Made by a program: the position numbers and the translations under genes. The notes under the pieces were generated by a model, which made no database searches, had not been told where the DNA came from, and saw only the letters and a program-made list of their open reading frames with translations. Source: Halomicrobium urmianum (lineage in GTDB: Archaea; Halobacteriota; Halobacteria; Halobacteriales; Haloarculaceae). Taken from it: DNA of 64,000 nt. Below are positions 1 to 64,000 of the stretch, one piece after another. The stretch is taken from contig NZ_CP084090.1 of assembly GCF_020217425.1 (NCBI RefSeq), positions 1,116,001 to 1,180,000 of the forward strand. The letters run 5' to 3'. Every line of letters starts with the position of its first letter. Position 1 is the first letter of the stretch.

Positions 1-353
1 CCGAGGAGTACGGTACTACGGTCACCAGCGACGTCGCCGACGACTACGATGCGCTGTCGGCCGGCGACCTCGTCCATGCCACGGCCGTCCCCTACGGCGT
101 CATGCAGGACAGCACCGACCACCCGGCGCTGATGACCAGCTACGCCAACTTCACCGTCACCGTCGACAACGAACAGGCCAGCGCCAACGCCTCCGGCGAC
201 ACCGGCGCCGGCGCCGAAGTCGACGAGGACGTCGAAACCATCGCCGACGACGACGCAAGCGGCAACAGCACTGACGACGCCGATACACTGCCCGACGCTG
301 ACAACGGCACCGTCGGTAACCAGACCGGTGGTAACGGAACCTCGAACGAGTAG
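1..353 (+). CDS. X1: C-terminal end of the unrecognised Tat-exported partner family (partial at window start)
   Basis: Only the last 116 codons are in the window; the reading frame enters at base 3. The protein is nearly identical to the same part of three complete paralogues at 11576, 19333 and 26538, so it is the first member of the family called X here. The conserved stretch from EEYGTTVTSD to GAEVDED is followed by a variable tail rich in N-glycosylation sequons (NST, NGT, NQT, NGT). The stop is TAG at 351. The gene is followed after 93 bp by fusion protein G1, the same arrangement as the other three pairs. No function can be assigned from sequence; it is presumably a secreted, surface-located partner of the fusion protein. 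Its Tat signal and promoter lie outside the window. Confidence 0.85.
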   Translation, partial: EEYGTTVTSDVADDYDALSAGDLVHATAVPYGVMQDSTDHPALMTSYANFTVTVDNEQASANASGDTGAGAEVDEDVETIADDDASGNSTDDADTLPDADNGTVGNQTGGNGTSNE

Positions 354-446
354 ATTAGAGCCGCACGATGAGACACCGACGACTGACAGACGCTGACGTA
401 TCGAACGACGCAACCGACCGATCGATTCCCCGAAGGAGGCGACAGC

Positions 447-3400
447 ATGACGACTGAAGATACAGATCAAATGTCAAACGCGGACGGCGAATCGGAATCG
501 AACAGCAACCTGCAGCAGTTCCTGAAAGCGGGCATCGGCGCGGCCGGGCTGACCGGCCTGGCCGGCCTCACCAGCGCCCAGCAAGGCAGTCAGAACCTCA
601 TCGAACTAGAGGCGGTAACGGTCGAGACCAGCGGCGGTCGCGGCCGCTCGGAGTTCGCCTGGGAGGACGGCGAGGGCGGCGTCGTGCGCGGCCCGCCCGA
701 GGAGGTCTGTAACATCGTCGGCGGGACCCACGTCTGGGTGGGCGTTTCGCCCGACTCCATCGCTGAGGTCACGAATCCGACGCTGGAGCTGACCGCCGGC
801 GAGACCTACACGGTCGAGTGGACCAACACCGACGGCGAGGAGCACAACTTCGTCATCGCCGACGCCGACGGCACCGAACTCGTCACCTCTGATACCGTCT
901 CCGAGGAAGGCGCCACCCAGTCCGTCGAGTTCGAGGCCACGGAAGAGATGGCCACCTACTACTGCGGGCCTCACTCGGAGTCCCAGAGCGGCTCCATCGA
1001 GGTCAGCGTCTCGGCCGGCGAGGTTGAGGTCAGTAACCTCGATCCGAGCAGCGTGACGGTCTCGCAGGGCGACGCGGTCGACTTCTCGGCGACGGTGTCC
1101 AACACCGGCGACAGCAGCCTCACGCAGGTCGTCTCCCTCTCGATCGACGGGAGTCAGGTCGCCTCCAAGGAAGTGTCACTCGACGCGGGCGCGGAGACGT
1201 CCGTTTCGTTCACGGGCGTCGACACGTCTGACCTCTCGGACGGGGACCACACCGTCACTATCGCCAGCGGCGGCTCGCAGGTCTCCGGGACGCTCACCGT
1301 CGAGGTAGACGCGGTAGACAGCGACTGGCATCGCGACCTCGACGTGCCGATCAACGCCGAGGAGGCGACGAACTGGGACAACTACGAGGTCACCAACGTC
1401 TTCTCGACCGGGACGATCTCAAGCGAGTACGACCTCAAGGACGGCGAAGAGGGCGAGTGGATGCAGATGGACGTCGACGCCCAGGGCCGCATCTGGGTGG
1501 TCACCCGCGGGGCGTCCTTCGTCACCGAAGGCGACGGCTACGCCGAGGTCGCCTGGGTCGACCCCGACTCCGGCGAGCATCAGCTCGCTCTCGAGATCCC
1601 GGTCGCGTTCCACGGGGGCCACGTCGCCGATTCCGGCGAGGTGTCCGCCGCCCGCGAACTCGGCGGGCAGGGAATCGCCATCGACCCCGACTTCGAGGAC
1701 AACGGGTACGTGTACGTCATGTACCACCCCTCGAGCGACGACCTGGAACTCGTGGACAACCCCTACGACGACAACATCGTCTTCGCGAACATGCGCGTGT
1801 CGCGGTTCACGATGCAGGACGACGGAACGCTCGACCCCGACTCCGAGAAGGTCGTCTTTACGGTCCCCGAACAGTGGCACACCTGCTGTCACCACGGCGC
1901 CTACATCACCTTCGGGGAAGACCGCGAGTTCTACATCTCCACCGGCGACAACTCCAACAACGTCGGCAATCCGGATAACGAAGTTAATTGGTTCATGGGC
2001 GACGAGCGCCAGGGTATGATCCACGGTCGTCCTGGCCCGGTCGCCGACGCCCAGCGCACCTCCGGGAACACGGCCGACAAGCGCGGCAAGGTTCACCGGA
2101 TCGTCCTCAACGAGGACGGCACCTACGACATCCCCGACGGTAACCTCAAAGAGCACTGGGAAGAGGAGACCGGCGAGTCGTACTCCGACGACGAGTTCCT
2201 GCCGTCGATCTACGTGATGGGCCTGCGCAACCCCTTCACCATCACCTACGACGATCACAGCGGCTACCTCTGGACCGGTCACTACGGCAACGACGGCGGG
2301 AGCATCAGCGACCTCGGAATGAGCGGCTTCGGGGACTACCACCTGTGGTGTGAACCGGGTAACGCCGGCTACCCCTACTACCGGGCGTACTACCCCTACC
2401 GGGACTACGACTACTCCACCAAGGACGGGACCGAGAACTGGACCGGCGAGGTCGGTCAGCCGTTCTGGCCGGACAACCTGCGCAACGAGTCGGTGAACAA
2501 CACGGGCATCGAGAACATCCCGAACGTGACGCCGGCGCTGATCTGGCATCCCCAGAGCTTCGACGACTACGAGAACGCCCTCGACATCCACCCGTGGCTC
2601 GACCAGCCCCGACCCGGCGAAGTCACCTACCCCGAGCTAGATGCCGGTGGATCGGCAGACGTCGGCGTCGTCTACCGCTACGACGAGGGGTACAGCGAGC
2701 ACGCGCTCCCGCCGTACTTCGACGGGAAGCCGTTCTTCATGAACCCGAGCAACGCCGACGTCGTCCGCTACCTGACGTTCAACGACGACGGCAGCCTCGA
2801 CATCAACGAGTTCGGAGCGCGCGACGGCGTCGCCGCGGCCTACGACATGAAGGTCCTGCCGGACGGTCGGCTGGCCATCATGGGGATGTACTCGGGGATC
2901 CACATCGTCGAGTACAACGGCCCGGCGCCCGGTTACCAGCCCCCGCCCGAAGAAGAACAGCCCGACCGCGTCGAGCCCGCCGCCGACGGTCTCAGCGGCG
3001 ACCCGCCGGGCGACGCGACCGTCCTCTGGGACGGCGACGACGCCACGCTAGATGGCTGGCAGAAACCGGACGGGTCCGAACCGGAGTGGGTCGAGACCGC
3101 CGACTACTTCGAGGTGAACCCGGACGTCAGCGGCAACGTCCAGCCCCAGGAGGAACTGGGCGACGTCCACCTCCACCTCGAGTGGCGCGTGCCCGAGGAA
3201 CTCGACGGCATCGCCAACGGCCAGGGACCGGGCAACAGTGGCCTGTTCATGATGAACACCTACGAGTTCCAGATCCTCCAGAGCCACGACAACCCGACCT
3301 ACCCGTCCGGCCACGCCGGTTCGTACTACAAGGCGAGCGAGGGCGGCGGCAGCGCGCCGCTCGCGATGCCGATCCGCCCGCCCGGGGAGTGGAACTCGTA

Positions 3401-5501
3401 CGACCTGCTCTGGCGCGGACCGCGTTTCGACGACGAGGGCAACGTGATCCGCCTGCCGCAGGCGACGCTGCTGTTCAACGGCGTCGTCGTCCAGCAGCAC
3501 CTCAACATCCCGGGTCCCGTCTGGTACAAGACGCTGTACCCGTTCGATCACGAGGACTTCGGCCACCCGCGCGACGAGAACGGCGACTTCCTGACGGAAG
3601 CGCCGTTCCACCTGCAGAACCACGGCAACGAGAACGACATCGTGCAGTTCCGGAACGTCTGGTACCGCGACCTGCCCGAGCGCCCGGTCACCGAGAGCGA
3701 GCACCCGGACAACGTTCCGGAGTACTCGACCTCCGGCGGCCCCTGGACGCTCCCGTCCGGCGACCAGTACCAGCCGCAGCAGATTAGCCCCGGTGGATCC
3801 AGTACCACCGGCACGCCGCCGGGCGACGCCGACGTGTTGCTCGACGACTCGATCACCATCCAGCCCGGCGACGGCGACTGGGTGAGCGACAGCAAGTACG
3901 GCGACGCTCAGGTGCACGTCGAGTACCGCATCCCCGAGGACGTCGAGGGCGAGGGGCCGCTGCGCGGCAACAGCGGCGTCCTGATGATGGGCAACTACGA
4001 GATCCAGATCCTCGACACCTGGGAGAACCCGGTCGAAGCCGACGAGTGGGCCGGCGCCTACACCCACCAGAACGGGCCGCATCACGACGCGGTCCGCGAA
4101 CCCGGCGAGTGGCAGCAGCTGGACCTCGTCTGGCAGGCGCCACGGTTCTCGGGCGGCGAGCTCGAGAAGCCGGCGCAGGTCACGGCGTTCCTCAACGGCG
4201 TGGCCGTCCAGACGCGCCTCGTCGTCGACGGACCTAACAAAGGCTTCACCGTCAACCCGTACAGCGAACACGGGAAGATGCCGCTGCGCCTCCGGGAGGA
4301 AGGCAGCGAGATCGACTTCCGCAACGCCTGGATCCGGGAGGAGCAAGCCGAACTCGTCAGCGACGAACCGACGGACACCTCGGTCTCGGCTCCGTTCGGA
4401 TTCGACGCAGGCGGCGAATTCCTCGACGGGACGGTCACCATCGACGGACTCGACTTCGTCGCCGACTCTCCCGCGGTGGAAGCGTCGGGCGACCCGAGCG
4501 CGAGCTCGACCAACACGGCGGCACAGGCGAGCATGTACCCGGACCCGCCGAATTCGATCGAGGGGACCGAGCACGACGCGCTCTATCAGACCGAGGTCTT
4601 CGGCGGCGACCTCACGTTCGACATCGACATCGAGAACGGTGTCTACGACGTGACCCTCCACTTCGCGGAGACGAACAGCGCGCTCACCGCGGGCGACCGC
4701 GTGTTCGACGTCTCCGTCGAAGGGCAACAGGTGCTCTCCGAGTTCGACATCTACTCCGCGGCCGGCGGGCACAACATCGCCGTGACGCGGACGTTCGAGG
4801 GAGTCGAAGTCACCGACGGTGTCCTCACCATCGCCACCGATACGATATCGGACAACTCGAAGGTCGACGGAATCGAGATCCGCCCGAGCGACGGCGGCGG
4901 CGACGGCGCTCTCGAGTACACCGTCCCGCAGACGGGCGGTGGCACGGCGGACGAGGCCGCCTTCTCGCTGGCGCCCGAGGGCGACGTGTTCGAGGACGTC
5001 GACGGCGACGGCGACCCCAGCGACGCCGACGACCTCTCGGCGGACGTCTACCTCGGCTACGACGCCGACAACCTCTACCTCACGGTGGAGGTGACCGACG
5101 ACACGCACACGGCGATCAGCGGCACGGACATGTGGCAGGCTGACAGCATCCAGTGGGCCGTCGGCAGCGGCGATACGTACGGCCCCGAGTACGGCCTCAG
5201 CCACGCCGACGGCAGCACGTCCATCCATCGGTGGTTCGACGGTGACGCCGCGGCGGACGCGTCGGCCGTCGACGCCGCCACGTCGCGGTCCGGGTCCACG
5301 ACGACCTATGACGCGACGATCCCCTGGGAGGCGCTGTTCGCCGAGAGCAAGGGGCCCGGCGACTCCTTCCCGTTCAGCCTCCTCGTCAACGAGAACGACG
5401 GCGACAGCCGCGACGGCGTCCTCGAGTGGGCGCTCCCGGCGATCAGTTCCGACAAGTCGGCGGACGCACTGGGCACGCTCGTGCTCGAAGACAGCGGGTG
5501 A
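447..5501 (+). CDS. G1: secreted cupredoxin - sugar dehydrogenase - double DUF1080 - malectin - CBM9/DOMON-like fusion protein
   Basis: A 1684 aa protein. After a signal-like segment (about 20-46) comes a cupredoxin domain with candidate copper ligands His133, Cys173 and His176, and Gln180 where Met is usual. Next are a CARDB-like domain (190-285), a sorbosone/glucose-dehydrogenase propeller (about 308-827, with TCCHHG at 478-483 near the expected catalytic His), two DUF1080/3-keto-disaccharide hydrolase domains (about 858-1078 and 1127-1298), a malectin-like domain (1310-1482) and a C-terminal CBM9/DOMON-like domain. Unlike G2-G5 it lacks the twin arginine: the aligned residues are NLQQFLK instead of NRRQFLQ. 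A good GGAGG site sits 7 nt before ATG 447, supporting this start. Inferred role: oxidation of a sugar or glycoside outside the cell, hydrolysis of a 3-keto product, and electron transfer through copper. Domain names come from recognisable motifs; the substrate is unknown. Confidence 0.85.
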   Translation: MTTEDTDQMSNADGESESNSNLQQFLKAGIGAAGLTGLAGLTSAQQGSQNLIELEAVTVETSGGRGRSEFAWEDGEGGVVRGPPEEVCNIVGGTHVWVGVSPDSIAEVTNPTLELTAGETYTVEWTNTDGEEHNFVIADADGTELVTSDTVSEEGATQSVEFEATEEMATYYCGPHSESQSGSIEVSVSAGEVEVSNLDPSSVTVSQGDAVDFSATVSNTGDSSLTQVVSLSIDGSQVASKEVSLDAGAETSVSFTGVDTSDLSDGDHTVTIASGGSQVSGTLTVEVDAVDSDWHRDLDVPINAEEATNWDNYEVTNVFSTGTISSEYDLKDGEEGEWMQMDVDAQGRIWVVTRGASFVTEGDGYAEVAWVDPDSGEHQLALEIPVAFHGGHVADSGEVSAARELGGQGIAIDPDFEDNGYVYVMYHPSSDDLELVDNPYDDNIVFANMRVSRFTMQDDGTLDPDSEKVVFTVPEQWHTCCHHGAYITFGEDREFYISTGDNSNNVGNPDNEVNWFMGDERQGMIHGRPGPVADAQRTSGNTADKRGKVHRIVLNEDGTYDIPDGNLKEHWEEETGESYSDDEFLPSIYVMGLRNPFTITYDDHSGYLWTGHYGNDGGSISDLGMSGFGDYHLWCEPGNAGYPYYRAYYPYRDYDYSTKDGTENWTGEVGQPFWPDNLRNESVNNTGIENIPNVTPALIWHPQSFDDYENALDIHPWLDQPRPGEVTYPELDAGGSADVGVVYRYDEGYSEHALPPYFDGKPFFMNPSNADVVRYLTFNDDGSLDINEFGARDGVAAAYDMKVLPDGRLAIMGMYSGIHIVEYNGPAPGYQPPPEEEQPDRVEPAADGLSGDPPGDATVLWDGDDATLDGWQKPDGSEPEWVETADYFEVNPDVSGNVQPQEELGDVHLHLEWRVPEELDGIANGQGPGNSGLFMMNTYEFQILQSHDNPTYPSGHAGSYYKASEGGGSAPLAMPIRPPGEWNSYDLLWRGPRFDDEGNVIRLPQATLLFNGVVVQQHLNIPGPVWYKTLYPFDHEDFGHPRDENGDFLTEAPFHLQNHGNENDIVQFRNVWYRDLPERPVTESEHPDNVPEYSTSGGPWTLPSGDQYQPQQISPGGSSTTGTPPGDADVLLDDSITIQPGDGDWVSDSKYGDAQVHVEYRIPEDVEGEGPLRGNSGVLMMGNYEIQILDTWENPVEADEWAGAYTHQNGPHHDAVREPGEWQQLDLVWQAPRFSGGELEKPAQVTAFLNGVAVQTRLVVDGPNKGFTVNPYSEHGKMPLRLREEGSEIDFRNAWIREEQAELVSDEPTDTSVSAPFGFDAGGEFLDGTVTIDGLDFVADSPAVEASGDPSASSTNTAAQASMYPDPPNSIEGTEHDALYQTEVFGGDLTFDIDIENGVYDVTLHFAETNSALTAGDRVFDVSVEGQQVLSEFDIYSAAGGHNIAVTRTFEGVEVTDGVLTIATDTISDNSKVDGIEIRPSDGGGDGALEYTVPQTGGGTADEAAFSLAPEGDVFEDVDGDGDPSDADDLSADVYLGYDADNLYLTVEVTDDTHTAISGTDMWQADSIQWAVGSGDTYGPEYGLSHADGSTSIHRWFDGDAAADASAVDAATSRSGSTTTYDATIPWEALFAESKGPGDSFPFSLLVNENDGDSRDGVLEWALPAISSDKSADALGTLVLEDSG

Positions 5502-5585
5502 CTGGCGTCGATCACCGCCGTGACGGACGAATAGCGCGGTAGCTGGGAGGGACCGATTCCCTCCGAACTCCAGGGAAACGACGAG

Positions 5586-5609
5586 CCCGACGCCAAGGCC
5601 GGCGTCGGG
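5586..5609 (+). terminator. Perfect 9-bp stem hairpin after G1
   Basis: Bases 5586-5594 and 5601-5609 are perfect complements (CCCGACGCC / GGCGTCGGG) around a 6-nt loop, 85 bp after the G1 stop. It could mark or stabilise the 3' end of the X1-G1 transcript. No T-run follows, so a terminator role is only a guess. Confidence 0.35.
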
Positions 5610-6210
5610 ACGCCGTTTACGAACGGTGACGTCGGTAGTTCCGATTTTCTCTTCTCTTCGACGACGACGGCCCGAGTGACGGGAGAGCGGCAACGGCAGC
5701 GATGGAGCGCCGTCCAGGAGTGACGCCCAGTGCTTTCACAGGACGCTGGCCATCACGTCTGAACCATCTGCGACGCCGGCCGCTCCAGCGTCGGTGAACG
5801 CTTGCTCCCTCGTCAGCCCCGAACCGTTGCTGCACCCGCCGACTGCAAGACGGCCGGATCAGCGGCGAAAGCAGTCCTCAGTGACGGGTACGCTGTCTGT
5901 TCGGCGTGCCTCACGGCGCGCTCACCGGTTTCACCAGCCGACTCCGCCGACGCGGCCAGAGCAAACGGACCGAGACCGCAACGCGAGCGTCGATCGCGAG
6001 TTTCCAGCTGGATCGAAGTCACGCCCTGGTCCTCTCGAACAGCTACCGTCCTGGTGCCCCCGTCCACGGGACGAAGGTTCGTGCCCTATCGATAATGATG
6101 GTCGTATAAACGATCTGGAGAACATGTCTGCCAGCGTTCTCGTCTGCCAGGAACCTCCCCCCGGTTAAAGCACCTCTGCACGGCCATCATTTGATTGAGG
6201 TATTCGAACC
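5610..6210. other. Gene-free spacer before nirK-like gene
   Basis: No open frame here has haloarchaeal protein character or recognisable similarity. The last 40 bases become AT-richer (CATCATTTGATTGAGG around 6184) and probably hold the promoter of the gene starting at 6211. Confidence 0.4.
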
Positions 6211-7491
6211 ATGTTCGAGAGTACCAGGCGGACAGTGCTGCGAACGCTCGGTCTCGGTACAGCGGCGTCCCTGGCCGCTACCGGGACGATGCAGGCCAGC
6301 GAAGCAGCGCAATCGACCGCGAACGAGAGACAGACCGACACTGAGCGTGTCGCCGCCGATCCGACCGACGTCCCCGATCCGATCACCCGCGACGAACCGA
6401 CACACCACGACGTCACGCTGACGGCGGAGGAACGCGTCGCGGAGATCGAGGACGGCGTCTCGTTCCGATTCCTGACGTTCGACGGCCAGGTCCCCGGGCC
6501 GATGCTCCGCGTTCGGCAGGGGGACACCGTGTCGCTGACCCTGGAGAACGCGTCGGACAGCAGGCTCCCCCACAACGTGGACCTGCACGCCGTCTACGGG
6601 ACGGGCGGGGGTAGCGACGCCACGACCGCGGCCCCCGGCGAGCAGGCCAGTGTGCGATTCAAAGCGATGTACCCGGGCGCGTACATCTACCACTGCGCCG
6701 TTCCCAACCTCGATTACCACGTCTCTTCGGGGATGTTCGGGCTGATCCTCGTCGAGCCGACGGACGGGCTCCCCGAGGTCGACAGGGAGTTCTACCTCGG
6801 CCAGCACGAGGTGTACACCGACAAAGCCGTCGGCGAGGAGGGGCGCCACGACTTCAGCTTCGAGCGGATGACGGCCGAAGAGCCGACGTACGTCCTCTTC
6901 AACGGGGAGAAGTACCCGTTCACGCCGGACCGGTACGGGACGCTGACGGCACAGCGCGGTGAGCGCGTCCGCGTTTACCTGGTCGCCGGCGGTCCGAACT
7001 ATCCCTCGAACTTCCATCCCATCGGTAACGTCTGGGCGCGCGCGTGGCCGAACGGGGCGCTCGCCACGGACCCGGACGAATACGTGCAGACGATGACGGT
7101 CCCTCCGGGGAGCTGCTTCGTCGGAGACATGGAGACGCCGGTTCCCGAGCGCATCAAGCTCGTCGACCACGCCTTGACGCGCGTCGCGCGTCGCGGTCTG
7201 CTCGCAGAGATAGACGTCGAGGGCGAGCAACGGCGCGACGTCTTCGATCCGTCGCCCGACGGGTCGACGGGCGGCGACCAGGACGACAGCAACGGAGACG
7301 AGAACGGAGGCAACGACGAGGGCGAGGACGGAGACGATGGGGACGGAGACGACGACAGCGACGACGGAGGCGACGATGGAAACGAAGACGGCGACGGGGA
7401 CGAGAACGATGACGGAAACGGCGACGAGAACGAGGACGGAGAAGACGAGAGTGGGGAGGTCCCGTTGTACCTCGAATCGAACACCTGTTGA
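6211..7491 (+). CDS. nirK: Copper-containing nitrite reductase (NirK-like), Tat-exported, with a long acidic tail
   Basis: A 426 aa two-cupredoxin enzyme of the NirK family, which reduces nitrite to nitric oxide outside the membrane using electrons from small copper proteins. It begins with a Tat motif (TRRTVLRTLG). The copper ligand signatures are visible: HNVDLHA supplies one type-1 and one type-2 His plus the catalytic Asp; YHCAVPNLDYHVSSGM supplies the type-2 His and the type-1 Cys, His and Met; SNFHPIG and VDHALTR match the second-domain His residues. The Cys-to-His loop is one residue shorter than in the classical proteobacterial enzymes. The last 80 residues are almost only Asp, Gly, Glu and Asn, then end in PLYLESNTC, which is unusual. 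It stands alone between the fusion-protein genes. A NirK-like oxidase of other function cannot be excluded, but the ligand set is complete. Confidence 0.85.
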   Translation: MFESTRRTVLRTLGLGTAASLAATGTMQASEAAQSTANERQTDTERVAADPTDVPDPITRDEPTHHDVTLTAEERVAEIEDGVSFRFLTFDGQVPGPMLRVRQGDTVSLTLENASDSRLPHNVDLHAVYGTGGGSDATTAAPGEQASVRFKAMYPGAYIYHCAVPNLDYHVSSGMFGLILVEPTDGLPEVDREFYLGQHEVYTDKAVGEEGRHDFSFERMTAEEPTYVLFNGEKYPFTPDRYGTLTAQRGERVRVYLVAGGPNYPSNFHPIGNVWARAWPNGALATDPDEYVQTMTVPPGSCFVGDMETPVPERIKLVDHALTRVARRGLLAEIDVEGEQRRDVFDPSPDGSTGGDQDDSNGDENGGNDEGEDGDDGDGDDDSDDGGDDGNEDGDGDENDDGNGDENEDGEDESGEVPLYLESNTC

Positions 7492-7718
7492 CGCAGGCGG
7501 GGAACCGATCTACCACCGGAGGCGCGCACGCCGCAGAGAGCGGTATCGGCGTCCGGACAGCTACGTCCGGTCCGATAGAATGACGTCGCGTACGCGATCC
7601 GCGGACGGGTCACTGCGGCTTGCCCCTGTCACGTGGTGACCCCGTTACCTATCGCTTCTCGAAACTCGAGCGGACCAGAAAATGGGCGCAGGGGTGATCG
7701 GTGGGGACGAGTCGCCGA

Positions 7719-8726
7719 TCAGGCCGGATTGTGCAGCTTGGCGGGGTGGGTGTCAGCGTCGACGGCGCAGATGCCGCCGGGATGCCAGGGCTGGTTGACC
7801 TTCTCTAGCCCCTCAGCACCGAGCTGCATGGACTCGAGGGGATTCTCGGGCTCGTCGTGTTCGAATACGAGGTACTCTGGATTACCCGCGTTTCGGATGG
7901 TGTTCGCGACCGCACGCATGTTGACGTCGCCTTCGTGGAACTCGGTAAACGCCTCCGGATCGACGGTCATGTTCTTCATGTGCAGCGTCCGGACGTTCTC
8001 CGGGTGGTCTGCGATGAAGCGGATCGGGTCGGCCCCGCCGACGAGGACCCAGCCGACGTCGAGCTGGATCTGGACCTGGTCCTCGAGGTTCTCGGCGAAG
8101 ACGTCGTACCCGGTCGTGTCGCCGATCTGCGCGAACTCGGCGTCGTGGTTGTGGTGGCCGAGCGCGAGCTCGGTATCGGAGAGCAGATCGGCCGCGGCGT
8201 TGAATCGCTCGGCCAGGTCGATGACCGCCGATTCGTTGCCCCAACCGCCGTCGGGGGCCACACCCGGATCGATGAGGATGGGATCTCCGAACTGCGAGAA
8301 CGTATCGATCATCGCCTGGGTGTTGTTTTCGATCTCACTGAGACTGATGTGCGCGCTACTCATCTCCAGACCGGTGTCGTTCGCCGCCTGGAGGATCGGA
8401 TCCACGTCAGTCCCGGCGCCGACCCGATAGGTTTCGAACGCGTCGTAGCCGACGTCTGCGGCTTCGTGAACCAGTTCTGCGGGCGAGAGGCCCGTGTCCC
8501 GGTACGAGTAGAACTGCGTGGAGGTCGGGATGTCGTCCGACGTCTCCTCCGCCGCACCGGCCTGGGATTGCCAGGAGTCCGTCTGTCCGCTGGCCGCTCC
8601 GGCGGCGAACGTCGCCGCCATACCGGCTGCTCCGATGCCCTGGAGTACTTCTCGCCGGTTCACGTCCAGGCTTTTGGTTTCACTTCTCTCACTCCGGTCG
8701 GTAGCCTTCTGGGGCATGGATGACAT
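7719..8726 (-). CDS. Tat-exported sugar phosphate isomerase/epimerase-like TIM barrel
   Basis: A 335 aa protein of the xylose-isomerase-like (AP endonuclease 2) family. A Tat signal (NRREVLQGIGAAG) precedes a TIM barrel that starts at TSTQFYSYRD. Probable metal or substrate residues are in LGHHNHDAEF, QLDVGWV, LHMKNM and FEHDEP. Relatives epimerise keto-sugars or cleave 3-keto-glycosides. It closely resembles the two barrels inside G3 (matching blocks [23 protein letters not shown]). Export is odd for an enzyme usually found in the cytoplasm and fits an extracellular 3-keto-sugar route. A TATA-like CAATTAAGTT at 8740-8749 lies about 29 nt before the second Met (8717), so the native start may be Met4 on a leaderless transcript. 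Confidence 0.85.
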   Translation of the reverse strand: MSSMPQKATDRSERSETKSLDVNRREVLQGIGAAGMAATFAAGAASGQTDSWQSQAGAAEETSDDIPTSTQFYSYRDTGLSPAELVHEAADVGYDAFETYRVGAGTDVDPILQAANDTGLEMSSAHISLSEIENNTQAMIDTFSQFGDPILIDPGVAPDGGWGNESAVIDLAERFNAAADLLSDTELALGHHNHDAEFAQIGDTTGYDVFAENLEDQVQIQLDVGWVLVGGADPIRFIADHPENVRTLHMKNMTVDPEAFTEFHEGDVNMRAVANTIRNAGNPEYLVFEHDEPENPLESMQLGAEGLEKVNQPWHPGGICAVDADTHPAKLHNPA

Positions 8727-9216
8727 ATTATCGTAGACGAACTTAATTGTTTGGTGGCAGATATCCGTAAGTGAGCGCCGATCAGCCGACGAGCTTCTGG
8801 ACTGTTCTATCCGTGTTCTCGTCTCAGGGGGCGAGAGACTCTATCACGGGGCGGCTGAATTCCTGCGACGCTACAGCGATCGGGAACTGTTCCGAATGCC
8901 GGAACGACCATTATAGATAACATGGGTATCGATGTTATGTTGAACTACCTTTCCCGCTTTCGCGAACAGCACTGTCCTGTGAATCGGACCCCACCGTCTC
9001 GGGGTCGGCCACCGACGGACGGTCCGTCGGGCGGACGACCGCCGAACCGTGGTCCGTCTCCGCGAGCACAGGTCCTGCCAGTTGGAAGCGGCTGACAGAT
9101 CCGTAGACGAACGAGGGCGAGTCCCTCGAGACCACTCCCGATGTGGACTCTAAAGGGGCGCTGTAGCCGCGTACACGCGGACCGGACTCTCCCCCGTTCG
9201 ACCGTCGGTCGGACGG
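8727..9216. other. Spacer between isomerase gene and isomerase pseudogene
   Basis: No convincing gene. It holds the promoter of the - strand isomerase (8740-8749), a palindrome GTTCCG-N5-CGGAAC at 8888-8904, and a perfect 7-bp inverted repeat ATAACAT-N8-ATGTTAT at 8916-8937 in AT-rich sequence. Confidence 0.4.
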
Positions 9217-9740
9217 CTACTCTGGAACCCAGTCCACGTCCGCTTCCTTCTCGAACACGCCGTCCCGAAGCATGGTGCCGGCTTTTTCGAGCCCCTCCGT
9301 CGGCCCGGCGAGCGAGTCCACCCACTCGATGCTCATGACGTCGTCGTAGCCGACGAGTCGGAACGTGCTGACGCTGTCCCGCCCGGCGTCCTCGTCGTGC
9401 CCGTATCCGACGGAGCGGAACATCTACGCCCGCCCTGTTCGCGGTTGAAGGACGTGTTGTCGAGGACGCCTTCGATCTCGGCGTTGGCGTCGGACACTCG
9501 CACGTCCTTTGCGTGCACGTAGTGGCGCGCGTCGCGATCGGCCAGACACCGGATCGCCTTCGGGACGTCGATCCCCTGCTACCACAGAAGAGACGGGTCG
9601 AGGTTCGCCCCGACGCGCTCGTTCGTCGCCCCCCGGAGTCGCACGAGCTGGGTCGGATCGGACACGAGCACGTTCGGATGCAGCTCGACGGCGATCTCCT
9701 GGGGTGACGCGTCGATTGCTGAGCCGCCGTGATCGCAGCG
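9217..9740 (-). pseudogene. Decayed sugar phosphate isomerase/epimerase
   Basis: Fragments of a xylose-isomerase-like protein can be read on the - strand. EIAVELHPNVLV and GANLDPSLLW are followed by an in-frame TAG at 9579-9581, then QGIDVPKAI, YVHAKDVRVSD and GVLDNTSFN. A frameshift near 9425 moves the rest (FRSVGYGHDED, LVGYDDVMSIEW, EEGLEKA-like) to another frame, ending at 9217. The N-terminal 130-150 residues are missing. One nonsense codon, one frameshift and a lost N-terminus show it is dead. It lies head-to-head with the Gfo/Idh oxidoreductase gene, a common partnership for this family. Confidence 0.8.
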
Positions 9741-9866
9741 TGGCAGCGAAATATTTACGTCTACGCTAGCTGCCACTGTTCACGTGATCGCGACGCTGAC
9801 TGCAACTCGACGCTATCGTCTACCGGCCCGACCGTCGACCGCGACCGACCGTCGAGGGGTGGATCG

Positions 9867-11012
9867 ATGACGCTCGACGTCGGAATGCTCGGATACCGGT
9901 TCATGGGGAAGGCTCACTCGAACGCGCTCGACCGCCTCCCCATGTTCTTCCCCGACGCCCCGGAGACCAACCGAGACGTCATCGTCGGTCGGGACGAGGA
10001 CGCGCTCGCCGAGGCCGCGGAGACGCTCGGGTTCGATCGGACCGCCACGGACTGGCGGGACGTCGTCGACGAGGTGGACGTCTTCTACAACCTCGCGCCG
10101 AACCACGTCCATCCGGAGCCCTCCGTCGCGGCGCTGGACGCCGGAACGCCCGTCTTCTGCGAGAAGCCGCTCGCACCTACCCTGGCGGCTGCCGAGGAGA
10201 TGGCGGCGGCGGCCGCCGACGCGGCCGTCCCCGCGGGCGTCGCGTTCAACTATCGGTTCGTGCCTGCACTGCGGTACGCACGGAACCTGATCCAGGCGGG
10301 CGAGCTCGGGGAGATCCATCACTTCCGCGGGCGGTACCGCCAGGACTGGCTCGTCGACCCCGAGGCCCCCTGGAGCTGGCGCAACGACGAGGAGATGGCC
10401 GGCAGCGGCGCGCTGGGCGACCTCGGCGCACACACGATCGACCTGGCGCGATTCCTGATCGGTGACGTGGTCGGTGACGTCGACCGCGTGAGCGGCCACC
10501 TCCGGACGTTCGTCGAGGAGCGACCGGTCGACTCCGGGGGTGGCAGCCTGGAGAGCGACGGGGCCGACGCCGCCGAAACGCGGGCGGTGACGGTCGACGA
10601 CGCGTACAGCGCGCTCGCGGAGTTCGAGAACGGTGCCACGGGGACCTTCGAGGCCACCAGGTTCGCGAACGGCTACAAGAACGATCACGCCATCGAGATA
10701 GAGGGTTCGCAGGGGAGCCTCCGGTTCGACCTCGAACGGCTCAACGAGCTCGAGGTGCGGCTGGACGGTAACCGGGGCTTCGAGACGATTCTCGTGACGG
10801 ACGCCGACGACCCGTACGTCGAGCACTGGTGGCCGCCGGGTCACGTCCTCGGCTGGGAACACCTGTTCGTCCACGAGAACTACGAGTTCCTCTCGGCTAT
10901 CGCCGAGGGGTCGACGTACGAACCCAACTTCGGCGACGGGGTAGCCGTCCAGCGCGTCCTCGCGGCGATCGACCGGAGCGACGAGATCGGCGAGTGGGTC
11001 TCCGTCGAGTAG
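9867..11012 (+). CDS. Gfo/Idh/MocA family NAD(P)-dependent oxidoreductase
   Basis: A 381 aa cytoplasmic sugar dehydrogenase-like protein. ATG 9867 was chosen because the Rossmann fold begins at once (LDVGMLGYRFMGKAH, with the dinucleotide-binding glycines). The family's EKP motif is present (FCEKPLAPT), as is the catalytic region GDLGAHTIDLARFL in the C-terminal domain. There is no signal peptide. Family members oxidise or reduce sugars and inositols, often at C3, and work with xylose-isomerase-like proteins. Here the divergent neighbour is a dead isomerase. The substrate is not predictable from the sequence, but the neighbourhood suggests intracellular handling of sugars or keto-sugars released by the surface fusion proteins. 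Confidence 0.9.
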   Translation: MTLDVGMLGYRFMGKAHSNALDRLPMFFPDAPETNRDVIVGRDEDALAEAAETLGFDRTATDWRDVVDEVDVFYNLAPNHVHPEPSVAALDAGTPVFCEKPLAPTLAAAEEMAAAAADAAVPAGVAFNYRFVPALRYARNLIQAGELGEIHHFRGRYRQDWLVDPEAPWSWRNDEEMAGSGALGDLGAHTIDLARFLIGDVVGDVDRVSGHLRTFVEERPVDSGGGSLESDGADAAETRAVTVDDAYSALAEFENGATGTFEATRFANGYKNDHAIEIEGSQGSLRFDLERLNELEVRLDGNRGFETILVTDADDPYVEHWWPPGHVLGWEHLFVHENYEFLSAIAEGSTYEPNFGDGVAVQRVLAAIDRSDEIGEWVSVE

Positions 11013-11470
11013 GATCGCTCTATTTCGATCCACTGAACGCAGCCCTCTTGCGACGCTTGCGGCGCCCCTCGGCGAGCAGACAGTCGCTCGTCTCGACGTC
11101 TGCTGCACCCCAGTGGTACCACACGCAATCCACGGCCAGCAGCCGGCACAACTACGGAAGCACGTTCGAAGTGCCCGGTAGTGCCACCAGTGCCAGTCCC
11201 GCTCGAATACCGCATCGAGACCGGCCACGTGCCCACGTACTGAGAGTGGACCGGCCCTCTGGATGACTCTCGATAGTCAGTGTCCGGAAGCAGACTCTGT
11301 CCTTTTCAGTTACGTGTGAGCTGGCAGAACACAACACAGGACGGCTGTTATTGTACAACTCTCTGTTCCGGTTGCCCGACAGCTACCTGAGACGGGTACT
11401 CGAAGACAGTGACAATCTTTGATCCTAGCTCCTCAGCGAATAGGCATCTATCACTCCAAATGACCCTCAG
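11013..11470. other. Gene-free spacer upstream of X2
   Basis: No supported gene. From about 11400 the sequence becomes AT-richer towards the X2 promoter. A long antisense frame crosses this spacer but has no recognisable protein features. Confidence 0.4.
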
Positions 11471-11575
11471 AATTAAATACCAGTTGGACATAATTTCTGT
11501 CATACACCTCTGCGTCAAGCCAGTCACGCGGAGGTGTGCTAACCACCCACGCCCTCGTGGGACGGAGACAGTCAC
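11471..11575 (+). promoter_or_regulatory. X2 promoter and double-hairpin 5' leader
   Basis: A TATA-like TTAAATA at 11473-11479 predicts a transcript start near 11503. The leader would start with hairpin 1: arms 11505-11515 and 11526-11536, 11 bp with one G-U, 10-nt loop. Hairpin 2 follows with arms 11546-11551 and 11556-11561 (CCCACG/CGTGGG, 4-nt loop), then a GGAG ribosome site 8 nt before ATG 11576. The same layout occurs before X3 and X4, with altered bases that keep the pairing. A cis-acting RNA element or protein-binding leader is the natural inference. Confidence 0.65.
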
Positions 11576-12664
11576 ATGTCCAAGGACACATCTGACGGTT
11601 TGTACGGCGCGGACAGACGTAGCGTACTCAAATACCTGGGAACGTCGGGGGCAGTCGCCGCCGGCTCGGGCCTCGGGCTGACGATGTTCAGTGGCTCCGG
11701 TGCAGCGGCGTCGGCCGACATCTCGGCGTCGAACCCGGAGGCGCTGTCCAGCGACGACGGGTCGGTCGACGAGGTGTTCATCAAGCCGTCGCTGTCGGTT
11801 TCGTGGGACGGCTTCGACGACGTCGTCGGCAAAGTCCGGATTCTGGTCGAGACCGCTACGGGCGCGTCCGACCTCGACCCGCCAGAGATCGCGGAGCTCG
11901 ACTTCAATCCCGTGTTCCGTGCCACCGGCTATGCTAACGGCACGGACAACGACAGCGAGGAGGAAACCGGACCGGGTACCAACGGCGAGTACCACATCAA
12001 CTGGTTCAGTGGCGACAAACGCATCACCCTGTTCGATTCGGACGGCGCGCCCGACTACGAGAACGCCGAGTACAACTGCGGGGCGACGATGGAGTCGTAT
12101 CTGAACGGCACGCTGATGGGGGACCCCATTGACGACGCCCAGAACGGCTTCTACGGCGCCGCCGGCAGCACCGACGCCTTCGAGGAGACCACCGACGCCG
12201 GCACCAACGACACGACGGTATATCTTCGGTATACTATCAGTCTCCACCGGCCGGACATCTCGTTCGTCACCGAAGACAACTACGCGCTGGACGCCGAGGA
12301 CGTCCGACCGTTCTCGCCGCTGGCGATGGTGGACGGTGACGGTGGTCAATATCCCGACCTCACCGCCGAGGAGTACGGTACTACGGTCACCAGCGACGTC
12401 GCCGGCGACTACGACGCGCTGTCGGCCGGCGACCTCGTGGCTGCGACGGCGGTGCCCTACGGTGTGATGCAGGACAGCACCGACCACCCGGCGCTGATGA
12501 CCAGTTACGCCAACTTCACCGTCACCGTCGACAACGAACAGGCCAGCGCCAACGCCTCCGGCGACACCGGTGCCGGCGCCGAGGTCGACGAGGACATCGA
12601 AACCATCGCCGACGACGACGACGCGGGCGGCAACGAGACCGCCGGCAACCAGACGGACGAATGA
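11576..12664 (+). CDS. X2: Tat-exported protein of unknown family, partner of G2
   Basis: A 362 aa protein. The Tat signal is DRRSVLKYLGTSG followed by a Gly/Ala/Ser hydrophobic segment. The mature part starts near SADISASNPEALS. I do not recognise a fold. Conserved landmarks shared with X1, X3 and X4 are IKPSLSVSWDGFDDVV, FRATGYANGTDND, a single Cys in YNCGATMESYL, TVYLRYTISLHRPD and DSTDHPALMTSYANF. The tail is Asp/Glu-rich with NET and NQT sequons. The paralogues are almost identical except in the signal and tail. Gene G2 starts 70 bp later and a structured leader precedes this gene. A secreted partner, assembly factor or binding protein for the neighbouring fusion enzyme is plausible from genetic linkage only. 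Confidence 0.9.
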   Translation: MSKDTSDGLYGADRRSVLKYLGTSGAVAAGSGLGLTMFSGSGAAASADISASNPEALSSDDGSVDEVFIKPSLSVSWDGFDDVVGKVRILVETATGASDLDPPEIAELDFNPVFRATGYANGTDNDSEEETGPGTNGEYHINWFSGDKRITLFDSDGAPDYENAEYNCGATMESYLNGTLMGDPIDDAQNGFYGAAGSTDAFEETTDAGTNDTTVYLRYTISLHRPDISFVTEDNYALDAEDVRPFSPLAMVDGDGGQYPDLTAEEYGTTVTSDVAGDYDALSAGDLVAATAVPYGVMQDSTDHPALMTSYANFTVTVDNEQASANASGDTGAGAEVDEDIETIADDDDAGGNETAGNQTDE

Positions 12665-12734
12665 GACAGATATCGACCGCTTCGTCGATAACGTATCGCG
12701 CGACAACCGGACGCCAGAACGCACAACTGCGGCA

Positions 12735-15700
12735 ATGACGAACGACTCCACCAACGACGCGACAGACGTATCGACGTTGACCACCAACCGCCGCCGATTC
12801 TTGCAGTCGGCCGGCGTGAGTGCTGCTGGACTCGCGGCATTCGGCGGCCTCACTAGCGCCCAGCAGAGCGAGGATAACCACATCGAACTAGAGGCCGTCA
12901 CTGTCGAAACCGGCGGCGGCCGCGGCCGCTCGGAGTACGCCTGGGAGGACGGCGAGGGCGGCGTCGTACGCGGCCCACCCGAAGAAGTCTGTAACATTGC
13001 GGGTGGGGCCCACGTCTGGGTGGGGGTTTCACCGGACTCGATTGCCGACCTCACGAATCCGACGCTGAAGCTGACGGCCGGCGAGACGTACACCGTCGAG
13101 TGGACCAACACCGACGGCGAAGAGCACAACTTCGTCGTCGCCGACGCCAACGGTACCGAGCTCATCTCGTCTGAGACCGTCTCCGAGGAAGGCGCCACCC
13201 AGTCCGTCGAGTTCGAGGCCACCGAGGAGATGGCCACCTACTACTGCGGCCCCCACTCCGAATCCCAGAGCGGCGACATCGAGATCGAAGGCGGTGACGG
13301 AGGTGACGACGAGTGGATCCAGCTCTTCGACGGCGAGAGCCTTGACGGGTGGACGCCCAAATTCTCGGGCCGTCCCGTCGGCGAGAACTACAAGGACACG
13401 TTCACCGTCGAGGACGGCGTCCTCAGAGTCGATTACGACGGGTACGACGAGTGGGACAGTACGTTCGGCCACCTCTTCTACGAGGAGGAGTTCTCCCACT
13501 ACATGCTCCGGGCCGAGTACCGATTCGTCGGCGATCAGGTCTCCAGCGCCCCTGACTGGGCCTTCCGGAACAACGGGCTCATGCTCCACGGCCAGACGCC
13601 GGAGGAGATGGACGTCGATCAGGACTATCCCGACTCGATCGAGGTCCAGCTCCTGGGTCAGTCGGCGGACAGCGATACAGAGCGTGCCACCGCTAACGTC
13701 TGTACGCCGGGCACCAACATCGTCATGGACGGCTCGTTACACGAGCAACACTGTACCCGCTCGGAGTCGGACACGTACCGCGGCGACCAGTGGGTGACGG
13801 TCACGGTCGTGGTCCGCGGGAACGAAGCCATCCGTCACATCGTCGAGGACGAGGGGGTCGTGATGAGTTACTCCGAGCCGCAGCTGAACGACGGGACTCC
13901 GCTCACGGGGGGAACCATCTCCATCCAGTCGGAGAGTCACCCGACGGAGTTCCGCACGATCGAACTGAAGCCGATCGATCCCGAGGCGCCGATCGAAGCG
14001 GTCGAGCCGTCGAGCCCGCTCTGGAGCAGCTACACCAAGGACGAGCTGGCCTCGGGCCTCGAACAGCCGATGGCGATCGAGGTCACGCCGGACCACCGGG
14101 TCTTCTTCACCACGCGCGGGCCACCGGTCGACGGGGACGGAAACACCGCGACGACGGAGGTCGGCGTGGTCGATCCCGAGACCATGGAGACCACGACGGC
14201 GCTCGAACTCGACGTGTACACCTCCGGCGAAGACGGGTTACAGGGACTCACGCTCGATCCGGACTTCGAGGAGAACGGGTGGATCTATCTCTACTACTCC
14301 GCGCCACATGGAATCATCGACGAGGAGCCCCACAAGCGGTTGTCGCGGTTCACGGTCGAGGGCAACACGATCGATCCGGAGTCCGAAGTCGAGTTACTCA
14401 GGGTCCCATCGGTGGACAACCCGTGCTGTCACGTCGGCGGCGACCTCGAGTTCGGACCGGAGGGGAACCTCTGGCTCTCGGTCGGTGACGACACGAGTCC
14501 GTTCGCGACCCTCTACTCGCCGATGGACGAACGCGACGGACGGGAGCTGTACGACGCCCAGCGGTCGGCCTCGAACACCAACGATCTCAGAGGGAGCATC
14601 CTCCGGATCACGCCGACCGACGACGGCGGCTACGAGATTCCCGACGACAACATGTTCACCGGTCCGGAGTACGCCGACGCGCGCGAGAACGACCTCGTGC
14701 GCGAGGAGATCTACGTGATGGGCTGTCGCAACCCCTTCCGGATGGACATCGACGAGGACGGCGTCCTGTACTGGGGCGACTACGGACCCGACGCACGAGA
14801 GTGGGCCGACGACCAGGGTCCGCCGGGAATGGTCGAGTTCAACCGGGCCGAGGAGCCCGGCTATTACGGATGGCCGTACGTCGTCGGGCCCAACATCCCC
14901 TACGTCGACGGTGAGTTCGTCGACGCCGACAACGATCAGGGGTGGACCTTCGAGTCCTCCGGCGATCCGTTCGATCCGCAGAACCTGCGGAACACCTCGC
15001 CGAACAACACCGGCCTCACCGACTTGCCCGAACCCGAGGATCCGACGATCTGGTACCCCTACAGCTGGGACGCCCTGCTGGGTTCCCCGCCCGCCTACGC
15101 GGAGGAGTACCTGCCCGACGAACCACCGTTCCCGGACTTCGAGGGCGGCGCGCCGATGGGCCTGCCGGTCTACGAGCACCAGGACTCCCACGGCGAGAAC
15201 GCTCTGCCCGAGCGGTTCTTCGACGGGAAGCAGATCATCGGCGAGTGGGGCCAGCAGTGGATTAGGTACGTATCCTACGACGAGGAGGGCGACGTCGAGG
15301 AGATCAACGAGTTCATGCCGGACACGGACTTCCTCTCGCCGATGGACATGACCGTCGGGCCGGACGGGACGCTGTACCTCCTGGAGTGGGGCGACGGGTA
15401 CGCCGGCGATCCCATCTCCGAGAACTCCGGGATCTACCGCATCCAACGCGAGATCGGCGTCGACTTCGAGAACGTCGGAAGCGAACTGGTCACCGGACCG
15501 GGGACGACGACCACGGTGAACGCGACGGTCACGAACCCGTTCGGCTCGGCCATCGAGAACGGCGAGGTCACGCTTAGTGCACCGGACGATTCGGCGATCG
15601 AGGTGACCGCCGTCGAGGGCCAAACGTTCGACTCGCTCGGGTCGTACCAGTCCCAGTCGATGTCCTGGGACGTGACGGTCCCAGACGGGGCCAGTGACAG

Positions 15701-17318
15701 TCACGAGCTGACGGCGGCCGTCAGTTACACCGGTACGGACGGTGAGCAGAGCCGCACCACGCCCGCATTCACGATCACGGTCGGTCAGAGCATCGCCGGC
15801 GACTGGCAGTTCCAGACCGGCGACGACGACGCCTGGAGCGACCCGTCGTTCGACGACAGCGGCTGGGAGACCGTCGAGCTTCCGGATCACTGGGAGGACC
15901 ACTCGAACTACACCGACGACGAGGTCTTCGGGTGGTACCGAAAGACCGTGACCGTCCCCGAGAGCTGGGAAGGCCAGGACATCACGCTCAGAGTCGGCAA
16001 GATCGACGACGTCGATGAGACGTTCTTCAACGGTACGAAGGTCGGCCAGACAGGGACGTTCCCGGAGAACGGGTACGAAACCGCCTGGGATGCGTCCCGA
16101 GAGTACACGGTCAGCTCTGAGACCGTCGACTACGGCGGCGAGAACGTTATTGCGATCCGCGTCTACGACGGTGCTTCCGGCGGCGGGCTCTACGAGGGGC
16201 CGCTCCTGATGATCCCGTCGTCCGACGGCAGTGGCGGCGGTGACGACGGCGACCAGACGCTCCAGGACGGCCTGGAGGTGCACCTCCCGCTGGACGGCGA
16301 CACGCCGACCAACGAGATCACCGGCACCGACGCTACCATCGAAGGCGACGTGACGACCGGTCAGTCCGGTGTCCTCGGGAGCGCCTACGAGTTCGACGTC
16401 AACCAAGAGACCGGGGTCGAGATCCCTCCGTCCGAAGCGACGGCGGGCGATGGCGTGATAACCGAGCCTCTCCCGATCAACGGCGATGGGGCGACCGCGG
16501 CCGCGTGGATCAACTACACCGACCACGAGCAGTGGGGCCGCGCCCCGTTCCAGATCGGCGGCTCTCTCGAGGACGCGCCCGCAGACGGCTGGAACGTCCA
16601 GTTCGAGAGTAACACGGATACGATTCGGCCGGAGCTCTGGGACGGCGGTACTCCCAGCAATGGATCCGGTGGGACGCCCATCCCGGTCGAGTCGGGAACG
16701 TGGTACTTCGTCGTGGTAGTCGTCGAGGGTGGGACCTCTAGGCTCCACGTCTTCGACCAGGAGGGCGAACTCGACGCCTCGCCACAGGTCTGGACCGGCG
16801 GGTCGCGCAGTCAGGCCGAGAGCGCGCCCCTCTGCATCGGCGTCGGCCAGGGCTACGACATGGCAGGCCGCGTCGACGACGTCTGGGCGCACTCCCGCGC
16901 CCTCTCCGCGGACAAAGTCAGCGAGCTCCACTCGCTGTCGCTCGAGGGAAGCGGTTCGAGGGCACTCGACCCGTCGACGACGATCCGACTCGACGGCCAG
17001 ATCAGCAGTTGGGTGGGACAGGCCCCGTCGAGCATCGACGGGACCTCGAATCCCACGCTCACGCTACAGGCCGGTGAAACCTACACGGTCGAGTGGACGA
17101 ACGTCGACGGGATCGGACACAACTTCGAGATCCTCGATCACGACCAACCCGAGTACTCCGGCCACATTGTCAACGACATCTCGACGTCCCTCATGTCCAA
17201 TCAAGGCGAAACCCAGACCGTCGAGTTCACGGCCACCGAGGAGATGGCTCGATACCAGTGCCGTCCGCACCGGTCGAGTATGCACGGCGACATCGAGGTG
17301 ATCGGAAGCAGTCAGTAA
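12735..17318 (+). CDS. G2: Tat-exported cupredoxin - DUF1080 - sugar dehydrogenase - jelly roll - LamG - cupredoxin fusion protein
   Basis: A 1527 aa protein. ATG 12735 is chosen because it places the Tat motif NRRRFLQ at 18-24; the longer upstream frame overlaps X2. Order: cupredoxin (His131, Cys171, His174, Gln178 instead of Met); DUF1080/3-keto-disaccharide hydrolase (about 192-418, from WIQLFDGESLDGW); sorbosone/glucose-dehydrogenase propeller (about 429-903) with Cys564-Cys565-His566; a NEW3-like domain (910-1016); a galactose-binding jelly roll of the beta-galactosidase type (1019-1162); a LamG-like domain (1176-1402); and a second cupredoxin (1412-1527) with His1462, Cys1509, His1512 and Met1516. 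The two copper domains bracket the enzyme modules. No clear ribosome site precedes the start. Substrate is unknown; a surface sugar-oxidising and keto-glycoside-cleaving enzyme is inferred. Confidence 0.87.
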   Translation: MTNDSTNDATDVSTLTTNRRRFLQSAGVSAAGLAAFGGLTSAQQSEDNHIELEAVTVETGGGRGRSEYAWEDGEGGVVRGPPEEVCNIAGGAHVWVGVSPDSIADLTNPTLKLTAGETYTVEWTNTDGEEHNFVVADANGTELISSETVSEEGATQSVEFEATEEMATYYCGPHSESQSGDIEIEGGDGGDDEWIQLFDGESLDGWTPKFSGRPVGENYKDTFTVEDGVLRVDYDGYDEWDSTFGHLFYEEEFSHYMLRAEYRFVGDQVSSAPDWAFRNNGLMLHGQTPEEMDVDQDYPDSIEVQLLGQSADSDTERATANVCTPGTNIVMDGSLHEQHCTRSESDTYRGDQWVTVTVVVRGNEAIRHIVEDEGVVMSYSEPQLNDGTPLTGGTISIQSESHPTEFRTIELKPIDPEAPIEAVEPSSPLWSSYTKDELASGLEQPMAIEVTPDHRVFFTTRGPPVDGDGNTATTEVGVVDPETMETTTALELDVYTSGEDGLQGLTLDPDFEENGWIYLYYSAPHGIIDEEPHKRLSRFTVEGNTIDPESEVELLRVPSVDNPCCHVGGDLEFGPEGNLWLSVGDDTSPFATLYSPMDERDGRELYDAQRSASNTNDLRGSILRITPTDDGGYEIPDDNMFTGPEYADARENDLVREEIYVMGCRNPFRMDIDEDGVLYWGDYGPDAREWADDQGPPGMVEFNRAEEPGYYGWPYVVGPNIPYVDGEFVDADNDQGWTFESSGDPFDPQNLRNTSPNNTGLTDLPEPEDPTIWYPYSWDALLGSPPAYAEEYLPDEPPFPDFEGGAPMGLPVYEHQDSHGENALPERFFDGKQIIGEWGQQWIRYVSYDEEGDVEEINEFMPDTDFLSPMDMTVGPDGTLYLLEWGDGYAGDPISENSGIYRIQREIGVDFENVGSELVTGPGTTTTVNATVTNPFGSAIENGEVTLSAPDDSAIEVTAVEGQTFDSLGSYQSQSMSWDVTVPDGASDSHELTAAVSYTGTDGEQSRTTPAFTITVGQSIAGDWQFQTGDDDAWSDPSFDDSGWETVELPDHWEDHSNYTDDEVFGWYRKTVTVPESWEGQDITLRVGKIDDVDETFFNGTKVGQTGTFPENGYETAWDASREYTVSSETVDYGGENVIAIRVYDGASGGGLYEGPLLMIPSSDGSGGGDDGDQTLQDGLEVHLPLDGDTPTNEITGTDATIEGDVTTGQSGVLGSAYEFDVNQETGVEIPPSEATAGDGVITEPLPINGDGATAAAWINYTDHEQWGRAPFQIGGSLEDAPADGWNVQFESNTDTIRPELWDGGTPSNGSGGTPIPVESGTWYFVVVVVEGGTSRLHVFDQEGELDASPQVWTGGSRSQAESAPLCIGVGQGYDMAGRVDDVWAHSRALSADKVSELHSLSLEGSGSRALDPSTTIRLDGQISSWVGQAPSSIDGTSNPTLTLQAGETYTVEWTNVDGIGHNFEILDHDQPEYSGHIVNDISTSLMSNQGETQTVEFTATEEMARYQCRPHRSSMHGDIEVIGSSQ

Positions 17319-17681
17319 CGACGGTATCGAACTGACCGCTCTGGTCCGCGGGCGTGTCTACTGACGAGGCGCCTGGACTGTCCCACGTTAGCTCACCGAC
17401 AGTTCGGCTCTCGCCGGTCGTCGACCGACGGCTGGCAAAACGTCGACAGACTGTACCCGGGAGCGGGAGCACTCGCAAGTCCGTCATCGTGCCACGTAGC
17501 AACGAGGACCGGTGAACCGACTGCGTGAGCGGTCACTGTCAGACGTTCGTCGCGGAGCACACGGACATCGCCGATTGTCCGATCAGGTCTGGAAATCTGG
17601 CAGCAACGAGGACGGCGAGTGGCCTCCGAGGTATGACGGCCTAGTCCGCTGCGTTCTCCAGTCCTCTGATCGGCGCTCGAC
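17319..17681. other. Spacer between convergent G2 and methyltransferase
   Basis: The two genes converge on this 363-bp interval. I see no gene and no strong terminator-like hairpin. Confidence 0.4.
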
Positions 17682-18374
17682 CTATTTCTTCACGCTGACG
17701 ACGAGGCCTTCCCCGACGGGGAGGAGGCTCGTCTCGAAGTTCGGTTCGTCTCGGACGTGCTGGAGGTATCGCACGACGCCAGCGGTAGTCTCGTCCATCG
17801 CGTCCCAGTCCGGGTCTCCTCGTAACGCCGCGAGCGCGCGGTCCTCCTGGACAGCGGGACCGGCCATCACGTTGTCGGCGCAGATCACGCCCCCCGACGG
17901 GACGTCGTCCTCGACGAGTTCGAACGTCTCCAGGTACTCCTGCTCCAGGTTGTCGATCAGCACGAAGTCGAACTGACCGTCGTACTGCCGGTAGGTCTCC
18001 AGCGCGTCGCCTACTTCGAAACGAGCCAGATCGGCGTAGCCGCCGCGCTCGAAGAACGACCGCGCTTCGTCGAGGTTCGCTCCGTCGAAGTCGGTCAGGA
18101 CGATCTCGCCGTCGGACGGTAACGCCGGGGCGATCCAGTACGCGGAGTATCCCTTCCCCGATCCGAACTCGAAGGCGCGGTTAGCACCAGTCATCCGCGC
18201 GACGATTCTGAGCGTCCCACCGACCTCGGGACCCACGATCGGGAAGTCGTCGTTCACGTTGTGGGTGACCATCTCGTCGAACACGGAGTCCGTTTCCGGT
18301 GTCATCGCCCGCACGAACTGGGCCACGTCGTCGTCGAGAACTGAGTTCAGTACGTCGTATTCGTCCGGAACCAT
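17682..18374 (-). CDS. Class I SAM-dependent O-methyltransferase (family 3 type)
   Basis: A 230 aa protein. The SAM-binding motif I is FEFGSGKGYSAYWI, followed by the acidic strand end VLTDFDG, then the DNLEQEYLE and CADNVMAGP blocks typical of the small cation-dependent O-methyltransferases related to catechol O-methyltransferase. Length fits the family (about 220 aa). There is no signal peptide, so it acts in the cytoplasm. It sits between two fusion-gene pairs in the opposite orientation, and nothing links it to sugar oxidation except location. The methyl acceptor is unknown. Confidence 0.85.
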   Translation of the reverse strand: MVPDEYDVLNSVLDDDVAQFVRAMTPETDSVFDEMVTHNVNDDFPIVGPEVGGTLRIVARMTGANRAFEFGSGKGYSAYWIAPALPSDGEIVLTDFDGANLDEARSFFERGGYADLARFEVGDALETYRQYDGQFDFVLIDNLEQEYLETFELVEDDVPSGGVICADNVMAGPAVQEDRALAALRGDPDWDAMDETTAGVVRYLQHVRDEPNFETSLLPVGEGLVVSVKK

Positions 18375-19230
18375 ACCCCGGTAGTCGCCACAGGGGTGGA
18401 AAAGGTCTTCGTCGACGGCTGATCGAGCGACCAGAGCGGCCTTCGAGCCGTCGTCACGACGCCTCTCTACCGCCCCGCATTCGAAGGCGGCGGCGACGGC
18501 GATGACGGGGCAGCGATGCAGCGCAGGGAGACCAGGGACTCCGCTAGACTAGAACACCTGATGCGCTAGACGGTGCCACAGGAACTGGGAGGGTGTCGAC
18601 GCGGATGCCACAGAGTCACTGGCTCGGTTGCCGTCTACGCTGACGAGCCGTACAGCAGCGTAGCCCCGGATCGACGATCTGCTGCGTAACTCGTCTCACT
18701 GAAGCGTCCTGAAACCGACGGTGCGGGAGTCGAGGACCGGCGTGATCGTGGACGTGCACCGGCAACCCATCTGGTCTGACTCTGTCCCTTCGCCGAGGAG
18801 CACTGTGGACTAGAACTAGTAGGAGCGATCCCGGATCGAATTACGCTCTCTCGTACGAGACCGAAGTATAACAGCAGTACCGTCGTTACTATACTATCCT
18901 GTTTCCGATTACCGGAATCGTGGCGCAGTATTCACGGGGAGTACGTTTTCCCTGTGAGGCAACGAAGTGGTCACTCGCGATTCGTGCCGGTCTACGCAGA
19001 GTGACCCCCTGAACCAGTCGTAGCTGTGATCGAGCCGCGGTCGCGGTACTCGCGATCGCCGTGGTACCGATCGGTCCGGTAGGAGAATCTCAGACACGGA
19101 GACCGTTCGAACGAGCGAGTGCCGGTAGTGGGATCGGCGGAGACCAGCGCTACACGCTACGCGCGATCACTGGCAGCCGCGTCCGATCTGTGATGGTCTA
19201 GATGGCACGCCTTTCGTACCACCATCAAGA
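18375..19230. other. Long gene-free spacer upstream of X3
   Basis: About 860 bp without a convincing gene. A TTCCG-N5-CGGAA palindrome lies at 18903-18917 and AT-rich patches at 18835-18905, but no coding sequence, tRNA or repeat could be recognised. Confidence 0.4.
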
Positions 19231-19332
19231 CTAAATAACACCAGTTCGTTCTTATCACCGTACACTTCCGCGCCAGATAGACGCGTGAAGTTGTGCCAAT
19301 AACCCACGTCATCGTGGGGCGGAGATATCCAC
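19231..19332 (+). promoter_or_regulatory. X3 promoter and double-hairpin 5' leader
   Basis: TATA-like TAAATAA at 19232-19238 predicts a start near 19261. Hairpin 1 spans 19263-19293 (9 pairs with a bulge). Hairpin 2 has arms 19303-19308 and 19313-19318 (CCCACG/CGTGGG) with a TCAT loop. GGAG at 19321 lies 8 nt before ATG 19333. The distance from hairpin 1 to the ATG is 70 nt, against 71 and 69 in the X2 and X4 leaders. Confidence 0.65.
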
Positions 19333-20499
19333 ATGTCCAAGGACACATCTGACGGTCTGTACGACGCGGACAGACGTAGCGTACTCAAATACCTGGGAAC
19401 GTCGGGGGTAGTCGCTGCCGGCTCTGGGCTCGGGCTGACGATGTTCAGCGGCTCGGGCGCGGCCGCGTCGGCGGACATCTCGGCGTCGAACCCGGAAGCG
19501 CTGTCGAGCGACGACGGCACGGTCGACGAGGTGTTCATCAAGCCGTCGCTGTCGGTTTCGTGGGACGGCTTCGACGACGTCGTCGGCAAAGTCCGCATCC
19601 TGGTCGAGGCCGCCACCGGCGCGTCCGATCTGGACCCGCCCGAAATCGCCGACCTCGACTTCATGCCGGTGTTCCGCGCCACGGGTTACGCCAACGGGAC
19701 GGACAACGACAGCGAAGAGGAGACGGGCCCGGGCACCAGCGGCCAGTACCAGATCAACTGGTTCGACGGCGACCGCCGTATCACCCTGTTCGACGAGGAC
19801 GGCGCGCCCGACTACGAGAACGCCGGGTACAACTGCGGCGCGACGATGGAGTCGTACCTCAGCGGCACGCTCATGGGCGACCCCATCGACGGCGCCCAGA
19901 ACGGCTTCTACGGCGCCGCCGGCAGCACCGACGCCTTCGAGGAGACCACCGACGCCGGTACCAACGACACGACGGTATATCTTCGGTACACGATCAGTCT
20001 CCACCGGCCGGACATCTCGTTCGTCACCGAGGACAACTACGCGCTGGACGCCGAGGACGTCCGCCCGTTCTCGCCGCTGGCGATGGTGGACGGTGACGGC
20101 GGCCAGTATCCCGACCTCACCGCCGAGGAGTACGGTACTACGGTCACCAGCGACGACGCCGACGACTACGACGCGCTGTCGGCCGGCGACCTCGTCCATG
20201 CCACGGCCGTCCCCTACGGCGTCATGCAGGACAGCACCGACCACCCGGCGCTGATGACCAGCTACGCCAACTTCACCGTCACCGTCGACAACGAACAGGC
20301 CAGCGCCAACGCCTCCGGCGACACCGGCGCCGGTGCCGAGGTCGACGAAGACGTCGAAACCATCGCCGACGGCGACAACAGCTCCGACGAGGCCGACGAC
20401 GCTCCGGCCGACGTCGGCAACGGCACCGTCGGCAACGGCACCGTCGGCAACGGCACCGCCGACGACGGGACCAGCGGTAACGAGACGAATGACACCTGA
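19333..20499 (+). CDS. X3: Tat-exported protein of unknown family, partner of G3
   Basis: A 388 aa protein, the longest X member. The Tat signal (DRRSVLKYLGTSG) and the whole mature body match X2 almost residue for residue, including the single Cys in YNCGATMESYL. The difference is the tail: a 15-bp unit repeated three times (20413-20457) encodes VGNGT repeats, giving a run of sequons NSS, NGT, NGT, NGT, NET, NDT. In haloarchaea such Asn residues can be glycosylated at the surface. The start is supported by GGAG 8 nt upstream. G3 follows after 65 bp with its own strong ribosome site. Function is unknown. Confidence 0.9.
   Translation: MSKDTSDGLYDADRRSVLKYLGTSGVVAAGSGLGLTMFSGSGAAASADISASNPEALSSDDGTVDEVFIKPSLSVSWDGFDDVVGKVRILVEAATGASDLDPPEIADLDFMPVFRATGYANGTDNDSEEETGPGTSGQYQINWFDGDRRITLFDEDGAPDYENAGYNCGATMESYLSGTLMGDPIDGAQNGFYGAAGSTDAFEETTDAGTNDTTVYLRYTISLHRPDISFVTEDNYALDAEDVRPFSPLAMVDGDGGQYPDLTAEEYGTTVTSDDADDYDALSAGDLVHATAVPYGVMQDSTDHPALMTSYANFTVTVDNEQASANASGDTGAGAEVDEDVETIADGDNSSDEADDAPADVGNGTVGNGTVGNGTADDGTSGNETNDT
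20413..20457 (+). repeat. Three tandem 15-bp units encoding VGNGT sequons
   Basis: The unit GTCGGCAACGGCACC is repeated at 20413-20427, 20428-20442 and 20443-20457 without a mismatch. It lengthens the glycosylation-sequon tail of X3 in frame, so slippage could vary the number of glycan sites. Confidence 0.9.
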
Positions 20500-20564
20500 T
20501 AGCGAGCACTATATGGACCGATTCAGACACTACCTGACAACTGTGCTGAACGGAGGAGACAGAG

Positions 20565-23500
20565 ATGACATCTGACAACTACGATTACGACGTACCGACG
20601 GACGACTATGGGAATCGAGAACTGAAGTTTCCGACCAACCGTCGTCAGTTCCTGCAGGCGGCTAGCGCTGGCGCGGCCACCCTGAGCGGTCTGGCCGGCC
20701 TCACCAGCGCCCAGCAGGGCGGGGACAACCACATCGAACTCGAGGCCGTCACTGTCGAGACCAGCGGTGGCCGCGGCCGCTCGGAGTACGCCTGGGAGGA
20801 CGGCGAGGGCGGCGTCGTGCGCGGCCCGCCCGAGGAGGTCTGTAACATCGTCGGCGGGACCCACGTCTGGGTGGGCGTTTCGCCCGACTCCATCGCTGAG
20901 GTCACGAATCCGACGCTGGAGCTGACCGCCGGCGAGACCTACACGGTCGAGTGGACCAACACCGACGGCGAGGAGCACAACTTCGTCATCGCCGACGCCG
21001 ACGGCACCGAACTCGTCACCTCTGATACCGTCTCCGAGGAAGGCGCCACCCAGACGGTGGAGTTCACCGCCACCGAGGAGATGGCCACCTACTACTGCGC
21101 CCCCCACTCCGGGTCCCAGAGTGGCTCCATCGAGGTGGGCGACGGCGCTCCGGCGCCCGAGAACCCGACCCCCACGGCGATCCAGTTCTGGACGCTCCGT
21201 GACCTGGGCTACTCGACGGCGGACGTCATCCGCCTCGTGGGTGCGGTAGACAACAACGGCGGCCCGGGGTACGACGCGGTCGAGCCGTTCCAGCTGAACG
21301 GCTCGTCGCCGAGCGAGGTCCGACAGGCCCTCGACGAGACGGGCCTCGAAGCGCCGTTCGCACACGTCGGTTTCGGAGGACTCGAGGGCGACAGCCTCGA
21401 GGGCACCCTCGACGACTGGTACGATACGGTCGGCGTCAGGACCTTCGTCATCCCCTGGATCTCTCCGGACGAGATGGACACGGTCGAGAAGGCCCGGAAC
21501 CTCGCCGAGCGGATGAACGCCGTCGCGGAGAACCTCCCCGACGACGCGCGCCTGGGTTACCACACTCACAACCAGGAGTTCATGGAGATCGGCGACGGTC
21601 GGACGCCGCTCGGGATCATGGACGAGAACCTGAACGACGACGTCGTCTTCGAGATCGACGTCGGGTGGGCCTACCACGCCGGTGAGGACCCGGTCGAGGT
21701 CCTGCGGACGTACAGCGACCGGACGCAGCTGATCCACCTGAAGGAGATGAACCGCGGCGACGAGGCCGAGTTCATCACCCTCGGCGAGGGCGAGATGGAC
21801 GTGGCGGAGATCGCCCGTGTCGCGCGGAACGAGGCCGGCGTCGACTACCTCATCTACGAGAACGACGAGCCCACGGACGAGAAGGGCGAGCTCTCGACCG
21901 CCGGCGGCGTCATGTCGTTCGTCGACGGTCGGGCCGGTCTCGAGTGCCTCGACTTCGCCGACGTCGGCGGTCCCGACTACGACGGCTCGCTCAGCGGCGT
22001 CCCGATGGGCGATCCCGCCGACGAGGACGGCATCCCGACCGGGATCCAGCTCTACACGCTCCGTGACCTCCCCGACTCGACGCCGGAGCTGATCCGACGG
22101 GTCGGCGCCGTCGACGACAACGGCGGTCCCGGGTACGACACCATCGAGTTCGCCGGACTCGACGGGAGCGTGAGCGACGTCCAGACCGCGCTCGAGGAGA
22201 CGGGAGTTGAGGCCTCGTCCGCGCACATCGGCCTCGGTTCGCTCGAGGGCGACAGCCTCGAGGACACCGTCGACACCTACTCGCAGTTCGGCATCGACTA
22301 CTACATCGTCCCGAGCATCCGCGGCGTGGACGATAACGCGACGGAGGACAGCGTCCAGCAGCTCGCCGAGCGGTTCAACGCCGTCTCGGAGAACCTCGGT
22401 GACGAGGGCCAGGTCGGGTTCCACAACCACTCGTCGGTGTTCACGGAACTCGACGACGGTCGCACCATCCTCGAGGTCCTCGACGAGTACCTCAACGACG
22501 ACGTCGTCTTCGAGATCGACGCCGGGTGGGTGCTTACCGCCGGCCACGATCCGGTCGAGGTCATCAGTAAGTACAGCGACCGCGTCCAGCTCCTTCACAT
22601 GAAGGACATGGCCGACGGCGACTTCCACGAGATCGGCGAAGGTGCCGTCGACTGGGCAGCGGTCGCAGACGTGGCGCAGAACGAGGCGGACGTCGACTAC
22701 ATCATCTACGAGCACGACGTGCCCTCAGATCCCGCCGGCTCGACCGGCACGGGCGCGGGCTTCCTCTCCTTCGTCGACGGCGCACCCGGCCTCGAGTGCC
22801 TGGAGCTCTCTGATATCGGTGGACCCGACTACAGCGGCACGCTCTCCGGAGCGCCGGGCGCGAACGAGGTGAACCTGATGATCCTGTCGGCGACGCCCGG
22901 TTACCGCCACGGGAACATCGAATACGGCATCCAGCGCCTGAAGGAGGAGTCCGACCGGATCGCCTCGCGCGTGGGCGCCGATTCCGTCAATTACGACGTC
23001 ATCGCCCCGAACGGGCCCGCGGAGTCGTTCCCGACGGACGTGAGCGAACTCGAGATGTACGACGCGATCGTCTGGTTCAACTCGTGCGGGAACGTCCTGG
23101 CCGACCAGGCCCAGCGCGACGCTTTCGAGGAGTACATCCAGAACGGCGGCGGCTACGTCGGCATCCACGCCGCCAGCGACACCCACCACCCGGGCGACGG
23201 CGAGTGGGACTTCTACATGGGTCTGCTCGGCGACGCGTACTTCGTCGACCACCCCAGCCCACAGGAGGCCGAGATCACGGTCACGGATCAGGTCCACCCC
23301 TCGACCGAGCACCTGCCGGCCCGATGGACCGCGACAGACGAGTGGTACGACTTCTCGAAGAGCCCGCGCGGCGACGTCCACGTGCTCGCCTCGCTCGACG
23401 AGGACAGCTACAGCGGCGCGTCGATGGAGAACGGCCGGGAAGACCACCCGATCGCGTGGTGTCAGGAGTACCAGGGCGGCAAGGCCTGGTACACCGGCCG

Positions 23501-26189
23501 CGGCCACACCGAGGAGTCCTTCGACGAGGAGGCCTTCCTCGATCACGTCGTCGGCGGCATCGCCTGGGCCGGCGGCTACGAGGAGGGCGACGCGACCGGA
23601 ACCGTCTGGGACAGCTACACCAAGTCGGAGATCACGACCGACCTCGGGGAGCCGATGAAGATGGACACGACGCCCGACGGACGCCTGCTGTTCACCGAGC
23701 GCGTCTCGGGCGACGTGAGCGTCTACCATCCCGAGTCGGGCGACATCACGACGGCGCTCTCGCTGGACGTGTACAGCGGACAGGAGGACGGCCTCCAGGG
23801 CGTCGCCGTCGATCCCGACTTCGAGGAGAACGGCTGGGTCTACGTCTACTACGCGCCGCCGAACGACGTCGTCGGCGACGACCCGTACAACCTGCTGTCG
23901 CGGTTCACGATGGACGGCGACACGATCGATCCGTCCTCCGAGACGGAGATCATGCGGGTCCACACCCAGCGCCAGACCTGCTGCCACGTCGGTGGCGACA
24001 TCGCGTTCGGTCCCGACGGCGAGGAGCTCTACCTCTCGACCGGCGACGACACCAACCCGTTCAACAGCTCCGGCTACGCCCCGATCGACGAGCGGTCGGG
24101 CGAGTGGACGGAGGAGGAGACGGGCGATCCCGAGGCCGGTCGCAACGGCAAGCCCCACGAGTACTGGGACGCCCAGCGGACGTCCGCGAACACGAACGAC
24201 CTCCGCGGGAGCATCCTCCGGATCGTCCCCGAGGACGACGGCGGCTACTCCGTCCCCGACGGGAACCTCTTCACCGGCGACGAGTACGCCGACGCCCGCG
24301 AGAACGACCTCGTGCGCGAGGAGATCTACGTGATGGGCCTACGCAACCCCTTCACGATCGACGTCGACGAGGAGACCGGTCGGCTCTACTTCGCCGATTA
24401 CGGTCCCGACGCCGGTTCCTGGGACCCGGAGCGCGGTCCGATCGGCATGGTCGAGATCACCGCGGTGGACGAGCCCGGCTTCTACGGCTGGCCGTACTTC
24501 ACCGGCTCGAACATCCCCTACGTCGACTACGACTTCGAGACCGGCGAGTCCGGCGATCCGTTCGACCCGCAGAACCCGGTCAACACCTCGCCGAACAACA
24601 CCGGGCTCGAGGAACTGCCGCCCGCTGAGGGCGCGACGATCTTCTACCCGTTCGACTGGGCGGAGCTCATCGACAACGCGCCCGACTACGCGCAGGAGTA
24701 CGTCCCCGACGAGATCCCGCACCCGGAGATCGGCACCGGCGGCGCGCCGATGACCGGACCGCTCTTCCGGCACGAGGACGGCTTCGACGACAGCGGGCTA
24801 CCGCGGTACTTCGACGGCAAGCAGTTCACCATGGAGTGGGGGGCGAACTGGATCAAGTACGTCTCCTACGACGAGGACGGCGAGGTGCTCGACATCGAGC
24901 CGTTCCTCCCCGACATGGACTTCGCCGGTCCGCAGGACATCGCGGTCGGCCAGAACGGCGAGCTGTTCGTGATGGAGTACGGGAACTGCTTCTTCGGCTG
25001 CGAGGACTCCGGTCTCTACGTGATCGAGCAGATGGAGGGCGACGGTGGCGGTCAACCGGAGCCCGAACCGGTCTCGGTCCCGTACGGCCTCGACTCCGGC
25101 GGGGAGACCGACGACCAGTCGGTCACGATCGGTGATCTGGAGTTCCAGACGGTCTCGGACTCCGGCGTCACCCAGACCGGGGACCACTCGACCGCCTCGC
25201 TCCTGAACGCCGACAGCGAGTACTCCATCGACGGTACGGACAACGACCTGCTCTACAAGACCGAGCACTACGGTCAGAACATCGGCTACGACGTCAAGGT
25301 CCCCAACGGCACCTACGACGTGACGTTGCACTTCGCCGAGATCTGGTGGGGCATCGAGGGCCGAGGCGGCACCGACACCGGCGAAGGCGACCGCGTGTTC
25401 GACGTCTCCGTCCAGGGCGAGACGGTGCTCAGCGACTACGACATCTACGCCGAAGTCGGAGCGCTGACCGCCGCGACGGAGACGATCGAGGGCGTGGAGG
25501 TCACCGACGGTACGCTGTCGATCTCCTCGACCACTCAGGTGGACAACACCAAGTTCTCCGGGATCGAGATCCGTCCGAGCGACGGCGGCGGCGGCAACGA
25601 GTCGCCGACGGCGGAGTTCACGGCGTCGTCGACGTCCGTCGCGCCCGGCGACGCGGTGACGTTCGACGCCGCGGACTCGTCCGACCCCGACGGCTCGATC
25701 GAGAGCTACGAGTGGACGTTCGGCGACGGCTCGTCGGCCACCGGACAGTCCGTGGAGCACTCCTACGGCTCCGCCGGCGAGTACGACGTGACGCTGACTG
25801 TCACCGACGACGCCGGGGCGACCGCCACTGCCACGCAGACGATCACTGTGGAGAGCGAGAGCCCCGGGCTCGACCCGTCCGCGACGATCGCACTCGACGG
25901 TGAATTTGCCGGCTGGCAGGCGACTGCTCCGGACGCCATCGCCGGAGAGACCAATCCGACGCTCACGCTTCGAGAAGGAGCCGAGTACACCGTCGAATGG
26001 ACGAACACCGACGGCCAAATCCACAACTTCGTCATCTGGGACTCGGAGAGCAACTCCCTCGCCGAGACTGAGGACGTGTCCACTCAGGGCGAGTCCGCGT
26101 CAGTGACCTTCACTGCCTCGTCAGAGATGGCCACGTACGTGTGCGTCTATCACCAGACGACCATGGTCGGCGACATAGAGGTGGTCTGA
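20565..26189 (+). CDS. G3: Tat-exported cupredoxin - two isomerase barrels - ThuA - sugar dehydrogenase - malectin - PKD - cupredoxin fusion protein
   Basis: An 1874 aa protein, the largest here. GGAGGAG 6 nt before ATG 20565 and the Tat motif NRRQFLQ (25-31) support the start. Order: cupredoxin (His138, Cys178, His181, Gln185); two xylose-isomerase-like TIM barrels in tandem (about 204-474 and 490-759), each keeping HTHNQEF- or HNHSSVF-type, D-x-GW and HLKEM/HMKDM motifs; a ThuA-like domain (769-1010); a sorbosone/glucose-dehydrogenase propeller (1014-1492) with Cys1139-Cys1140-His1141; malectin (1501-1676); PKD (1680-1766); and a final cupredoxin (1769-1874) with His1820, Cys1860, His1863 and Met1867. 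It puts an oxidase and putative 3-keto-sugar isomerase or lyase modules on one chain. The ThuA and propeller parts closely match G4. Substrate is unknown. Confidence 0.88.
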
Positions 26190-26429
26190 CGGAAGGTAGT
26201 CCTCTCCATCGATCGGGCTCTCACGTATCGCTCGCCGTTTCGGCGTAACCCCGGACACCGACTCCGGTTCTTTCGATTTTGCTCCGCTGTCCTCCCGGTA
26301 GAGATACTGCAGTGCACTCAGATTTCGACCGGGAAACTCACCGACGCGACTACCCGTCGAACGGAAGTGCGTCGAGACGGGTGATGGCTTAACGTCACAG
26401 CACGCCCGATATACCCGGTTATTAATTAC
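26190..26429. other. Spacer between G3 and the X4 promoter
   Basis: No gene is visible. GC content falls towards the X4 promoter, with TTATTAATTACC near 26419. Confidence 0.4.
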
Positions 26430-26537
26430 CGAAAACTTATTGTTCTACGTGATATTAGTTGTCACATACACGTTCGCGCTTGGGGAGACGCGGAGGTGTG
26501 CCAGTGAGACACCCGTACCGGGTGGAGAGAGGGACCA
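26430..26537 (+). promoter_or_regulatory. X4 promoter and double-hairpin 5' leader
   Basis: Hairpin 1 has arms 26469-26478 and 26489-26498 (9 of 10 paired, one G-G mismatch); its 3' arm CGCGGAGGTG equals that of the X2 leader. Hairpin 2 (26510-26524) has CACCCG/CGGGTG in place of CCCACG/CGTGGG, so the sequence changed while pairing was kept. An AT-rich ACTTATTG near 26435 is the best TATA candidate for a start at hairpin 1; TTAATTA at 26421 is an alternative. Confidence 0.55.
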
Positions 26538-27623
26538 ATGTCAAATTTCACGTTCGACAACATCAACGACGCAGATCGACGCAGTGTGCTGAAAATGCTC
26601 GGTGCAGGCGGTGCCGCAGCCGCCGGTGGCGGGTTCGGCCTGACGGCCTTGACCGGATCGGGAGCAGCCGCCACCACCGATATCTCGGCCTCGAACCCCG
26701 AGGCACTCACGAGCGACGACGGCTCGGTCGACGAGGTGTTCGTCAAGCCGTCACTGTCGGTCTCCTGGGACGGCTTCGACGACGTCGTCGGCAAAGTCCG
26801 CATTCTGGTCGAAGCGGCGACCGGCGATGCCGACCTCAAGACGTCCGAAGTCGAGAGCCTCGACTACACGCCCGTCTTCAGGGCGACGGGCTACGCCAAC
26901 GGGACGGACAACGACAGCGAAGAGGAGACGGGCCCGGGCACCAACGGCCAGTACCAGATCAACTGGTTCGAGGGTGACAAACGCATCACCCTGTTCGATT
27001 CGGAGGGTGCACCCGACTACGAGAGCGCCGGGTACAACTGCGGCGCGACGATGGAGTCGTACCTCAGCGGCACGCTCATGGGCGATCCGATCGACGACGC
27101 CCAGAACGGCTTCTACGGGGCTGCTGGTACCACCGACGCCTTCGAGGAGGCCACCGATCAGGAGGCCACCGACACGACGGTGTACCTGCGGTATACCATC
27201 AGCCTCCACCGGCCGGACATCTCGTTCGTCACCGAGGACAACTACGCGCTGGACGCCGAGGACGTCCGCCCGTTCTCGCCGCTGGCGATGGCCGACGGCG
27301 ACGGCGGCCAGTATCCCGACCTCACCGCCGAGGAGTACGGTACTACGGTCACCAGCGACGTCGCCGGCGACTACGACGCGCTGTCGGCCGGCGACCTCGT
27401 CCATGCCACGGCAGTGCCCTACGGTGTGATGCAGGACAGCACCGACCACCCGGCGCTGATGACCAGCTACGCCAACTTCACCGTCACCGTCGACAACGAA
27501 CAGGCCAGCGCCAACGCCTCCGGCGACACCGGCGCCGGTGCCGAGGTCGACGAGGACGTCGGAACCCTCACCGACGGCGACGCAGGCGGCAACGAGACCG
27601 CCGGCAACGAGACGGACGAATGA
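26538..27623 (+). CDS. X4: Tat-exported protein of unknown family, partner of G4
   Basis: A 361 aa protein. It is the most divergent member at the N-terminus (MSNFTFDNINDADRRSVLKML) and in the middle (DADLKTSEVESLDY), but from the single-Cys region YNCGATMESYL onward it is close to identical with X1-X3. The Tat signal has DRRSVLKML. The tail is short with two NET sequons. G4 follows after 70 bp; the spacer resembles that between X2 and G2. The divergent front and near-identical back suggest gene conversion between copies. Function is unknown. Confidence 0.9.
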   Translation: MSNFTFDNINDADRRSVLKMLGAGGAAAAGGGFGLTALTGSGAAATTDISASNPEALTSDDGSVDEVFVKPSLSVSWDGFDDVVGKVRILVEAATGDADLKTSEVESLDYTPVFRATGYANGTDNDSEEETGPGTNGQYQINWFEGDKRITLFDSEGAPDYESAGYNCGATMESYLSGTLMGDPIDDAQNGFYGAAGTTDAFEEATDQEATDTTVYLRYTISLHRPDISFVTEDNYALDAEDVRPFSPLAMADGDGGQYPDLTAEEYGTTVTSDVAGDYDALSAGDLVHATAVPYGVMQDSTDHPALMTSYANFTVTVDNEQASANASGDTGAGAEVDEDVGTLTDGDAGGNETAGNETDE

Positions 27624-27693
27624 GACGGACCCCGGCTCCCTCGTTAGCAATGTATCGCACGACGACCGGACGCCAGATCGAACAACTGCGACA

Positions 27694-30600
27694 ATGACAG
27701 ACGACAGTTCCACGAACGACGCGGAGGACGTATCGACGTTGACCACCGACCGCCGGCGGTTCGTGCAGGCCGCCGGCCTCGCCGGTGCCGGCCTCACTGG
27801 CCTCGGCGGTTTCGCCAGCGCCCAGCAGGGCGGGGACAACCACATCGAACTCGAGGCCGTCACTGTCGAGACCAGCGGTGGCCGCGGTCGCTCCGAGTAC
27901 GCCTGGGAGGACGGCCAGGAAGGAATCGTCAAGGGCCCGCCCGAAGCGGTGTGTGACTTCGTCGGCGGTAATCACGTCTGGGTGGGCGTCACGCCCGACT
28001 CGATCGCCGACGTCACGAATCCGACTCTGACGCTCACGGCGGGTGAGACCTACACGGTCGAGTGGACCAATACGGACGGCGAGGAGCACAACTTCGTCAT
28101 CGCCGACGCCGACGGCACCGAACTCGTCGCCTCGGACACGATCGCCGAAGAGGGCGCTACTCAGACGGTGGAGTTCACCGCCACCGAGGAGATGGCTACC
28201 TACTACTGTGGCCCCCACTCCGGTTCTCAGCGCGGCGACGTCCAGGTCGGCGACGGTGCTCCGCCGGGCGGCGTCGAGGTCAGCAACCTCGACCCGAGCA
28301 GCGCGACCGTCACCGCGGGCGATACGTTCAGCGTTTCCGCGACGGTGACGAACACGGGCGATTCCAGCGTCACGCAGGAGGTCCACTTCTACCTCGACGA
28401 CGAACATCTCGGCACCGCGGAAGTGACACTCGACGCGGGCGCCCAGAAAACGGTCACGTTCGAGAACGTCGATACGTCGGACCTCTCCACTGGTGACTAC
28501 ACCTACTTCGTCGAGAGCGGCGAGAGCAAGGTCACGGGGACACTCACCGTGCAAGCCGCTGGACCCGCCGAGCTCGACCTGATGATCCTGTCGGCGACGC
28601 CCGGCTTCCGCCACGGGAACATCGAGTATGGCATCCAGCGCATGCAGGAGGAGTCCGACCGGATCGCCTCGCGCGTCGGCGCTGACACCGTCAACTACGA
28701 CGTCATCGACAACAACGGGCCCGCGGACGCGTTCCCGACGGACGCGAGCGAACTCGAGAAGTACGACGCGATCATCTGGTTCAACACGGTCGGGGACGTC
28801 CTGGCCGATCCCGACCAGCGGGCCGCCTTCGAGGAGTACATCCAGAACGGCGGCGGCTACGTCGGCATCCACGCCGCCAGCGACACCCACCACCCGGGCG
28901 ACGGCGAGTGGGACTTCTACATGGACATGCTCGGCGACGCGTACTTCGTCGACCACCCCAGCCCCCAGGAGGCCGAGATTCACGTCACCGACCAGTCCCA
29001 TCCCTCGACCGAGCACCTGCCGGCGCAGTGGAACGTCACCGACGAGTGGTACGACTTCGGCGCGAACCCACGTGGGGACGTCCACGTGCTGGCCACTCTC
29101 GACGAGACCAGCTACGATGCCACGGGCAGCATGAACTACGAAGGGTTCGGCCGCGACCACCCCATCGCCTGGTGTCAGCACTACCAGGGCGGCCGCGCCT
29201 GGTACACCGGCCGCGGCCACACCGAGGGCGCCTTCGACGAGGAGGCCTTCCTCGACCACGTCGCCGGCGGCATCGCCTGGGCCGGCGGCTTCGAGGACGA
29301 TCCGTCCAACGGCACCATCTGGGACAGCTACGACCGCGAGGTGCTCGCCGACGGGCTGAACGAGCCGATGAAGATGGACATCGACGCCGACGGGCGGGTC
29401 TTCTTCACCGAGCGCACCACTGGCAACCTGAAGATCCTCGATTCCGACACGGGCGAGACGACGACGGCGCTGACGCTCGACGTCTACACCGGCCAGGAAG
29501 ACGGGATGCAGGGCGTCGCGCTCGATCCGGACTTCGAAGAGAACGGCTGGCTCTACCTGTACTACTCGCCGGCGGGCGACGAGAGCGTCAACCGCCTCTC
29601 GCGCTTTACCGTCGAGGGCGATTCGATCGACCCCGCGACGGAGACGCAGATCCTCGACGTCGACACGCAACGAGAGACCTGTTGTCACACGGGCGGCGAC
29701 CTCGAGTTCGACACGCAGGGCAACCTGTATCTGACGACGGGAGACGACACGAACCCGTTCGAGTCCAGCGGCTACACGCCGATCGACGAGCGCGACGGGC
29801 GCGAACCGTTCGACGCCCAGCGCACCTCGGGTAATACGAACGACCTCCGTGGCAGTGTGCTGCGGATCACGCCCCAGGACGACGGGTCGTACACGGTACC
29901 GGACGACAACCTGTTCGTCGACGACCAGTACGACGACTCGCTCGTCCGCGACGAGATCTACGGCATGGGCTTCCGGAACCCGTTCACGGCGGCGGTCGAC
30001 CCCGCCACGGACGAAGCGTGGGTCGCCGATTACGGCCCTGACTCCGGCGGCTGGAGCGCCGACCGCGGGCCGATGGGTACTACTGAGTACGCGAAAGTCG
30101 ACGAGGCCGGTTTCTACGGCTGGCCGTACTTCACCGGTCACAGCGTGCCGTACAAGCACTACGACTTCGAGACCGGCGAGTCCGGTCGGATCTTCGACCC
30201 GGAGAACCCGATCAACGACTCGGTGAACAACACCGGCCTCGAAGAGCTTCCCGTCGCCGAAGGCACCAGCATCATGAGCCCGTACGACTGGGGCGGCTAC
30301 ATCGACGGCGTCCCGTCCGAGTGGGAGGAGTACGTCCCCTACTCCAGCATGGACGAGGTGCCGTTCCCCCAGGTCACCGGCGGCGCGCCCATGGTAGGCA
30401 CCGTCTACCGCCACGACCCCGAGTTCGGCGACGGGTCGCTGACGGCGGCCATGGACGGGAAGGTGTTCATCATGGAGTACGGCAGCGGCTGGATCAAGTA
30501 CGTCTCGCTGGACGACGATGGCGAGGTGATGGAAGTCGATCCGTTCCTGCCCGACGAGAACTGGGGCTCGCCGTTCGACATGAACGTCGGTCCCGACGGC

Positions 30601-32943
30601 GCGCTGTACTTCATCGACTACGGCGGGAGTATCAGCAAGATCACGGGCGGCGGCTCGTCCACGACGGCCTCCGTCTCCGTGAGCGTCGAGAGCAACGAGC
30701 TCGTACCCGAAGAGTCGACGACGGCGACCGTGGAGATCGAGAACATCTCCGACAGCGAACTCTCGAACCTCGAGTTCTCGCTTACCGCCGGCGACGACGT
30801 GCTCCAGGTGACGGCGCCGTCGACGACGACGTTCGACTCGCTGGCACCCGGCTCGACCCAGTCGGTCGAGTTCGACGTCGCCGCGAGCGCGGACGCCACC
30901 CAGGGCACCTACGCGCTCGACGCCGAGGTCACGTTCACCCACGAGGGCGAGGAGACGTCCGCCACCGCGAGCGGGGCCGTCTCGGTCCCGAAGACGATCG
31001 TCGAAGCCCCGTACGGCGCGAACCTCGGCGGCTCGCCTCCGGAGGACTCTAGCGCGACCTCGCCGGTCGTCGTCGACGGACTGGAGTTCGTCGCGCCGGA
31101 CTCGATCCCCGGCCTCCAGCCGGTGACGGTGTACGACGAGAACGCGTCCGAGGCTCCGGACTGGTACAGTGGTCCCTCGATCGGCAGTCCCACCACTGAC
31201 GAGATCGCGAACACCGAGCACGACGCGCTCTACCAGACCGAGCTCTTCGGCTACAACCTCGGCCTGGAGGTCCCGATCCCCAACGGCACCTACGACGTGA
31301 CCTTCCACGAGGCGGAGATCTACCACGGCGGGAATGGCAACGGCGGCGGTGAAGGGACGCGCGTGTTCGACATCTCGGTGCAGGGCCAGACGGTCGTCGA
31401 AGACCTCGACGTCTACGCCGAGGTCGGCCACGACGCCGCCTGGACGACGACTGTCGAAGGCGTCGAGGTGACGGACGGGACCCTGAACATCTCGACGACG
31501 ACCAAGTCGGACATGTCGAAGTTCTCGGCCGTCGAGATCCGGTACAGCGAACCGCTCCGGAACGGCCTGGAGGCGTACTACTCGCTGGACGAGGAGACGC
31601 CGGTCAACCAGGTCACCGGCAACGAGGCCAGCGTCGTCGGCGAACCCACGAGCGGCGTGCCGGGCTTCCGCAACGACGCCTGGGAGTTCGACACCAACGG
31701 TGACATCGGGTCGGTCGCGTCCACGGTCGTCTCGGAGCCCTTGCCGCTCAACGGCGAGGAAGTGACCGTCGGCGCCTGGGTCAACCACGAGGCGATCACG
31801 GAAGACTACAGCCGCGTGTACCACGTCGACGAGGGAGGAGACCCCAACAACCCCTCGAACGGCTGGAACATCGAGTTCGGCGGTACCAGTAACGAGATAA
31901 CCCAGCAGTACTGGGACGGCGGCAGTATCGGCGCAAACACGCAACCCGGCCTCCCCTGCCCGGAGGGCGAGTGGGTGTTCGTCGTCACCGTCGTCGACGG
32001 CGACGAGGCCACGATCTACGTCTACGACGAGGAGGGACAACTCGACGGCTCTCCCGGTACCGGAGACGGCAACCGGGCCCAGTCCGAGCTGGCGTCGCTC
32101 ATCTTCATGGCGGGCGACGGCAGAGAGACGCCCGGCCTCATGGACGAGGTGTGGGCGTACTCTCGCGCGCTCTCCGACGGCGAAGTCGACCGGCTCTGGA
32201 ACCAGTCGTTCCAGGGGCTGGACGGCGACGGCAACGGTGACAACGGCGACGATGGCGACACCCTCCAGCAGGGGCTGGAGGCACACGTCCCGCTGGACGG
32301 TGACTCGCCTACCAACGAGGTCACCGGGAACGACGTCAGCGTCGTGGGTGACGTCGAGACCGGCCAGTCCGGCGTGACCGGTGACGCCGTCGAGGTCCAC
32401 GCCAACCAGAACACCGACGGCGAGCTAACGGCCGAGGCCGACGCCGGTGACCACCTCGTGACCGAGCCCCTGCCGCTCAACGGCGACGGGGCGACCGTCG
32501 GTGCCTGGATGAACTACACCGCCTTCGAGCAGTGGGCCCGTGCGCCGTTCCAGGTCGGCGGCTCCGCGGAAGGCACCCTGTCCGCCGGCTGGGACATCGA
32601 GTTCGACTCGACCAGCCAGGCGATCGTCCCGCAGGTGTGGGACGGCGGGAGTCCGACTCGCGGGGACGGCGGCTCGTCCATCGCCGTCGATCCGGAGACG
32701 TGGTACTTCGTCGTCGGCGTCGTCGACGGCGACGACGCGAGACTTCACGTCTTCGACGAGAGCGGCGAACTCGACGCCTCACCGCAGAGCTGGCCGGGGA
32801 CTCGCGCACAGTCCGACGCCGAGAACCTCATCCTCGGAGTTGGCGACGGCCGCGACGTGGCCGGCCGCATCGACGACGTGTGGGCGTACTCACGCGCGCT
32901 CTCGGAGAGCGAGGTCGCCCAGCTCCACTCGCAGTCGCTCTAG
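27694..32943 (+). CDS. G4: Tat-exported cupredoxin - CARDB - ThuA - sugar dehydrogenase - malectin - double LamG fusion protein, C-terminally truncated
   Basis: A 1749 aa protein. ATG 27694 places the Tat motif DRRRFVQ at 19-25; a longer frame overlaps X4. Order: cupredoxin (His132, Cys172, His175, Gln179); CARDB (194-289); ThuA-like (293-539); sorbosone/glucose-dehydrogenase propeller (543-985) with Cys663-Cys664-His665; a NEW3/CARDB-like domain (990-1100); malectin (1103-1287); two LamG-like domains (about 1288-1510 and 1525-1749). The frame stops at TAG 32941 exactly where G2 reads GAG before its linker and last cupredoxin. Remnants of PKD and cupredoxin coding follow the stop, so this copy has probably lost its terminal copper domain. 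It should still be exported and could still oxidise sugar using the N-terminal domain. Confidence 0.87.
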   Translation: MTDDSSTNDAEDVSTLTTDRRRFVQAAGLAGAGLTGLGGFASAQQGGDNHIELEAVTVETSGGRGRSEYAWEDGQEGIVKGPPEAVCDFVGGNHVWVGVTPDSIADVTNPTLTLTAGETYTVEWTNTDGEEHNFVIADADGTELVASDTIAEEGATQTVEFTATEEMATYYCGPHSGSQRGDVQVGDGAPPGGVEVSNLDPSSATVTAGDTFSVSATVTNTGDSSVTQEVHFYLDDEHLGTAEVTLDAGAQKTVTFENVDTSDLSTGDYTYFVESGESKVTGTLTVQAAGPAELDLMILSATPGFRHGNIEYGIQRMQEESDRIASRVGADTVNYDVIDNNGPADAFPTDASELEKYDAIIWFNTVGDVLADPDQRAAFEEYIQNGGGYVGIHAASDTHHPGDGEWDFYMDMLGDAYFVDHPSPQEAEIHVTDQSHPSTEHLPAQWNVTDEWYDFGANPRGDVHVLATLDETSYDATGSMNYEGFGRDHPIAWCQHYQGGRAWYTGRGHTEGAFDEEAFLDHVAGGIAWAGGFEDDPSNGTIWDSYDREVLADGLNEPMKMDIDADGRVFFTERTTGNLKILDSDTGETTTALTLDVYTGQEDGMQGVALDPDFEENGWLYLYYSPAGDESVNRLSRFTVEGDSIDPATETQILDVDTQRETCCHTGGDLEFDTQGNLYLTTGDDTNPFESSGYTPIDERDGREPFDAQRTSGNTNDLRGSVLRITPQDDGSYTVPDDNLFVDDQYDDSLVRDEIYGMGFRNPFTAAVDPATDEAWVADYGPDSGGWSADRGPMGTTEYAKVDEAGFYGWPYFTGHSVPYKHYDFETGESGRIFDPENPINDSVNNTGLEELPVAEGTSIMSPYDWGGYIDGVPSEWEEYVPYSSMDEVPFPQVTGGAPMVGTVYRHDPEFGDGSLTAAMDGKVFIMEYGSGWIKYVSLDDDGEVMEVDPFLPDENWGSPFDMNVGPDGALYFIDYGGSISKITGGGSSTTASVSVSVESNELVPEESTTATVEIENISDSELSNLEFSLTAGDDVLQVTAPSTTTFDSLAPGSTQSVEFDVAASADATQGTYALDAEVTFTHEGEETSATASGAVSVPKTIVEAPYGANLGGSPPEDSSATSPVVVDGLEFVAPDSIPGLQPVTVYDENASEAPDWYSGPSIGSPTTDEIANTEHDALYQTELFGYNLGLEVPIPNGTYDVTFHEAEIYHGGNGNGGGEGTRVFDISVQGQTVVEDLDVYAEVGHDAAWTTTVEGVEVTDGTLNISTTTKSDMSKFSAVEIRYSEPLRNGLEAYYSLDEETPVNQVTGNEASVVGEPTSGVPGFRNDAWEFDTNGDIGSVASTVVSEPLPLNGEEVTVGAWVNHEAITEDYSRVYHVDEGGDPNNPSNGWNIEFGGTSNEITQQYWDGGSIGANTQPGLPCPEGEWVFVVTVVDGDEATIYVYDEEGQLDGSPGTGDGNRAQSELASLIFMAGDGRETPGLMDEVWAYSRALSDGEVDRLWNQSFQGLDGDGNGDNGDDGDTLQQGLEAHVPLDGDSPTNEVTGNDVSVVGDVETGQSGVTGDAVEVHANQNTDGELTAEADAGDHLVTEPLPLNGDGATVGAWMNYTAFEQWARAPFQVGGSAEGTLSAGWDIEFDSTSQAIVPQVWDGGSPTRGDGGSSIAVDPETWYFVVGVVDGDDARLHVFDESGELDASPQSWPGTRAQSDAENLILGVGDGRDVAGRIDDVWAYSRALSESEVAQLHSQSL

Positions 32944-33319
32944 GGTAGCGGCGACAGCGAGTCGCTGGCGGCGTCGTCGACCGTATCGCCCGATACGGCG
33001 ATATCGACGGACGAGTCCGTTAGGTTCGACGCGTCGGACTCGTCCGACCCGGACGGCTCGATCGAGGAGGACATGAATCCGACGTTGACCCTTCGGGAGG
33101 GGCGACAGCTGCGAACTCGGCTGGACTGACGGCGGCGGATTCGGCCACACCATCGCAATCCGCGCTGCGGACGGCGACGTCGCCGTCGACCTCGAAACCC
33201 GGAGGGCGGCCGACCCCGGCGACGCGCTCGGTGACGGGGTACTGCGCGACTATTCGTGCGCTCAAACGCTGGAATTCGACCGGGCACTTCCGGACTCGCT
33301 GATCGCCGGTGACTGGTGA
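32944..33319 (+). pseudogene. Decayed PKD and cupredoxin tail of G4
   Basis: Directly after the G4 TAG the same frame reads GSGDSESLAA, then [17 protein letters not shown] (PKD signature) and NPTLTLREG (cupredoxin signature), with the rest of PKD deleted. A one-base shift near 33104 then continues as WTDGGGFGHTIAI and DYSCAQ, recalling the WTN-G-HNF and Y-C blocks of the copper domain, to a TGA at 33317. The Cys-x-x-His copper motif is destroyed. Nonsense, deletion and frameshift mark this as a remnant. Confidence 0.75.
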
Positions 33320-33448
33320 TGCGGCGCTATTACTCCCGTTTCGGTCGACGCACGGCAGTCGTCGTGCGAACGCGGAATCTCTCCTACTACCGGCACCAGT
33401 GGGAATCAGGCCGAGAAGGAGCGGGCTAATCTGTAGCCTGAGGAGGCG

Positions 33449-33604
33449 TTACTCGTCGTCCGGTTCGACCCGCATGTCGCTCATGTACTCCCAGAACTCG
33501 GCGCAGCCGGAGATGTCGTCCACCTCTCCGAGATGTTCGATCGTCTCTTCGCGTTCTGTGTCGGTCATGGCGTAATCAAACGGGTGTTGGGTTACAATTG
33601 ACAT
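33449..33604 (-). CDS. Small acidic hypothetical protein
   Basis: A 51 aa frame from MSIVTQHPFD, or 39 aa if it starts at the internal Met (33568, MTDTEREETIEHLGE). It is acidic, with one Cys and an aromatic cluster (CAEFWEYMSDM), and ends EPDDE. Composition suits a real haloarchaeal small protein better than a shadow frame. No function is recognised. It is oriented like the membrane-protein gene at 33866, about 260 bp downstream of it. Confidence 0.5.
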   Translation of the reverse strand: MSIVTQHPFDYAMTDTEREETIEHLGEVDDISGCAEFWEYMSDMRVEPDDE

Positions 33605-33865
33605 ATGCGTTGCGGTAGTTTGGACAGTAGCGTCGCACAGAGTGGATACGACCGGTGTGACAGGGACGAGACGCCGTCCACAGTAGCTCGATCGGGGTGT
33701 TTCGTTACGGTCGACGAGACCTCGTTCCGAATCGGGCTGTCGTGCGTACACCGTTGCCGGCGAGGGAAGCAGCGGATTGCTCCACACCGACCACGGTGAG
33801 CGTGAGCCATCCGGGATCGCTGCCCCCGGTCGGAGGGGTTCCGCCTGGTCTCTGGGGCCCCTCCG

Positions 33866-34480
33866 CTACCACGTCGGCCGCGGGATCCAGTAGTCCCGGG
33901 AGACGTACGCCAGCACGACGACGACTACGACGACTCCGATGACCGAGTAGACCTCCGCCTCGCTGAGCGATCGAGCGGTCCGACCCAGTGCCACTCCGAG
34001 GCCCGCCACGATGAAGTACTTCGCCCCGCGGCCGAGTGCGGCGGCGCCGAGGTACGTCCGGAGGCGCATACCGAACGCCCCCGAACCGATCGAGAGCAGT
34101 TCGTGCGCTTCCGGGATCGGCGCGAAGGCACCGAACGCGACCGTCGCGAAGCCGTGTTCGTCGACGTACCGCTCGGCCTGATCGACGCGTCGCTCGGGAA
34201 ACCGGGAGGTGACGACCGGGCGGCCGCCCGTACGGCCGATGGTGAACCCGACGACGCCCGCGATGACCGACCCGGTCGCCGCCGACAGCGCGTACACGAC
34301 TGCCATCTCCGGATGGGCGACCGCCAACGGGATCACCACGAACATCGGCGGGAGCGGGAAGAAGAAGAACTCCAGGAAGCCCAGGACGACGAGGCCCGGG
34401 GCGCCGAGCGATACGAAGAACTCGCGGGAGACGTTGATCGTCGAGTCGATCGAAAACGGTTGCATCGATAGGCGCGTCAT
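33866..34480 (-). CDS. DedA/VTT-type membrane protein
   Basis: A 204 aa integral membrane protein. The front half has the VTT-domain pattern: a hydrophobic segment with GFLEFFFFPLPPMF, then LAVAHPEMAVVYALSAATGSVIAGVVG. The signature APIPEAHELLSIGSGAFGM follows, and a last helix (VYSVIGVVVVVVVLAYV). Length fits the YqaA/DedA-like group (about 200 aa). Relatives act in lipid flipping or membrane homeostasis. The ATG at 34480 is used; Met6 is an alternative. There is no obvious link to the flanking fusion genes. Confidence 0.8.
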   Translation of the reverse strand: MTRLSMQPFSIDSTINVSREFFVSLGAPGLVVLGFLEFFFFPLPPMFVVIPLAVAHPEMAVVYALSAATGSVIAGVVGFTIGRTGGRPVVTSRFPERRVDQAERYVDEHGFATVAFGAFAPIPEAHELLSIGSGAFGMRLRTYLGAAALGRGAKYFIVAGLGVALGRTARSLSEAEVYSVIGVVVVVVVLAYVSRDYWIPRPTW

Positions 34481-34601
34481 GAATCGTTGGTCTGGTTGTA
34501 TCAGTGGTAGTTCTCGGAGCTGTTCCAGCGAGGTCCCAGCGAACCCGCTCGTTCACTCTGGGTGCGGACAGCGGGGACGACGACAGGCTGACCTCGCCCG
34601 C

Positions 34602-37600
34602 TCAGACCACCTCGACGTCGCCCTGCATCCCGAGGCCCTGGTGGGGCGCACAGTAGTAGATGTCCAGATCGCTGGTCGCGGTGAACGTGACCGTCTGTGT
34701 GCCGCCCTGTTCCGCCATGATATCGGTACTGACGGGTGTATTTCCGTCGGCGTCTTCGATGACGACGTTGTGAGTACCACCGTTGACGTTCGTCCACGTC
34801 AGGGTGTACTCTTCGCCCTCTGCGAGGGTCAGCGTCGGGTTCTCGCCTTCGATCTCCGACGGTGCAACGCCCGTCCACGCATCGTTGCTCTGGGCCTCCA
34901 GCTGGATCGTCGTGGACGGATCGATCGCACCCGAACCGGCCTCGACCGCGACGGTCGTCGTCGTCGAGTCCGTCGCACCGGTCTCGTCGGTGACGGTCAG
35001 CGTCACGTCGTACTCGCCGGCGGAGCCGTAGGTGTGGCTCACGGACTCGCCGCTGGCCGTCGCGCCGTCGCCGAAGTCCCACTCGTAGCTCGTGATGGCG
35101 CCGTCGGGACTGGAGGAGTCGGCGGCGTCGAAGCTCACTTCCTCGCCCGGCGCCACCGCGGTCGGGGACGCGGTGAACTCGGCGGTCACCCCCATCATGT
35201 CGATGTGGGCCACGACGCGGTTGTACACCTGCTCGTGACCGTCGCCGAACCCGCTGAGCTGCACGAGCGAGGCGTCGTCCCACCACGCGGTGCCGGTCGC
35301 GAAGCCCCACCCGCCGTACAGGCAGTTGAAGGTGAGCTGGTCGTTCGAGCCGCTGTTGATCGTGGTGCTGATCTCCGTCCAGTCCTGCCCGGACTCCGTG
35401 ATGGGATCGGCCAGTGAGTCCTGGCCGAGTTCGTGGACGTTGAGCGTCGCGCCGAAGCCGGTGTCGGGCGCGAAGTCCTCGCCGGTCTTCACGTAGGCGG
35501 AGAAGCGATACTCAGTGTTCGGTTCGACGTCGAACACCTGCGTCCAGGAGGCGTCGGCCCCCTCCGTCGAGTCGACGCGGACGCTGTAGTCCCCGCTCCG
35601 GGACACCGAGGCGTCGTGAGCGAACTCGACCTCCGTCCCCTGCCAGTTGTTTGTCTCCCACGCGGTCGGCTGGCTGGACGACGTACCGGACTCGAAGCCG
35701 CCGTTGGACAGCAGGTTGGTGCCGTCGGGACCGGTCAGGGAGACGTCGTCGAACCAGGCGGTCCCGGTCGCGTTCCCGTACCCGCCAAACAGGGCGTTGA
35801 TCTGGAGGTCGGAGACGTCGGCCCCGGTGGTGAAGGTCACGCTGACCTCGGTCCAGTCGTTGGTCCCGGTCAGCACGTCCGTCTCGTAGTCGGTCGTGTG
35901 GACGTTGAACAGCGCCCCCAGGGCGGAGTCGCTCTGTGTCTCGACCTGCTCGGTCCGGATCCAGCCGCTGAGCGTGTACTCCGTCTCCGGTTCGACCGAC
36001 GCCGTCGCGTACCACACCGCGTCGGCGCCGTCGTCGGAGGAGATCCGGACGCTGTGATCGCCGCTGTGGGCGGTTCCCTCGGCGTAGGTGTAATCGGCCG
36101 ACCCGCCGAAGGTGTTCGTCGACCAGCCGTCCGGACCGACGGTCGATTGGGTCTCCTCGAAGCTCGGATTCTCGAAGAGGTTCTCGGACTGCTGCTCGTC
36201 GTCGTCGTCGCTGGTGTCCTCGTTGGCCTCGTAGGCGGAGACGAAGCTCTCGGCGTGGCTGGCTGCCCCGACCGAGGCCGCGTCGATCAGGAGGTCGTCG
36301 CTCGCGTTCTCCTCCTGACTGATCATCTCGTAGATGGCCTGGCCGGCCGCGTCGGACTCGGGCGTTTCGGCCAGCGTCAGCAGCGCCCACATCTGGACGC
36401 GGCCGTCGGGGTCGGTGAGCAGGTCGTGGTCGAGGATGGCGTCGCGGGTGGCGGCCGTCGGCGGGAGGACCCGCAGCGCGTTCAGCCGGACGCCAGCCGA
36501 CGTGTGCGTGAGGGCGTCCCGCAGCGCGTCGGCGTTGTCCGCGACGGCGTCGAGACCCTCTAGCGTCCACAGCGCGTGGATCGAGCCGACGTCGAGGCCG
36601 ATGTCGTCGAGGCTCTCGCTGGTCGCCAGCGAGACGAGGTCGTCGACGACGTCGGTGGCGTCCCGCTCGATGAGTTTCCGCTGGGCGGTCTGGCGCCAGA
36701 ACATGTTGTCATCGCCCAGCGCGTCGACCAGCTCCGACGCGCTCGCGTCGTTCAGGTCCTGCGGGTGCGGGTCGACACCGTCGCCGGTCGTCACGCGGTA
36801 GAGTCGAGAGTGTTGCGTGTCCCGGATTGCGGATTCGTAGGCGTTGCCGGGGCCGTTCTCGTAGCCTTCCGGGGTGGGATTGTGCTGGAAGACGAAGTCG
36901 TACATGTCGATCAGCCAGACCATCCCGTCGGGGCCGGTGTTGACGTAGGTCGGCGATGACCACTCGTCGTTGCTCGCGAAGAGGTTGTGGTGGTAGATCG
37001 ACTCGTAGCCGGCGCCGTCCTGCTCGAGGTAGTACGTCGAGGTGAGCTGTCCGGTGCCGTCGCTGACGAACGTGGTGCTGTTCCAGTACTGCTCGGGGAA
37101 CTCCCGGGCGGTGTAGATCTCCTGGTCGGTCGCGGCCGTGAACCCGCCGTGGAAGTCGACCTGCCGGTACCGGTTGTTGATCGGCAGGATCCGGTTCTCG
37201 TTGTCCGTCCGACTGTAGGTGAAGTCGGCGCGGATGTCGATCGTCGTGTACCCCTCGAAGCCGTTGATGTAGTCGTAGTAGGCGGCCGGGATGGCGGCGT
37301 AGGAGGTGACGTTGTTGCCGGCGGTGGCCGACGAGCAGAACACAAGTCCCTCCTCGTTGGTCTTGACGCCGGCCATGTTCGACGCACCGCCGCCGACGAA
37401 CTCGATTTCGGAGCCGTCGGGCTTGAACCGGAAGACGTCCTGACTGAGGGAGAGGTCCTCGTCGATCGACGGCGTGAGCCCCGCGTAGCCCACGACCCCG
37501 TAGATCCAGTTGTCCAGGCCCCAGTAGAGCTGGTTCAGGCCGGCGTGGGTGTCGCCGGTGCCGTAGCCGGTGAAGACGGTCTCCTCGACGTCGGCGACGT

Positions 37601-39611
37601 CGTCGCCGTCCTCGTCGCCCAGGTAGACGACGCGGCCCGACTCGTCCGTTCCGACTTCGGCGGCGATGACGCCGTCCTCGTGGGGGACGAGGCTGTGAGG
37701 GATCGAGAGGTCCTCCCGGAAGACCGTGAATTCGTCGGCCGTCCCGTCGCCGTCGGCGTCCTCGCAGATGACGATCATGTCCTCGCCGGCCCCGGGGTCG
37801 TTGGGGTAGTCCTGCGTCACCGAGACGAAGCAGCGGCCGGCGGCGTCGAAGGTCATGTCGAGGATTTCGCCCTCGATGCCGTCGGGGAGGACGTCCTCGC
37901 TGACGAAGTACTCCAGTTCGAGCTCCGCGGGCGTGATCGAGTGGGCCATCGAGTCGGCGACGGGGAACGGATCCTGAACGAGGTCCCAGACGCCGTCGTC
38001 CTCGGAACTCACCGGATCGGGCGCCTCGCCCTGGTAGTAGGGGACCTCGCTGTGGCCGTACTCGCTGACGTTGGTGTAGGTCTTCTCGGGCGCCATCGGG
38101 TGGTCGCCGATGGTATCCTCGTTACCCGACGCCCACCGGAGGGCGTTGTGCAGTAGCTGTTTGAATCCGCTCGTCTCCCAGACGTCGCTGTGGCCCCAGG
38201 CCGTGTAGAAGACGCGCCCGTCGCCCTGCGTGCGGATCCAGTTCCAGGGCTCGTTCTCGTCCGCCCCGAAGTCGGCACCGGCCCCGTAGGCGAGCACCTC
38301 GATGTCGTCGTTCAGGTTCGAGTGCCGGTACGTCTCCTCCCAGACCTCGATCTCGTCGACGCCCTCGAAGACGGGGTGGTCCGGCTGGATCCGATCGGTC
38401 GTCATCACCCCGTCGTTGTGAGTCTGGAACTGGCCGCCGACCAGGTCGACGAACCGGTCCGAACTGGTGAACGACGCCGAGGCCGCGTGGACCGGCACGA
38501 ACCCGCCCCCGTCCTCGACGAACTCGATCAGCGCGTCGATCTGCGCCTCCGTTGGATCGAGCCGGTTGCCGTACAGCATCACGGCGTCGTAGTGGGCCAG
38601 CGTCTCCGCGTTGAGATCCGCCTGCCGCTCCGTGTAGTGGAGCCGGACGCCCCGTTCGAGCATGTACGGTCCGAGGACCTTCAGCAGGTCCTCCGAGTAG
38701 TGCGTCGCCCCGTCTTCGACGCCACCCAGGTACAGCACCTCCAGGATGGCGTCGTCGGGGCCGCCTTCGACGACGAGCGTCCCCGAGACCCGTGAGTCCC
38801 CGCTCGCGATCGTCATCGCGTGCTCGCCGCCGGCCATCTCCGACGTGTCCACGTCGAACGTCACCGTCGTCTGCGCTCCCCCGTCGAGCGAGACCTCCTG
38901 TGAGGCGATGTCCTGACCGTCCATCACCATCGTGACCGCGTCAGTCGCGCTCTCGTCGGTGGCGTTGGTGACGGTCACTGAGACGCTGGCGGTCTCGCCG
39001 TGCTCGACGGTCGTCTCGGTCGGCTCCAGCCCGCTGAGTTCGAATGGACCGCCGTCGCCGACGCGGATCGTGCCGCTCTGAGAGCCGGAGTGGGTCCGGC
39101 AGTAGTACTCGGCCATCTCCTCGGTGGCCTCGAACTCGACGGACTGGGTCTCCCCCTCGCCGGAGACGTCGGTCGAGGAGACCAGTTCGGTGCCCTCGTC
39201 GTCCACGACGACGAAGTCGTGCGTTCCGCCGTCGACGTTGGTCCACTCGACGGTGTACGTCTCGCCGGCCGTCAGCTCCAGCGTCGGGTTGACCACGTCG
39301 GCGATGTCGTCCGGGGAGACGCCCATCCACACGTGGTTGCCCCCTGCGACGTTACAGACGGCCTCCGGCGGGCCGCGGACGAGTCCCTCCTCGCCGTCTT
39401 CCCAGACGTACTCCGAGCGGCCGCGGCCGCCGCCGACGTCTATCGTCACCGCCTCGAGCCGGATGCGGTTGTCGTCGCTCTGTGCACCGACCGTCCCGTT
39501 CAGGCCCGACAGCCCGAGTGCGCCGAGTCCGGCCGCCTTCATGAACCGCCGTCGATACGTCTGCGGGTGTGAACCCGCCCCGACGGACGTCCTGTGCTCC
39601 TCGTCCGTCAT
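34602..39611 (-). CDS. G5: Tat-exported cupredoxin - CARDB - ThuA - PVC-type dehydrogenase - HEAT - two CBMs - PKD - cupredoxin fusion protein
   Basis: A 1669 aa protein. Tat motif YRRRFMK (19-25). Order: cupredoxin (His131, Cys171, His174, Gln178); CARDB (190-285); ThuA-like (about 286-500); a propeller of the Pirellula/Verrucomicrobia membrane-bound dehydrogenase type (about 555-960, with HAGLNQLYWGLDNW and GFTAATDQE); HEAT-like repeats (980-1120); two carbohydrate-binding modules (about 1149-1310, NLFENPSFEE, and 1297-1465, NLLSNGGFES); PKD (1471-1560); and a cupredoxin (1561-1669) with an H-N-V block and CAPHQGLGM supplying Cys, His and Met. Just before PKD, GHEQVYNRVVAHID looks like a cytochrome c haem site whose Cys, Cys and His are replaced. 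There is no X partner. Role inferred: surface sugar oxidation with copper as electron carrier. Confidence 0.85.
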   Translation of the reverse strand: MTDEEHRTSVGAGSHPQTYRRRFMKAAGLGALGLSGLNGTVGAQSDDNRIRLEAVTIDVGGGRGRSEYVWEDGEEGLVRGPPEAVCNVAGGNHVWMGVSPDDIADVVNPTLELTAGETYTVEWTNVDGGTHDFVVVDDEGTELVSSTDVSGEGETQSVEFEATEEMAEYYCRTHSGSQSGTIRVGDGGPFELSGLEPTETTVEHGETASVSVTVTNATDESATDAVTMVMDGQDIASQEVSLDGGAQTTVTFDVDTSEMAGGEHAMTIASGDSRVSGTLVVEGGPDDAILEVLYLGGVEDGATHYSEDLLKVLGPYMLERGVRLHYTERQADLNAETLAHYDAVMLYGNRLDPTEAQIDALIEFVEDGGGFVPVHAASASFTSSDRFVDLVGGQFQTHNDGVMTTDRIQPDHPVFEGVDEIEVWEETYRHSNLNDDIEVLAYGAGADFGADENEPWNWIRTQGDGRVFYTAWGHSDVWETSGFKQLLHNALRWASGNEDTIGDHPMAPEKTYTNVSEYGHSEVPYYQGEAPDPVSSEDDGVWDLVQDPFPVADSMAHSITPAELELEYFVSEDVLPDGIEGEILDMTFDAAGRCFVSVTQDYPNDPGAGEDMIVICEDADGDGTADEFTVFREDLSIPHSLVPHEDGVIAAEVGTDESGRVVYLGDEDGDDVADVEETVFTGYGTGDTHAGLNQLYWGLDNWIYGVVGYAGLTPSIDEDLSLSQDVFRFKPDGSEIEFVGGGASNMAGVKTNEEGLVFCSSATAGNNVTSYAAIPAAYYDYINGFEGYTTIDIRADFTYSRTDNENRILPINNRYRQVDFHGGFTAATDQEIYTAREFPEQYWNSTTFVSDGTGQLTSTYYLEQDGAGYESIYHHNLFASNDEWSSPTYVNTGPDGMVWLIDMYDFVFQHNPTPEGYENGPGNAYESAIRDTQHSRLYRVTTGDGVDPHPQDLNDASASELVDALGDDNMFWRQTAQRKLIERDATDVVDDLVSLATSESLDDIGLDVGSIHALWTLEGLDAVADNADALRDALTHTSAGVRLNALRVLPPTAATRDAILDHDLLTDPDGRVQMWALLTLAETPESDAAGQAIYEMISQEENASDDLLIDAASVGAASHAESFVSAYEANEDTSDDDDEQQSENLFENPSFEETQSTVGPDGWSTNTFGGSADYTYAEGTAHSGDHSVRISSDDGADAVWYATASVEPETEYTLSGWIRTEQVETQSDSALGALFNVHTTDYETDVLTGTNDWTEVSVTFTTGADVSDLQINALFGGYGNATGTAWFDDVSLTGPDGTNLLSNGGFESGTSSSQPTAWETNNWQGTEVEFAHDASVSRSGDYSVRVDSTEGADASWTQVFDVEPNTEYRFSAYVKTGEDFAPDTGFGATLNVHELGQDSLADPITESGQDWTEISTTINSGSNDQLTFNCLYGGWGFATGTAWWDDASLVQLSGFGDGHEQVYNRVVAHIDMMGVTAEFTASPTAVAPGEEVSFDAADSSSPDGAITSYEWDFGDGATASGESVSHTYGSAGEYDVTLTVTDETGATDSTTTTVAVEAGSGAIDPSTTIQLEAQSNDAWTGVAPSEIEGENPTLTLAEGEEYTLTWTNVNGGTHNVVIEDADGNTPVSTDIMAEQGGTQTVTFTATSDLDIYYCAPHQGLGMQGDVEVV
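35187..35246 (-). other. Possible relic of a cytochrome c haem-binding segment inside G5
   Basis: The segment encodes GDGHEQVYNRVVAHIDMMG. Bacterial PVC-type dehydrogenases commonly carry here a G-x-E-x-Y-x-R-x-C-x-x-C-H start of a cytochrome c domain. The spacing fits with both Cys and the His substituted (V, I and D). It is followed at once by PKD and cupredoxin domains. Confidence 0.4.
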
Positions 39612-39982
39612 GACGGTACCCCCGCTTGCGTGGCAGTGCGTCCGGCAGCCGAACCCGGCGGCGACGGGATTACGGGTTCGGTTCTGGCGGCCGGTATGCC
39701 GCTGCTACCGAGGGATTCAGGTGCGCTTCGCCTGTCCGCGTCCGAGAGGTCGCTGATATCGAATTCTGGCATAGCTGCTCCTCACCCCGCCGAGAAAGGG
39801 CCTGGTGGACGAGCCGCTCGGTACCCTCTCCCGTGCAGGCTACTAGCACAATAAATGACACGAAACCTTAAGTTTAATGTGAGGTGAATATTTCGAAGTG
39901 GTACGTATCGCGGGTGTTCCCCGTCCGCAGGCTATGCCGGCGCGTCACGGACGGCCTCGCCGTATTCGCGGCGACGAGCGCC
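39612..39982. other. Spacer between G5 and the PQQ lipoprotein gene
   Basis: No gene recognised. An AT-rich patch at 39845-39895 contains TATA-like sequence on both strands (TTAAGTTTAATG). It may be the G5 promoter, which would imply a leader of about 230 nt. Confidence 0.35.
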
Positions 39983-41242
39983 CTACTCGACGGCGTAGAC
40001 GCTGCCGTCCGTTCCGCCGAAGTACAGCGTCCCGTCGATCAACGCCGGGCTCGATCCGACGCCTCGCGCGCCGACCTCGAGGAACCACTCCTCCTCGCCG
40101 CTCGTGGACAGCGCGTAGACGCCGAGCCCGTCGCGTTCGGTCTGACCGTGCGTACCGAAGTACAGCCGCTCCTCCGTGACGACGGGGCTACTCCCAATCT
40201 CGAGGGCCGTCGTTTCGAAGCTCCACAGCTCGGCACCGGTCCGCCGGTCGAACTTGAACATCTTCCCGTAGTGCGTCTGCGGGTCGTCGAGGGAGTTGTA
40301 CGGCGTGTGCCCGACGTAGACCCCCTCCTCGTCGACGGCGACCGACCCGGAGATGTAGTTGGCGAGCGGGTCGGCGGTCCACTCCTCCTCGCCGGAGTCC
40401 GCGTCGACGGCGTGGACGCGACCGTTCCAGTCCGCGAAAAACAGGGTCCCGAACGCGAGAGCCGGGCTCGACCAGATCATATCGTTGACGTCGTAGGTCC
40501 ACTCGACGTCGCCGGTGTCCGCGGCGAGCGCGTACATCGTCGCGTCGGACGCGCCGACGTACACCGTGCCCTCGTCGACTGCGGGGGTGCTGACCACCTC
40601 GTCGCCGACGGGATACTTCCACCTCGTCTCGCCGGACGCCGCGTCGAGGGCATAGACCCAGCCGTCCTGGGTGACGTCCGCCTCGTCGGCGTACCAGCTA
40701 CACGCCAGGTTGTGACAACCGACGCCGATGAAGACGGTGTCGTCCCGGACGGTCGGACTGCCCCGGATCAGCCCGCCGAGGGCGCGGTTCCACCGCTCCT
40801 CCCCGGACGCCGCATCGACGGCGTAGACGCGCGTGTCGTAGGAGCCGACGTAGACGGTCCCGTCCGCGTACGCCGGCGCGCCCTCGACGCGATGGTCCGT
40901 CGCGAAGGCCCACTGCCTGTCGCCGGTCTCGGCGTCCAGCGCGTACAGCGCGCCGTCCGTGCCTCCGATGAACACGGCGTCCTCGGCGACGACGGGGCTT
41001 CCCCAGAACGGACCGCTCGCCTCGTACGTCCATGCGACCGTCGGCTCGGGGCCGGTTGGTTCGACGCCCCGGGCGTAGCCGGTGTTGAACCGGCTGCCGC
41101 GGAACGTCGGCCACTCCGTCACCGGATCAGCGATGGGGTGACCGTCCGATTGCTCCGCCGTCGGCGCCGTACAGCCGCTCGCCAGGGGGACGGCAGACGC
41201 AGCGACCGCGGCGAGGAACCGGCGACGGTCTGTCGTCAGCAT
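39983..41242 (-). CDS. PQQ-repeat beta-propeller lipoprotein (BamB-like fold)
   Basis: A 419 aa Tat lipoprotein: DRRRFLAAVAA, then the lipobox PLASGC with the Cys to be lipidated. The rest is a series of repeats of the form GSPAV-DGTVYVGS-D-YALDAASGE-RW, typical of eight-bladed PQQ-like propellers. Examples are FIGGTDGALYALDAETG, YVGSYDTRVYAVDAASG and YVGASDATMYALAADTG. Related folds include BamB and quinoprotein dehydrogenases, and no enzyme function can be read from the repeats. It ends the run of - strand genes, 116 bp after the Liv ATPase, and may be in or beside that operon. An anchored scaffold or binding role on the outer face of the membrane is likely. Confidence 0.85.
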   Translation of the reverse strand: MLTTDRRRFLAAVAASAVPLASGCTAPTAEQSDGHPIADPVTEWPTFRGSRFNTGYARGVEPTGPEPTVAWTYEASGPFWGSPVVAEDAVFIGGTDGALYALDAETGDRQWAFATDHRVEGAPAYADGTVYVGSYDTRVYAVDAASGEERWNRALGGLIRGSPTVRDDTVFIGVGCHNLACSWYADEADVTQDGWVYALDAASGETRWKYPVGDEVVSTPAVDEGTVYVGASDATMYALAADTGDVEWTYDVNDMIWSSPALAFGTLFFADWNGRVHAVDADSGEEEWTADPLANYISGSVAVDEEGVYVGHTPYNSLDDPQTHYGKMFKFDRRTGAELWSFETTALEIGSSPVVTEERLYFGTHGQTERDGLGVYALSTSGEEEWFLEVGARGVGSSPALIDGTLYFGGTDGSVYAVE

Positions 41243-41358
41243 GTCCGCGATGATTCCCCGTGACGCATATAGTTCTATGGTCTAGCCGATCGACGGAACG
41301 TAGCGTCGCGAGTTACGGCGGCGGCGTACGCGAACGGGAACGCGGCCGGTCCGCCGGC

Positions 41359-42102
41359 CTAGACGACGAGGTACTGATCGAGGTCCTCGGCCTCGAGCTC
41401 CGGAACCGTCCCTTCGTAGACGATGTCGCCCTGGTCGAGTACGTACCCACGGTCCGCGAGCTTCAGCGCCTCGCGAACGTTCTGTTCGATGAGCAGCACG
41501 GTCAGGCCCTCGTCGGCGATCTGTCGGATCGCCGTCGTGACGTCGTCGACGATCTGCGGGGCCAGCCCCTCCGTCGGCTCGTCGAGCAGGAGCAGCTTGA
41601 GGTTCGGGAGCCGGAGCGTCCGAGCGATCGAGAGCATCTGCTGTTCGCCGCCCGAGAGCGTCCCGGATCGCTGATTCCGGCGCTCCTCCAGGCGGGGAAA
41701 CAGTTCGTACAGTTCCTCGATGCCCATGGTACTGCCGCCGTTCCTGGAGCCGCGTCGGCGGATCGTGTTCCACGTTCCACGGGTGATCTTCGACATCTCG
41801 AGGTTCTCCTCGACCGTCAGCTCCGTGAACAGTCGCCGCCCTTCGGGCACCACCCCGACGCCGGCTCGAACGACGTCGTCGGCCGGCCAGTCCGTGACGT
41901 CGTCGCCGTCGAACCTGACCGATCCGGATCGGACCTCGGGCGGCTCGACGCCGACGATGCTCCGGACCGTCGTCGTCTTGCCGGCCCCGTTGCGCCCGAG
42001 CAGCGAGACGACCTCTCCCTCGTCGATTTCGAGCGAGATCCCCCGGAGGATGTGACTGGCGCCGTAGTAGGAGTGGACGCCGTCGAGTTCGAGCAGCGTC
42101 AC
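41359..42102 (-). CDS. livF: Branched-chain-type ABC transporter ATPase LivF
   Basis: A 247 aa ABC ATPase. Walker A is GRNGAGKTTTV, the signature LSGGEQQML, and Walker B LKLLLLDEPTEGLAP, a form typical of LivF. It starts with GTG and overlaps the end of livG by 4 nt, so translation is probably coupled. It is the last gene of the Liv set and powers import of an amino acid or another small polar substrate with LivG, LivM and LivH. Confidence 0.93.
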   Translation of the reverse strand: MTLLELDGVHSYYGASHILRGISLEIDEGEVVSLLGRNGAGKTTTVRSIVGVEPPEVRSGSVRFDGDDVTDWPADDVVRAGVGVVPEGRRLFTELTVEENLEMSKITRGTWNTIRRRGSRNGGSTMGIEELYELFPRLEERRNQRSGTLSGGEQQMLSIARTLRLPNLKLLLLDEPTEGLAPQIVDDVTTAIRQIADEGLTVLLIEQNVREALKLADRGYVLDQGDIVYEGTVPELEAEDLDQYLVV

Positions 42103-42857
42103 ACCTCTTCACCTCCGAGATAGGCCTCGCGAACGGTCGGATCGTCCCTGATCTCGGCGGGCGTCCCCTTCGCGATTATCTCGCCTTTGTCGAGCGTGAC
42201 GATCCGGTCGGAGACGTCGAAGATCACGTCCATGTCGTGTTCCACCAGGAAGACCGTCATCCCCTGCTCTTCGAGCAGGTCGCGGATCAGGCTCACTGTC
42301 ATGTCCGTCTCACTGGGGGACATCCCCGCAGTGGGCTCGTCCATGAACATCAGGTCCGGATCCGTCGCCAGTCCGATGGCGACCTCGAGGCGACGCTTGT
42401 CGCCGTAGGGAAGCGCTTCCGCCGCGTCGTCGGCTTCGTCCTCGAGTTCGATCACCTCCAGGATCCGGTCGGTCCGAGTGCGGACGTCGTCGTAGGCGTC
42501 CCGCCGTCGGAAGAAGTTGACGCTGAAGGAGTCGTGTTCGGTCGCGAACGCGGCGACTTCGACGTTCTCCCTGACGGTCAGATCGGGGAAGATCGACGCG
42601 GTCTGGAACGACCGTCCGACGCCGAGCTGGGCGATCTCGAACGGTTCCATACCGACGATGTCCGTGCCGGCGTAGGTGATCTCCCCGGTGGTCGGCTCCA
42701 GCATCCCTGTGATCGTGTTAATCAGCGTCGACTTGCCCGCCCCGTTGGGGCCGATGAGCGAGACGAGCTCGCCCTGCTCGATCGAGATGTCCACCTGGTT
42801 CAGTGCCGTGAGACCGCCGAACTCCTTCGTCAGGTTACGCGTTTCGAGTAGTGCCAT
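42099..42857 (-). CDS. livG: Branched-chain-type ABC transporter ATPase LivG
   Basis: A 252 aa ATPase with Walker A GPNGAGKSTLI and Walker B LMFMDEPTAGMSP, preceded by an atypical signature region (LPYGDKRRLEVAIGL) common in LivG. The motif GVGRSFQTASIF is another LivG landmark. Its start codon overlaps the last base of the livM stop, indicating a tightly coupled operon. Confidence 0.93.
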   Translation of the reverse strand: MALLETRNLTKEFGGLTALNQVDISIEQGELVSLIGPNGAGKSTLINTITGMLEPTTGEITYAGTDIVGMEPFEIAQLGVGRSFQTASIFPDLTVRENVEVAAFATEHDSFSVNFFRRRDAYDDVRTRTDRILEVIELEDEADDAAEALPYGDKRRLEVAIGLATDPDLMFMDEPTAGMSPSETDMTVSLIRDLLEEQGMTVFLVEHDMDVIFDVSDRIVTLDKGEIIAKGTPAEIRDDPTVREAYLGGEEV

Positions 42858-43945
42858 TAGCGATCACCTCGCTGTGAGCGAAGCCGTTCGCTGGCGTTCG
42901 TGACCATCCCCCATATACCGTCGGGGTACTTCCAGACGACCGCCGTGAACGCCAGCGCGAGCGTCAGGAGCCAGTAGCCCCCGATCTGGTCGAGGCCGTT
43001 GACGACTCCCTCGAAGTAGACGAAGACGCTCACGCCCAGGATGGGGCCGACAATCGTTCCGAGCCCGCCCAGGACGGTCATCATGACGACGTCCCCGCTG
43101 GTCGTCCAGTGGAGGCGATTCACGCCGGTGAACATCGTCTCCATGGGCATGAGACCGCCGGCGATCCCGGCGACGAACCCCGAGAGGACGAAGGCGGCGT
43201 ACTTGTATCGCCAGACGTTCAGGCCGACGAACGAAGCACGCGTCCCGTTCTCGCGAATCGCCTTGAGGATCAGACCGTACGGCGACTTCCGGACGCGCGT
43301 GATGAACGCCACCACCGCGACGAAGAACGCGGCGATGAACAGGTACATGTAGTCCATCCAGAGCACGCCGGCGATGCCAGTGAGCGGCTCGTTCAGGTCG
43401 ACGACGCCGAAGAGCGCGTTGCGGTCGACCCCGAGACCGTTGATGCCGCCGGTGAGATCTCCCAGCGGTTCTCTGGCGAGGTAGAACAGCATCTGGGCGA
43501 TCGCCAGGGTCACGATGGAGAAGTACACCGTGTGCAGTCGCAGGAGCGGGAACGCCGTCACGGCGGCTACCAGCACCGCGAACAGCACGCCGACGACGAC
43601 CGCGAGGAACGGGTCCGCGACGACGTGGTTCGCGAACAGTGACGTGGCGTAGGCCGCACCGCCGAAGAACATGGCGTGGCCGAAGGACAGCATGCCCGTC
43701 TGTCCGAGCAGGAGGTTGAACCCCAGCGCGAAGATTCCCCAGATAAGGATCCGTCGCACCAGCGAGTTGTAGCCGAGGAGTTCGGACGGGACGAACGGTG
43801 CGCTCGTGAACACCCACGGGAACACCGAGACGAACACGACCGTGGCTAACAGGATGAACCACTCGGTGTGTTTGATCCGGTCCCACGTCTGCCAGCTGAG
43901 GTACGACGATCCCTCCGCGTTCGCGTCGGTCGTCTCCGTGCTCAT
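42857..43945 (-). CDS. livM: Branched-chain-type ABC transporter permease LivM
   Basis: A 362 aa polytopic membrane protein. The start at 43945 (MSTETTDANAEG) is preferred to longer frames because it overlaps the livH stop by 4 nt. Family landmarks are LLLGQTGMLSFGHAMFFGGAAYA near the N-terminus and the cytoplasmic loop KSPYGLILKAIRENGTRA that contacts the ATPases. About nine hydrophobic helices are visible. It forms the channel with LivH. Confidence 0.92.
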   Translation of the reverse strand: MSTETTDANAEGSSYLSWQTWDRIKHTEWFILLATVVFVSVFPWVFTSAPFVPSELLGYNSLVRRILIWGIFALGFNLLLGQTGMLSFGHAMFFGGAAYATSLFANHVVADPFLAVVVGVLFAVLVAAVTAFPLLRLHTVYFSIVTLAIAQMLFYLAREPLGDLTGGINGLGVDRNALFGVVDLNEPLTGIAGVLWMDYMYLFIAAFFVAVVAFITRVRKSPYGLILKAIRENGTRASFVGLNVWRYKYAAFVLSGFVAGIAGGLMPMETMFTGVNRLHWTTSGDVVMMTVLGGLGTIVGPILGVSVFVYFEGVVNGLDQIGGYWLLTLALAFTAVVWKYPDGIWGMVTNASERLRSQRGDR

Positions 43946-44874
43946 TGGCCGATCTCCCCCGTCGGGTAGATCCCGCTCGGACGGACCGTGAGGATCACGA
44001 TCGCGAGCGCGTAGATGCTCGCCGTCGCCATGCTCGGCCACAGCTGGGTAACCGTAGCGAAGACGAAGCCCGCGAGCAACGCGCCGACGGTGGTTCCCTT
44101 GATGCTGCCGACTCCGCCCATGATCACGATCACCAGCGCCGGGATGATGTTGGCGAAGCCCATCCCCGCGTTGACGCCGAACAGCGATCCGCCGAGGATC
44201 CCCGCGAGGCCGGCGTAGGAGGCCCCGATGGCGAAGATCAGCAGGAACGGGCGTCCGATCCTGATGCCGAGCAGTTCAGTCATCTCCGTGTCCTCGGTCC
44301 CCGCTCTGACGGCGAGACCGTAGTCGGTGTACTTGTAGAAGGCGATGATGATCCCCAGGAAGACGAGCGTCAGGAAGACGACGTAGGCGCGCCACCGCGA
44401 GACCGCGCCGACGCCCGGGATGAGTACCGGTCCCGACGCCCAGCCCGGCCGCGGGTAGTTGAACCCCGTCCGGCCGAAGACGAGGTTGAACCCTTCCTGA
44501 AAGATCAACAGGATGCCGAAGGTCACCAGCAACTGATCGAGCAGGGAACGGTCGTACAGCGGGTCGGCCAGCAGCCGCTCCATGACGACGCCGAGGCCGA
44601 ACACGACGACCGGTGTTACGACGAGCGCGGCGAGAAACCCGAGCTCGATTCCGAGCGGGGAGAGCCCGTAGCTCGCGAGCAGGCCGCCGAATTCGATCTC
44701 GTATCCCACGAGCAGACCGACGTACGCCCCGATCAGGTACAGGGCGCCGTGAGCCATGTTGATGAACTGGAGCGAGCCGAACACGATCGACAGCCCCAGC
44801 GCGACGAGCAGGTACACCGACGCGACGCTCAACGCGATGAACACGAACTGAACCGCCGATTCGAGGAGGCTCAT
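43942..44874 (-). CDS. livH: Branched-chain-type ABC transporter permease LivH
   Basis: A 310 aa permease. The start MSLLESAVQFVF at 44874 begins at the first membrane helix; the longer frame adds non-hydrophobic residues. Landmarks are YLLVALGLSIVFGSLQFINMAHGALYL, ATPase-contact loop AVRAGTEDTEMTELLGI, and a Gly-rich C-terminal helix pair. It precedes livM with a 4-nt overlap. Confidence 0.92.
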   Translation of the reverse strand: MSLLESAVQFVFIALSVASVYLLVALGLSIVFGSLQFINMAHGALYLIGAYVGLLVGYEIEFGGLLASYGLSPLGIELGFLAALVVTPVVVFGLGVVMERLLADPLYDRSLLDQLLVTFGILLIFQEGFNLVFGRTGFNYPRPGWASGPVLIPGVGAVSRWRAYVVFLTLVFLGIIIAFYKYTDYGLAVRAGTEDTEMTELLGIRIGRPFLLIFAIGASYAGLAGILGGSLFGVNAGMGFANIIPALVIVIMGGVGSIKGTTVGALLAGFVFATVTQLWPSMATASIYALAIVILTVRPSGIYPTGEIGQ

Positions 44875-45128
44875 CCTCGCCCCCACCTCGTGTCTATTGC
44901 TAACATGACTTGTAAAGATCCACCTCAGGTAATCAATCTTGCGCAACACGATCGGCTCGACACGGACCGTCGACGGACACCGCCGTCCGTGTCCGCAGGT
45001 CGGTTCCCGCTGCAGGGGCCGTCCCGCTCAGTTCGTCGATAGCGGGATCGGGGGCGACGGACTCGTTCCGGGTGCGACGGGACGAGCGATCGATCACGGC
45101 TGCGGATTGCTGATCGTCGTCCACCTCG

Positions 45129-46535
45129 TCACTCGTCGCCGTACTCATTGTCGTCCATGTTACACTCGTTGGCCGGGTATGCACCGCATTCGTACACGAG
45201 GGGGTCGGTCGTCTGAACGATGTCGGTCCGGATCCCCAGCTCCTCGGCGGTCGAGTTGTCGACGCCCTGAACCAGGTGCCAGGGGCGTTCGACCTGGTGG
45301 TCGCACGTCCGGAACTGCGAGGGCCCCCACGCTTGCTCCCACGAGAACTCCTCGAGGGTGCGCACGACGGTCGGGGGGTGGAACGTCCCGGCCTGCTCGA
45401 CGGCGGCGGCGTAGACCATCATCGACTCGTACGTATGCATCGAGCTCTGGTTGGGCACCGCTCCGTATTCGTCCTGGTAGGCCTGCACGAAGGTGTTCGA
45501 CGCCTCGTTGTCGTAGTTGGGGTTCCACGGCTCCATACCGTAGACGCCCTCGGCGTCCGATCCCATCGGGTCGAGCGTGAACGCGCTCACGTGCGGGATG
45601 AACACCTCGACGTCCTCCGTCACGCCGGCGTCGACCATCTGGGAGAGGCCACTGGCCGCGAACTCGCCGAAGCTCGCGAAGTGGACGACGTCGGCGCCGG
45701 AGTCCTGCAGCGCCTGGATCTGCGTCTGGTGGTCACTCTCGCCCTCGGCGATGGCCGCCCCGCCCACGTCCTCCCACGGGCCGTTCTCAGCGAGGTGCTT
45801 CCGCATCGCGTCGCGGTTGGACTGGCCGTAGGAGTAGTCCATGTAGATGTGGAACAGTTGGCGGTCCTCGCCCAGGACCTGCGGCAGCGCTTCGCCGGCG
45901 GCCATTCCGATAATCTCCGCGTGGAAGGTCGGATGGAAGTAGTACCGCGAGCAGTTCTCCCCGCTGATGCCGGCCGACGTCGAGTTCCCGCCCATGAACG
46001 GGACCTTCTCGCGCTGGGCGACGTCCTGCATCGCCATCGTCACCGTACTCGACATACCGCCGGTCCAGAACTGGATGTTGTCCTGCTGGATCATCCCGTT
46101 GATGTTCTGGTTGGCGGTGTCGGGGTCGCCCGCGGTGTCGGCCTTCGTCGGCTCGACCTGTTTTCCGAGGATCCCGTCGCCGCTCAGGGCGTCCCAGGAG
46201 TCGACGAGTCCGCCGCCGTTGTTCAGGTGCTTGACCGCGAGGTCGAAGCCCTTCTCCTGATCCTGCCCGTCCGGGCCGAGCGCGCCCGAGAGGGGGCCGT
46301 TGAATCCGATCGCGACCGTGTCACCTTCCGGCGGGAAGTTGCCCATCGGATCGTACTGCTGGCCGCCGCTGCCATCGCCGCTGCCATCGCCGCTGCTGTT
46401 ACCGTCGCCCCCGCCGTCGCCGCCGTCGCCGCCGTCGCCCTGACAACCGGCGAGGCCGGCCGCGAGGCCGCCCGCTGCAAGTCCTTTGAGGTACTGACGC
46501 CTGGATTCGCCCGCTGATTGACTATTGTCCGTCAT
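45129..46535 (-). CDS. ABC transporter substrate-binding lipoprotein (LivK/amide-type)
   Basis: A 468 aa Tat lipoprotein: ESRRQYLKGLAAGG and the lipobox GLAGC, then a Gly/Asp/Ser linker. The mature protein is a type I periplasmic-binding fold (VAIGFNGPLSG at the first strand, GILGKQVEPTKADTAGD, WTGGMSSTVTMAMQDVA, then VHFASFGEFAASGLSQM). Membership in the branched-chain/amide binding family does not fix the ligand. A TATA-like TTTAAG lies near 46580. The gap to livH is 254 bp, so permease levels may be set separately. The neighbouring Tm-1-like and PEP-hydrolase-like genes suggest a carboxylate or sugar acid rather than leucine, but that is a guess. Confidence 0.88.
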   Translation of the reverse strand: MTDNSQSAGESRRQYLKGLAAGGLAAGLAGCQGDGGDGGDGGGDGNSSGDGSGDGSGGQQYDPMGNFPPEGDTVAIGFNGPLSGALGPDGQDQEKGFDLAVKHLNNGGGLVDSWDALSGDGILGKQVEPTKADTAGDPDTANQNINGMIQQDNIQFWTGGMSSTVTMAMQDVAQREKVPFMGGNSTSAGISGENCSRYYFHPTFHAEIIGMAAGEALPQVLGEDRQLFHIYMDYSYGQSNRDAMRKHLAENGPWEDVGGAAIAEGESDHQTQIQALQDSGADVVHFASFGEFAASGLSQMVDAGVTEDVEVFIPHVSAFTLDPMGSDAEGVYGMEPWNPNYDNEASNTFVQAYQDEYGAVPNQSSMHTYESMMVYAAAVEQAGTFHPPTVVRTLEEFSWEQAWGPSQFRTCDHQVERPWHLVQGVDNSTAEELGIRTDIVQTTDPLVYECGAYPANECNMDDNEYGDE

Positions 46536-46675
46536 GTTTTATCGGGTAGCTCATGGGCATATGGAACTATCTATGACTTAAACTTTTGGCACAGATGACT
46601 ACAATACGCGTCGCTCCCGGGGGCGCCGAATCACAGGTGGGGCGAATCACCCCCGGTCTGTCCAGCGCCGTCAGC

Positions 46676-47887
46676 TCAGTCCGCCGACTGCATGTACTCG
46701 TCTAGCTGTTCGGCTACCGCGACGGCGAAGGACTCGTCGTTGACGTTCGCCTCTAGCTCGAGCAGGTCGACGTCGTCGTCGAGGTGGTCACGGAGGGCTT
46801 CGAACAGCGCCGCGTCGGCCTCGGGGTCGTAGAAGTCCTCTCCCTCGTCGTCTAGCATCGAGACGCCACCGAGGGGGAGTGCGACGCTAGCGGGGCCGGT
46901 CGCGGCGTTGACCTTCTCGGCGATGATCCGACCGATCTCTGCGTTCTCCTCGGGCGTCGTCCGCATGAGCGTTACCTGGGGGTTGTGGACGTGGAACGTC
47001 CGGTCCTCGAACTCCTCGGGGACTGTCTCGCGCGGCCCGAAGTTGACCATGTCGAGCGCGCCCGTCGAGACGACCTGCGGGACGCCGGTCTCGGCGGCCG
47101 CGTCGAGGCGCTCCGGACCGGCGGCGAGGACCCCGCCGACGTGTTCGTCGGCCCACTCCGTCGTCGTCACGTCGAGGACGCCGTCGATGACGCCCTCTTC
47201 GATCAGGTTCTCCATCGCTCGGCCGCCGGTCCCCGTCGCGTGGAAGACGATCGTCTCGTAGCCTCGGTCCTCGAGCCACTCGCGAGCCGTCTGCACGCAG
47301 GGCGTCGTGACCCCGAACATCGTGATCCCGATCGTCGGTTTGTCGGGTACCGCAACGTCGGGATCGTTGGTCACCATCCCGGCCATCGCGAGGGCGGCGT
47401 TCGCGATGACGGTGCGAGAGAGCTGGTTGAGCCCTTCGATGTCCGCCACCGAGTACATCATCGCGATGTCCCGCGTCCCGACGTAGGGTTCGGTGTCGCC
47501 GGAGGCGACCGTCGAGACCATCAGCTTCGGCACGCCGACCGGCAGCGACCGCATCGCGGCCGTCGCGATCGACGTGTTCCCCGAGCCGCCGAGCCCGAGG
47601 ACGCCGTCGAGTTCGCCGTCGTCGTGGAGCTTCTGGACGACGGCGGCCGCACCGTCCCCCATCGCTTCCATCGCCTCGCCCCGGTCCCCCGCCTCCTGGA
47701 GCGCGTCGAGGGTCGTGCCACCCGCCTCGGCGACGGCTGACGCCGGCGTGTCGGGCTCGATCTCGGGGTCGCCCATGACTCCGACATCGACGAGGTGGAC
47801 GTCGACGCCCTGGGCTGTGAGGACGTCGCGAGCGAAGCCGATCTCTTCGCCCTTCGTGTCGAGGGTCCCCACGACGGCGACAGTCAC
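46676..47887 (-). CDS. Tm-1-like ATP-binding protein (UPF0261)
   Basis: A 403 aa cytoplasmic protein that starts MTVAVVGTLDTKGEE, a family signature, with GLGGSGNTSIATAAMRSLP, KLMVSTVASGDT and GVTTPCVQTAREWLE further on. It is the N-terminal half equivalent of tomato Tm-1. The following-half equivalent is the gene just upstream (47919), 31 bp away, so the two proteins probably act together. Established family data give an ATP-binding fold but no firm reaction. It is likely co-transcribed with the importer genes. Confidence 0.88.
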   Translation of the reverse strand: MTVAVVGTLDTKGEEIGFARDVLTAQGVDVHLVDVGVMGDPEIEPDTPASAVAEAGGTTLDALQEAGDRGEAMEAMGDGAAAVVQKLHDDGELDGVLGLGGSGNTSIATAAMRSLPVGVPKLMVSTVASGDTEPYVGTRDIAMMYSVADIEGLNQLSRTVIANAALAMAGMVTNDPDVAVPDKPTIGITMFGVTTPCVQTAREWLEDRGYETIVFHATGTGGRAMENLIEEGVIDGVLDVTTTEWADEHVGGVLAAGPERLDAAAETGVPQVVSTGALDMVNFGPRETVPEEFEDRTFHVHNPQVTLMRTTPEENAEIGRIIAEKVNAATGPASVALPLGGVSMLDDEGEDFYDPEADAALFEALRDHLDDDVDLLELEANVNDESFAVAVAEQLDEYMQSAD

Positions 47888-47918
47888 GGTACTCGCCTCC
47901 GTTGAGTGACGAGAGTCA

Positions 47919-48752
47919 TCAGAAATCTATCTCCTTGAACTCGCGGGCCTGGTTCTCGATGGCCTCCTCGGTCGGCAGCCGTTCGATGCTAGAGGCGCCG
48001 AAGAACCCGACGATGCCCTCGGTGTTGTTCAGAACGTATTCCGCGTCGTCCGGCCAGGCGATGGGGCCGCCGTGACAGATGACGAGGACGTCTTCGTTCA
48101 CCTCCTTGGCCGCGTCGTGGTGGGCCTGAACGCGCTCGGCCGCCTCGTCGAGGTCGAGCGCGGTCTCGGCGCCGATGTCGCCGGAGGTCGTCAGGCCCAT
48201 GTGCGAGACGACGACGTCCGCGCCGGCCTCGGCCATCGCCCGCGCCTGATCTTCGTTAAACACGTAGGGGCACGTGAGCATCCCCTGACCGCTGGCCTCG
48301 CGGATCATCTCGACCTCCTCGTCGTATCCCATCCCCGTCTCCTCGAGGTTCTGGCGGAACGTGCTGTCCTCGTCGATGAGTCCGACGGTCGGGAAGTTCT
48401 GGACGCCGGAGAACCCGCGTCGGCGGAGGTCCTCGATGAAGACCTCCATCTCCCGGAACGGGTCGGTACCGTTGACGCCCGCGAGGACCGGGGTGTCCTC
48501 GACGACTGGAATCACCTCGTGACCCATCTCGACGACGATCTCGTTGGCGTCGCCGTACGGCAGGATGCCCGCGAGCGAACCGCGCCCGTTCATCCGGTAG
48601 CGCCCGGAGTTGTAGATGATCAGTAGGTCGACGCCGCCACGCTCGGCGAACTTCGCGGAGATCCCGGTGCCGGCGCCGGCTCCGATTATCGGTTCGCCGC
48701 TGTCGATGACCGATTCCAGCCGTTCGAGGGACTCGCTTCGCGTGAACTTCAT
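47919..48752 (-). CDS. PEP-hydrolase-like TIM-barrel protein (Tm-1 C-terminal half equivalent)
   Basis: A 277 aa TIM barrel of the family once called PEP hydrolase. Landmarks: [52 protein letters not shown]-like, [18 protein letters not shown] and [17 protein letters not shown]. It corresponds to the C-terminal domain of tomato Tm-1 and is the first gene of the probable operon. AATATTAATTACGC lies about 30 nt before the ATG (48781-48790), fitting a leaderless or near-leaderless transcript. Reaction unproven; an enzyme acting on a phosphorylated or carboxylic substrate delivered by the importer is possible. Confidence 0.88.
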
Positions 48753-48780
48753 GGACGTTTTGACTGTCTTCGGACTGCGT

Positions 48781-48790
48781 AATTAATATT
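48781..48790 (-). promoter_or_regulatory. TATA box for the Tm-1/Liv gene cluster
   Basis: AATATTAATT read on the - strand, 28-38 nt before the ATG at 48752, the position expected for an archaeal TATA box of a leaderless gene. Confidence 0.55.
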
Positions 48791-48961
48791 GGGATCGACC
48801 CCAGAATCGGCGAGACAACGCCGAGCGCGACCTCCTTCGGCAGTATCGGTCCGATTGGTCGGTGATCTGGCTCCAGTCCCGTCGAGGGCGATCGGCGGTG
48901 CCGGAGGGACCGAGCGGCACGATCCGCAGGCGTTTGAGGGCGGTTCGAACCGCACGGGACT

Positions 48962-49046
48962 CTCTAGTAGAAATTGAAACTATGTACCCATCGAGGGGCA
49001 CCCCGGGTGCCCCTCGACGTGTCAGTGCGTTAAATTTTCACTATAG
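48962..49046 (+). mobile_element. MITE-like palindromic element, copy 1
   Basis: An 85-bp element with imperfect terminal inverted repeats (CTCTAGTAGAAATTGAA and CTATAGTGAAAATTTAA on the other strand) and an 11-bp internal hairpin (48991-49001 with 49007-49017). It shares its whole layout with copies at 49682 and 57479. It has no coding capacity. No clear target duplication was found. Confidence 0.75.
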
Positions 49047-49135
49047 CTCGTTCGAGCACCGGATCGGCGTCGCGTTCGGTTCGAACGCAGTTCGCGCTGG
49101 CGTCGGTCGCACGTCCGTGGGTTCTGAGTCGATCG

Positions 49136-49546
49136 CTAGCCCTGCGTGCGCTCTCCCGGCGGCACGACGGTACATTCAGCCAGGTGACGGATCTCCGCTT
49201 CGGGCCCCGGCGGCCCGTACATCGCCAGAAACCGGAGCGGTTCCCAGGACGTGTTCGTGGTGCTGTGTTCGACGCCGGCCGGGATGTGCAGCATGTCGCC
49301 CGGCCGTATCTCCCGTTCCTCGTCGTCGATCATCTGTACGCCCCGACCGCTGAGGACGAACAGGACCTCCTCGCTGTCCGGATGGGTGTGACGCTCGTGA
49401 CCTTTTCCGGGTTCGACGACGACGATCCCCGCACTGAACGTCTCCGATCCCGTCGTCTCCGGGGTAGAGAGCCACTTGATCGTTCCCCAGTCCAGTTCGA
49501 GCGTTTCGATCTCCGACGGCCGAATGAACCGCTGCTCGTCAGCCAT
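49136..49546 (-). CDS. Small cupin-domain protein
   Basis: A 136 aa single-domain cupin. Metal ligands fit HERHTHPDSEE (two His and Glu) and the second-motif His in PAGVEHSTTN; the loop LSGRGVQMIDDEEREIRPGD is typical. Such proteins bind metals and act as isomerases, dioxygenases or sensors, and sugar-related roles are common. Its TATA box TTATATAA (49571-49578) is 25 nt before the ATG, so the mRNA is probably leaderless. It is flanked on both sides by MITE-like copies in the same orientation. Confidence 0.87.
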   Translation of the reverse strand: MADEQRFIRPSEIETLELDWGTIKWLSTPETTGSETFSAGIVVVEPGKGHERHTHPDSEEVLFVLSGRGVQMIDDEEREIRPGDMLHIPAGVEHSTTNTSWEPLRFLAMYGPPGPEAEIRHLAECTVVPPGERTQG

Positions 49547-49570
49547 TGCGCCCGATAGATCACTGCTAGT

Positions 49571-49578
49571 TTATATAA
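49571..49578 (-). promoter_or_regulatory. TATA box of the cupin gene
   Basis: TTATATAA, 25-32 nt before the ATG at 49546; a textbook archaeal position for leaderless transcription. Confidence 0.65.
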
Positions 49579-49681
49579 GTGTTTGGGGAGAGTCGAGCGA
49601 TCCGTCGCCCGGTCAGCGCTAGAGACCGCGACGACCGGAGCCGTATCCGACGCACCGGTCAAGCCGGACAGTCGCGTCTTC

Positions 49682-49767
49682 CTATAGTAGAAACTGAAAC
49701 TATTTGCACATCGAGGGGCTCCCGAGGTGTCCCTCGAGTGTGTCAGTGCGTTCAAGTTCTACTATAG
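49682..49767 (+). mobile_element. MITE-like palindromic element, copy 2
   Basis: An 86-bp element. Terminal inverted repeats match at 15 of 17 positions (CTATAGTAGAAACTGAA / CTATAGTAGAACTTGAA). The internal hairpin is weaker than in the other copies (TCGAGGG/CCCTCGA plus mismatches), as expected for an older or mutated copy. Confidence 0.8.
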
Positions 49768-49945
49768 ACGCACATGCGGTAGCGTTCCCGGTGAACGCTT
49801 CGTCCGTCGGCGGCCAACTGACTGACGTACGACCGCCGGGGAAGTACCGATCCGCTCACGGCCTCACGCACCGCTCCGCTGGAGTTCCGATACAACGTTC
49901 TCTATTGATGAATAGATTAATTGTCATTCGGAGCGACGTCCCGCT

Positions 49946-50710
49946 ATGAACGAGCGCGCCCGGCATCCAGTGAAAGCCCTGGAGAAGAGCGTCGAGATAA
50001 TCGAGGTGTTGAAGGAACGGCGATCGGCGTACCTCCGGGAGATCGCCGCGGAGCTGGACATGAACAAGAGCACCGTCCACAACCACCTCGCCACGCTGCG
50101 CGAGCAGGAGTACGTGATCAAAGACGGGGACGCCTACGAACTGAGCCTCCAGTTTCTGAACATCGGCGGCGTTCTCCGGAACGAGATCGACCTCTTCGAG
50201 GCGGCGAAACCGGAGATCGACGAACTCGCCGCCAGTAGCGGCGAACTCGTGACCCTCGTGACCCACGAACGGGGATTCGGGGTCGTCCTCTACCGGGCGA
50301 AGGGGGAGAACGCGGTCGAACTCGACACCCACATCGGTGCGCAGGTCCCCCTCCACAACTCGGCGTTCGGGAAGGCGATGCTGGCTCACCTGCCGAGCGA
50401 CCGGATCAACGCCGTATTCGAAGCGCGCGGACTGCCGCCGGAGACCCCGAACACGATCACCGACGAGGACGAGATACGCGCCGAACTCGAACGAATCGAG
50501 GAGCAGGGCTTCGCGTACGACGACGAGGAGCGGTGGCGCGGGCTCCGCTGCGTCGCCGCGCCGATCCGAACCGAGGACGGGACCGTGAAGGGCGCGGTCA
50601 GCATCTCGACGCCCAAGAGCCGCATGGCCGACGACGCCGCCAGAGAGGAGCACGTCGACGCGGTGAAGAACACCGCCAACCTCGTCGAGCTCAGTCTCAC
50701 GTACTCGTAG
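49946..50710 (+). CDS. IclR-family transcriptional regulator
   Basis: A 254 aa regulator. The winged helix-turn-helix is at about 10-65 (ALEKSVEIIEVLKER, then MNKSTVHNHLATLREQEYV). The ligand-binding IclR domain follows (LVTHERGFGVVLYRAKGENAVELDTHIGAQ, PLHNSAFGKAMLAHL, GAVSISTPKSRM). AT-rich AGATTAATTG (49914-49923) lies 23-30 nt before the ATG. It is divergent from the cupin and convergent with the FAD/Fe-S dehydrogenase. IclR proteins in haloarchaea usually control catabolic operons, so the Liv/Tm-1 or the glycolate-type genes are candidate targets. Confidence 0.92.
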   Translation: MNERARHPVKALEKSVEIIEVLKERRSAYLREIAAELDMNKSTVHNHLATLREQEYVIKDGDAYELSLQFLNIGGVLRNEIDLFEAAKPEIDELAASSGELVTLVTHERGFGVVLYRAKGENAVELDTHIGAQVPLHNSAFGKAMLAHLPSDRINAVFEARGLPPETPNTITDEDEIRAELERIEEQGFAYDDEERWRGLRCVAAPIRTEDGTVKGAVSISTPKSRMADDAAREEHVDAVKNTANLVELSLTYS

Positions 50711-50809
50711 CGGGCGTCGCGGCCCCAGGGGTCTAGCTCCCGCTAGAACTGGCGGCGACCGCTCCCTGTCGCGGTCGCGGCGGTAGAGCTGGCCCGACGG
50801 TAGGACGGG

Positions 50810-53788
50810 TCACGCCTGGACGGCCCGGTCGAGCATCTCGATCGGGTGGGGTGGATTGTCAGCCACGACGTCGCTGTCGCCGATCTGCGTCCGACAGGAC
50901 CCGCCCGGGGCGACGACCTGAGACGCGTCGCTCGATCTGATCTTCTCGAACAGCAGTTCGCCGATGGATTTCGAGAGGTCGTAGTGCTCGGCCTCGTAGC
51001 CGAAGCTCCCCGCCATGCCACAGCAGCTCGAATCGAGCGGGTCGACGGCGTAGCCGGCGCGGCGGAGGACGCCGACGGCGTGGTGATCCTTGCCGGCCGC
51101 GTGCTGGTGGCAGTGGCCGTGGTAGGCGAGCGAGGTCGACGGACTTCGGGTGGGGAGGTCCTCGACCAACCGATGGGCGTCGAGGTACTCACAGACGCCG
51201 TAGGCGTGTTCCGCGACCTGATCCGTTCGCATACCGGGTAGGAGGTCGGTGTACTCGTCCTGGAAGCACACCGCGTCACTCGGTTCGACGGCGACGACCT
51301 CCCAGCCGTCGTCGATGTACTCCGTGAACGCGTTCACGTTCGTCCGCGCGCGGTCCTTCGCGACGTCGAGGAGGCCGACGGAGTAGGCCGCGCGTCCGCT
51401 CGGTGCGATCTCGTCGGGGACTCGGACGTGGACGCCCGCGGCTTCGAGGACGCGGACGGCGGCCTTCCCCGGCGCCGGATAGTTGTAGTTCGTGTACGTG
51501 TCCGGGAACAGGAGCACCTTGCGGTCCGCCTCCCGGGCCGAGACTGCCGGCTCGCGGTCGTCGGCCCACTGCTGGAGGGATTGGTCGGCGAACGTGGGTA
51601 GTTGCCTGTCAGCCGCGATGCCGAACACCGACTCCATGACCGTCCGGAATCCGGGCACCGAGGTCGCCCAGTTCGACAGCGGCGCGAGGCGCGACCCCAC
51701 CTCGGAGAGGCGGTCGATGTTGCCGAAGAGCTTCGTCCGCAGCCCGGCCCCTTCCGACTCGTGGTACTGGTGTTTGACTTCCGTCTTGAGCTTCGCCAGG
51801 TCGACGCCGGTCGGGCAGTCCGACTTGCACCCTTTGCACCCGACACAGAGGTCGAGGACGTCCTCCTGGAACGCCTCCGAGTACAGCTGCTCTTCGGAGA
51901 TTTCGCCGCTGATGGCGGCGCGTAGCATGTTGGCACGGCCACGCGTGGCTGTGAGCTCGTCGTCGGTGGCCCGGTAGGTCGGACACATCACGTCGGTGTC
52001 CTGCTGTCGACAGGTCCCGCAGCCGTTGCACAGTTCGACGAGGTGGAAGAACCCTCCCTCGTCGGAGAAGTCAAGCGTCGTCTGGGGCTCGATCGAGGAG
52101 TACGCGGCGCCGTACCGGAGGTGCTCTCGCATGTCGGTCGGGTCCTCGTCGGTGTACACCACCTTGCCGGGGTTCATCCGCCAGTCGGGGTCGAAGGCGG
52201 TCTTCAGGTCCTGGAACGCGGACCAGAGGTCGTCGCCGTACATCTTCGGATTGAACTCGGTCCGGGCGAGCCCGTCGCCGTGTTCGCCCGAGAACGCCCC
52301 GTGGTGGTCGACGACGAGGTCCGTCACGTCGTCGGTGATCGAACGCATCATCTGGACGCCCTTGTCCTCCTTCAGCGAGAGGATGGGACGGATGTGCAAC
52401 GTCCCGCTGCCGGCGTGGGCGAAGTACGCCGCCGTGGTGTCGTGGTCCTCCAGGACGTCCATGAACCGCTGGGTGTACTCGGCCAGTTCCTCCGGCGGGA
52501 CCGTCGCGTCCTCGATGAACGGATACGGCTTCGGATTGCCCTCGAGGCTCATCAACAGCGGAATGGCCGCCTTCCGGAGCTTCCAGAGCTTCGCTTGGGC
52601 CTCCTCGGAGTAGGCTTCGATGACCTCGAAGGCCGCCCCGTTCTCGACGAAGCGCTCGTTGGTCTCGCCGATGGCCGCCTCGAAGTCCTCTACGAGTTCG
52701 GAGTCGAACTCGATCATCAGCGCCGCGGCCGCCTCGTCGGGAATCGGCTCCTCGTACCGGGCGTACTGTTCGGACTCCCTGGCGAGACGGAACACCTCCT
52801 CGTCCATCAGCTCCACGGCGCTCACGTCGTGTTCCAGCGCCCGCGGGACCGCTTCGAGCGCCTCGATGAGGTCCGTGAAGCAGTACAGGGCCAGCGCCGT
52901 CGACTCCGGCTGGGTCACCAGGGAGATCTCGGCCTCGACGACCACGCCGAGCGTCGACTCGGCGCCGACGAACAGCTTCGAGAGGTTGATCACCTCCTCT
53001 CCCTCGTCGTTCTCGTAGATGACTTTCTGGAGGTTGTACCCGGAGACGTTCCGCTTTAGGTCCGGGTACCGCTCGTCGATCTCCTTCTCGTTCGACTCGA
53101 CGAGTTCCCGGACCGTCTCGTAGATCTCGGCCTCTCGGGTGTCGGCTCCGACGACGTCGTCCCACTCGTCGCTGTCGAGAACCACCTCCCGCGTCTCCAT
53201 GAGCGTGCCGTCGGCGAGCACCACTTTCAGCCGCTCCGTGTACGCGTCGGTGATCCCGTACCTGACTGAGTGGGCGCCGGTCGAGTTGTTTCCGATACCG
53301 CCGCCGATGGTCGCCCTGTTCGAGGACGCCGGGTCGGGTGCGAACTTGAGGCCGTACTCGGCAGCCGCCGCATCGAACTCGTCCTGGACGACGCCCGGCT
53401 GGACCACGGCCCGCATCTCGTCGGGCCGTATCTCGACGATGTCGTCCATGTACGTAGACATGTCCAGCACGACGCATCCCGGCCCGACCGCCTGGCCCCC
53501 GAGCGACGAGCCCGCTCCGCGGGCGATGATCGGTACGTCGTGGTCGGCAGCGATGCGGACGGCCGCCTGAACGTCCTCGACGTGTCTGGGCTCGACCGCA
53601 CCCGCCGGGCGGGCCTGGTAGATGCTACCGTCCGTCGCGTAGAGGACCTGTGCGTACTCGTTGAACCTGACCTCGCCGTCGACCTCCGCACGGAGATCCC
53701 TGGCCAGTTCCGCGTACTCCTCGGCGTCGTCTCGCAACGACCCCGTCCGGGCCGCCTGCGGTCCGTCCGCGCTCATGTTCTGGGTCAT
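50810..53788 (-). CDS. FAD-linked and Fe-S 2-hydroxyacid dehydrogenase (D-lactate/glycolate dehydrogenase type)
   Basis: A 992 aa cytoplasmic or membrane-associated enzyme counted from MTQNMSADGP. The FAD-binding PCMH domain is clear (VPIIARGAGSSLGGQAVG, FAPDPASSNRATIGGGIGNN), followed by the GlcD-type C-domain with HAGSGTLHIRPIL. The second half has two 4Fe-4S motifs (CNGCGTCRQQDTDVMCPTY and CVGCKGCKSDCPTG) and the CCG region (HGHCHQHA, DSSCCGMAGSFGY). This single-chain fusion matches bacterial and archaeal D-lactate/D-2-hydroxyglutarate/glycolate dehydrogenases. With malate synthase upstream on the same strand, glycolate to glyoxylate is an attractive reaction, but D-lactate is equally allowed by the sequence. 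CTATATCAC lies about 27 nt before the start. Confidence 0.9.
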   Translation of the reverse strand: MTQNMSADGPQAARTGSLRDDAEEYAELARDLRAEVDGEVRFNEYAQVLYATDGSIYQARPAGAVEPRHVEDVQAAVRIAADHDVPIIARGAGSSLGGQAVGPGCVVLDMSTYMDDIVEIRPDEMRAVVQPGVVQDEFDAAAAEYGLKFAPDPASSNRATIGGGIGNNSTGAHSVRYGITDAYTERLKVVLADGTLMETREVVLDSDEWDDVVGADTREAEIYETVRELVESNEKEIDERYPDLKRNVSGYNLQKVIYENDEGEEVINLSKLFVGAESTLGVVVEAEISLVTQPESTALALYCFTDLIEALEAVPRALEHDVSAVELMDEEVFRLARESEQYARYEEPIPDEAAAALMIEFDSELVEDFEAAIGETNERFVENGAAFEVIEAYSEEAQAKLWKLRKAAIPLLMSLEGNPKPYPFIEDATVPPEELAEYTQRFMDVLEDHDTTAAYFAHAGSGTLHIRPILSLKEDKGVQMMRSITDDVTDLVVDHHGAFSGEHGDGLARTEFNPKMYGDDLWSAFQDLKTAFDPDWRMNPGKVVYTDEDPTDMREHLRYGAAYSSIEPQTTLDFSDEGGFFHLVELCNGCGTCRQQDTDVMCPTYRATDDELTATRGRANMLRAAISGEISEEQLYSEAFQEDVLDLCVGCKGCKSDCPTGVDLAKLKTEVKHQYHESEGAGLRTKLFGNIDRLSEVGSRLAPLSNWATSVPGFRTVMESVFGIAADRQLPTFADQSLQQWADDREPAVSAREADRKVLLFPDTYTNYNYPAPGKAAVRVLEAAGVHVRVPDEIAPSGRAAYSVGLLDVAKDRARTNVNAFTEYIDDGWEVVAVEPSDAVCFQDEYTDLLPGMRTDQVAEHAYGVCEYLDAHRLVEDLPTRSPSTSLAYHGHCHQHAAGKDHHAVGVLRRAGYAVDPLDSSCCGMAGSFGYEAEHYDLSKSIGELLFEKIRSSDASQVVAPGGSCRTQIGDSDVVADNPPHPIEMLDRAVQA

Positions 53789-53799
53789 AATTGCTGTTG

Positions 53800-54511
53800 T
53801 ATTGATGGGTTGTGATATAGCTTGGGGGTCGATAGCTAACCACACGTCTCACCGTCACCGAGCGGCCGCCGGCACGCGGGGACGCGTACCGTCGCCGACG
53901 GCGCCGTACCTGTGAGCCTGTAGACGCGACGTCCTCGTCACTGGCCGCCGTCCGTCGACGCCTGTCCTCGCCAGCGACACCGCCGTCCACGGCCGCCGCT
54001 CGAAGTGCCGCGCTGTCCACGTCGTATCGCACCGGTGAGTCCAGCGCCGGTAAAATTAGTGTGTTCTAGTCGGGTAATATTGCCTCGTCTTGCCACCAGC
54101 CGCCGTCGCACGCACGACCGCGCCTAGCGAAGTCGCCGAGGGGGGTCCAGCTCTGCCCGGAGCCGCTGGACAGTGACGGTTGGACCGCGCCCGTGATTCG
54201 GCGATCGAACGTCGTCGTCGGCTGCCCGTTTTGTATTATGGAACAGCGTGACCCGGTGACCACCGCCTGGGTGGCGAGGAACTGGTCGCACTCTGGCTCC
54301 GCCGCGGGTCGCTGGCATCCCGGATCGACGCGGCCCCCGTACAGGCGCGTCTCGCTCACCGGCGCGGAGACACGGTCCGAATGCGCCGAACGTTCTGACC
54401 CGAACGTCGCCGATCCACGCTGGGAGTAACAGCGGTTCAGCCCGTCCGTGCAGGCGGTCGTGTACCGACGTGCGGGCGTCCGGCCGGCCGCGGTCGCGAC
54501 GGCGAGGCGAG
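53800..54511. other. Gene-free spacer between dehydrogenase and malate synthase
   Basis: About 710 bp with the dehydrogenase promoter at its left edge and an AT patch TTTTGTATTATGG near 54228. Short frames here lack recognisable protein character. Confidence 0.4.
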
Positions 54512-55819
54512 CTAGTTGCCCAGGTTCATCGCGCGTTCGACGACGTCGGTCCCGTACATCTCTTCCAGGTCCTCGTGCTGGTCCGGACGATGCTCGTAGA
54601 CGTCCTGGAAGAGGGAGATCGGCGTCTGAGCGGCCTGGTACGTCGCCTCGTCCCACATCCTGTCGCGGCTGATTTCGACCTCGACGCCGTCGATCACCAG
54701 CGTCGCCGACTGCGTCATAGCGATCGCGCCTTTACCCGCCTCCTTGGCGGCTTCGAACTCGGCCATCGAGTCGACCACGTCATTCATGCTCGGAACGTAG
54801 GAGGCCATCGCAAGCAACTGCTCGCGGAGTTCGTCTTCGTCGAGTTCCTGCGCGTCTGAACCCACGTGGAGCACGTACTCCCCGTCACCGCTCTCCTCGA
54901 GTGAGAGGTGGTTGCCGTCGTAGACCTGCAGGCCGTCCTCCCCGGACAGTTCGACGTCCTCGCCGTCGACTTCGAGCAGCCAGCTGCCGGATTCGGGCGG
55001 CAACGGCGCCGTGTTCGCCTCGACCACCTGATTCGGCGTCAGCGCCCAGATGCCCGTCATCCCCTTCGCCCGATTGTCGATCATCCGCTCGCGGTATCCT
55101 TCGACGTCGCGGATGTCGTCGTACGGCCCATCGACTGCGACGAGGCCGGCGGCGCTGGCCCCGCGGGACGTGTTGTGTCGGAGTTCCGGCCAGGGGGGCA
55201 GTTCACCCGTCGGCGTCGTGGCCCGCATGTCCTTGGTGTAGTCGACCTCGCCGTCGACCAGCAGGAACAGGCGCTCGAGGTTGTTCGAGGGCTTGCCCAT
55301 CTCGTCGCGCAGGTCGCCGAGGGCGAGTTCGGCTTCGCCGCTTTCGACGATCACGGACATGGACAGGCTTCCCTCCTCGAGGCCGTACTCGTTCTCGACG
55401 ATAGTGAGGAACTCGTCGGCCTTCTTCCAGTCGTCCAGGTCTCCGACCTCGGGGACGACGAACCCGTCGATGTGCTCGACGGCACCCTCGCTGGGGTCCG
55501 CGATCCGGAGCATCTGCTGGAAACCACTGTGTCGGGTCGCGGGGCTGTCCCGGTGCCAGACGATGCGGGGATGGATTTCGCCGGGGAAGTCGGCGCCGTT
55601 TTCGGCGACGACGTCCACGATGTTTTCGACGCCTTCGTCGCGCATGGAGGGCGCAGTCGCGTCCTCGTTGTCGGGAATCCAAGTGTCGGGAGCCTCCATG
55701 CCCCGGAGCTGAGCCGCTCTCCGGAGCATCTTTGCGGAGTCGTCCTCGCCCTCCACCGCCGCTGGGGAGGTGAAAAACGTCCGTACGAACTCGCGATTAT
55801 AGTGTCTTGCAAGGCTCAT
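54512..55819 (-). CDS. aceB: Malate synthase, haloarchaeal type
   Basis: A 435 aa enzyme that condenses glyoxylate with acetyl-CoA to malate in the glyoxylate bypass. It matches the compact haloarchaeal isoform (about 433 aa) known from Haloferax. Landmarks: FVRTFFTSPAAVEGEDDSA near the N-terminus, WIPDNEDATAPSMRDEG, PGEIHPRIVWHRD, HIDGFVVPEVGD, MSVIVESGEAELALGD and the C-terminal DRMWDEATYQAA. The start at 55819 (MSLARHYNREF) has a GAGGTGG site 7 nt upstream; the longer frame is not needed. No isocitrate lyase gene is in the window; the neighbouring FAD/Fe-S dehydrogenase could supply glyoxylate instead. Confidence 0.93.
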   Translation of the reverse strand: MSLARHYNREFVRTFFTSPAAVEGEDDSAKMLRRAAQLRGMEAPDTWIPDNEDATAPSMRDEGVENIVDVVAENGADFPGEIHPRIVWHRDSPATRHSGFQQMLRIADPSEGAVEHIDGFVVPEVGDLDDWKKADEFLTIVENEYGLEEGSLSMSVIVESGEAELALGDLRDEMGKPSNNLERLFLLVDGEVDYTKDMRATTPTGELPPWPELRHNTSRGASAAGLVAVDGPYDDIRDVEGYRERMIDNRAKGMTGIWALTPNQVVEANTAPLPPESGSWLLEVDGEDVELSGEDGLQVYDGNHLSLEESGDGEYVLHVGSDAQELDEDELREQLLAMASYVPSMNDVVDSMAEFEAAKEAGKGAIAMTQSATLVIDGVEVEISRDRMWDEATYQAAQTPISLFQDVYEHRPDQHEDLEEMYGTDVVERAMNLGN

Positions 55820-56399
55820 GGTAAGCCACCTCAACTGCATTAGTGCTCTCTAATAAGTGTTGCTGTGAGCGACTGTTCGCACGGCCGTCGAATCAGTCCG
55901 TTTCGCCCGTCTCGAGTGGTCTACCGGTTCCTCGTCGATCGTCCGGGAATCCAGGGTGCTCCGTCGGTCACCGGCAGACGACGGCTTTCCGGATTCCCCG
56001 CGAGCCCGCGCACGGCGCTGACTCCCCGGCTACGCGGAACCGTGACTGATTCCCCGATAGAGAACGCTGTCCGATGTCTGTCTGAACGGAAACCCGATGT
56101 GGGCGGAGAACACGTCGATCCGGGAAAACTGGAACGGGAGCGGTTAGCCGACTGATCGGCCGGACGGGAAGGTGACGGGGGGATTCGCGGTCCCGTTGCT
56201 CTCGGACGCATTCACTCAGCGAGAATGGACGCCGCGAGACGCCGATTCCTCGGCTGTGAGCCCCGCCGTCGTCAGCCGCCCTCCCGCGCTCTGGTCCCGA
56301 GCGGTCTAGCTGAGCGTCATCGACCCATCTGGATAACATGCGTACCAGTGGTATCCGTCTAGGACGTGCGGTTGCTCGTGATACTGACCACGCTGGCGA
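55820..56399. other. Gene-free spacer upstream of malate synthase
   Basis: The malate synthase promoter region (CACTTATTAGAG on the - strand near 55850) lies at the left edge. Nothing else could be recognised. Confidence 0.4.
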
Positions 56400-56427
56400 T
56401 CGACGCTAGATTCATCTCTAGCGTCGA
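56400..56427 (-). terminator. Long perfect inverted repeat downstream of the zinc-ribbon membrane gene
   Basis: Arms of 11 bp (56400-56410 and 56417-56427, TCGACGCTAGA with its complement) with a 6-nt loop, 60 bp past the stop of the - strand gene at 56488. Probably a 3'-end hairpin; a protein-binding palindrome is the alternative. Confidence 0.4.
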
Positions 56428-56487
56428 CGGCTCTGCTAGCGACACCGTGCCGTCAGAGGGATCGCCCGCCGCTCGCTGTCACGGGCC

Positions 56488-57303
56488 TCACACTGACATC
56501 GACCCCGGTGACGAGTAGAGTTGAATATCGCAGTGGGTACAGAATATCTCCGTCACCTCGTACGGATTACGCTCGTCTCCCCTGCCTCCGCGGCCGACCG
56601 TTACGGGTTCTCCGCATTGGGGGCACGTGTCCAGCAAAGTTCGTAGTACGGAGAGCACCTCTCCCTGCTCCGGTTTCGACAGGTCGGTCCAGCGGTCGTA
56701 TTTCTCTTTCAGGAGGTAGGCTGCCGCCATGTCGATCCTGAACGCCACTTCCGATTCCCAGCATCCGTAATAGACGTCGTCGATGCGGACCTCGTAGGCG
56801 TCCCCCTCGTCGACGAACGTCGCCCTGTCCGCCTCGATACAGAGGGACTGACGGAAGATCTCGGTCCCTTTGTCGGTCCCTCCGATCGTCGAAGCGATCC
56901 GCAACCACGTCGATTCGAAGTCGTCGCGTAGTGAGATAGTGCCGCCCGACGTCCGCGTTCCGGCCCCTGCTTCGACGAGCAGTCCGATGGCATCGTGATC
57001 GTTGTCGATCCACCCGCCGTCCGCGAGCATCCGCTTCGCCGAGTTGCGCTGCGGTGATCCTCCTCGCTCCTGGTGCGACGCTGGTGGAAGTACGTCACGG
57101 GCGTAGAGTACGGCGATCGAGAACAGCGTGCTCAGCGTAAGGCTCGCGTACGCGAGCACGGGGCGTCCGGTAGTAGCCGCCACGGCGGCCCCGATCCCGC
57201 CGGCGAACAGGGCCACCAGTATCAGGGCTCCAGCCGCTGCGAGGGTCTGGTGGCTCTGTTCGCCACCTGTGGAGCCCTCCATTCCACTGTGAACTTCCCA
57301 CAT
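56488..57303 (-). CDS. Membrane protein with two N-terminal helices and a C-terminal zinc ribbon
   Basis: A 271 aa protein. Two adjacent membrane helices lie at about 22-44 (LAAAGALILVALFAGGIGAAVAA) and 50-67 (LAYASLTLSTLFSIAVLYA). The middle soluble domain has no recognised family. The C-terminus has a CPQCGEP...FCTHCDIQL zinc ribbon. An alternative start is Met8 (57282). The rest would face the cytoplasm, where the ribbon could bind nucleic acid or protein. Neighbours (IclR regulator, malate synthase) do not point to a role. Function unknown. Confidence 0.75.
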   Translation of the reverse strand: MWEVHSGMEGSTGGEQSHQTLAAAGALILVALFAGGIGAAVAATTGRPVLAYASLTLSTLFSIAVLYARDVLPPASHQERGGSPQRNSAKRMLADGGWIDNDHDAIGLLVEAGAGTRTSGGTISLRDDFESTWLRIASTIGGTDKGTEIFRQSLCIEADRATFVDEGDAYEVRIDDVYYGCWESEVAFRIDMAAAYLLKEKYDRWTDLSKPEQGEVLSVLRTLLDTCPQCGEPVTVGRGGRGDERNPYEVTEIFCTHCDIQLYSSPGSMSV

Positions 57304-57478
57304 ACTCTGGTTGCTACTGTGACACTACTGCACTTAAGATTTCCTCTCGTTGCTTCCCTCCCGGGGCGCATTCAGTCCCGTGTACCGATACTCTAGCGTC
57401 CGGGAGCAAACGGATTTATCAGCCAGACACTCCTCGAACGACAGCGTGGTAGACGGCGAAGAGAGTCGACGGCTGGCA

Positions 57479-57564
57479 CTATAGTAGCAATTGAAACTAG
57501 TTACACATCGAGGGGCACCACGGGTGCCCCTCAAGCGTGTCAGTGCGTTCGATCTCTACTATAG
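57479..57564 (+). mobile_element. MITE-like palindromic element, copy 3
   Basis: An 86-bp element. Terminal repeats match at 14 of 17 positions; the central hairpin GAGGGGCACC/GGTGCCCCTC is intact. It lies in the spacer between the zinc-ribbon membrane gene and an IclR regulator. The inner block GTGTCAGTGCGTT is shared by all three copies. Confidence 0.8.
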
Positions 57565-57820
57565 CCGTAGTGTTCTTCCCGCCATTCGGACGGCTAGAAT
57601 GGAGGTAACACAGGTACCCCTGTTACATAGGCTAGCGGAGTTTTATGGATCACCCGAGTGAGTCGTCTAGCACAGCAGTCGATTGGCGGTTCGAGAACCG
57701 AGGGCGAGACGTGGTCTCTGGAGCCACTCTAGTTTCCGTCCTTCGTGCAGCGTCGAGCGCGCTGGCTACCTCTCGCTGTAGTATTGATTGCTAGGTATTT
57801 ACATAGTCGCTACAATTATT

Positions 57821-57843
57821 AGAGAGCCACTTCGAGGCTCTTT
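57821..57843 (+). promoter_or_regulatory. Hairpin or operator just before the second IclR gene
   Basis: An 8-bp stem (57821-57828 with 57836-57843, one G-U; core GAGCC/GGCTC) and 7-nt loop, ending 6 nt before the ATG. An AT-rich TACAATTATTAG lies immediately upstream. It could be an autoregulatory IclR site or a translation-blocking stem. Confidence 0.45.
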
Positions 57844-57849
57844 GGTATA

Positions 57850-58581
57850 ATGTCCGGAGACGAGGAAAGCCGAGTGCAGGCCACCGTGACGACAAATGCG
57901 ATTCTCGATTGCGTCACCCGGTACAACGGTGCGACCCTGACGGAGATAGCGAACGAGATGGAGGTCGCGACGAGCACCGCTCATCGACACGTCAACACGC
58001 TGGTCGACCTCGGTTTTCTCGTGAAGGACGACAAGCAGTATCTCCCGGGGTTTCGCCCGTTGCGGTACGCCTGCGCCGCGACTGCGCAGTTCCCGATCGC
58101 ACGGATCGCCTGGCAGGAGCTAGAGCGGATCGCGGAGATAACGAACGAGCAGGCGTCCATGTACCTCGAATGGAACGACCGCCTCTACGAACTGCTTCGG
58201 GTCCCGCCCGACACCACCGACGACATAGCGGACGGAGAGACGGAGCCGCTATACACGACAGCCCCGGGAAAGGTCATCATCGCGTACGAGGAGTGGGAGG
58301 AAGTCAGGTCGCTGCCCGGCATCACTGATCAGCGGGCGGACCTCGACCAGTTGCGCGAGGAGTTGGGACAGATACACGTACGAGAACTCGACGTCGAGCG
58401 GGACGAGGAGGCGGGTCGCGCGCGCGTCGCCGTCCCGATACTCGTCCGCGGTGACCCCGTCGCTTCACTCTGCGTTTCGGGACCGATGAACCGGCTCTCC
58501 GGAAAGCGACTGACCGAGGACGTTCCCGGTCTCCTCCGAAGCGCGTCGAAGGCGATCGAGTTGCAACTGACATCACGCTAG
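57850..58581 (+). CDS. IclR-family transcriptional regulator (second)
   Basis: A 243 aa regulator. The helix-turn-helix region is TLTEIANEMEVATSTAHRH at about 36-54, followed by an IclR ligand domain (ARIAWQELERIAEITNEQASMYLEWNDRLYELL, TAPGKVIIAYEEWEE, ARVAVPILVRGDPVASLCVSG). It is distinct from the regulator at 49946. A hairpin sits just before its start. Targets are unknown; it lies next to an SMC-like gene and 2 kb from malate synthase. Confidence 0.9.
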   Translation: MSGDEESRVQATVTTNAILDCVTRYNGATLTEIANEMEVATSTAHRHVNTLVDLGFLVKDDKQYLPGFRPLRYACAATAQFPIARIAWQELERIAEITNEQASMYLEWNDRLYELLRVPPDTTDDIADGETEPLYTTAPGKVIIAYEEWEEVRSLPGITDQRADLDQLREELGQIHVRELDVERDEEAGRARVAVPILVRGDPVASLCVSGPMNRLSGKRLTEDVPGLLRSASKAIELQLTSR

Positions 58582-58697
58582 ATGTCCGGCCATCGCCGTC
58601 CGTGAGGAGACCCGGAAAGGCGGTCGACCGCGCGCAATATAATCAATATTCCATGTTATCGAATAGTTTATTATTATAGACTAACTGTATAGCATCG

Positions 58698-60641
58698 ATG
58701 ACTTCCGCGCAGCGATCTGATGGGGTCACGCGGCTGGAAGTTACCGGCATCGACGGGCTCGAAACGGGGGAAATCGAGCTTCGTGGAGGGGTCGGCGTGC
58801 TCGTCGACGAGAGTCCGGAACGCAGGAAACGGTGCTTTCAGGCCATCCAGTTCGCTCTGGCCGGCCCCGACAGAGCGCTGTCGCAGGAACTGGGCGAATG
58901 CCGCGTCACGGTCGACTTCGGAGACGAGGTCCACGAGCGGGCAAGCGTCCGCGACGGCGGTGAACTGGTCGTAAACGGCGGCGAAGAGTCAGACCCCGTT
59001 CGACTCACGGATCTGTTCGGGTACCTGTACGGGTGCGACGGCCTCCGACAGCAGTTCGTCGGATCGCCTGACGTGGGACCACTGCTGGCGTATTGCGACC
59101 GCAACGTCCGTCTGGACGGGGCAGTAGCCGAGCTTACCCGTCGTATCAGCGAGCGTAATCGACGTCACTCTCGCCGCGCCAGAGCAGACCGAGAGCTCCA
59201 GCAGCTAGAGGACCGGGCCGACTCGCTCGCCGGGACGGCCGAGTCGATGGCGTCCGGCCTCGAAGCCGCGAGTGAAGAACTCGCCACCGGGAACGAAGTC
59301 AGCCGGCTCCGAGTGCAGAACCGCGACCGGCTTTCGTCGACGCTCGCCGAGGTCGAGGAGACGGTCGAAGAGCTCGTCACCGTCCGCCGGGGCGTCTCCT
59401 CGGACGAGAACCGCCTCGTCGCTCTCCGTGAGGAACGTGACGAACTGCGGACGAAACTCCCGGCCAGTTCGACGGGCGAGACCGACGAGCGGAGCGAACT
59501 GGAGAGCAAACTGGCGGACGCGAGAGAAGAGAAGCAACGGCTCGAACAGGAGATCCAGAACGTCCAGAACCTCATTCAGTTCAACAGGGACGTCCTCGTC
59601 GGTGAAGCGGACGAGAAGTTCCCGCAGGTCGGTATCGACGGTGTCGCCGACGAGGAGAGCCAGAAGGAGACGAAGGGCGACCTCACGACCTGTGTGCTCT
59701 GTCACTCGGAGGTCCCCGCCCCACGGATCGAGAGCGGGCTGGAGAGCCTGAACTCGATACTCACGAAGAAACTGGACAGAGTGGACGAAGTCGAGGCCCG
59801 GATCGAGACGCTACAGGAGCGAAAACGCGCGGCGGAGAGCAGACAGGATCAGTGTCAGCGGCTTCACGACCGGAAGTCAGAGATCGAGTCCGACATTCAG
59901 ACGCTAGAAGAGCGGCTCGCGGACCGACGACATCGGAAAGCGGCGTTGACGAACAGGGCCGCAGCTCTCAAGTCGGAACTGGCTGCGCTCGCAGAAGAGG
60001 AGGGGGAGATCACGGCACTGCGCCCGTATCTCGACGCGCTCCGGCTGGCCCTCGATCTCGATCAGACTGAAACGGCGTTGGGAGACGTGCGGGAAGAAGT
60101 GGAAGCCAAGCGAGCGGCGATCGCGGAGCGGAGCAGTCCGGCGAAGCAGGGAGCAGACGGAGCAGCCGGCTGGAACGACGGCTCGGGCGAACGAGCGCCG
60201 GAGGTGCGGGCGACGCTCGTCGACGAGTACAACGCGACAATCGACATACTGCTCGACATCGTCGACTACGATCCGATCGAACGGATCTGGATCACGCAAT
60301 CAGACGGCTCCACCGAGGCGGACCCCTTGACCGCTCCGGCCCACACTGTCCTGGTCGAGGAGGGAACGCAGTCCGGCGGTCGTCGCGTCGTTCCACCCGG
60401 ACTGCTCCGGGAACCGGATCGCGACGTCGTCGCGCTACTCGTCTCTATCGCCGGGTACATCGTCTACGAGGTTTACGAGGACCAGCGGGTCCTCCTCCTG
60501 GATTCCCTCACAGCGCTCGAGCCCCAACAGATCGAGAGGCTCGTAGAGTACCTGGCTCCGCTCACCGACCACGTCGTCGTCGGCTTGCCGCCGGCACTGG
60601 GGCACGCGATCGACGAAGACCAGATCACGCTTCGGGGTTGA
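58698..60641 (+). CDS. Archaea-specific SMC-related coiled-coil protein with zinc hook
   Basis: A 647 aa protein. A short N-terminal head (ITELETGEIELRGGVGVLVDESPERRK-type region) is followed by long coiled coils (about 155-300 and 350-490) around CVLCHSEVP (Cys332, Cys335), a Rad50-style zinc hook. The C-terminal head ends with RVLLLDSLTALEPQQIERLVEYL, a Walker-B-like acidic strand and D-loop equivalent. The Walker A lysine motif is absent in the N-terminal head (VLVDESPERRKRCF), so ATP binding is doubtful. This architecture fits the haloarchaeal SMC-related proteins of about 650 aa, whose roles include cell shape and chromosome-linked functions. An AT-rich promoter lies at 58640-58690. Confidence 0.85.
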   Translation: MTSAQRSDGVTRLEVTGIDGLETGEIELRGGVGVLVDESPERRKRCFQAIQFALAGPDRALSQELGECRVTVDFGDEVHERASVRDGGELVVNGGEESDPVRLTDLFGYLYGCDGLRQQFVGSPDVGPLLAYCDRNVRLDGAVAELTRRISERNRRHSRRARADRELQQLEDRADSLAGTAESMASGLEAASEELATGNEVSRLRVQNRDRLSSTLAEVEETVEELVTVRRGVSSDENRLVALREERDELRTKLPASSTGETDERSELESKLADAREEKQRLEQEIQNVQNLIQFNRDVLVGEADEKFPQVGIDGVADEESQKETKGDLTTCVLCHSEVPAPRIESGLESLNSILTKKLDRVDEVEARIETLQERKRAAESRQDQCQRLHDRKSEIESDIQTLEERLADRRHRKAALTNRAAALKSELAALAEEEGEITALRPYLDALRLALDLDQTETALGDVREEVEAKRAAIAERSSPAKQGADGAAGWNDGSGERAPEVRATLVDEYNATIDILLDIVDYDPIERIWITQSDGSTEADPLTAPAHTVLVEEGTQSGGRRVVPPGLLREPDRDVVALLVSIAGYIVYEVYEDQRVLLLDSLTALEPQQIERLVEYLAPLTDHVVVGLPPALGHAIDEDQITLRG

Positions 60642-60978
60642 AAGCAGCGCACCGTGGCGAACGGTAACGCCCGGCGACAGACCGGTAGCGGCAATTGCTG
60701 CTGCATTTCACCGGCTCCGCCGCGAGTCAGATCGCCGCGGAGCGTCCTCACGAAACCGCCGCAGTGAGTGACTGGACAGACCGGACCCGGGGACGACCGA
60801 CGCCGGAAGGGGTCGTCGGTTCCGACAGCAACGGATACGGTAGCCGGCTTCATCCGGAGTAGTAACCGACTACCACCAACTACAGCACCGGTAGAAACAG
60901 GCTAAACGCAATTTACTCCTGACTGCTTGGAGTCAGGTTTCAATTAACCATTTAACGCTGTGGCTACTCTATGCAGGT
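60642..60978. other. Spacer between the SMC-related gene and the membrane gene
   Basis: No gene. A perfect inverted repeat CCTGACT-N6-AGTCAGG is at 60918-60937, and AT-rich CAATTAACCATTTAACG (60941-60957) is the probable promoter of the gene at 60979, about 27 nt before its ATG. Confidence 0.45.
60918..60937. repeat. 7-bp perfect inverted repeat upstream of the membrane gene
   Basis: CCTGACT (60918-60924) and AGTCAGG (60931-60937), adjoining the probable TATA region. An operator is as likely as a hairpin. Confidence 0.4.
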
Positions 60979-61413
60979 ATGCGACCCCAGTACAGGCTTT
61001 CGCTGCCGGGAGCGGCGGTGATCTCCCACCGAAAGCGAAACTGGCCGTTCACGATCCTCATCGCAGTGGGGACGAGTGTCGGCTACGTGGCGGCAGTTCG
61101 CGTATACACTCTCCTGTTGGCAACCGACGTCTCGTCTTCGTACCCGATCTGGCGGAACGTGGGACTCCTGTTGCTACTCGCCTTCGGTACGGTCGGTGTT
61201 CCGGTCGCACTGTTCGGTCGATATCGCCTGTTGAGCCCCCTCGGTCTGTTCCTCGGGATCGTCCTCTTCTGGCACGGCCTCGTCCGCGTGACGTCCTGGA
61301 CTTCCCCCGCCGAGGCAGTCCCTCCCTTCCTCTTCGTGTTTCTACTCGCACCTCTGTACGTCGCCGCATACGGGAGTCTGGCCGGGATAGAGCGCCGAAT
61401 TCGGTCTCGGTAG
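60979..61413 (+). CDS. Small four-helix membrane protein, unknown
   Basis: A 144 aa protein with about four hydrophobic helices (FTILIAVGTSVGYVAAVRVY, VGLLLLLAFGTVGVPVALF, LGLFLGIVLFWHGLV, FLFVFLLAPLYVAAYGSL). The ends are basic (HRKRNW, ERRIRSR), suggesting cytoplasmic termini. ATG 60979 has AT-rich promoter sequence about 27 nt upstream, fitting a leaderless gene. No family recognised. Confidence 0.7.
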   Translation: MRPQYRLSLPGAAVISHRKRNWPFTILIAVGTSVGYVAAVRVYTLLLATDVSSSYPIWRNVGLLLLLAFGTVGVPVALFGRYRLLSPLGLFLGIVLFWHGLVRVTSWTSPAEAVPPFLFVFLLAPLYVAAYGSLAGIERRIRSR

Positions 61414-61541
61414 ACGGACCGGATCTCGGTAACGGTCTAGACGCCGCGCGGCAGGACGCCTCGCTCTGAGCGCGGACAGTCCAGCAACGAGGGCGTCGTT
61501 TCGATCGGTCTAGCGGAGTGCTTGTAATTCAGTCATAGATA

Positions 61542-61649
61542 ATGACACGCACGGAGATTCGATCCAGACCCGGACTGCTCACGCTCGTTAGTGTCGTCGT
61601 CGCTGGATACCTCACCTGGCACCGCACGGCCGGCTGGCCCTCCGAGTAG
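61542..61649 (+). CDS. Possible 35 aa single-helix membrane peptide
   Basis: ATG 61542 to TAG 61647 gives a peptide with one hydrophobic stretch (LLTLVSVVVAGYLTW) between basic ends. AT-rich CTTGTAATTC lies about 20 nt upstream. Too short for certainty; could be chance. Confidence 0.3.
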   Translation: MTRTEIRSRPGLLTLVSVVVAGYLTWHRTAGWPSE

Positions 61650-61783
61650 CGTCTCGGCGGAATCGACGGAACTGAATCGCCTAACGGACTCCGCAGCGGT
61701 TTCCCGCGAGACCGCATCACAGGACCGGAATGGGACCCGGACACCACGCGCGTTCGAACGCCGGGGGTCACCGTTGCCTGGGG

Positions 61784-62512
61784 CTATTCGACGAGCTGTT
61801 TGATGATGTCGAGCTCCTCTTCCTCGCTGATGTGATCCGAGGCCATACAGGCCTGGATGACCCTGTGCAGAAGGTCCGGATCCGAGAGCGACTCTTCGAG
61901 ACCGGGGGACTTCCCCTCGATCGTCCGTTCGAGATCCGACACCTGCGACTCGAGCTCGTCGACCTTTGCAGCCACCTCGCCCATGGAATCGCCGCCGGCC
62001 TCCCGCTCGTCGTCGCGGTTACGTCGGTCGTCGAAGAGTCGCTGAACGGTTTCCCGTCGTCGTTCCCACTCGAAGTTGGAGATCGAGTCCACCGTCCGCA
62101 GCACCTCGTCGACCGAGCAGCCGAGCCTGTCGGCGAGTTGCGCTTTCGTCGCGTCCGGATACTCGTAGACCGTCTGGAGAAGCTGTTTCTGGTTCTCGGA
62201 GAGATGCAGATAATCGATGCTGTCGAGGGACCCCCCATCGTGGTCGGGGTCCGTAGCCCCGTCGACGCTGGCGTCAGCGTCGTCGCGTTTCGGATCGGGA
62301 GTCGAGTGAACAGCGCCCCCGTCCGAAGCGGGATCGCCGTATTCCTCCAGCACCTTCTTCGCTAGCTTCACCGACGCACCGCTCACGTTGTCTGCGATCT
62401 CCTCGACGGAGGCGTCCGGCTGCTTCTCCGCTTCGTCGAGAATGTTCTTGTGGATGATTGCGCGCGGTACCCGCTGGGATGACGAACCTGATTTGGTTTG
62501 GGAGTTGGTCAT
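61784..62512 (-). CDS. Helix-turn-helix protein with C-terminal coiled coil
   Basis: A 242 aa acidic protein. An N-terminal region resembles an HTH (DASVEEIADNVSGASVKLAKKVLEE). A second winged-helix-like segment is YPDATKAQLADRLGCSVDEVLRTVDSI (about 117-143). A coiled coil follows (EVAAKVDELESQVSDLERTIEG), and a C-terminal helix ends DHISEEEELDIIKQLVE. A basic-to-Ser/Thr N-terminus (MTNSQTKSGSSSQR) precedes it. It is probably a DNA-binding regulator or a partner of the SMC-related protein 1.2 kb away; neither is proven. Its upstream region (62560-62610) is AT-rich with GTTAAC repeats. Confidence 0.7.
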   Translation of the reverse strand: MTNSQTKSGSSSQRVPRAIIHKNILDEAEKQPDASVEEIADNVSGASVKLAKKVLEEYGDPASDGGAVHSTPDPKRDDADASVDGATDPDHDGGSLDSIDYLHLSENQKQLLQTVYEYPDATKAQLADRLGCSVDEVLRTVDSISNFEWERRRETVQRLFDDRRNRDDEREAGGDSMGEVAAKVDELESQVSDLERTIEGKSPGLEESLSDPDLLHRVIQACMASDHISEEEELDIIKQLVE

Positions 62513-63151
62513 GGTGAGTCCTGCTTTCGCCCCGGTTTGCCCAAGTGGTACTGTATCAACACGTACCCTAAATGTTAACTAAAATATGCAGGTTAAACAT
62601 GATGATATAATGTAGATATGAGATCAGAGAGGATGGCGACAGCCTGCTCGGCGTCTATAGAGTACGTCGCCCTGTTAGCTACCGCCTCCGCCGTCTACGA
62701 CCAGCAGATCAGTACACACCGAGAGGCGTCTCGGAAGCGACTGTGGTAATTCCTGAGCAGGTTATCGACTGGTGAATCGGAGAGAACGGATCAGTCCGGG
62801 GCGAGGCGGCAAGTGATCCACTTCGATACGGGGTCGCTCTGACTGAGCGGCCCACTGCCGAAGCCGGGGTCACCCTGGCTGATTGTCAGTGGCCCACTTC
62901 CGAAGCGACGACGGAGACGGTCTGATTGGCAGGCGCTAGACCCGTCGTCGGTCGAGCCAACGAGCCCCGGTCTAGCGGTCGACCGGAACCCGTCTGCAGT
63001 CCTCGCGCCTCCGGCCGGATAAAGTGTTAAATGTGTTAGCCTCTGATTGTCTGTAAATCGATCACGTCTGGGAAGTACGTGATCGGTCACCGGTAGCCAC
63101 TCGCGACGTGACTGAGGCTACGCGAAGCTAAACCACCGACACGGGCCACAC
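62513..63151. other. Spacer upstream of the multicopper oxidase
   Basis: No supported gene. It holds the promoter of the - strand HTH gene, an AT-rich patch at 62580-62620, and an imperfect direct repeat ending in GGCCCACTGCCGAAGC / GGCCCACTTCCGAAGC (62849-62864 and 62891-62906). A 43-codon frame at 62617 is too weak to call. Confidence 0.4.
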
Positions 63152-64000
63152 ATGCCACGAGACAATTCACACACGGACGGATCGCAGGACAGTACCGGAA
63201 CAGGATCGTCGTTCGTTCCCCGTCGGAGCCTGATACAGAGCCTGAGCGCGATCGGCCTGGGCGGTTTCGTCGGGAACACCGCTTCGGGACAGTCGCACTC
63301 GCTCCGCGGCGAGACCAGGGCAGTACAGGACGCGCAGGCGACGGCGTCGTCTCCTGATCTCGCCAGGTGGGTCGACGAGGTCCCGCGCCCCGGCGTCATC
63401 GAACCGACGGGGACGAAGGACGGCCAGCCCTACTACGAGGTCGAAATGCGGGAGGTCGAGCAGAGCCTCCACCGTGACCTCCCACCGACGACGGTCTGGG
63501 GATACGACGGCCAGTACCCCGGGCCCACGATCGAAGCCCGGCGGGGCGAACCAGTCTACGTCCGGTGGGAGAACAAGTTGCCCGACGAGCACCTGCTGCC
63601 CGTCGACACGACGATCCACGGCGACGAAGTCCCGTACGACTCGACCGGGGTCAGGGTCGTCACGCACCTCCACGGCGGGAACGTCGAGCACACGAGCGAC
63701 GGGAAGCCACAGGCGTGGTTCACGCGGGACTTCGAGGAGACGGGGCCGAAGTTCGAGAAGAAAGACTACTACTACGTCAACGACCAGCCGGCCGCGACGC
63801 TGTGGTACCACGACCACTCCCTCGGGATTACTCGACTGAACGTCTACGCGGGGCTCGCCGGCTTCTACCTGCTCCGGTCCGATCGGGAGGACGAGCTCGG
63901 CCTCCCCGCCGGTGAGTACGAGATCCCGCTCGTCCTGCAGGACAGGACGTTCAACGACGACGGGAGCCTCTTCTATCCGACGGGACCGAGCGACGGCGAC
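63152..64000 (+). CDS. Multicopper oxidase, CotA/bilirubin-oxidase type, Tat-exported (partial at window end)
   Basis: The first 283 residues only. The Tat motif is PRRSLIQSLSAIGLGG, then the first cupredoxin domain. Copper ligands are in VVTHLHGGNVEHTSDG (first HxH, type 2/3 site) and LWYHDHSLGITRLNVYAGLAGFYLLR (second HxH). These blocks, together with the YDGQYPGPTIEARRGEPVYVRWEN entry, match CotA-like laccases and bilirubin oxidases. The type-1 copper site and last domains lie beyond the window. An extracellular phenol, metal or bilin oxidase role is typical. It is the second Cu oxidoreductase in the window besides NirK. Confidence 0.88.
   Translation, partial: MPRDNSHTDGSQDSTGTGSSFVPRRSLIQSLSAIGLGGFVGNTASGQSHSLRGETRAVQDAQATASSPDLARWVDEVPRPGVIEPTGTKDGQPYYEVEMREVEQSLHRDLPPTTVWGYDGQYPGPTIEARRGEPVYVRWENKLPDEHLLPVDTTIHGDEVPYDSTGVRVVTHLHGGNVEHTSDGKPQAWFTRDFEETGPKFEKKDYYYVNDQPAATLWYHDHSLGITRLNVYAGLAGFYLLRSDREDELGLPAGEYEIPLVLQDRTFNDDGSLFYPTGPSDGD

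Follow-up and report, generated by a model that had tools for sequence, protein, structure and literature searches.

Introduction

Stabilizing hairpins at the 5' terminus of the mRNA are known from bacteria, with E. coli ompA as the type, and the cis-regulatory leader families collected in Rfam have in common with the leaders described here a conserved structure in the 5' leader. Protein-coding transcripts of Haloferax volcanii mostly lack a leader (72% of them), and a leader with structure counts as atypical (PMC4983044). The leaderless majority agrees with the premise of a preliminary description of this DNA that most haloarchaeal genes are leaderless. The closest described system is the H. 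volcanii 5'-UTR called 'hp', a single stem-loop of -7.4 kcal/mol at one gene, which lowers translation in a growth-phase-dependent manner; stabilizing the stem-loop abolished translation and destabilizing it raised translation (Brenneis and Soppa 2009, PMC2636863).

The window examined here is a stretch of 64,000 nt from the 4.25 Mb genome of Halomicrobium urmianum, in which genes that we call X2, X3, and X4 are each preceded by a leader with two hairpins. These leaders are a new family of a known general kind, and what makes them unusual is that a structured leader counts as atypical among haloarchaea. Rfam returns no match at the gathering threshold, and none at E ≤ 5 when given the leader alone. 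Like 'hp', the X leaders place a stem-loop in a haloarchaeal mRNA leader, but they differ in having two hairpins with about -30 kcal/mol in total, in showing compensatory changes, and in forming a multi-copy family. With the ompA type they share a stable hairpin followed by an unpaired ribosome-binding region, and an exported protein as the product; the hairpin would lie at the 5' end or close to it, as judged from a predicted transcript start, and the leaders are archaeal. A leader family with covariation support, joined to a structured-leader trait across a whole superfamily, would be a concrete, testable exception, and it would supply a naturally matched set of leaders with which to study translation and stabilization of leadered, partly Shine-Dalgarno-less archaeal mRNAs.

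Architecture of the leaders

X2 (11576..12664, + strand, as are all window features below) encodes a predicted Tat-exported protein of 362 aa without a Pfam domain. It is followed after 70 nt by Y2 (12735..17318), encoding a giant Tat-exported protein, and the two probably form one operon. X3 (19333..20499, 388 aa) and X4 (26538..27623, 361 aa) likewise encode Tat-exported proteins and are followed by Y3 from 20565 after 65 nt and by Y4 from 27694 after 70 nt. With gaps of 65-94 nt, we infer that X shares an operon with Y.

All three leaders lie where the preliminary description had placed them, and each reads in the order TATA-like box, hairpin 1, hairpin 2, GGAG, and ATG, with about 70-75 nt from the predicted start to the ATG. 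Hairpin 1, of 11-13 pairs, lies near the predicted transcript start, and hairpin 2 has 6 bp. Boxes were assigned from the sequence and from spacing compared across copies, and hairpins from sequence and folding. For X2, the TATA-like box TTAAATA is at 11473..11479 and the transcript start is predicted at about 11502-11504. Hairpin 1 pairs 11503-11515 with 11526-11538 around a loop of 10 nt, in 13 consecutive pairs of which two are G.U; hairpin 2 is CCCACG CCCT CGTGGG (11546-11551/11556-11561); and a Shine-Dalgarno-like GGAG (11564..11567) stands 8 nt 5' of the ATG at 11576. The X3 leader has TAAATA at 19232..19237, hairpin 1 at 19261..19295 with two one-base bulges in its 3' arm, hairpin 2 as CCCACG TCAT CGTGGG (19303-19308/19313-19318), GGAG at 19321-19324, and the ATG at 19333. 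In X4, hairpin 1 (26467..26500) contains one G-G mismatch, hairpin 2 is CACCCG TAC CGGGTG (26510-26515/26519-26524), GGAG is at 26524-26527, and the ATG is at 26538.

These assignments bear out the earlier reading of the second stem as CCCACG/CGTGGG twice and CACCCG/CGGGTG once, in a 6-bp hairpin followed by GGAG and the ATG. A first hairpin of 9-11 bp had also been described; the hairpin is there, but for X2 the size was set slightly low, its stem 1 having 13 pairs with the two G.U pairs counted. The claim that the first stem varies and yet stays paired holds for the pairing, with the addition of the X3 bulges and the X4 mismatch, which had gone unmentioned.

Hairpin 1 begins about 71-76 nt 5' of the ATG in X2-X4, where the transcript start is predicted from the TATA position. 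The box center is 95-103 nt 5' of the ATG in 8 of the 9 array leaders compared, taking second-best scoring boxes for two of them (C23 and C25, described below) and an ambiguous one for X4, and this spacing agrees with a leader of about 70-75 nt. A stable stem-loop is present between the predicted transcript start and the start codon, a feature of the hp-type haloarchaeal 5'-UTR. The leaders fold at about -30 kcal/mol, with z scores of about -3.0, -3.1, and -2.1 against dinucleotide shuffles for X2, X3, and X4, and 0, 1, and 4 of 200 shuffles, respectively, fold as well. The region 3' of hairpin 2, the last 13-14 nt or so with GGAG and the AUG, is mostly unpaired in all three.

The reading toward which we lean is that the feature would be the structured 5' untranslated leader of each X-Y operon mRNA, acting in cis and free of ligand on ribosome loading and/or 5'-end protection. 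Transcription is predicted to start about 26 nt 3' of the TATA box, which would put hairpin 1 no more than a few bases from the mRNA 5' end, and hairpin 2 would then lie between it and the mostly unpaired ribosome-binding region with the AUG. The leader may in this way tune the amount of X, and perhaps that of Y, by setting ribosome loading and/or by guarding the 5' end against 5'-to-3' decay. We infer an effect on expression, and a regulatory role is plausible.

Copies within and beyond the genome

A covariance model of five leaders, X0 to X4 (R1), finds six leader copies in the genome itself, with E from 2.5 × 10−26 to 2.6 × 10−7. X0 and X1 are two further intact copies with the same leader just upstream of the window, the 3' end of X1 reaching into it. 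The sixth leader (L034:2374-2447, E = 2.6 × 10−7) is also just upstream, before a degenerate X of 78 codons, X-1; the giant Y gene of that unit comes next. That X-1 keeps a paired leader in front of its Y hints, as a weak argument, that the leader serves the whole operon mRNA, beyond X alone.

One other match in the genome falls below E = 0.001 (L041), within coding sequence and lacking the structure. It and the weak covariance matches L047-L050 and L147-L150 were set aside as chance, most being in open coding frames and none before an X gene.

The presence of the element in all six copies would allow their co-regulation, and between the two stems part of the linker is conserved (GCCAAUAA-like), as might be expected if an RNA-binding protein or small RNA acting in trans recognized the leader. 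However, the linker is not kept in X0 or X-1, and in the covariance search the element turns up at none of this genome's other genes; we regard such a partner as unlikely.

A protein search of the order, covering 392 genomes, turned up an orthologous X array with 67-83% identity in a genome of another family, G329, where it lies on small contigs (L072-L076) with assembly breaks at the repeats. Its C23 leader scores E = 1.0 × 10−19 against R1, which had not seen it, and the match of its C25 leader to R1 is weak. In a second model that includes both (R2), the E-values are 6.5 × 10−23 for C23 and 3.1 × 10−11 for C25, and these are not independent because both leaders are in the model. R2 gave no convincing leader match in the other genomes among the 392 sampled, which leaves the recognizable leader sequence family in 2 of the 392. 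The C23 leader looks like the ortholog of the X3 leader, with both X3 bulge positions kept (read by eye, they are common to the ortholog on L076) and stem 2 again CCCACG/CGTGGG with a different loop. The C25 copy has part of stem 1 broken. The C45 copies in G329 are preceded by a third leader type, different in sequence and again with a hairpin that begins close to the predicted 5' end. No X match occurs in the remaining genomes of the window's genus, and this, together with the array in another family, suggests horizontal transfer of the X cluster.

The copies differ in other respects. GGAG is missing in X0 and in several homologs, so control at the ribosome site is not uniform. Stem 2 has only 4 bp in X0 and is weak in X-1. 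Loops and linkers differ between copies in both length and sequence, and this variation makes a metabolite-binding riboswitch or other ligand-sensing aptamer highly improbable, even though a structured leader stands before operons whose Y proteins resemble carbohydrate-oxidizing and -hydrolyzing enzymes. The leader copies compared have no conserved loop, junction, or unpaired core that could form a binding pocket, Rfam offers no counterpart, and the distant homologs discussed below have no obvious common leader sequence.

Two smaller candidates were rejected. A mini-ORF in the X2 leader (GTG TGC TAA) has no conserved counterpart in the other copies, and a Shine-Dalgarno-like GGAGGTG sequestered in the 3' arm of stem 1 is lost as a motif in X1 and X3, with the pairing kept.

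Covariation and support for selection as RNA

The eight leaders, six from the genome itself and two from G329, were placed in one alignment, A10. In this alignment, which was fitted to the structure and so is biased towards it, 81.6% of cells are paired against 76.2% in shuffled versions and the covariation score is 0.278 against 0.184, with none of 500 shuffles reaching either value or the observed number of pair types. Both sides have changed in six pairs, a number that 10 of the 500 shuffles reach, and slid-structure controls on A10 are 33-58% paired. The original five-row alignment is weaker, 27 of 500 shuffles reaching its covariation score. By hand alignment, the stem-1 pair 12/42 is C-G, U-A, or G-C depending on the copy, and pair 8/46 is A-U and G-C. 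When whole 3' arms of stem 1, and of that stem only, were swapped among copies, 2.8% of 40,320 swaps paired as well, a modest result. As judged from these alignments, covariation support is good, though it comes from few sequences. The preliminary description had proposed a covariance-model search of haloarchaeal genomes and had set covariation in additional homologs as its test; the search gained the orthologous array in a second family, and with those leaders included the covariation score exceeds all shuffles.

Mean pairwise identity of the X0-X4 leaders is 69% against 58% shuffled by a gap-tolerant measure, and the 80 nt 5' of the leader, at 60% against 58%, are at background. The conserved unit thus starts close to where transcription is predicted to begin, as one would expect of an RNA. 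The copies are paralogues of one array and GC-rich sequence folds easily by chance, which is the case for likeness left over from tandem duplication and without function. But the leaders beat dinucleotide shuffles, the upstream sequence has diverged to background where the leader has not, the changes compensate, and the trait recurs in distant homologs beyond controls. Absence of function is, in our estimate, very unlikely.

An inverted repeat has the same appearance in DNA as in RNA, and stem 1 covers roughly +1 to +36 relative to the predicted start, a place where a repressor could act; the repeats might then be DNA operators that lie just 3' of the promoter and bind a dimeric transcription regulator. 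Operator DNA would fold equally on both strands. Folding of the X-family leaders is stronger in the sense than in the antisense direction (mean z -1.42 vs -1.02, p = 0.024; for the structured subset, p = 0.009), and control genes have no such bias (p = 0.50), which favors RNA. Stem 1 also contains more G-U pairs than A-C mismatches (10 vs 4 cells), the spacer between the arms ranges from 9 to about 17 nt where operators would have fixed half-site spacing, and the element consists of two hairpins. We hold the operator alternative to be quite unlikely.

Covariation and strand bias together support selection on the leader structure at the level of RNA, and the reality of the RNA structure is well supported. 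Of the earlier proposal of a cis-regulatory RNA, it is the RNA structure that covariation and strand bias uphold, in a sequence family found in 2 of 392 genomes; "cis-regulatory" keeps the standing of a proposal.

Leaders of distant homologs

X homologs occur in many haloarchaeal genera, most at 30-45% identity, and in eight named genomes, including Haloarcula amylovorans, Haloferax marinum, Haloferax profundi, Halorubellus salinus, and Halorussus ruber. Their leaders have no obvious sequence in common with the array leaders, and many have one or two stable hairpins. Over positions -75..-1, 46 non-redundant X-family leaders have a mean folding z of -1.31, with 30% below -2, compared to a mean of -0.09 and 6% for 130 control genes with intergenic upstream regions, and -0.45 and 10% for 30 other genes with Tat signals. 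The X-superfamily leaders are thus more structured than controls (p = 2 × 10−7, and still 3 × 10−5 with the array genes left out) and than other Tat genes (p = 0.002), p-values that are optimistic because the homologs are not independent and because start codons and control genes were chosen by simple rules. Enrichment is weaker in the -45..-1 window alone, where the comparison with other Tat genes is not significant (p = 0.11), and a large part of the distant homologs lack significant structure. In three homologs from the genus Haloferax, the stem is perfect and one pair runs G-C, G-U, A-U.

Shape, not sequence, seems to be what is kept across the superfamily leaders. We put forward, tentatively and with more doubt than confidence, that the whole of this superfamily of Tat-exported surface or secreted proteins of Halobacteria may depend for its expression on leadered mRNAs with hairpins that keep their shape and not their sequence, as a dedicated class of post-transcriptional control in a clade supposed to be without structured leaders. 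One X homolog (L109:1501-2502) is on a contig labeled Candidatus Nanosalina (Nanohaloarchaeota), and is either a transfer or a mis-binned haloarchaeal contig.

The X proteins and the tandem array

Neither Pfam nor NCBIfam assigns the X family (alignment A4, 22 homologs, e.g. 26538-27623) to a family beyond a weak Tat signal, which Pfam gives in some members. A structure model from three sequences was useless (pLDDT 27). A model from eleven was weak (pLDDT 51, pTM 0.58), with no significant match to it in the PDB (best E = 2.5 × 10−3). Viral contigs contain no X relative, and plasmids contain no relative of a Haloferax X homolog.

The six X-Y units, one with its X degenerate, form a tandem array that extends over window positions 447-32943 and L034:2374-17353. 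The Y proteins are giant Tat-exported fusions; the two whose domains were examined, at 447 and 20565, combine in different ways cupredoxin, glucose/sorbosone dehydrogenase, 3-keto-disaccharide hydrolase, malectin, and CBM9-like domains. X0 (L034:8605-9693) and X3 (19333-20499) are almost identical in protein over most of their length and have strongly different leaders, which suggests gene conversion between them in the coding part, sparing the leader.
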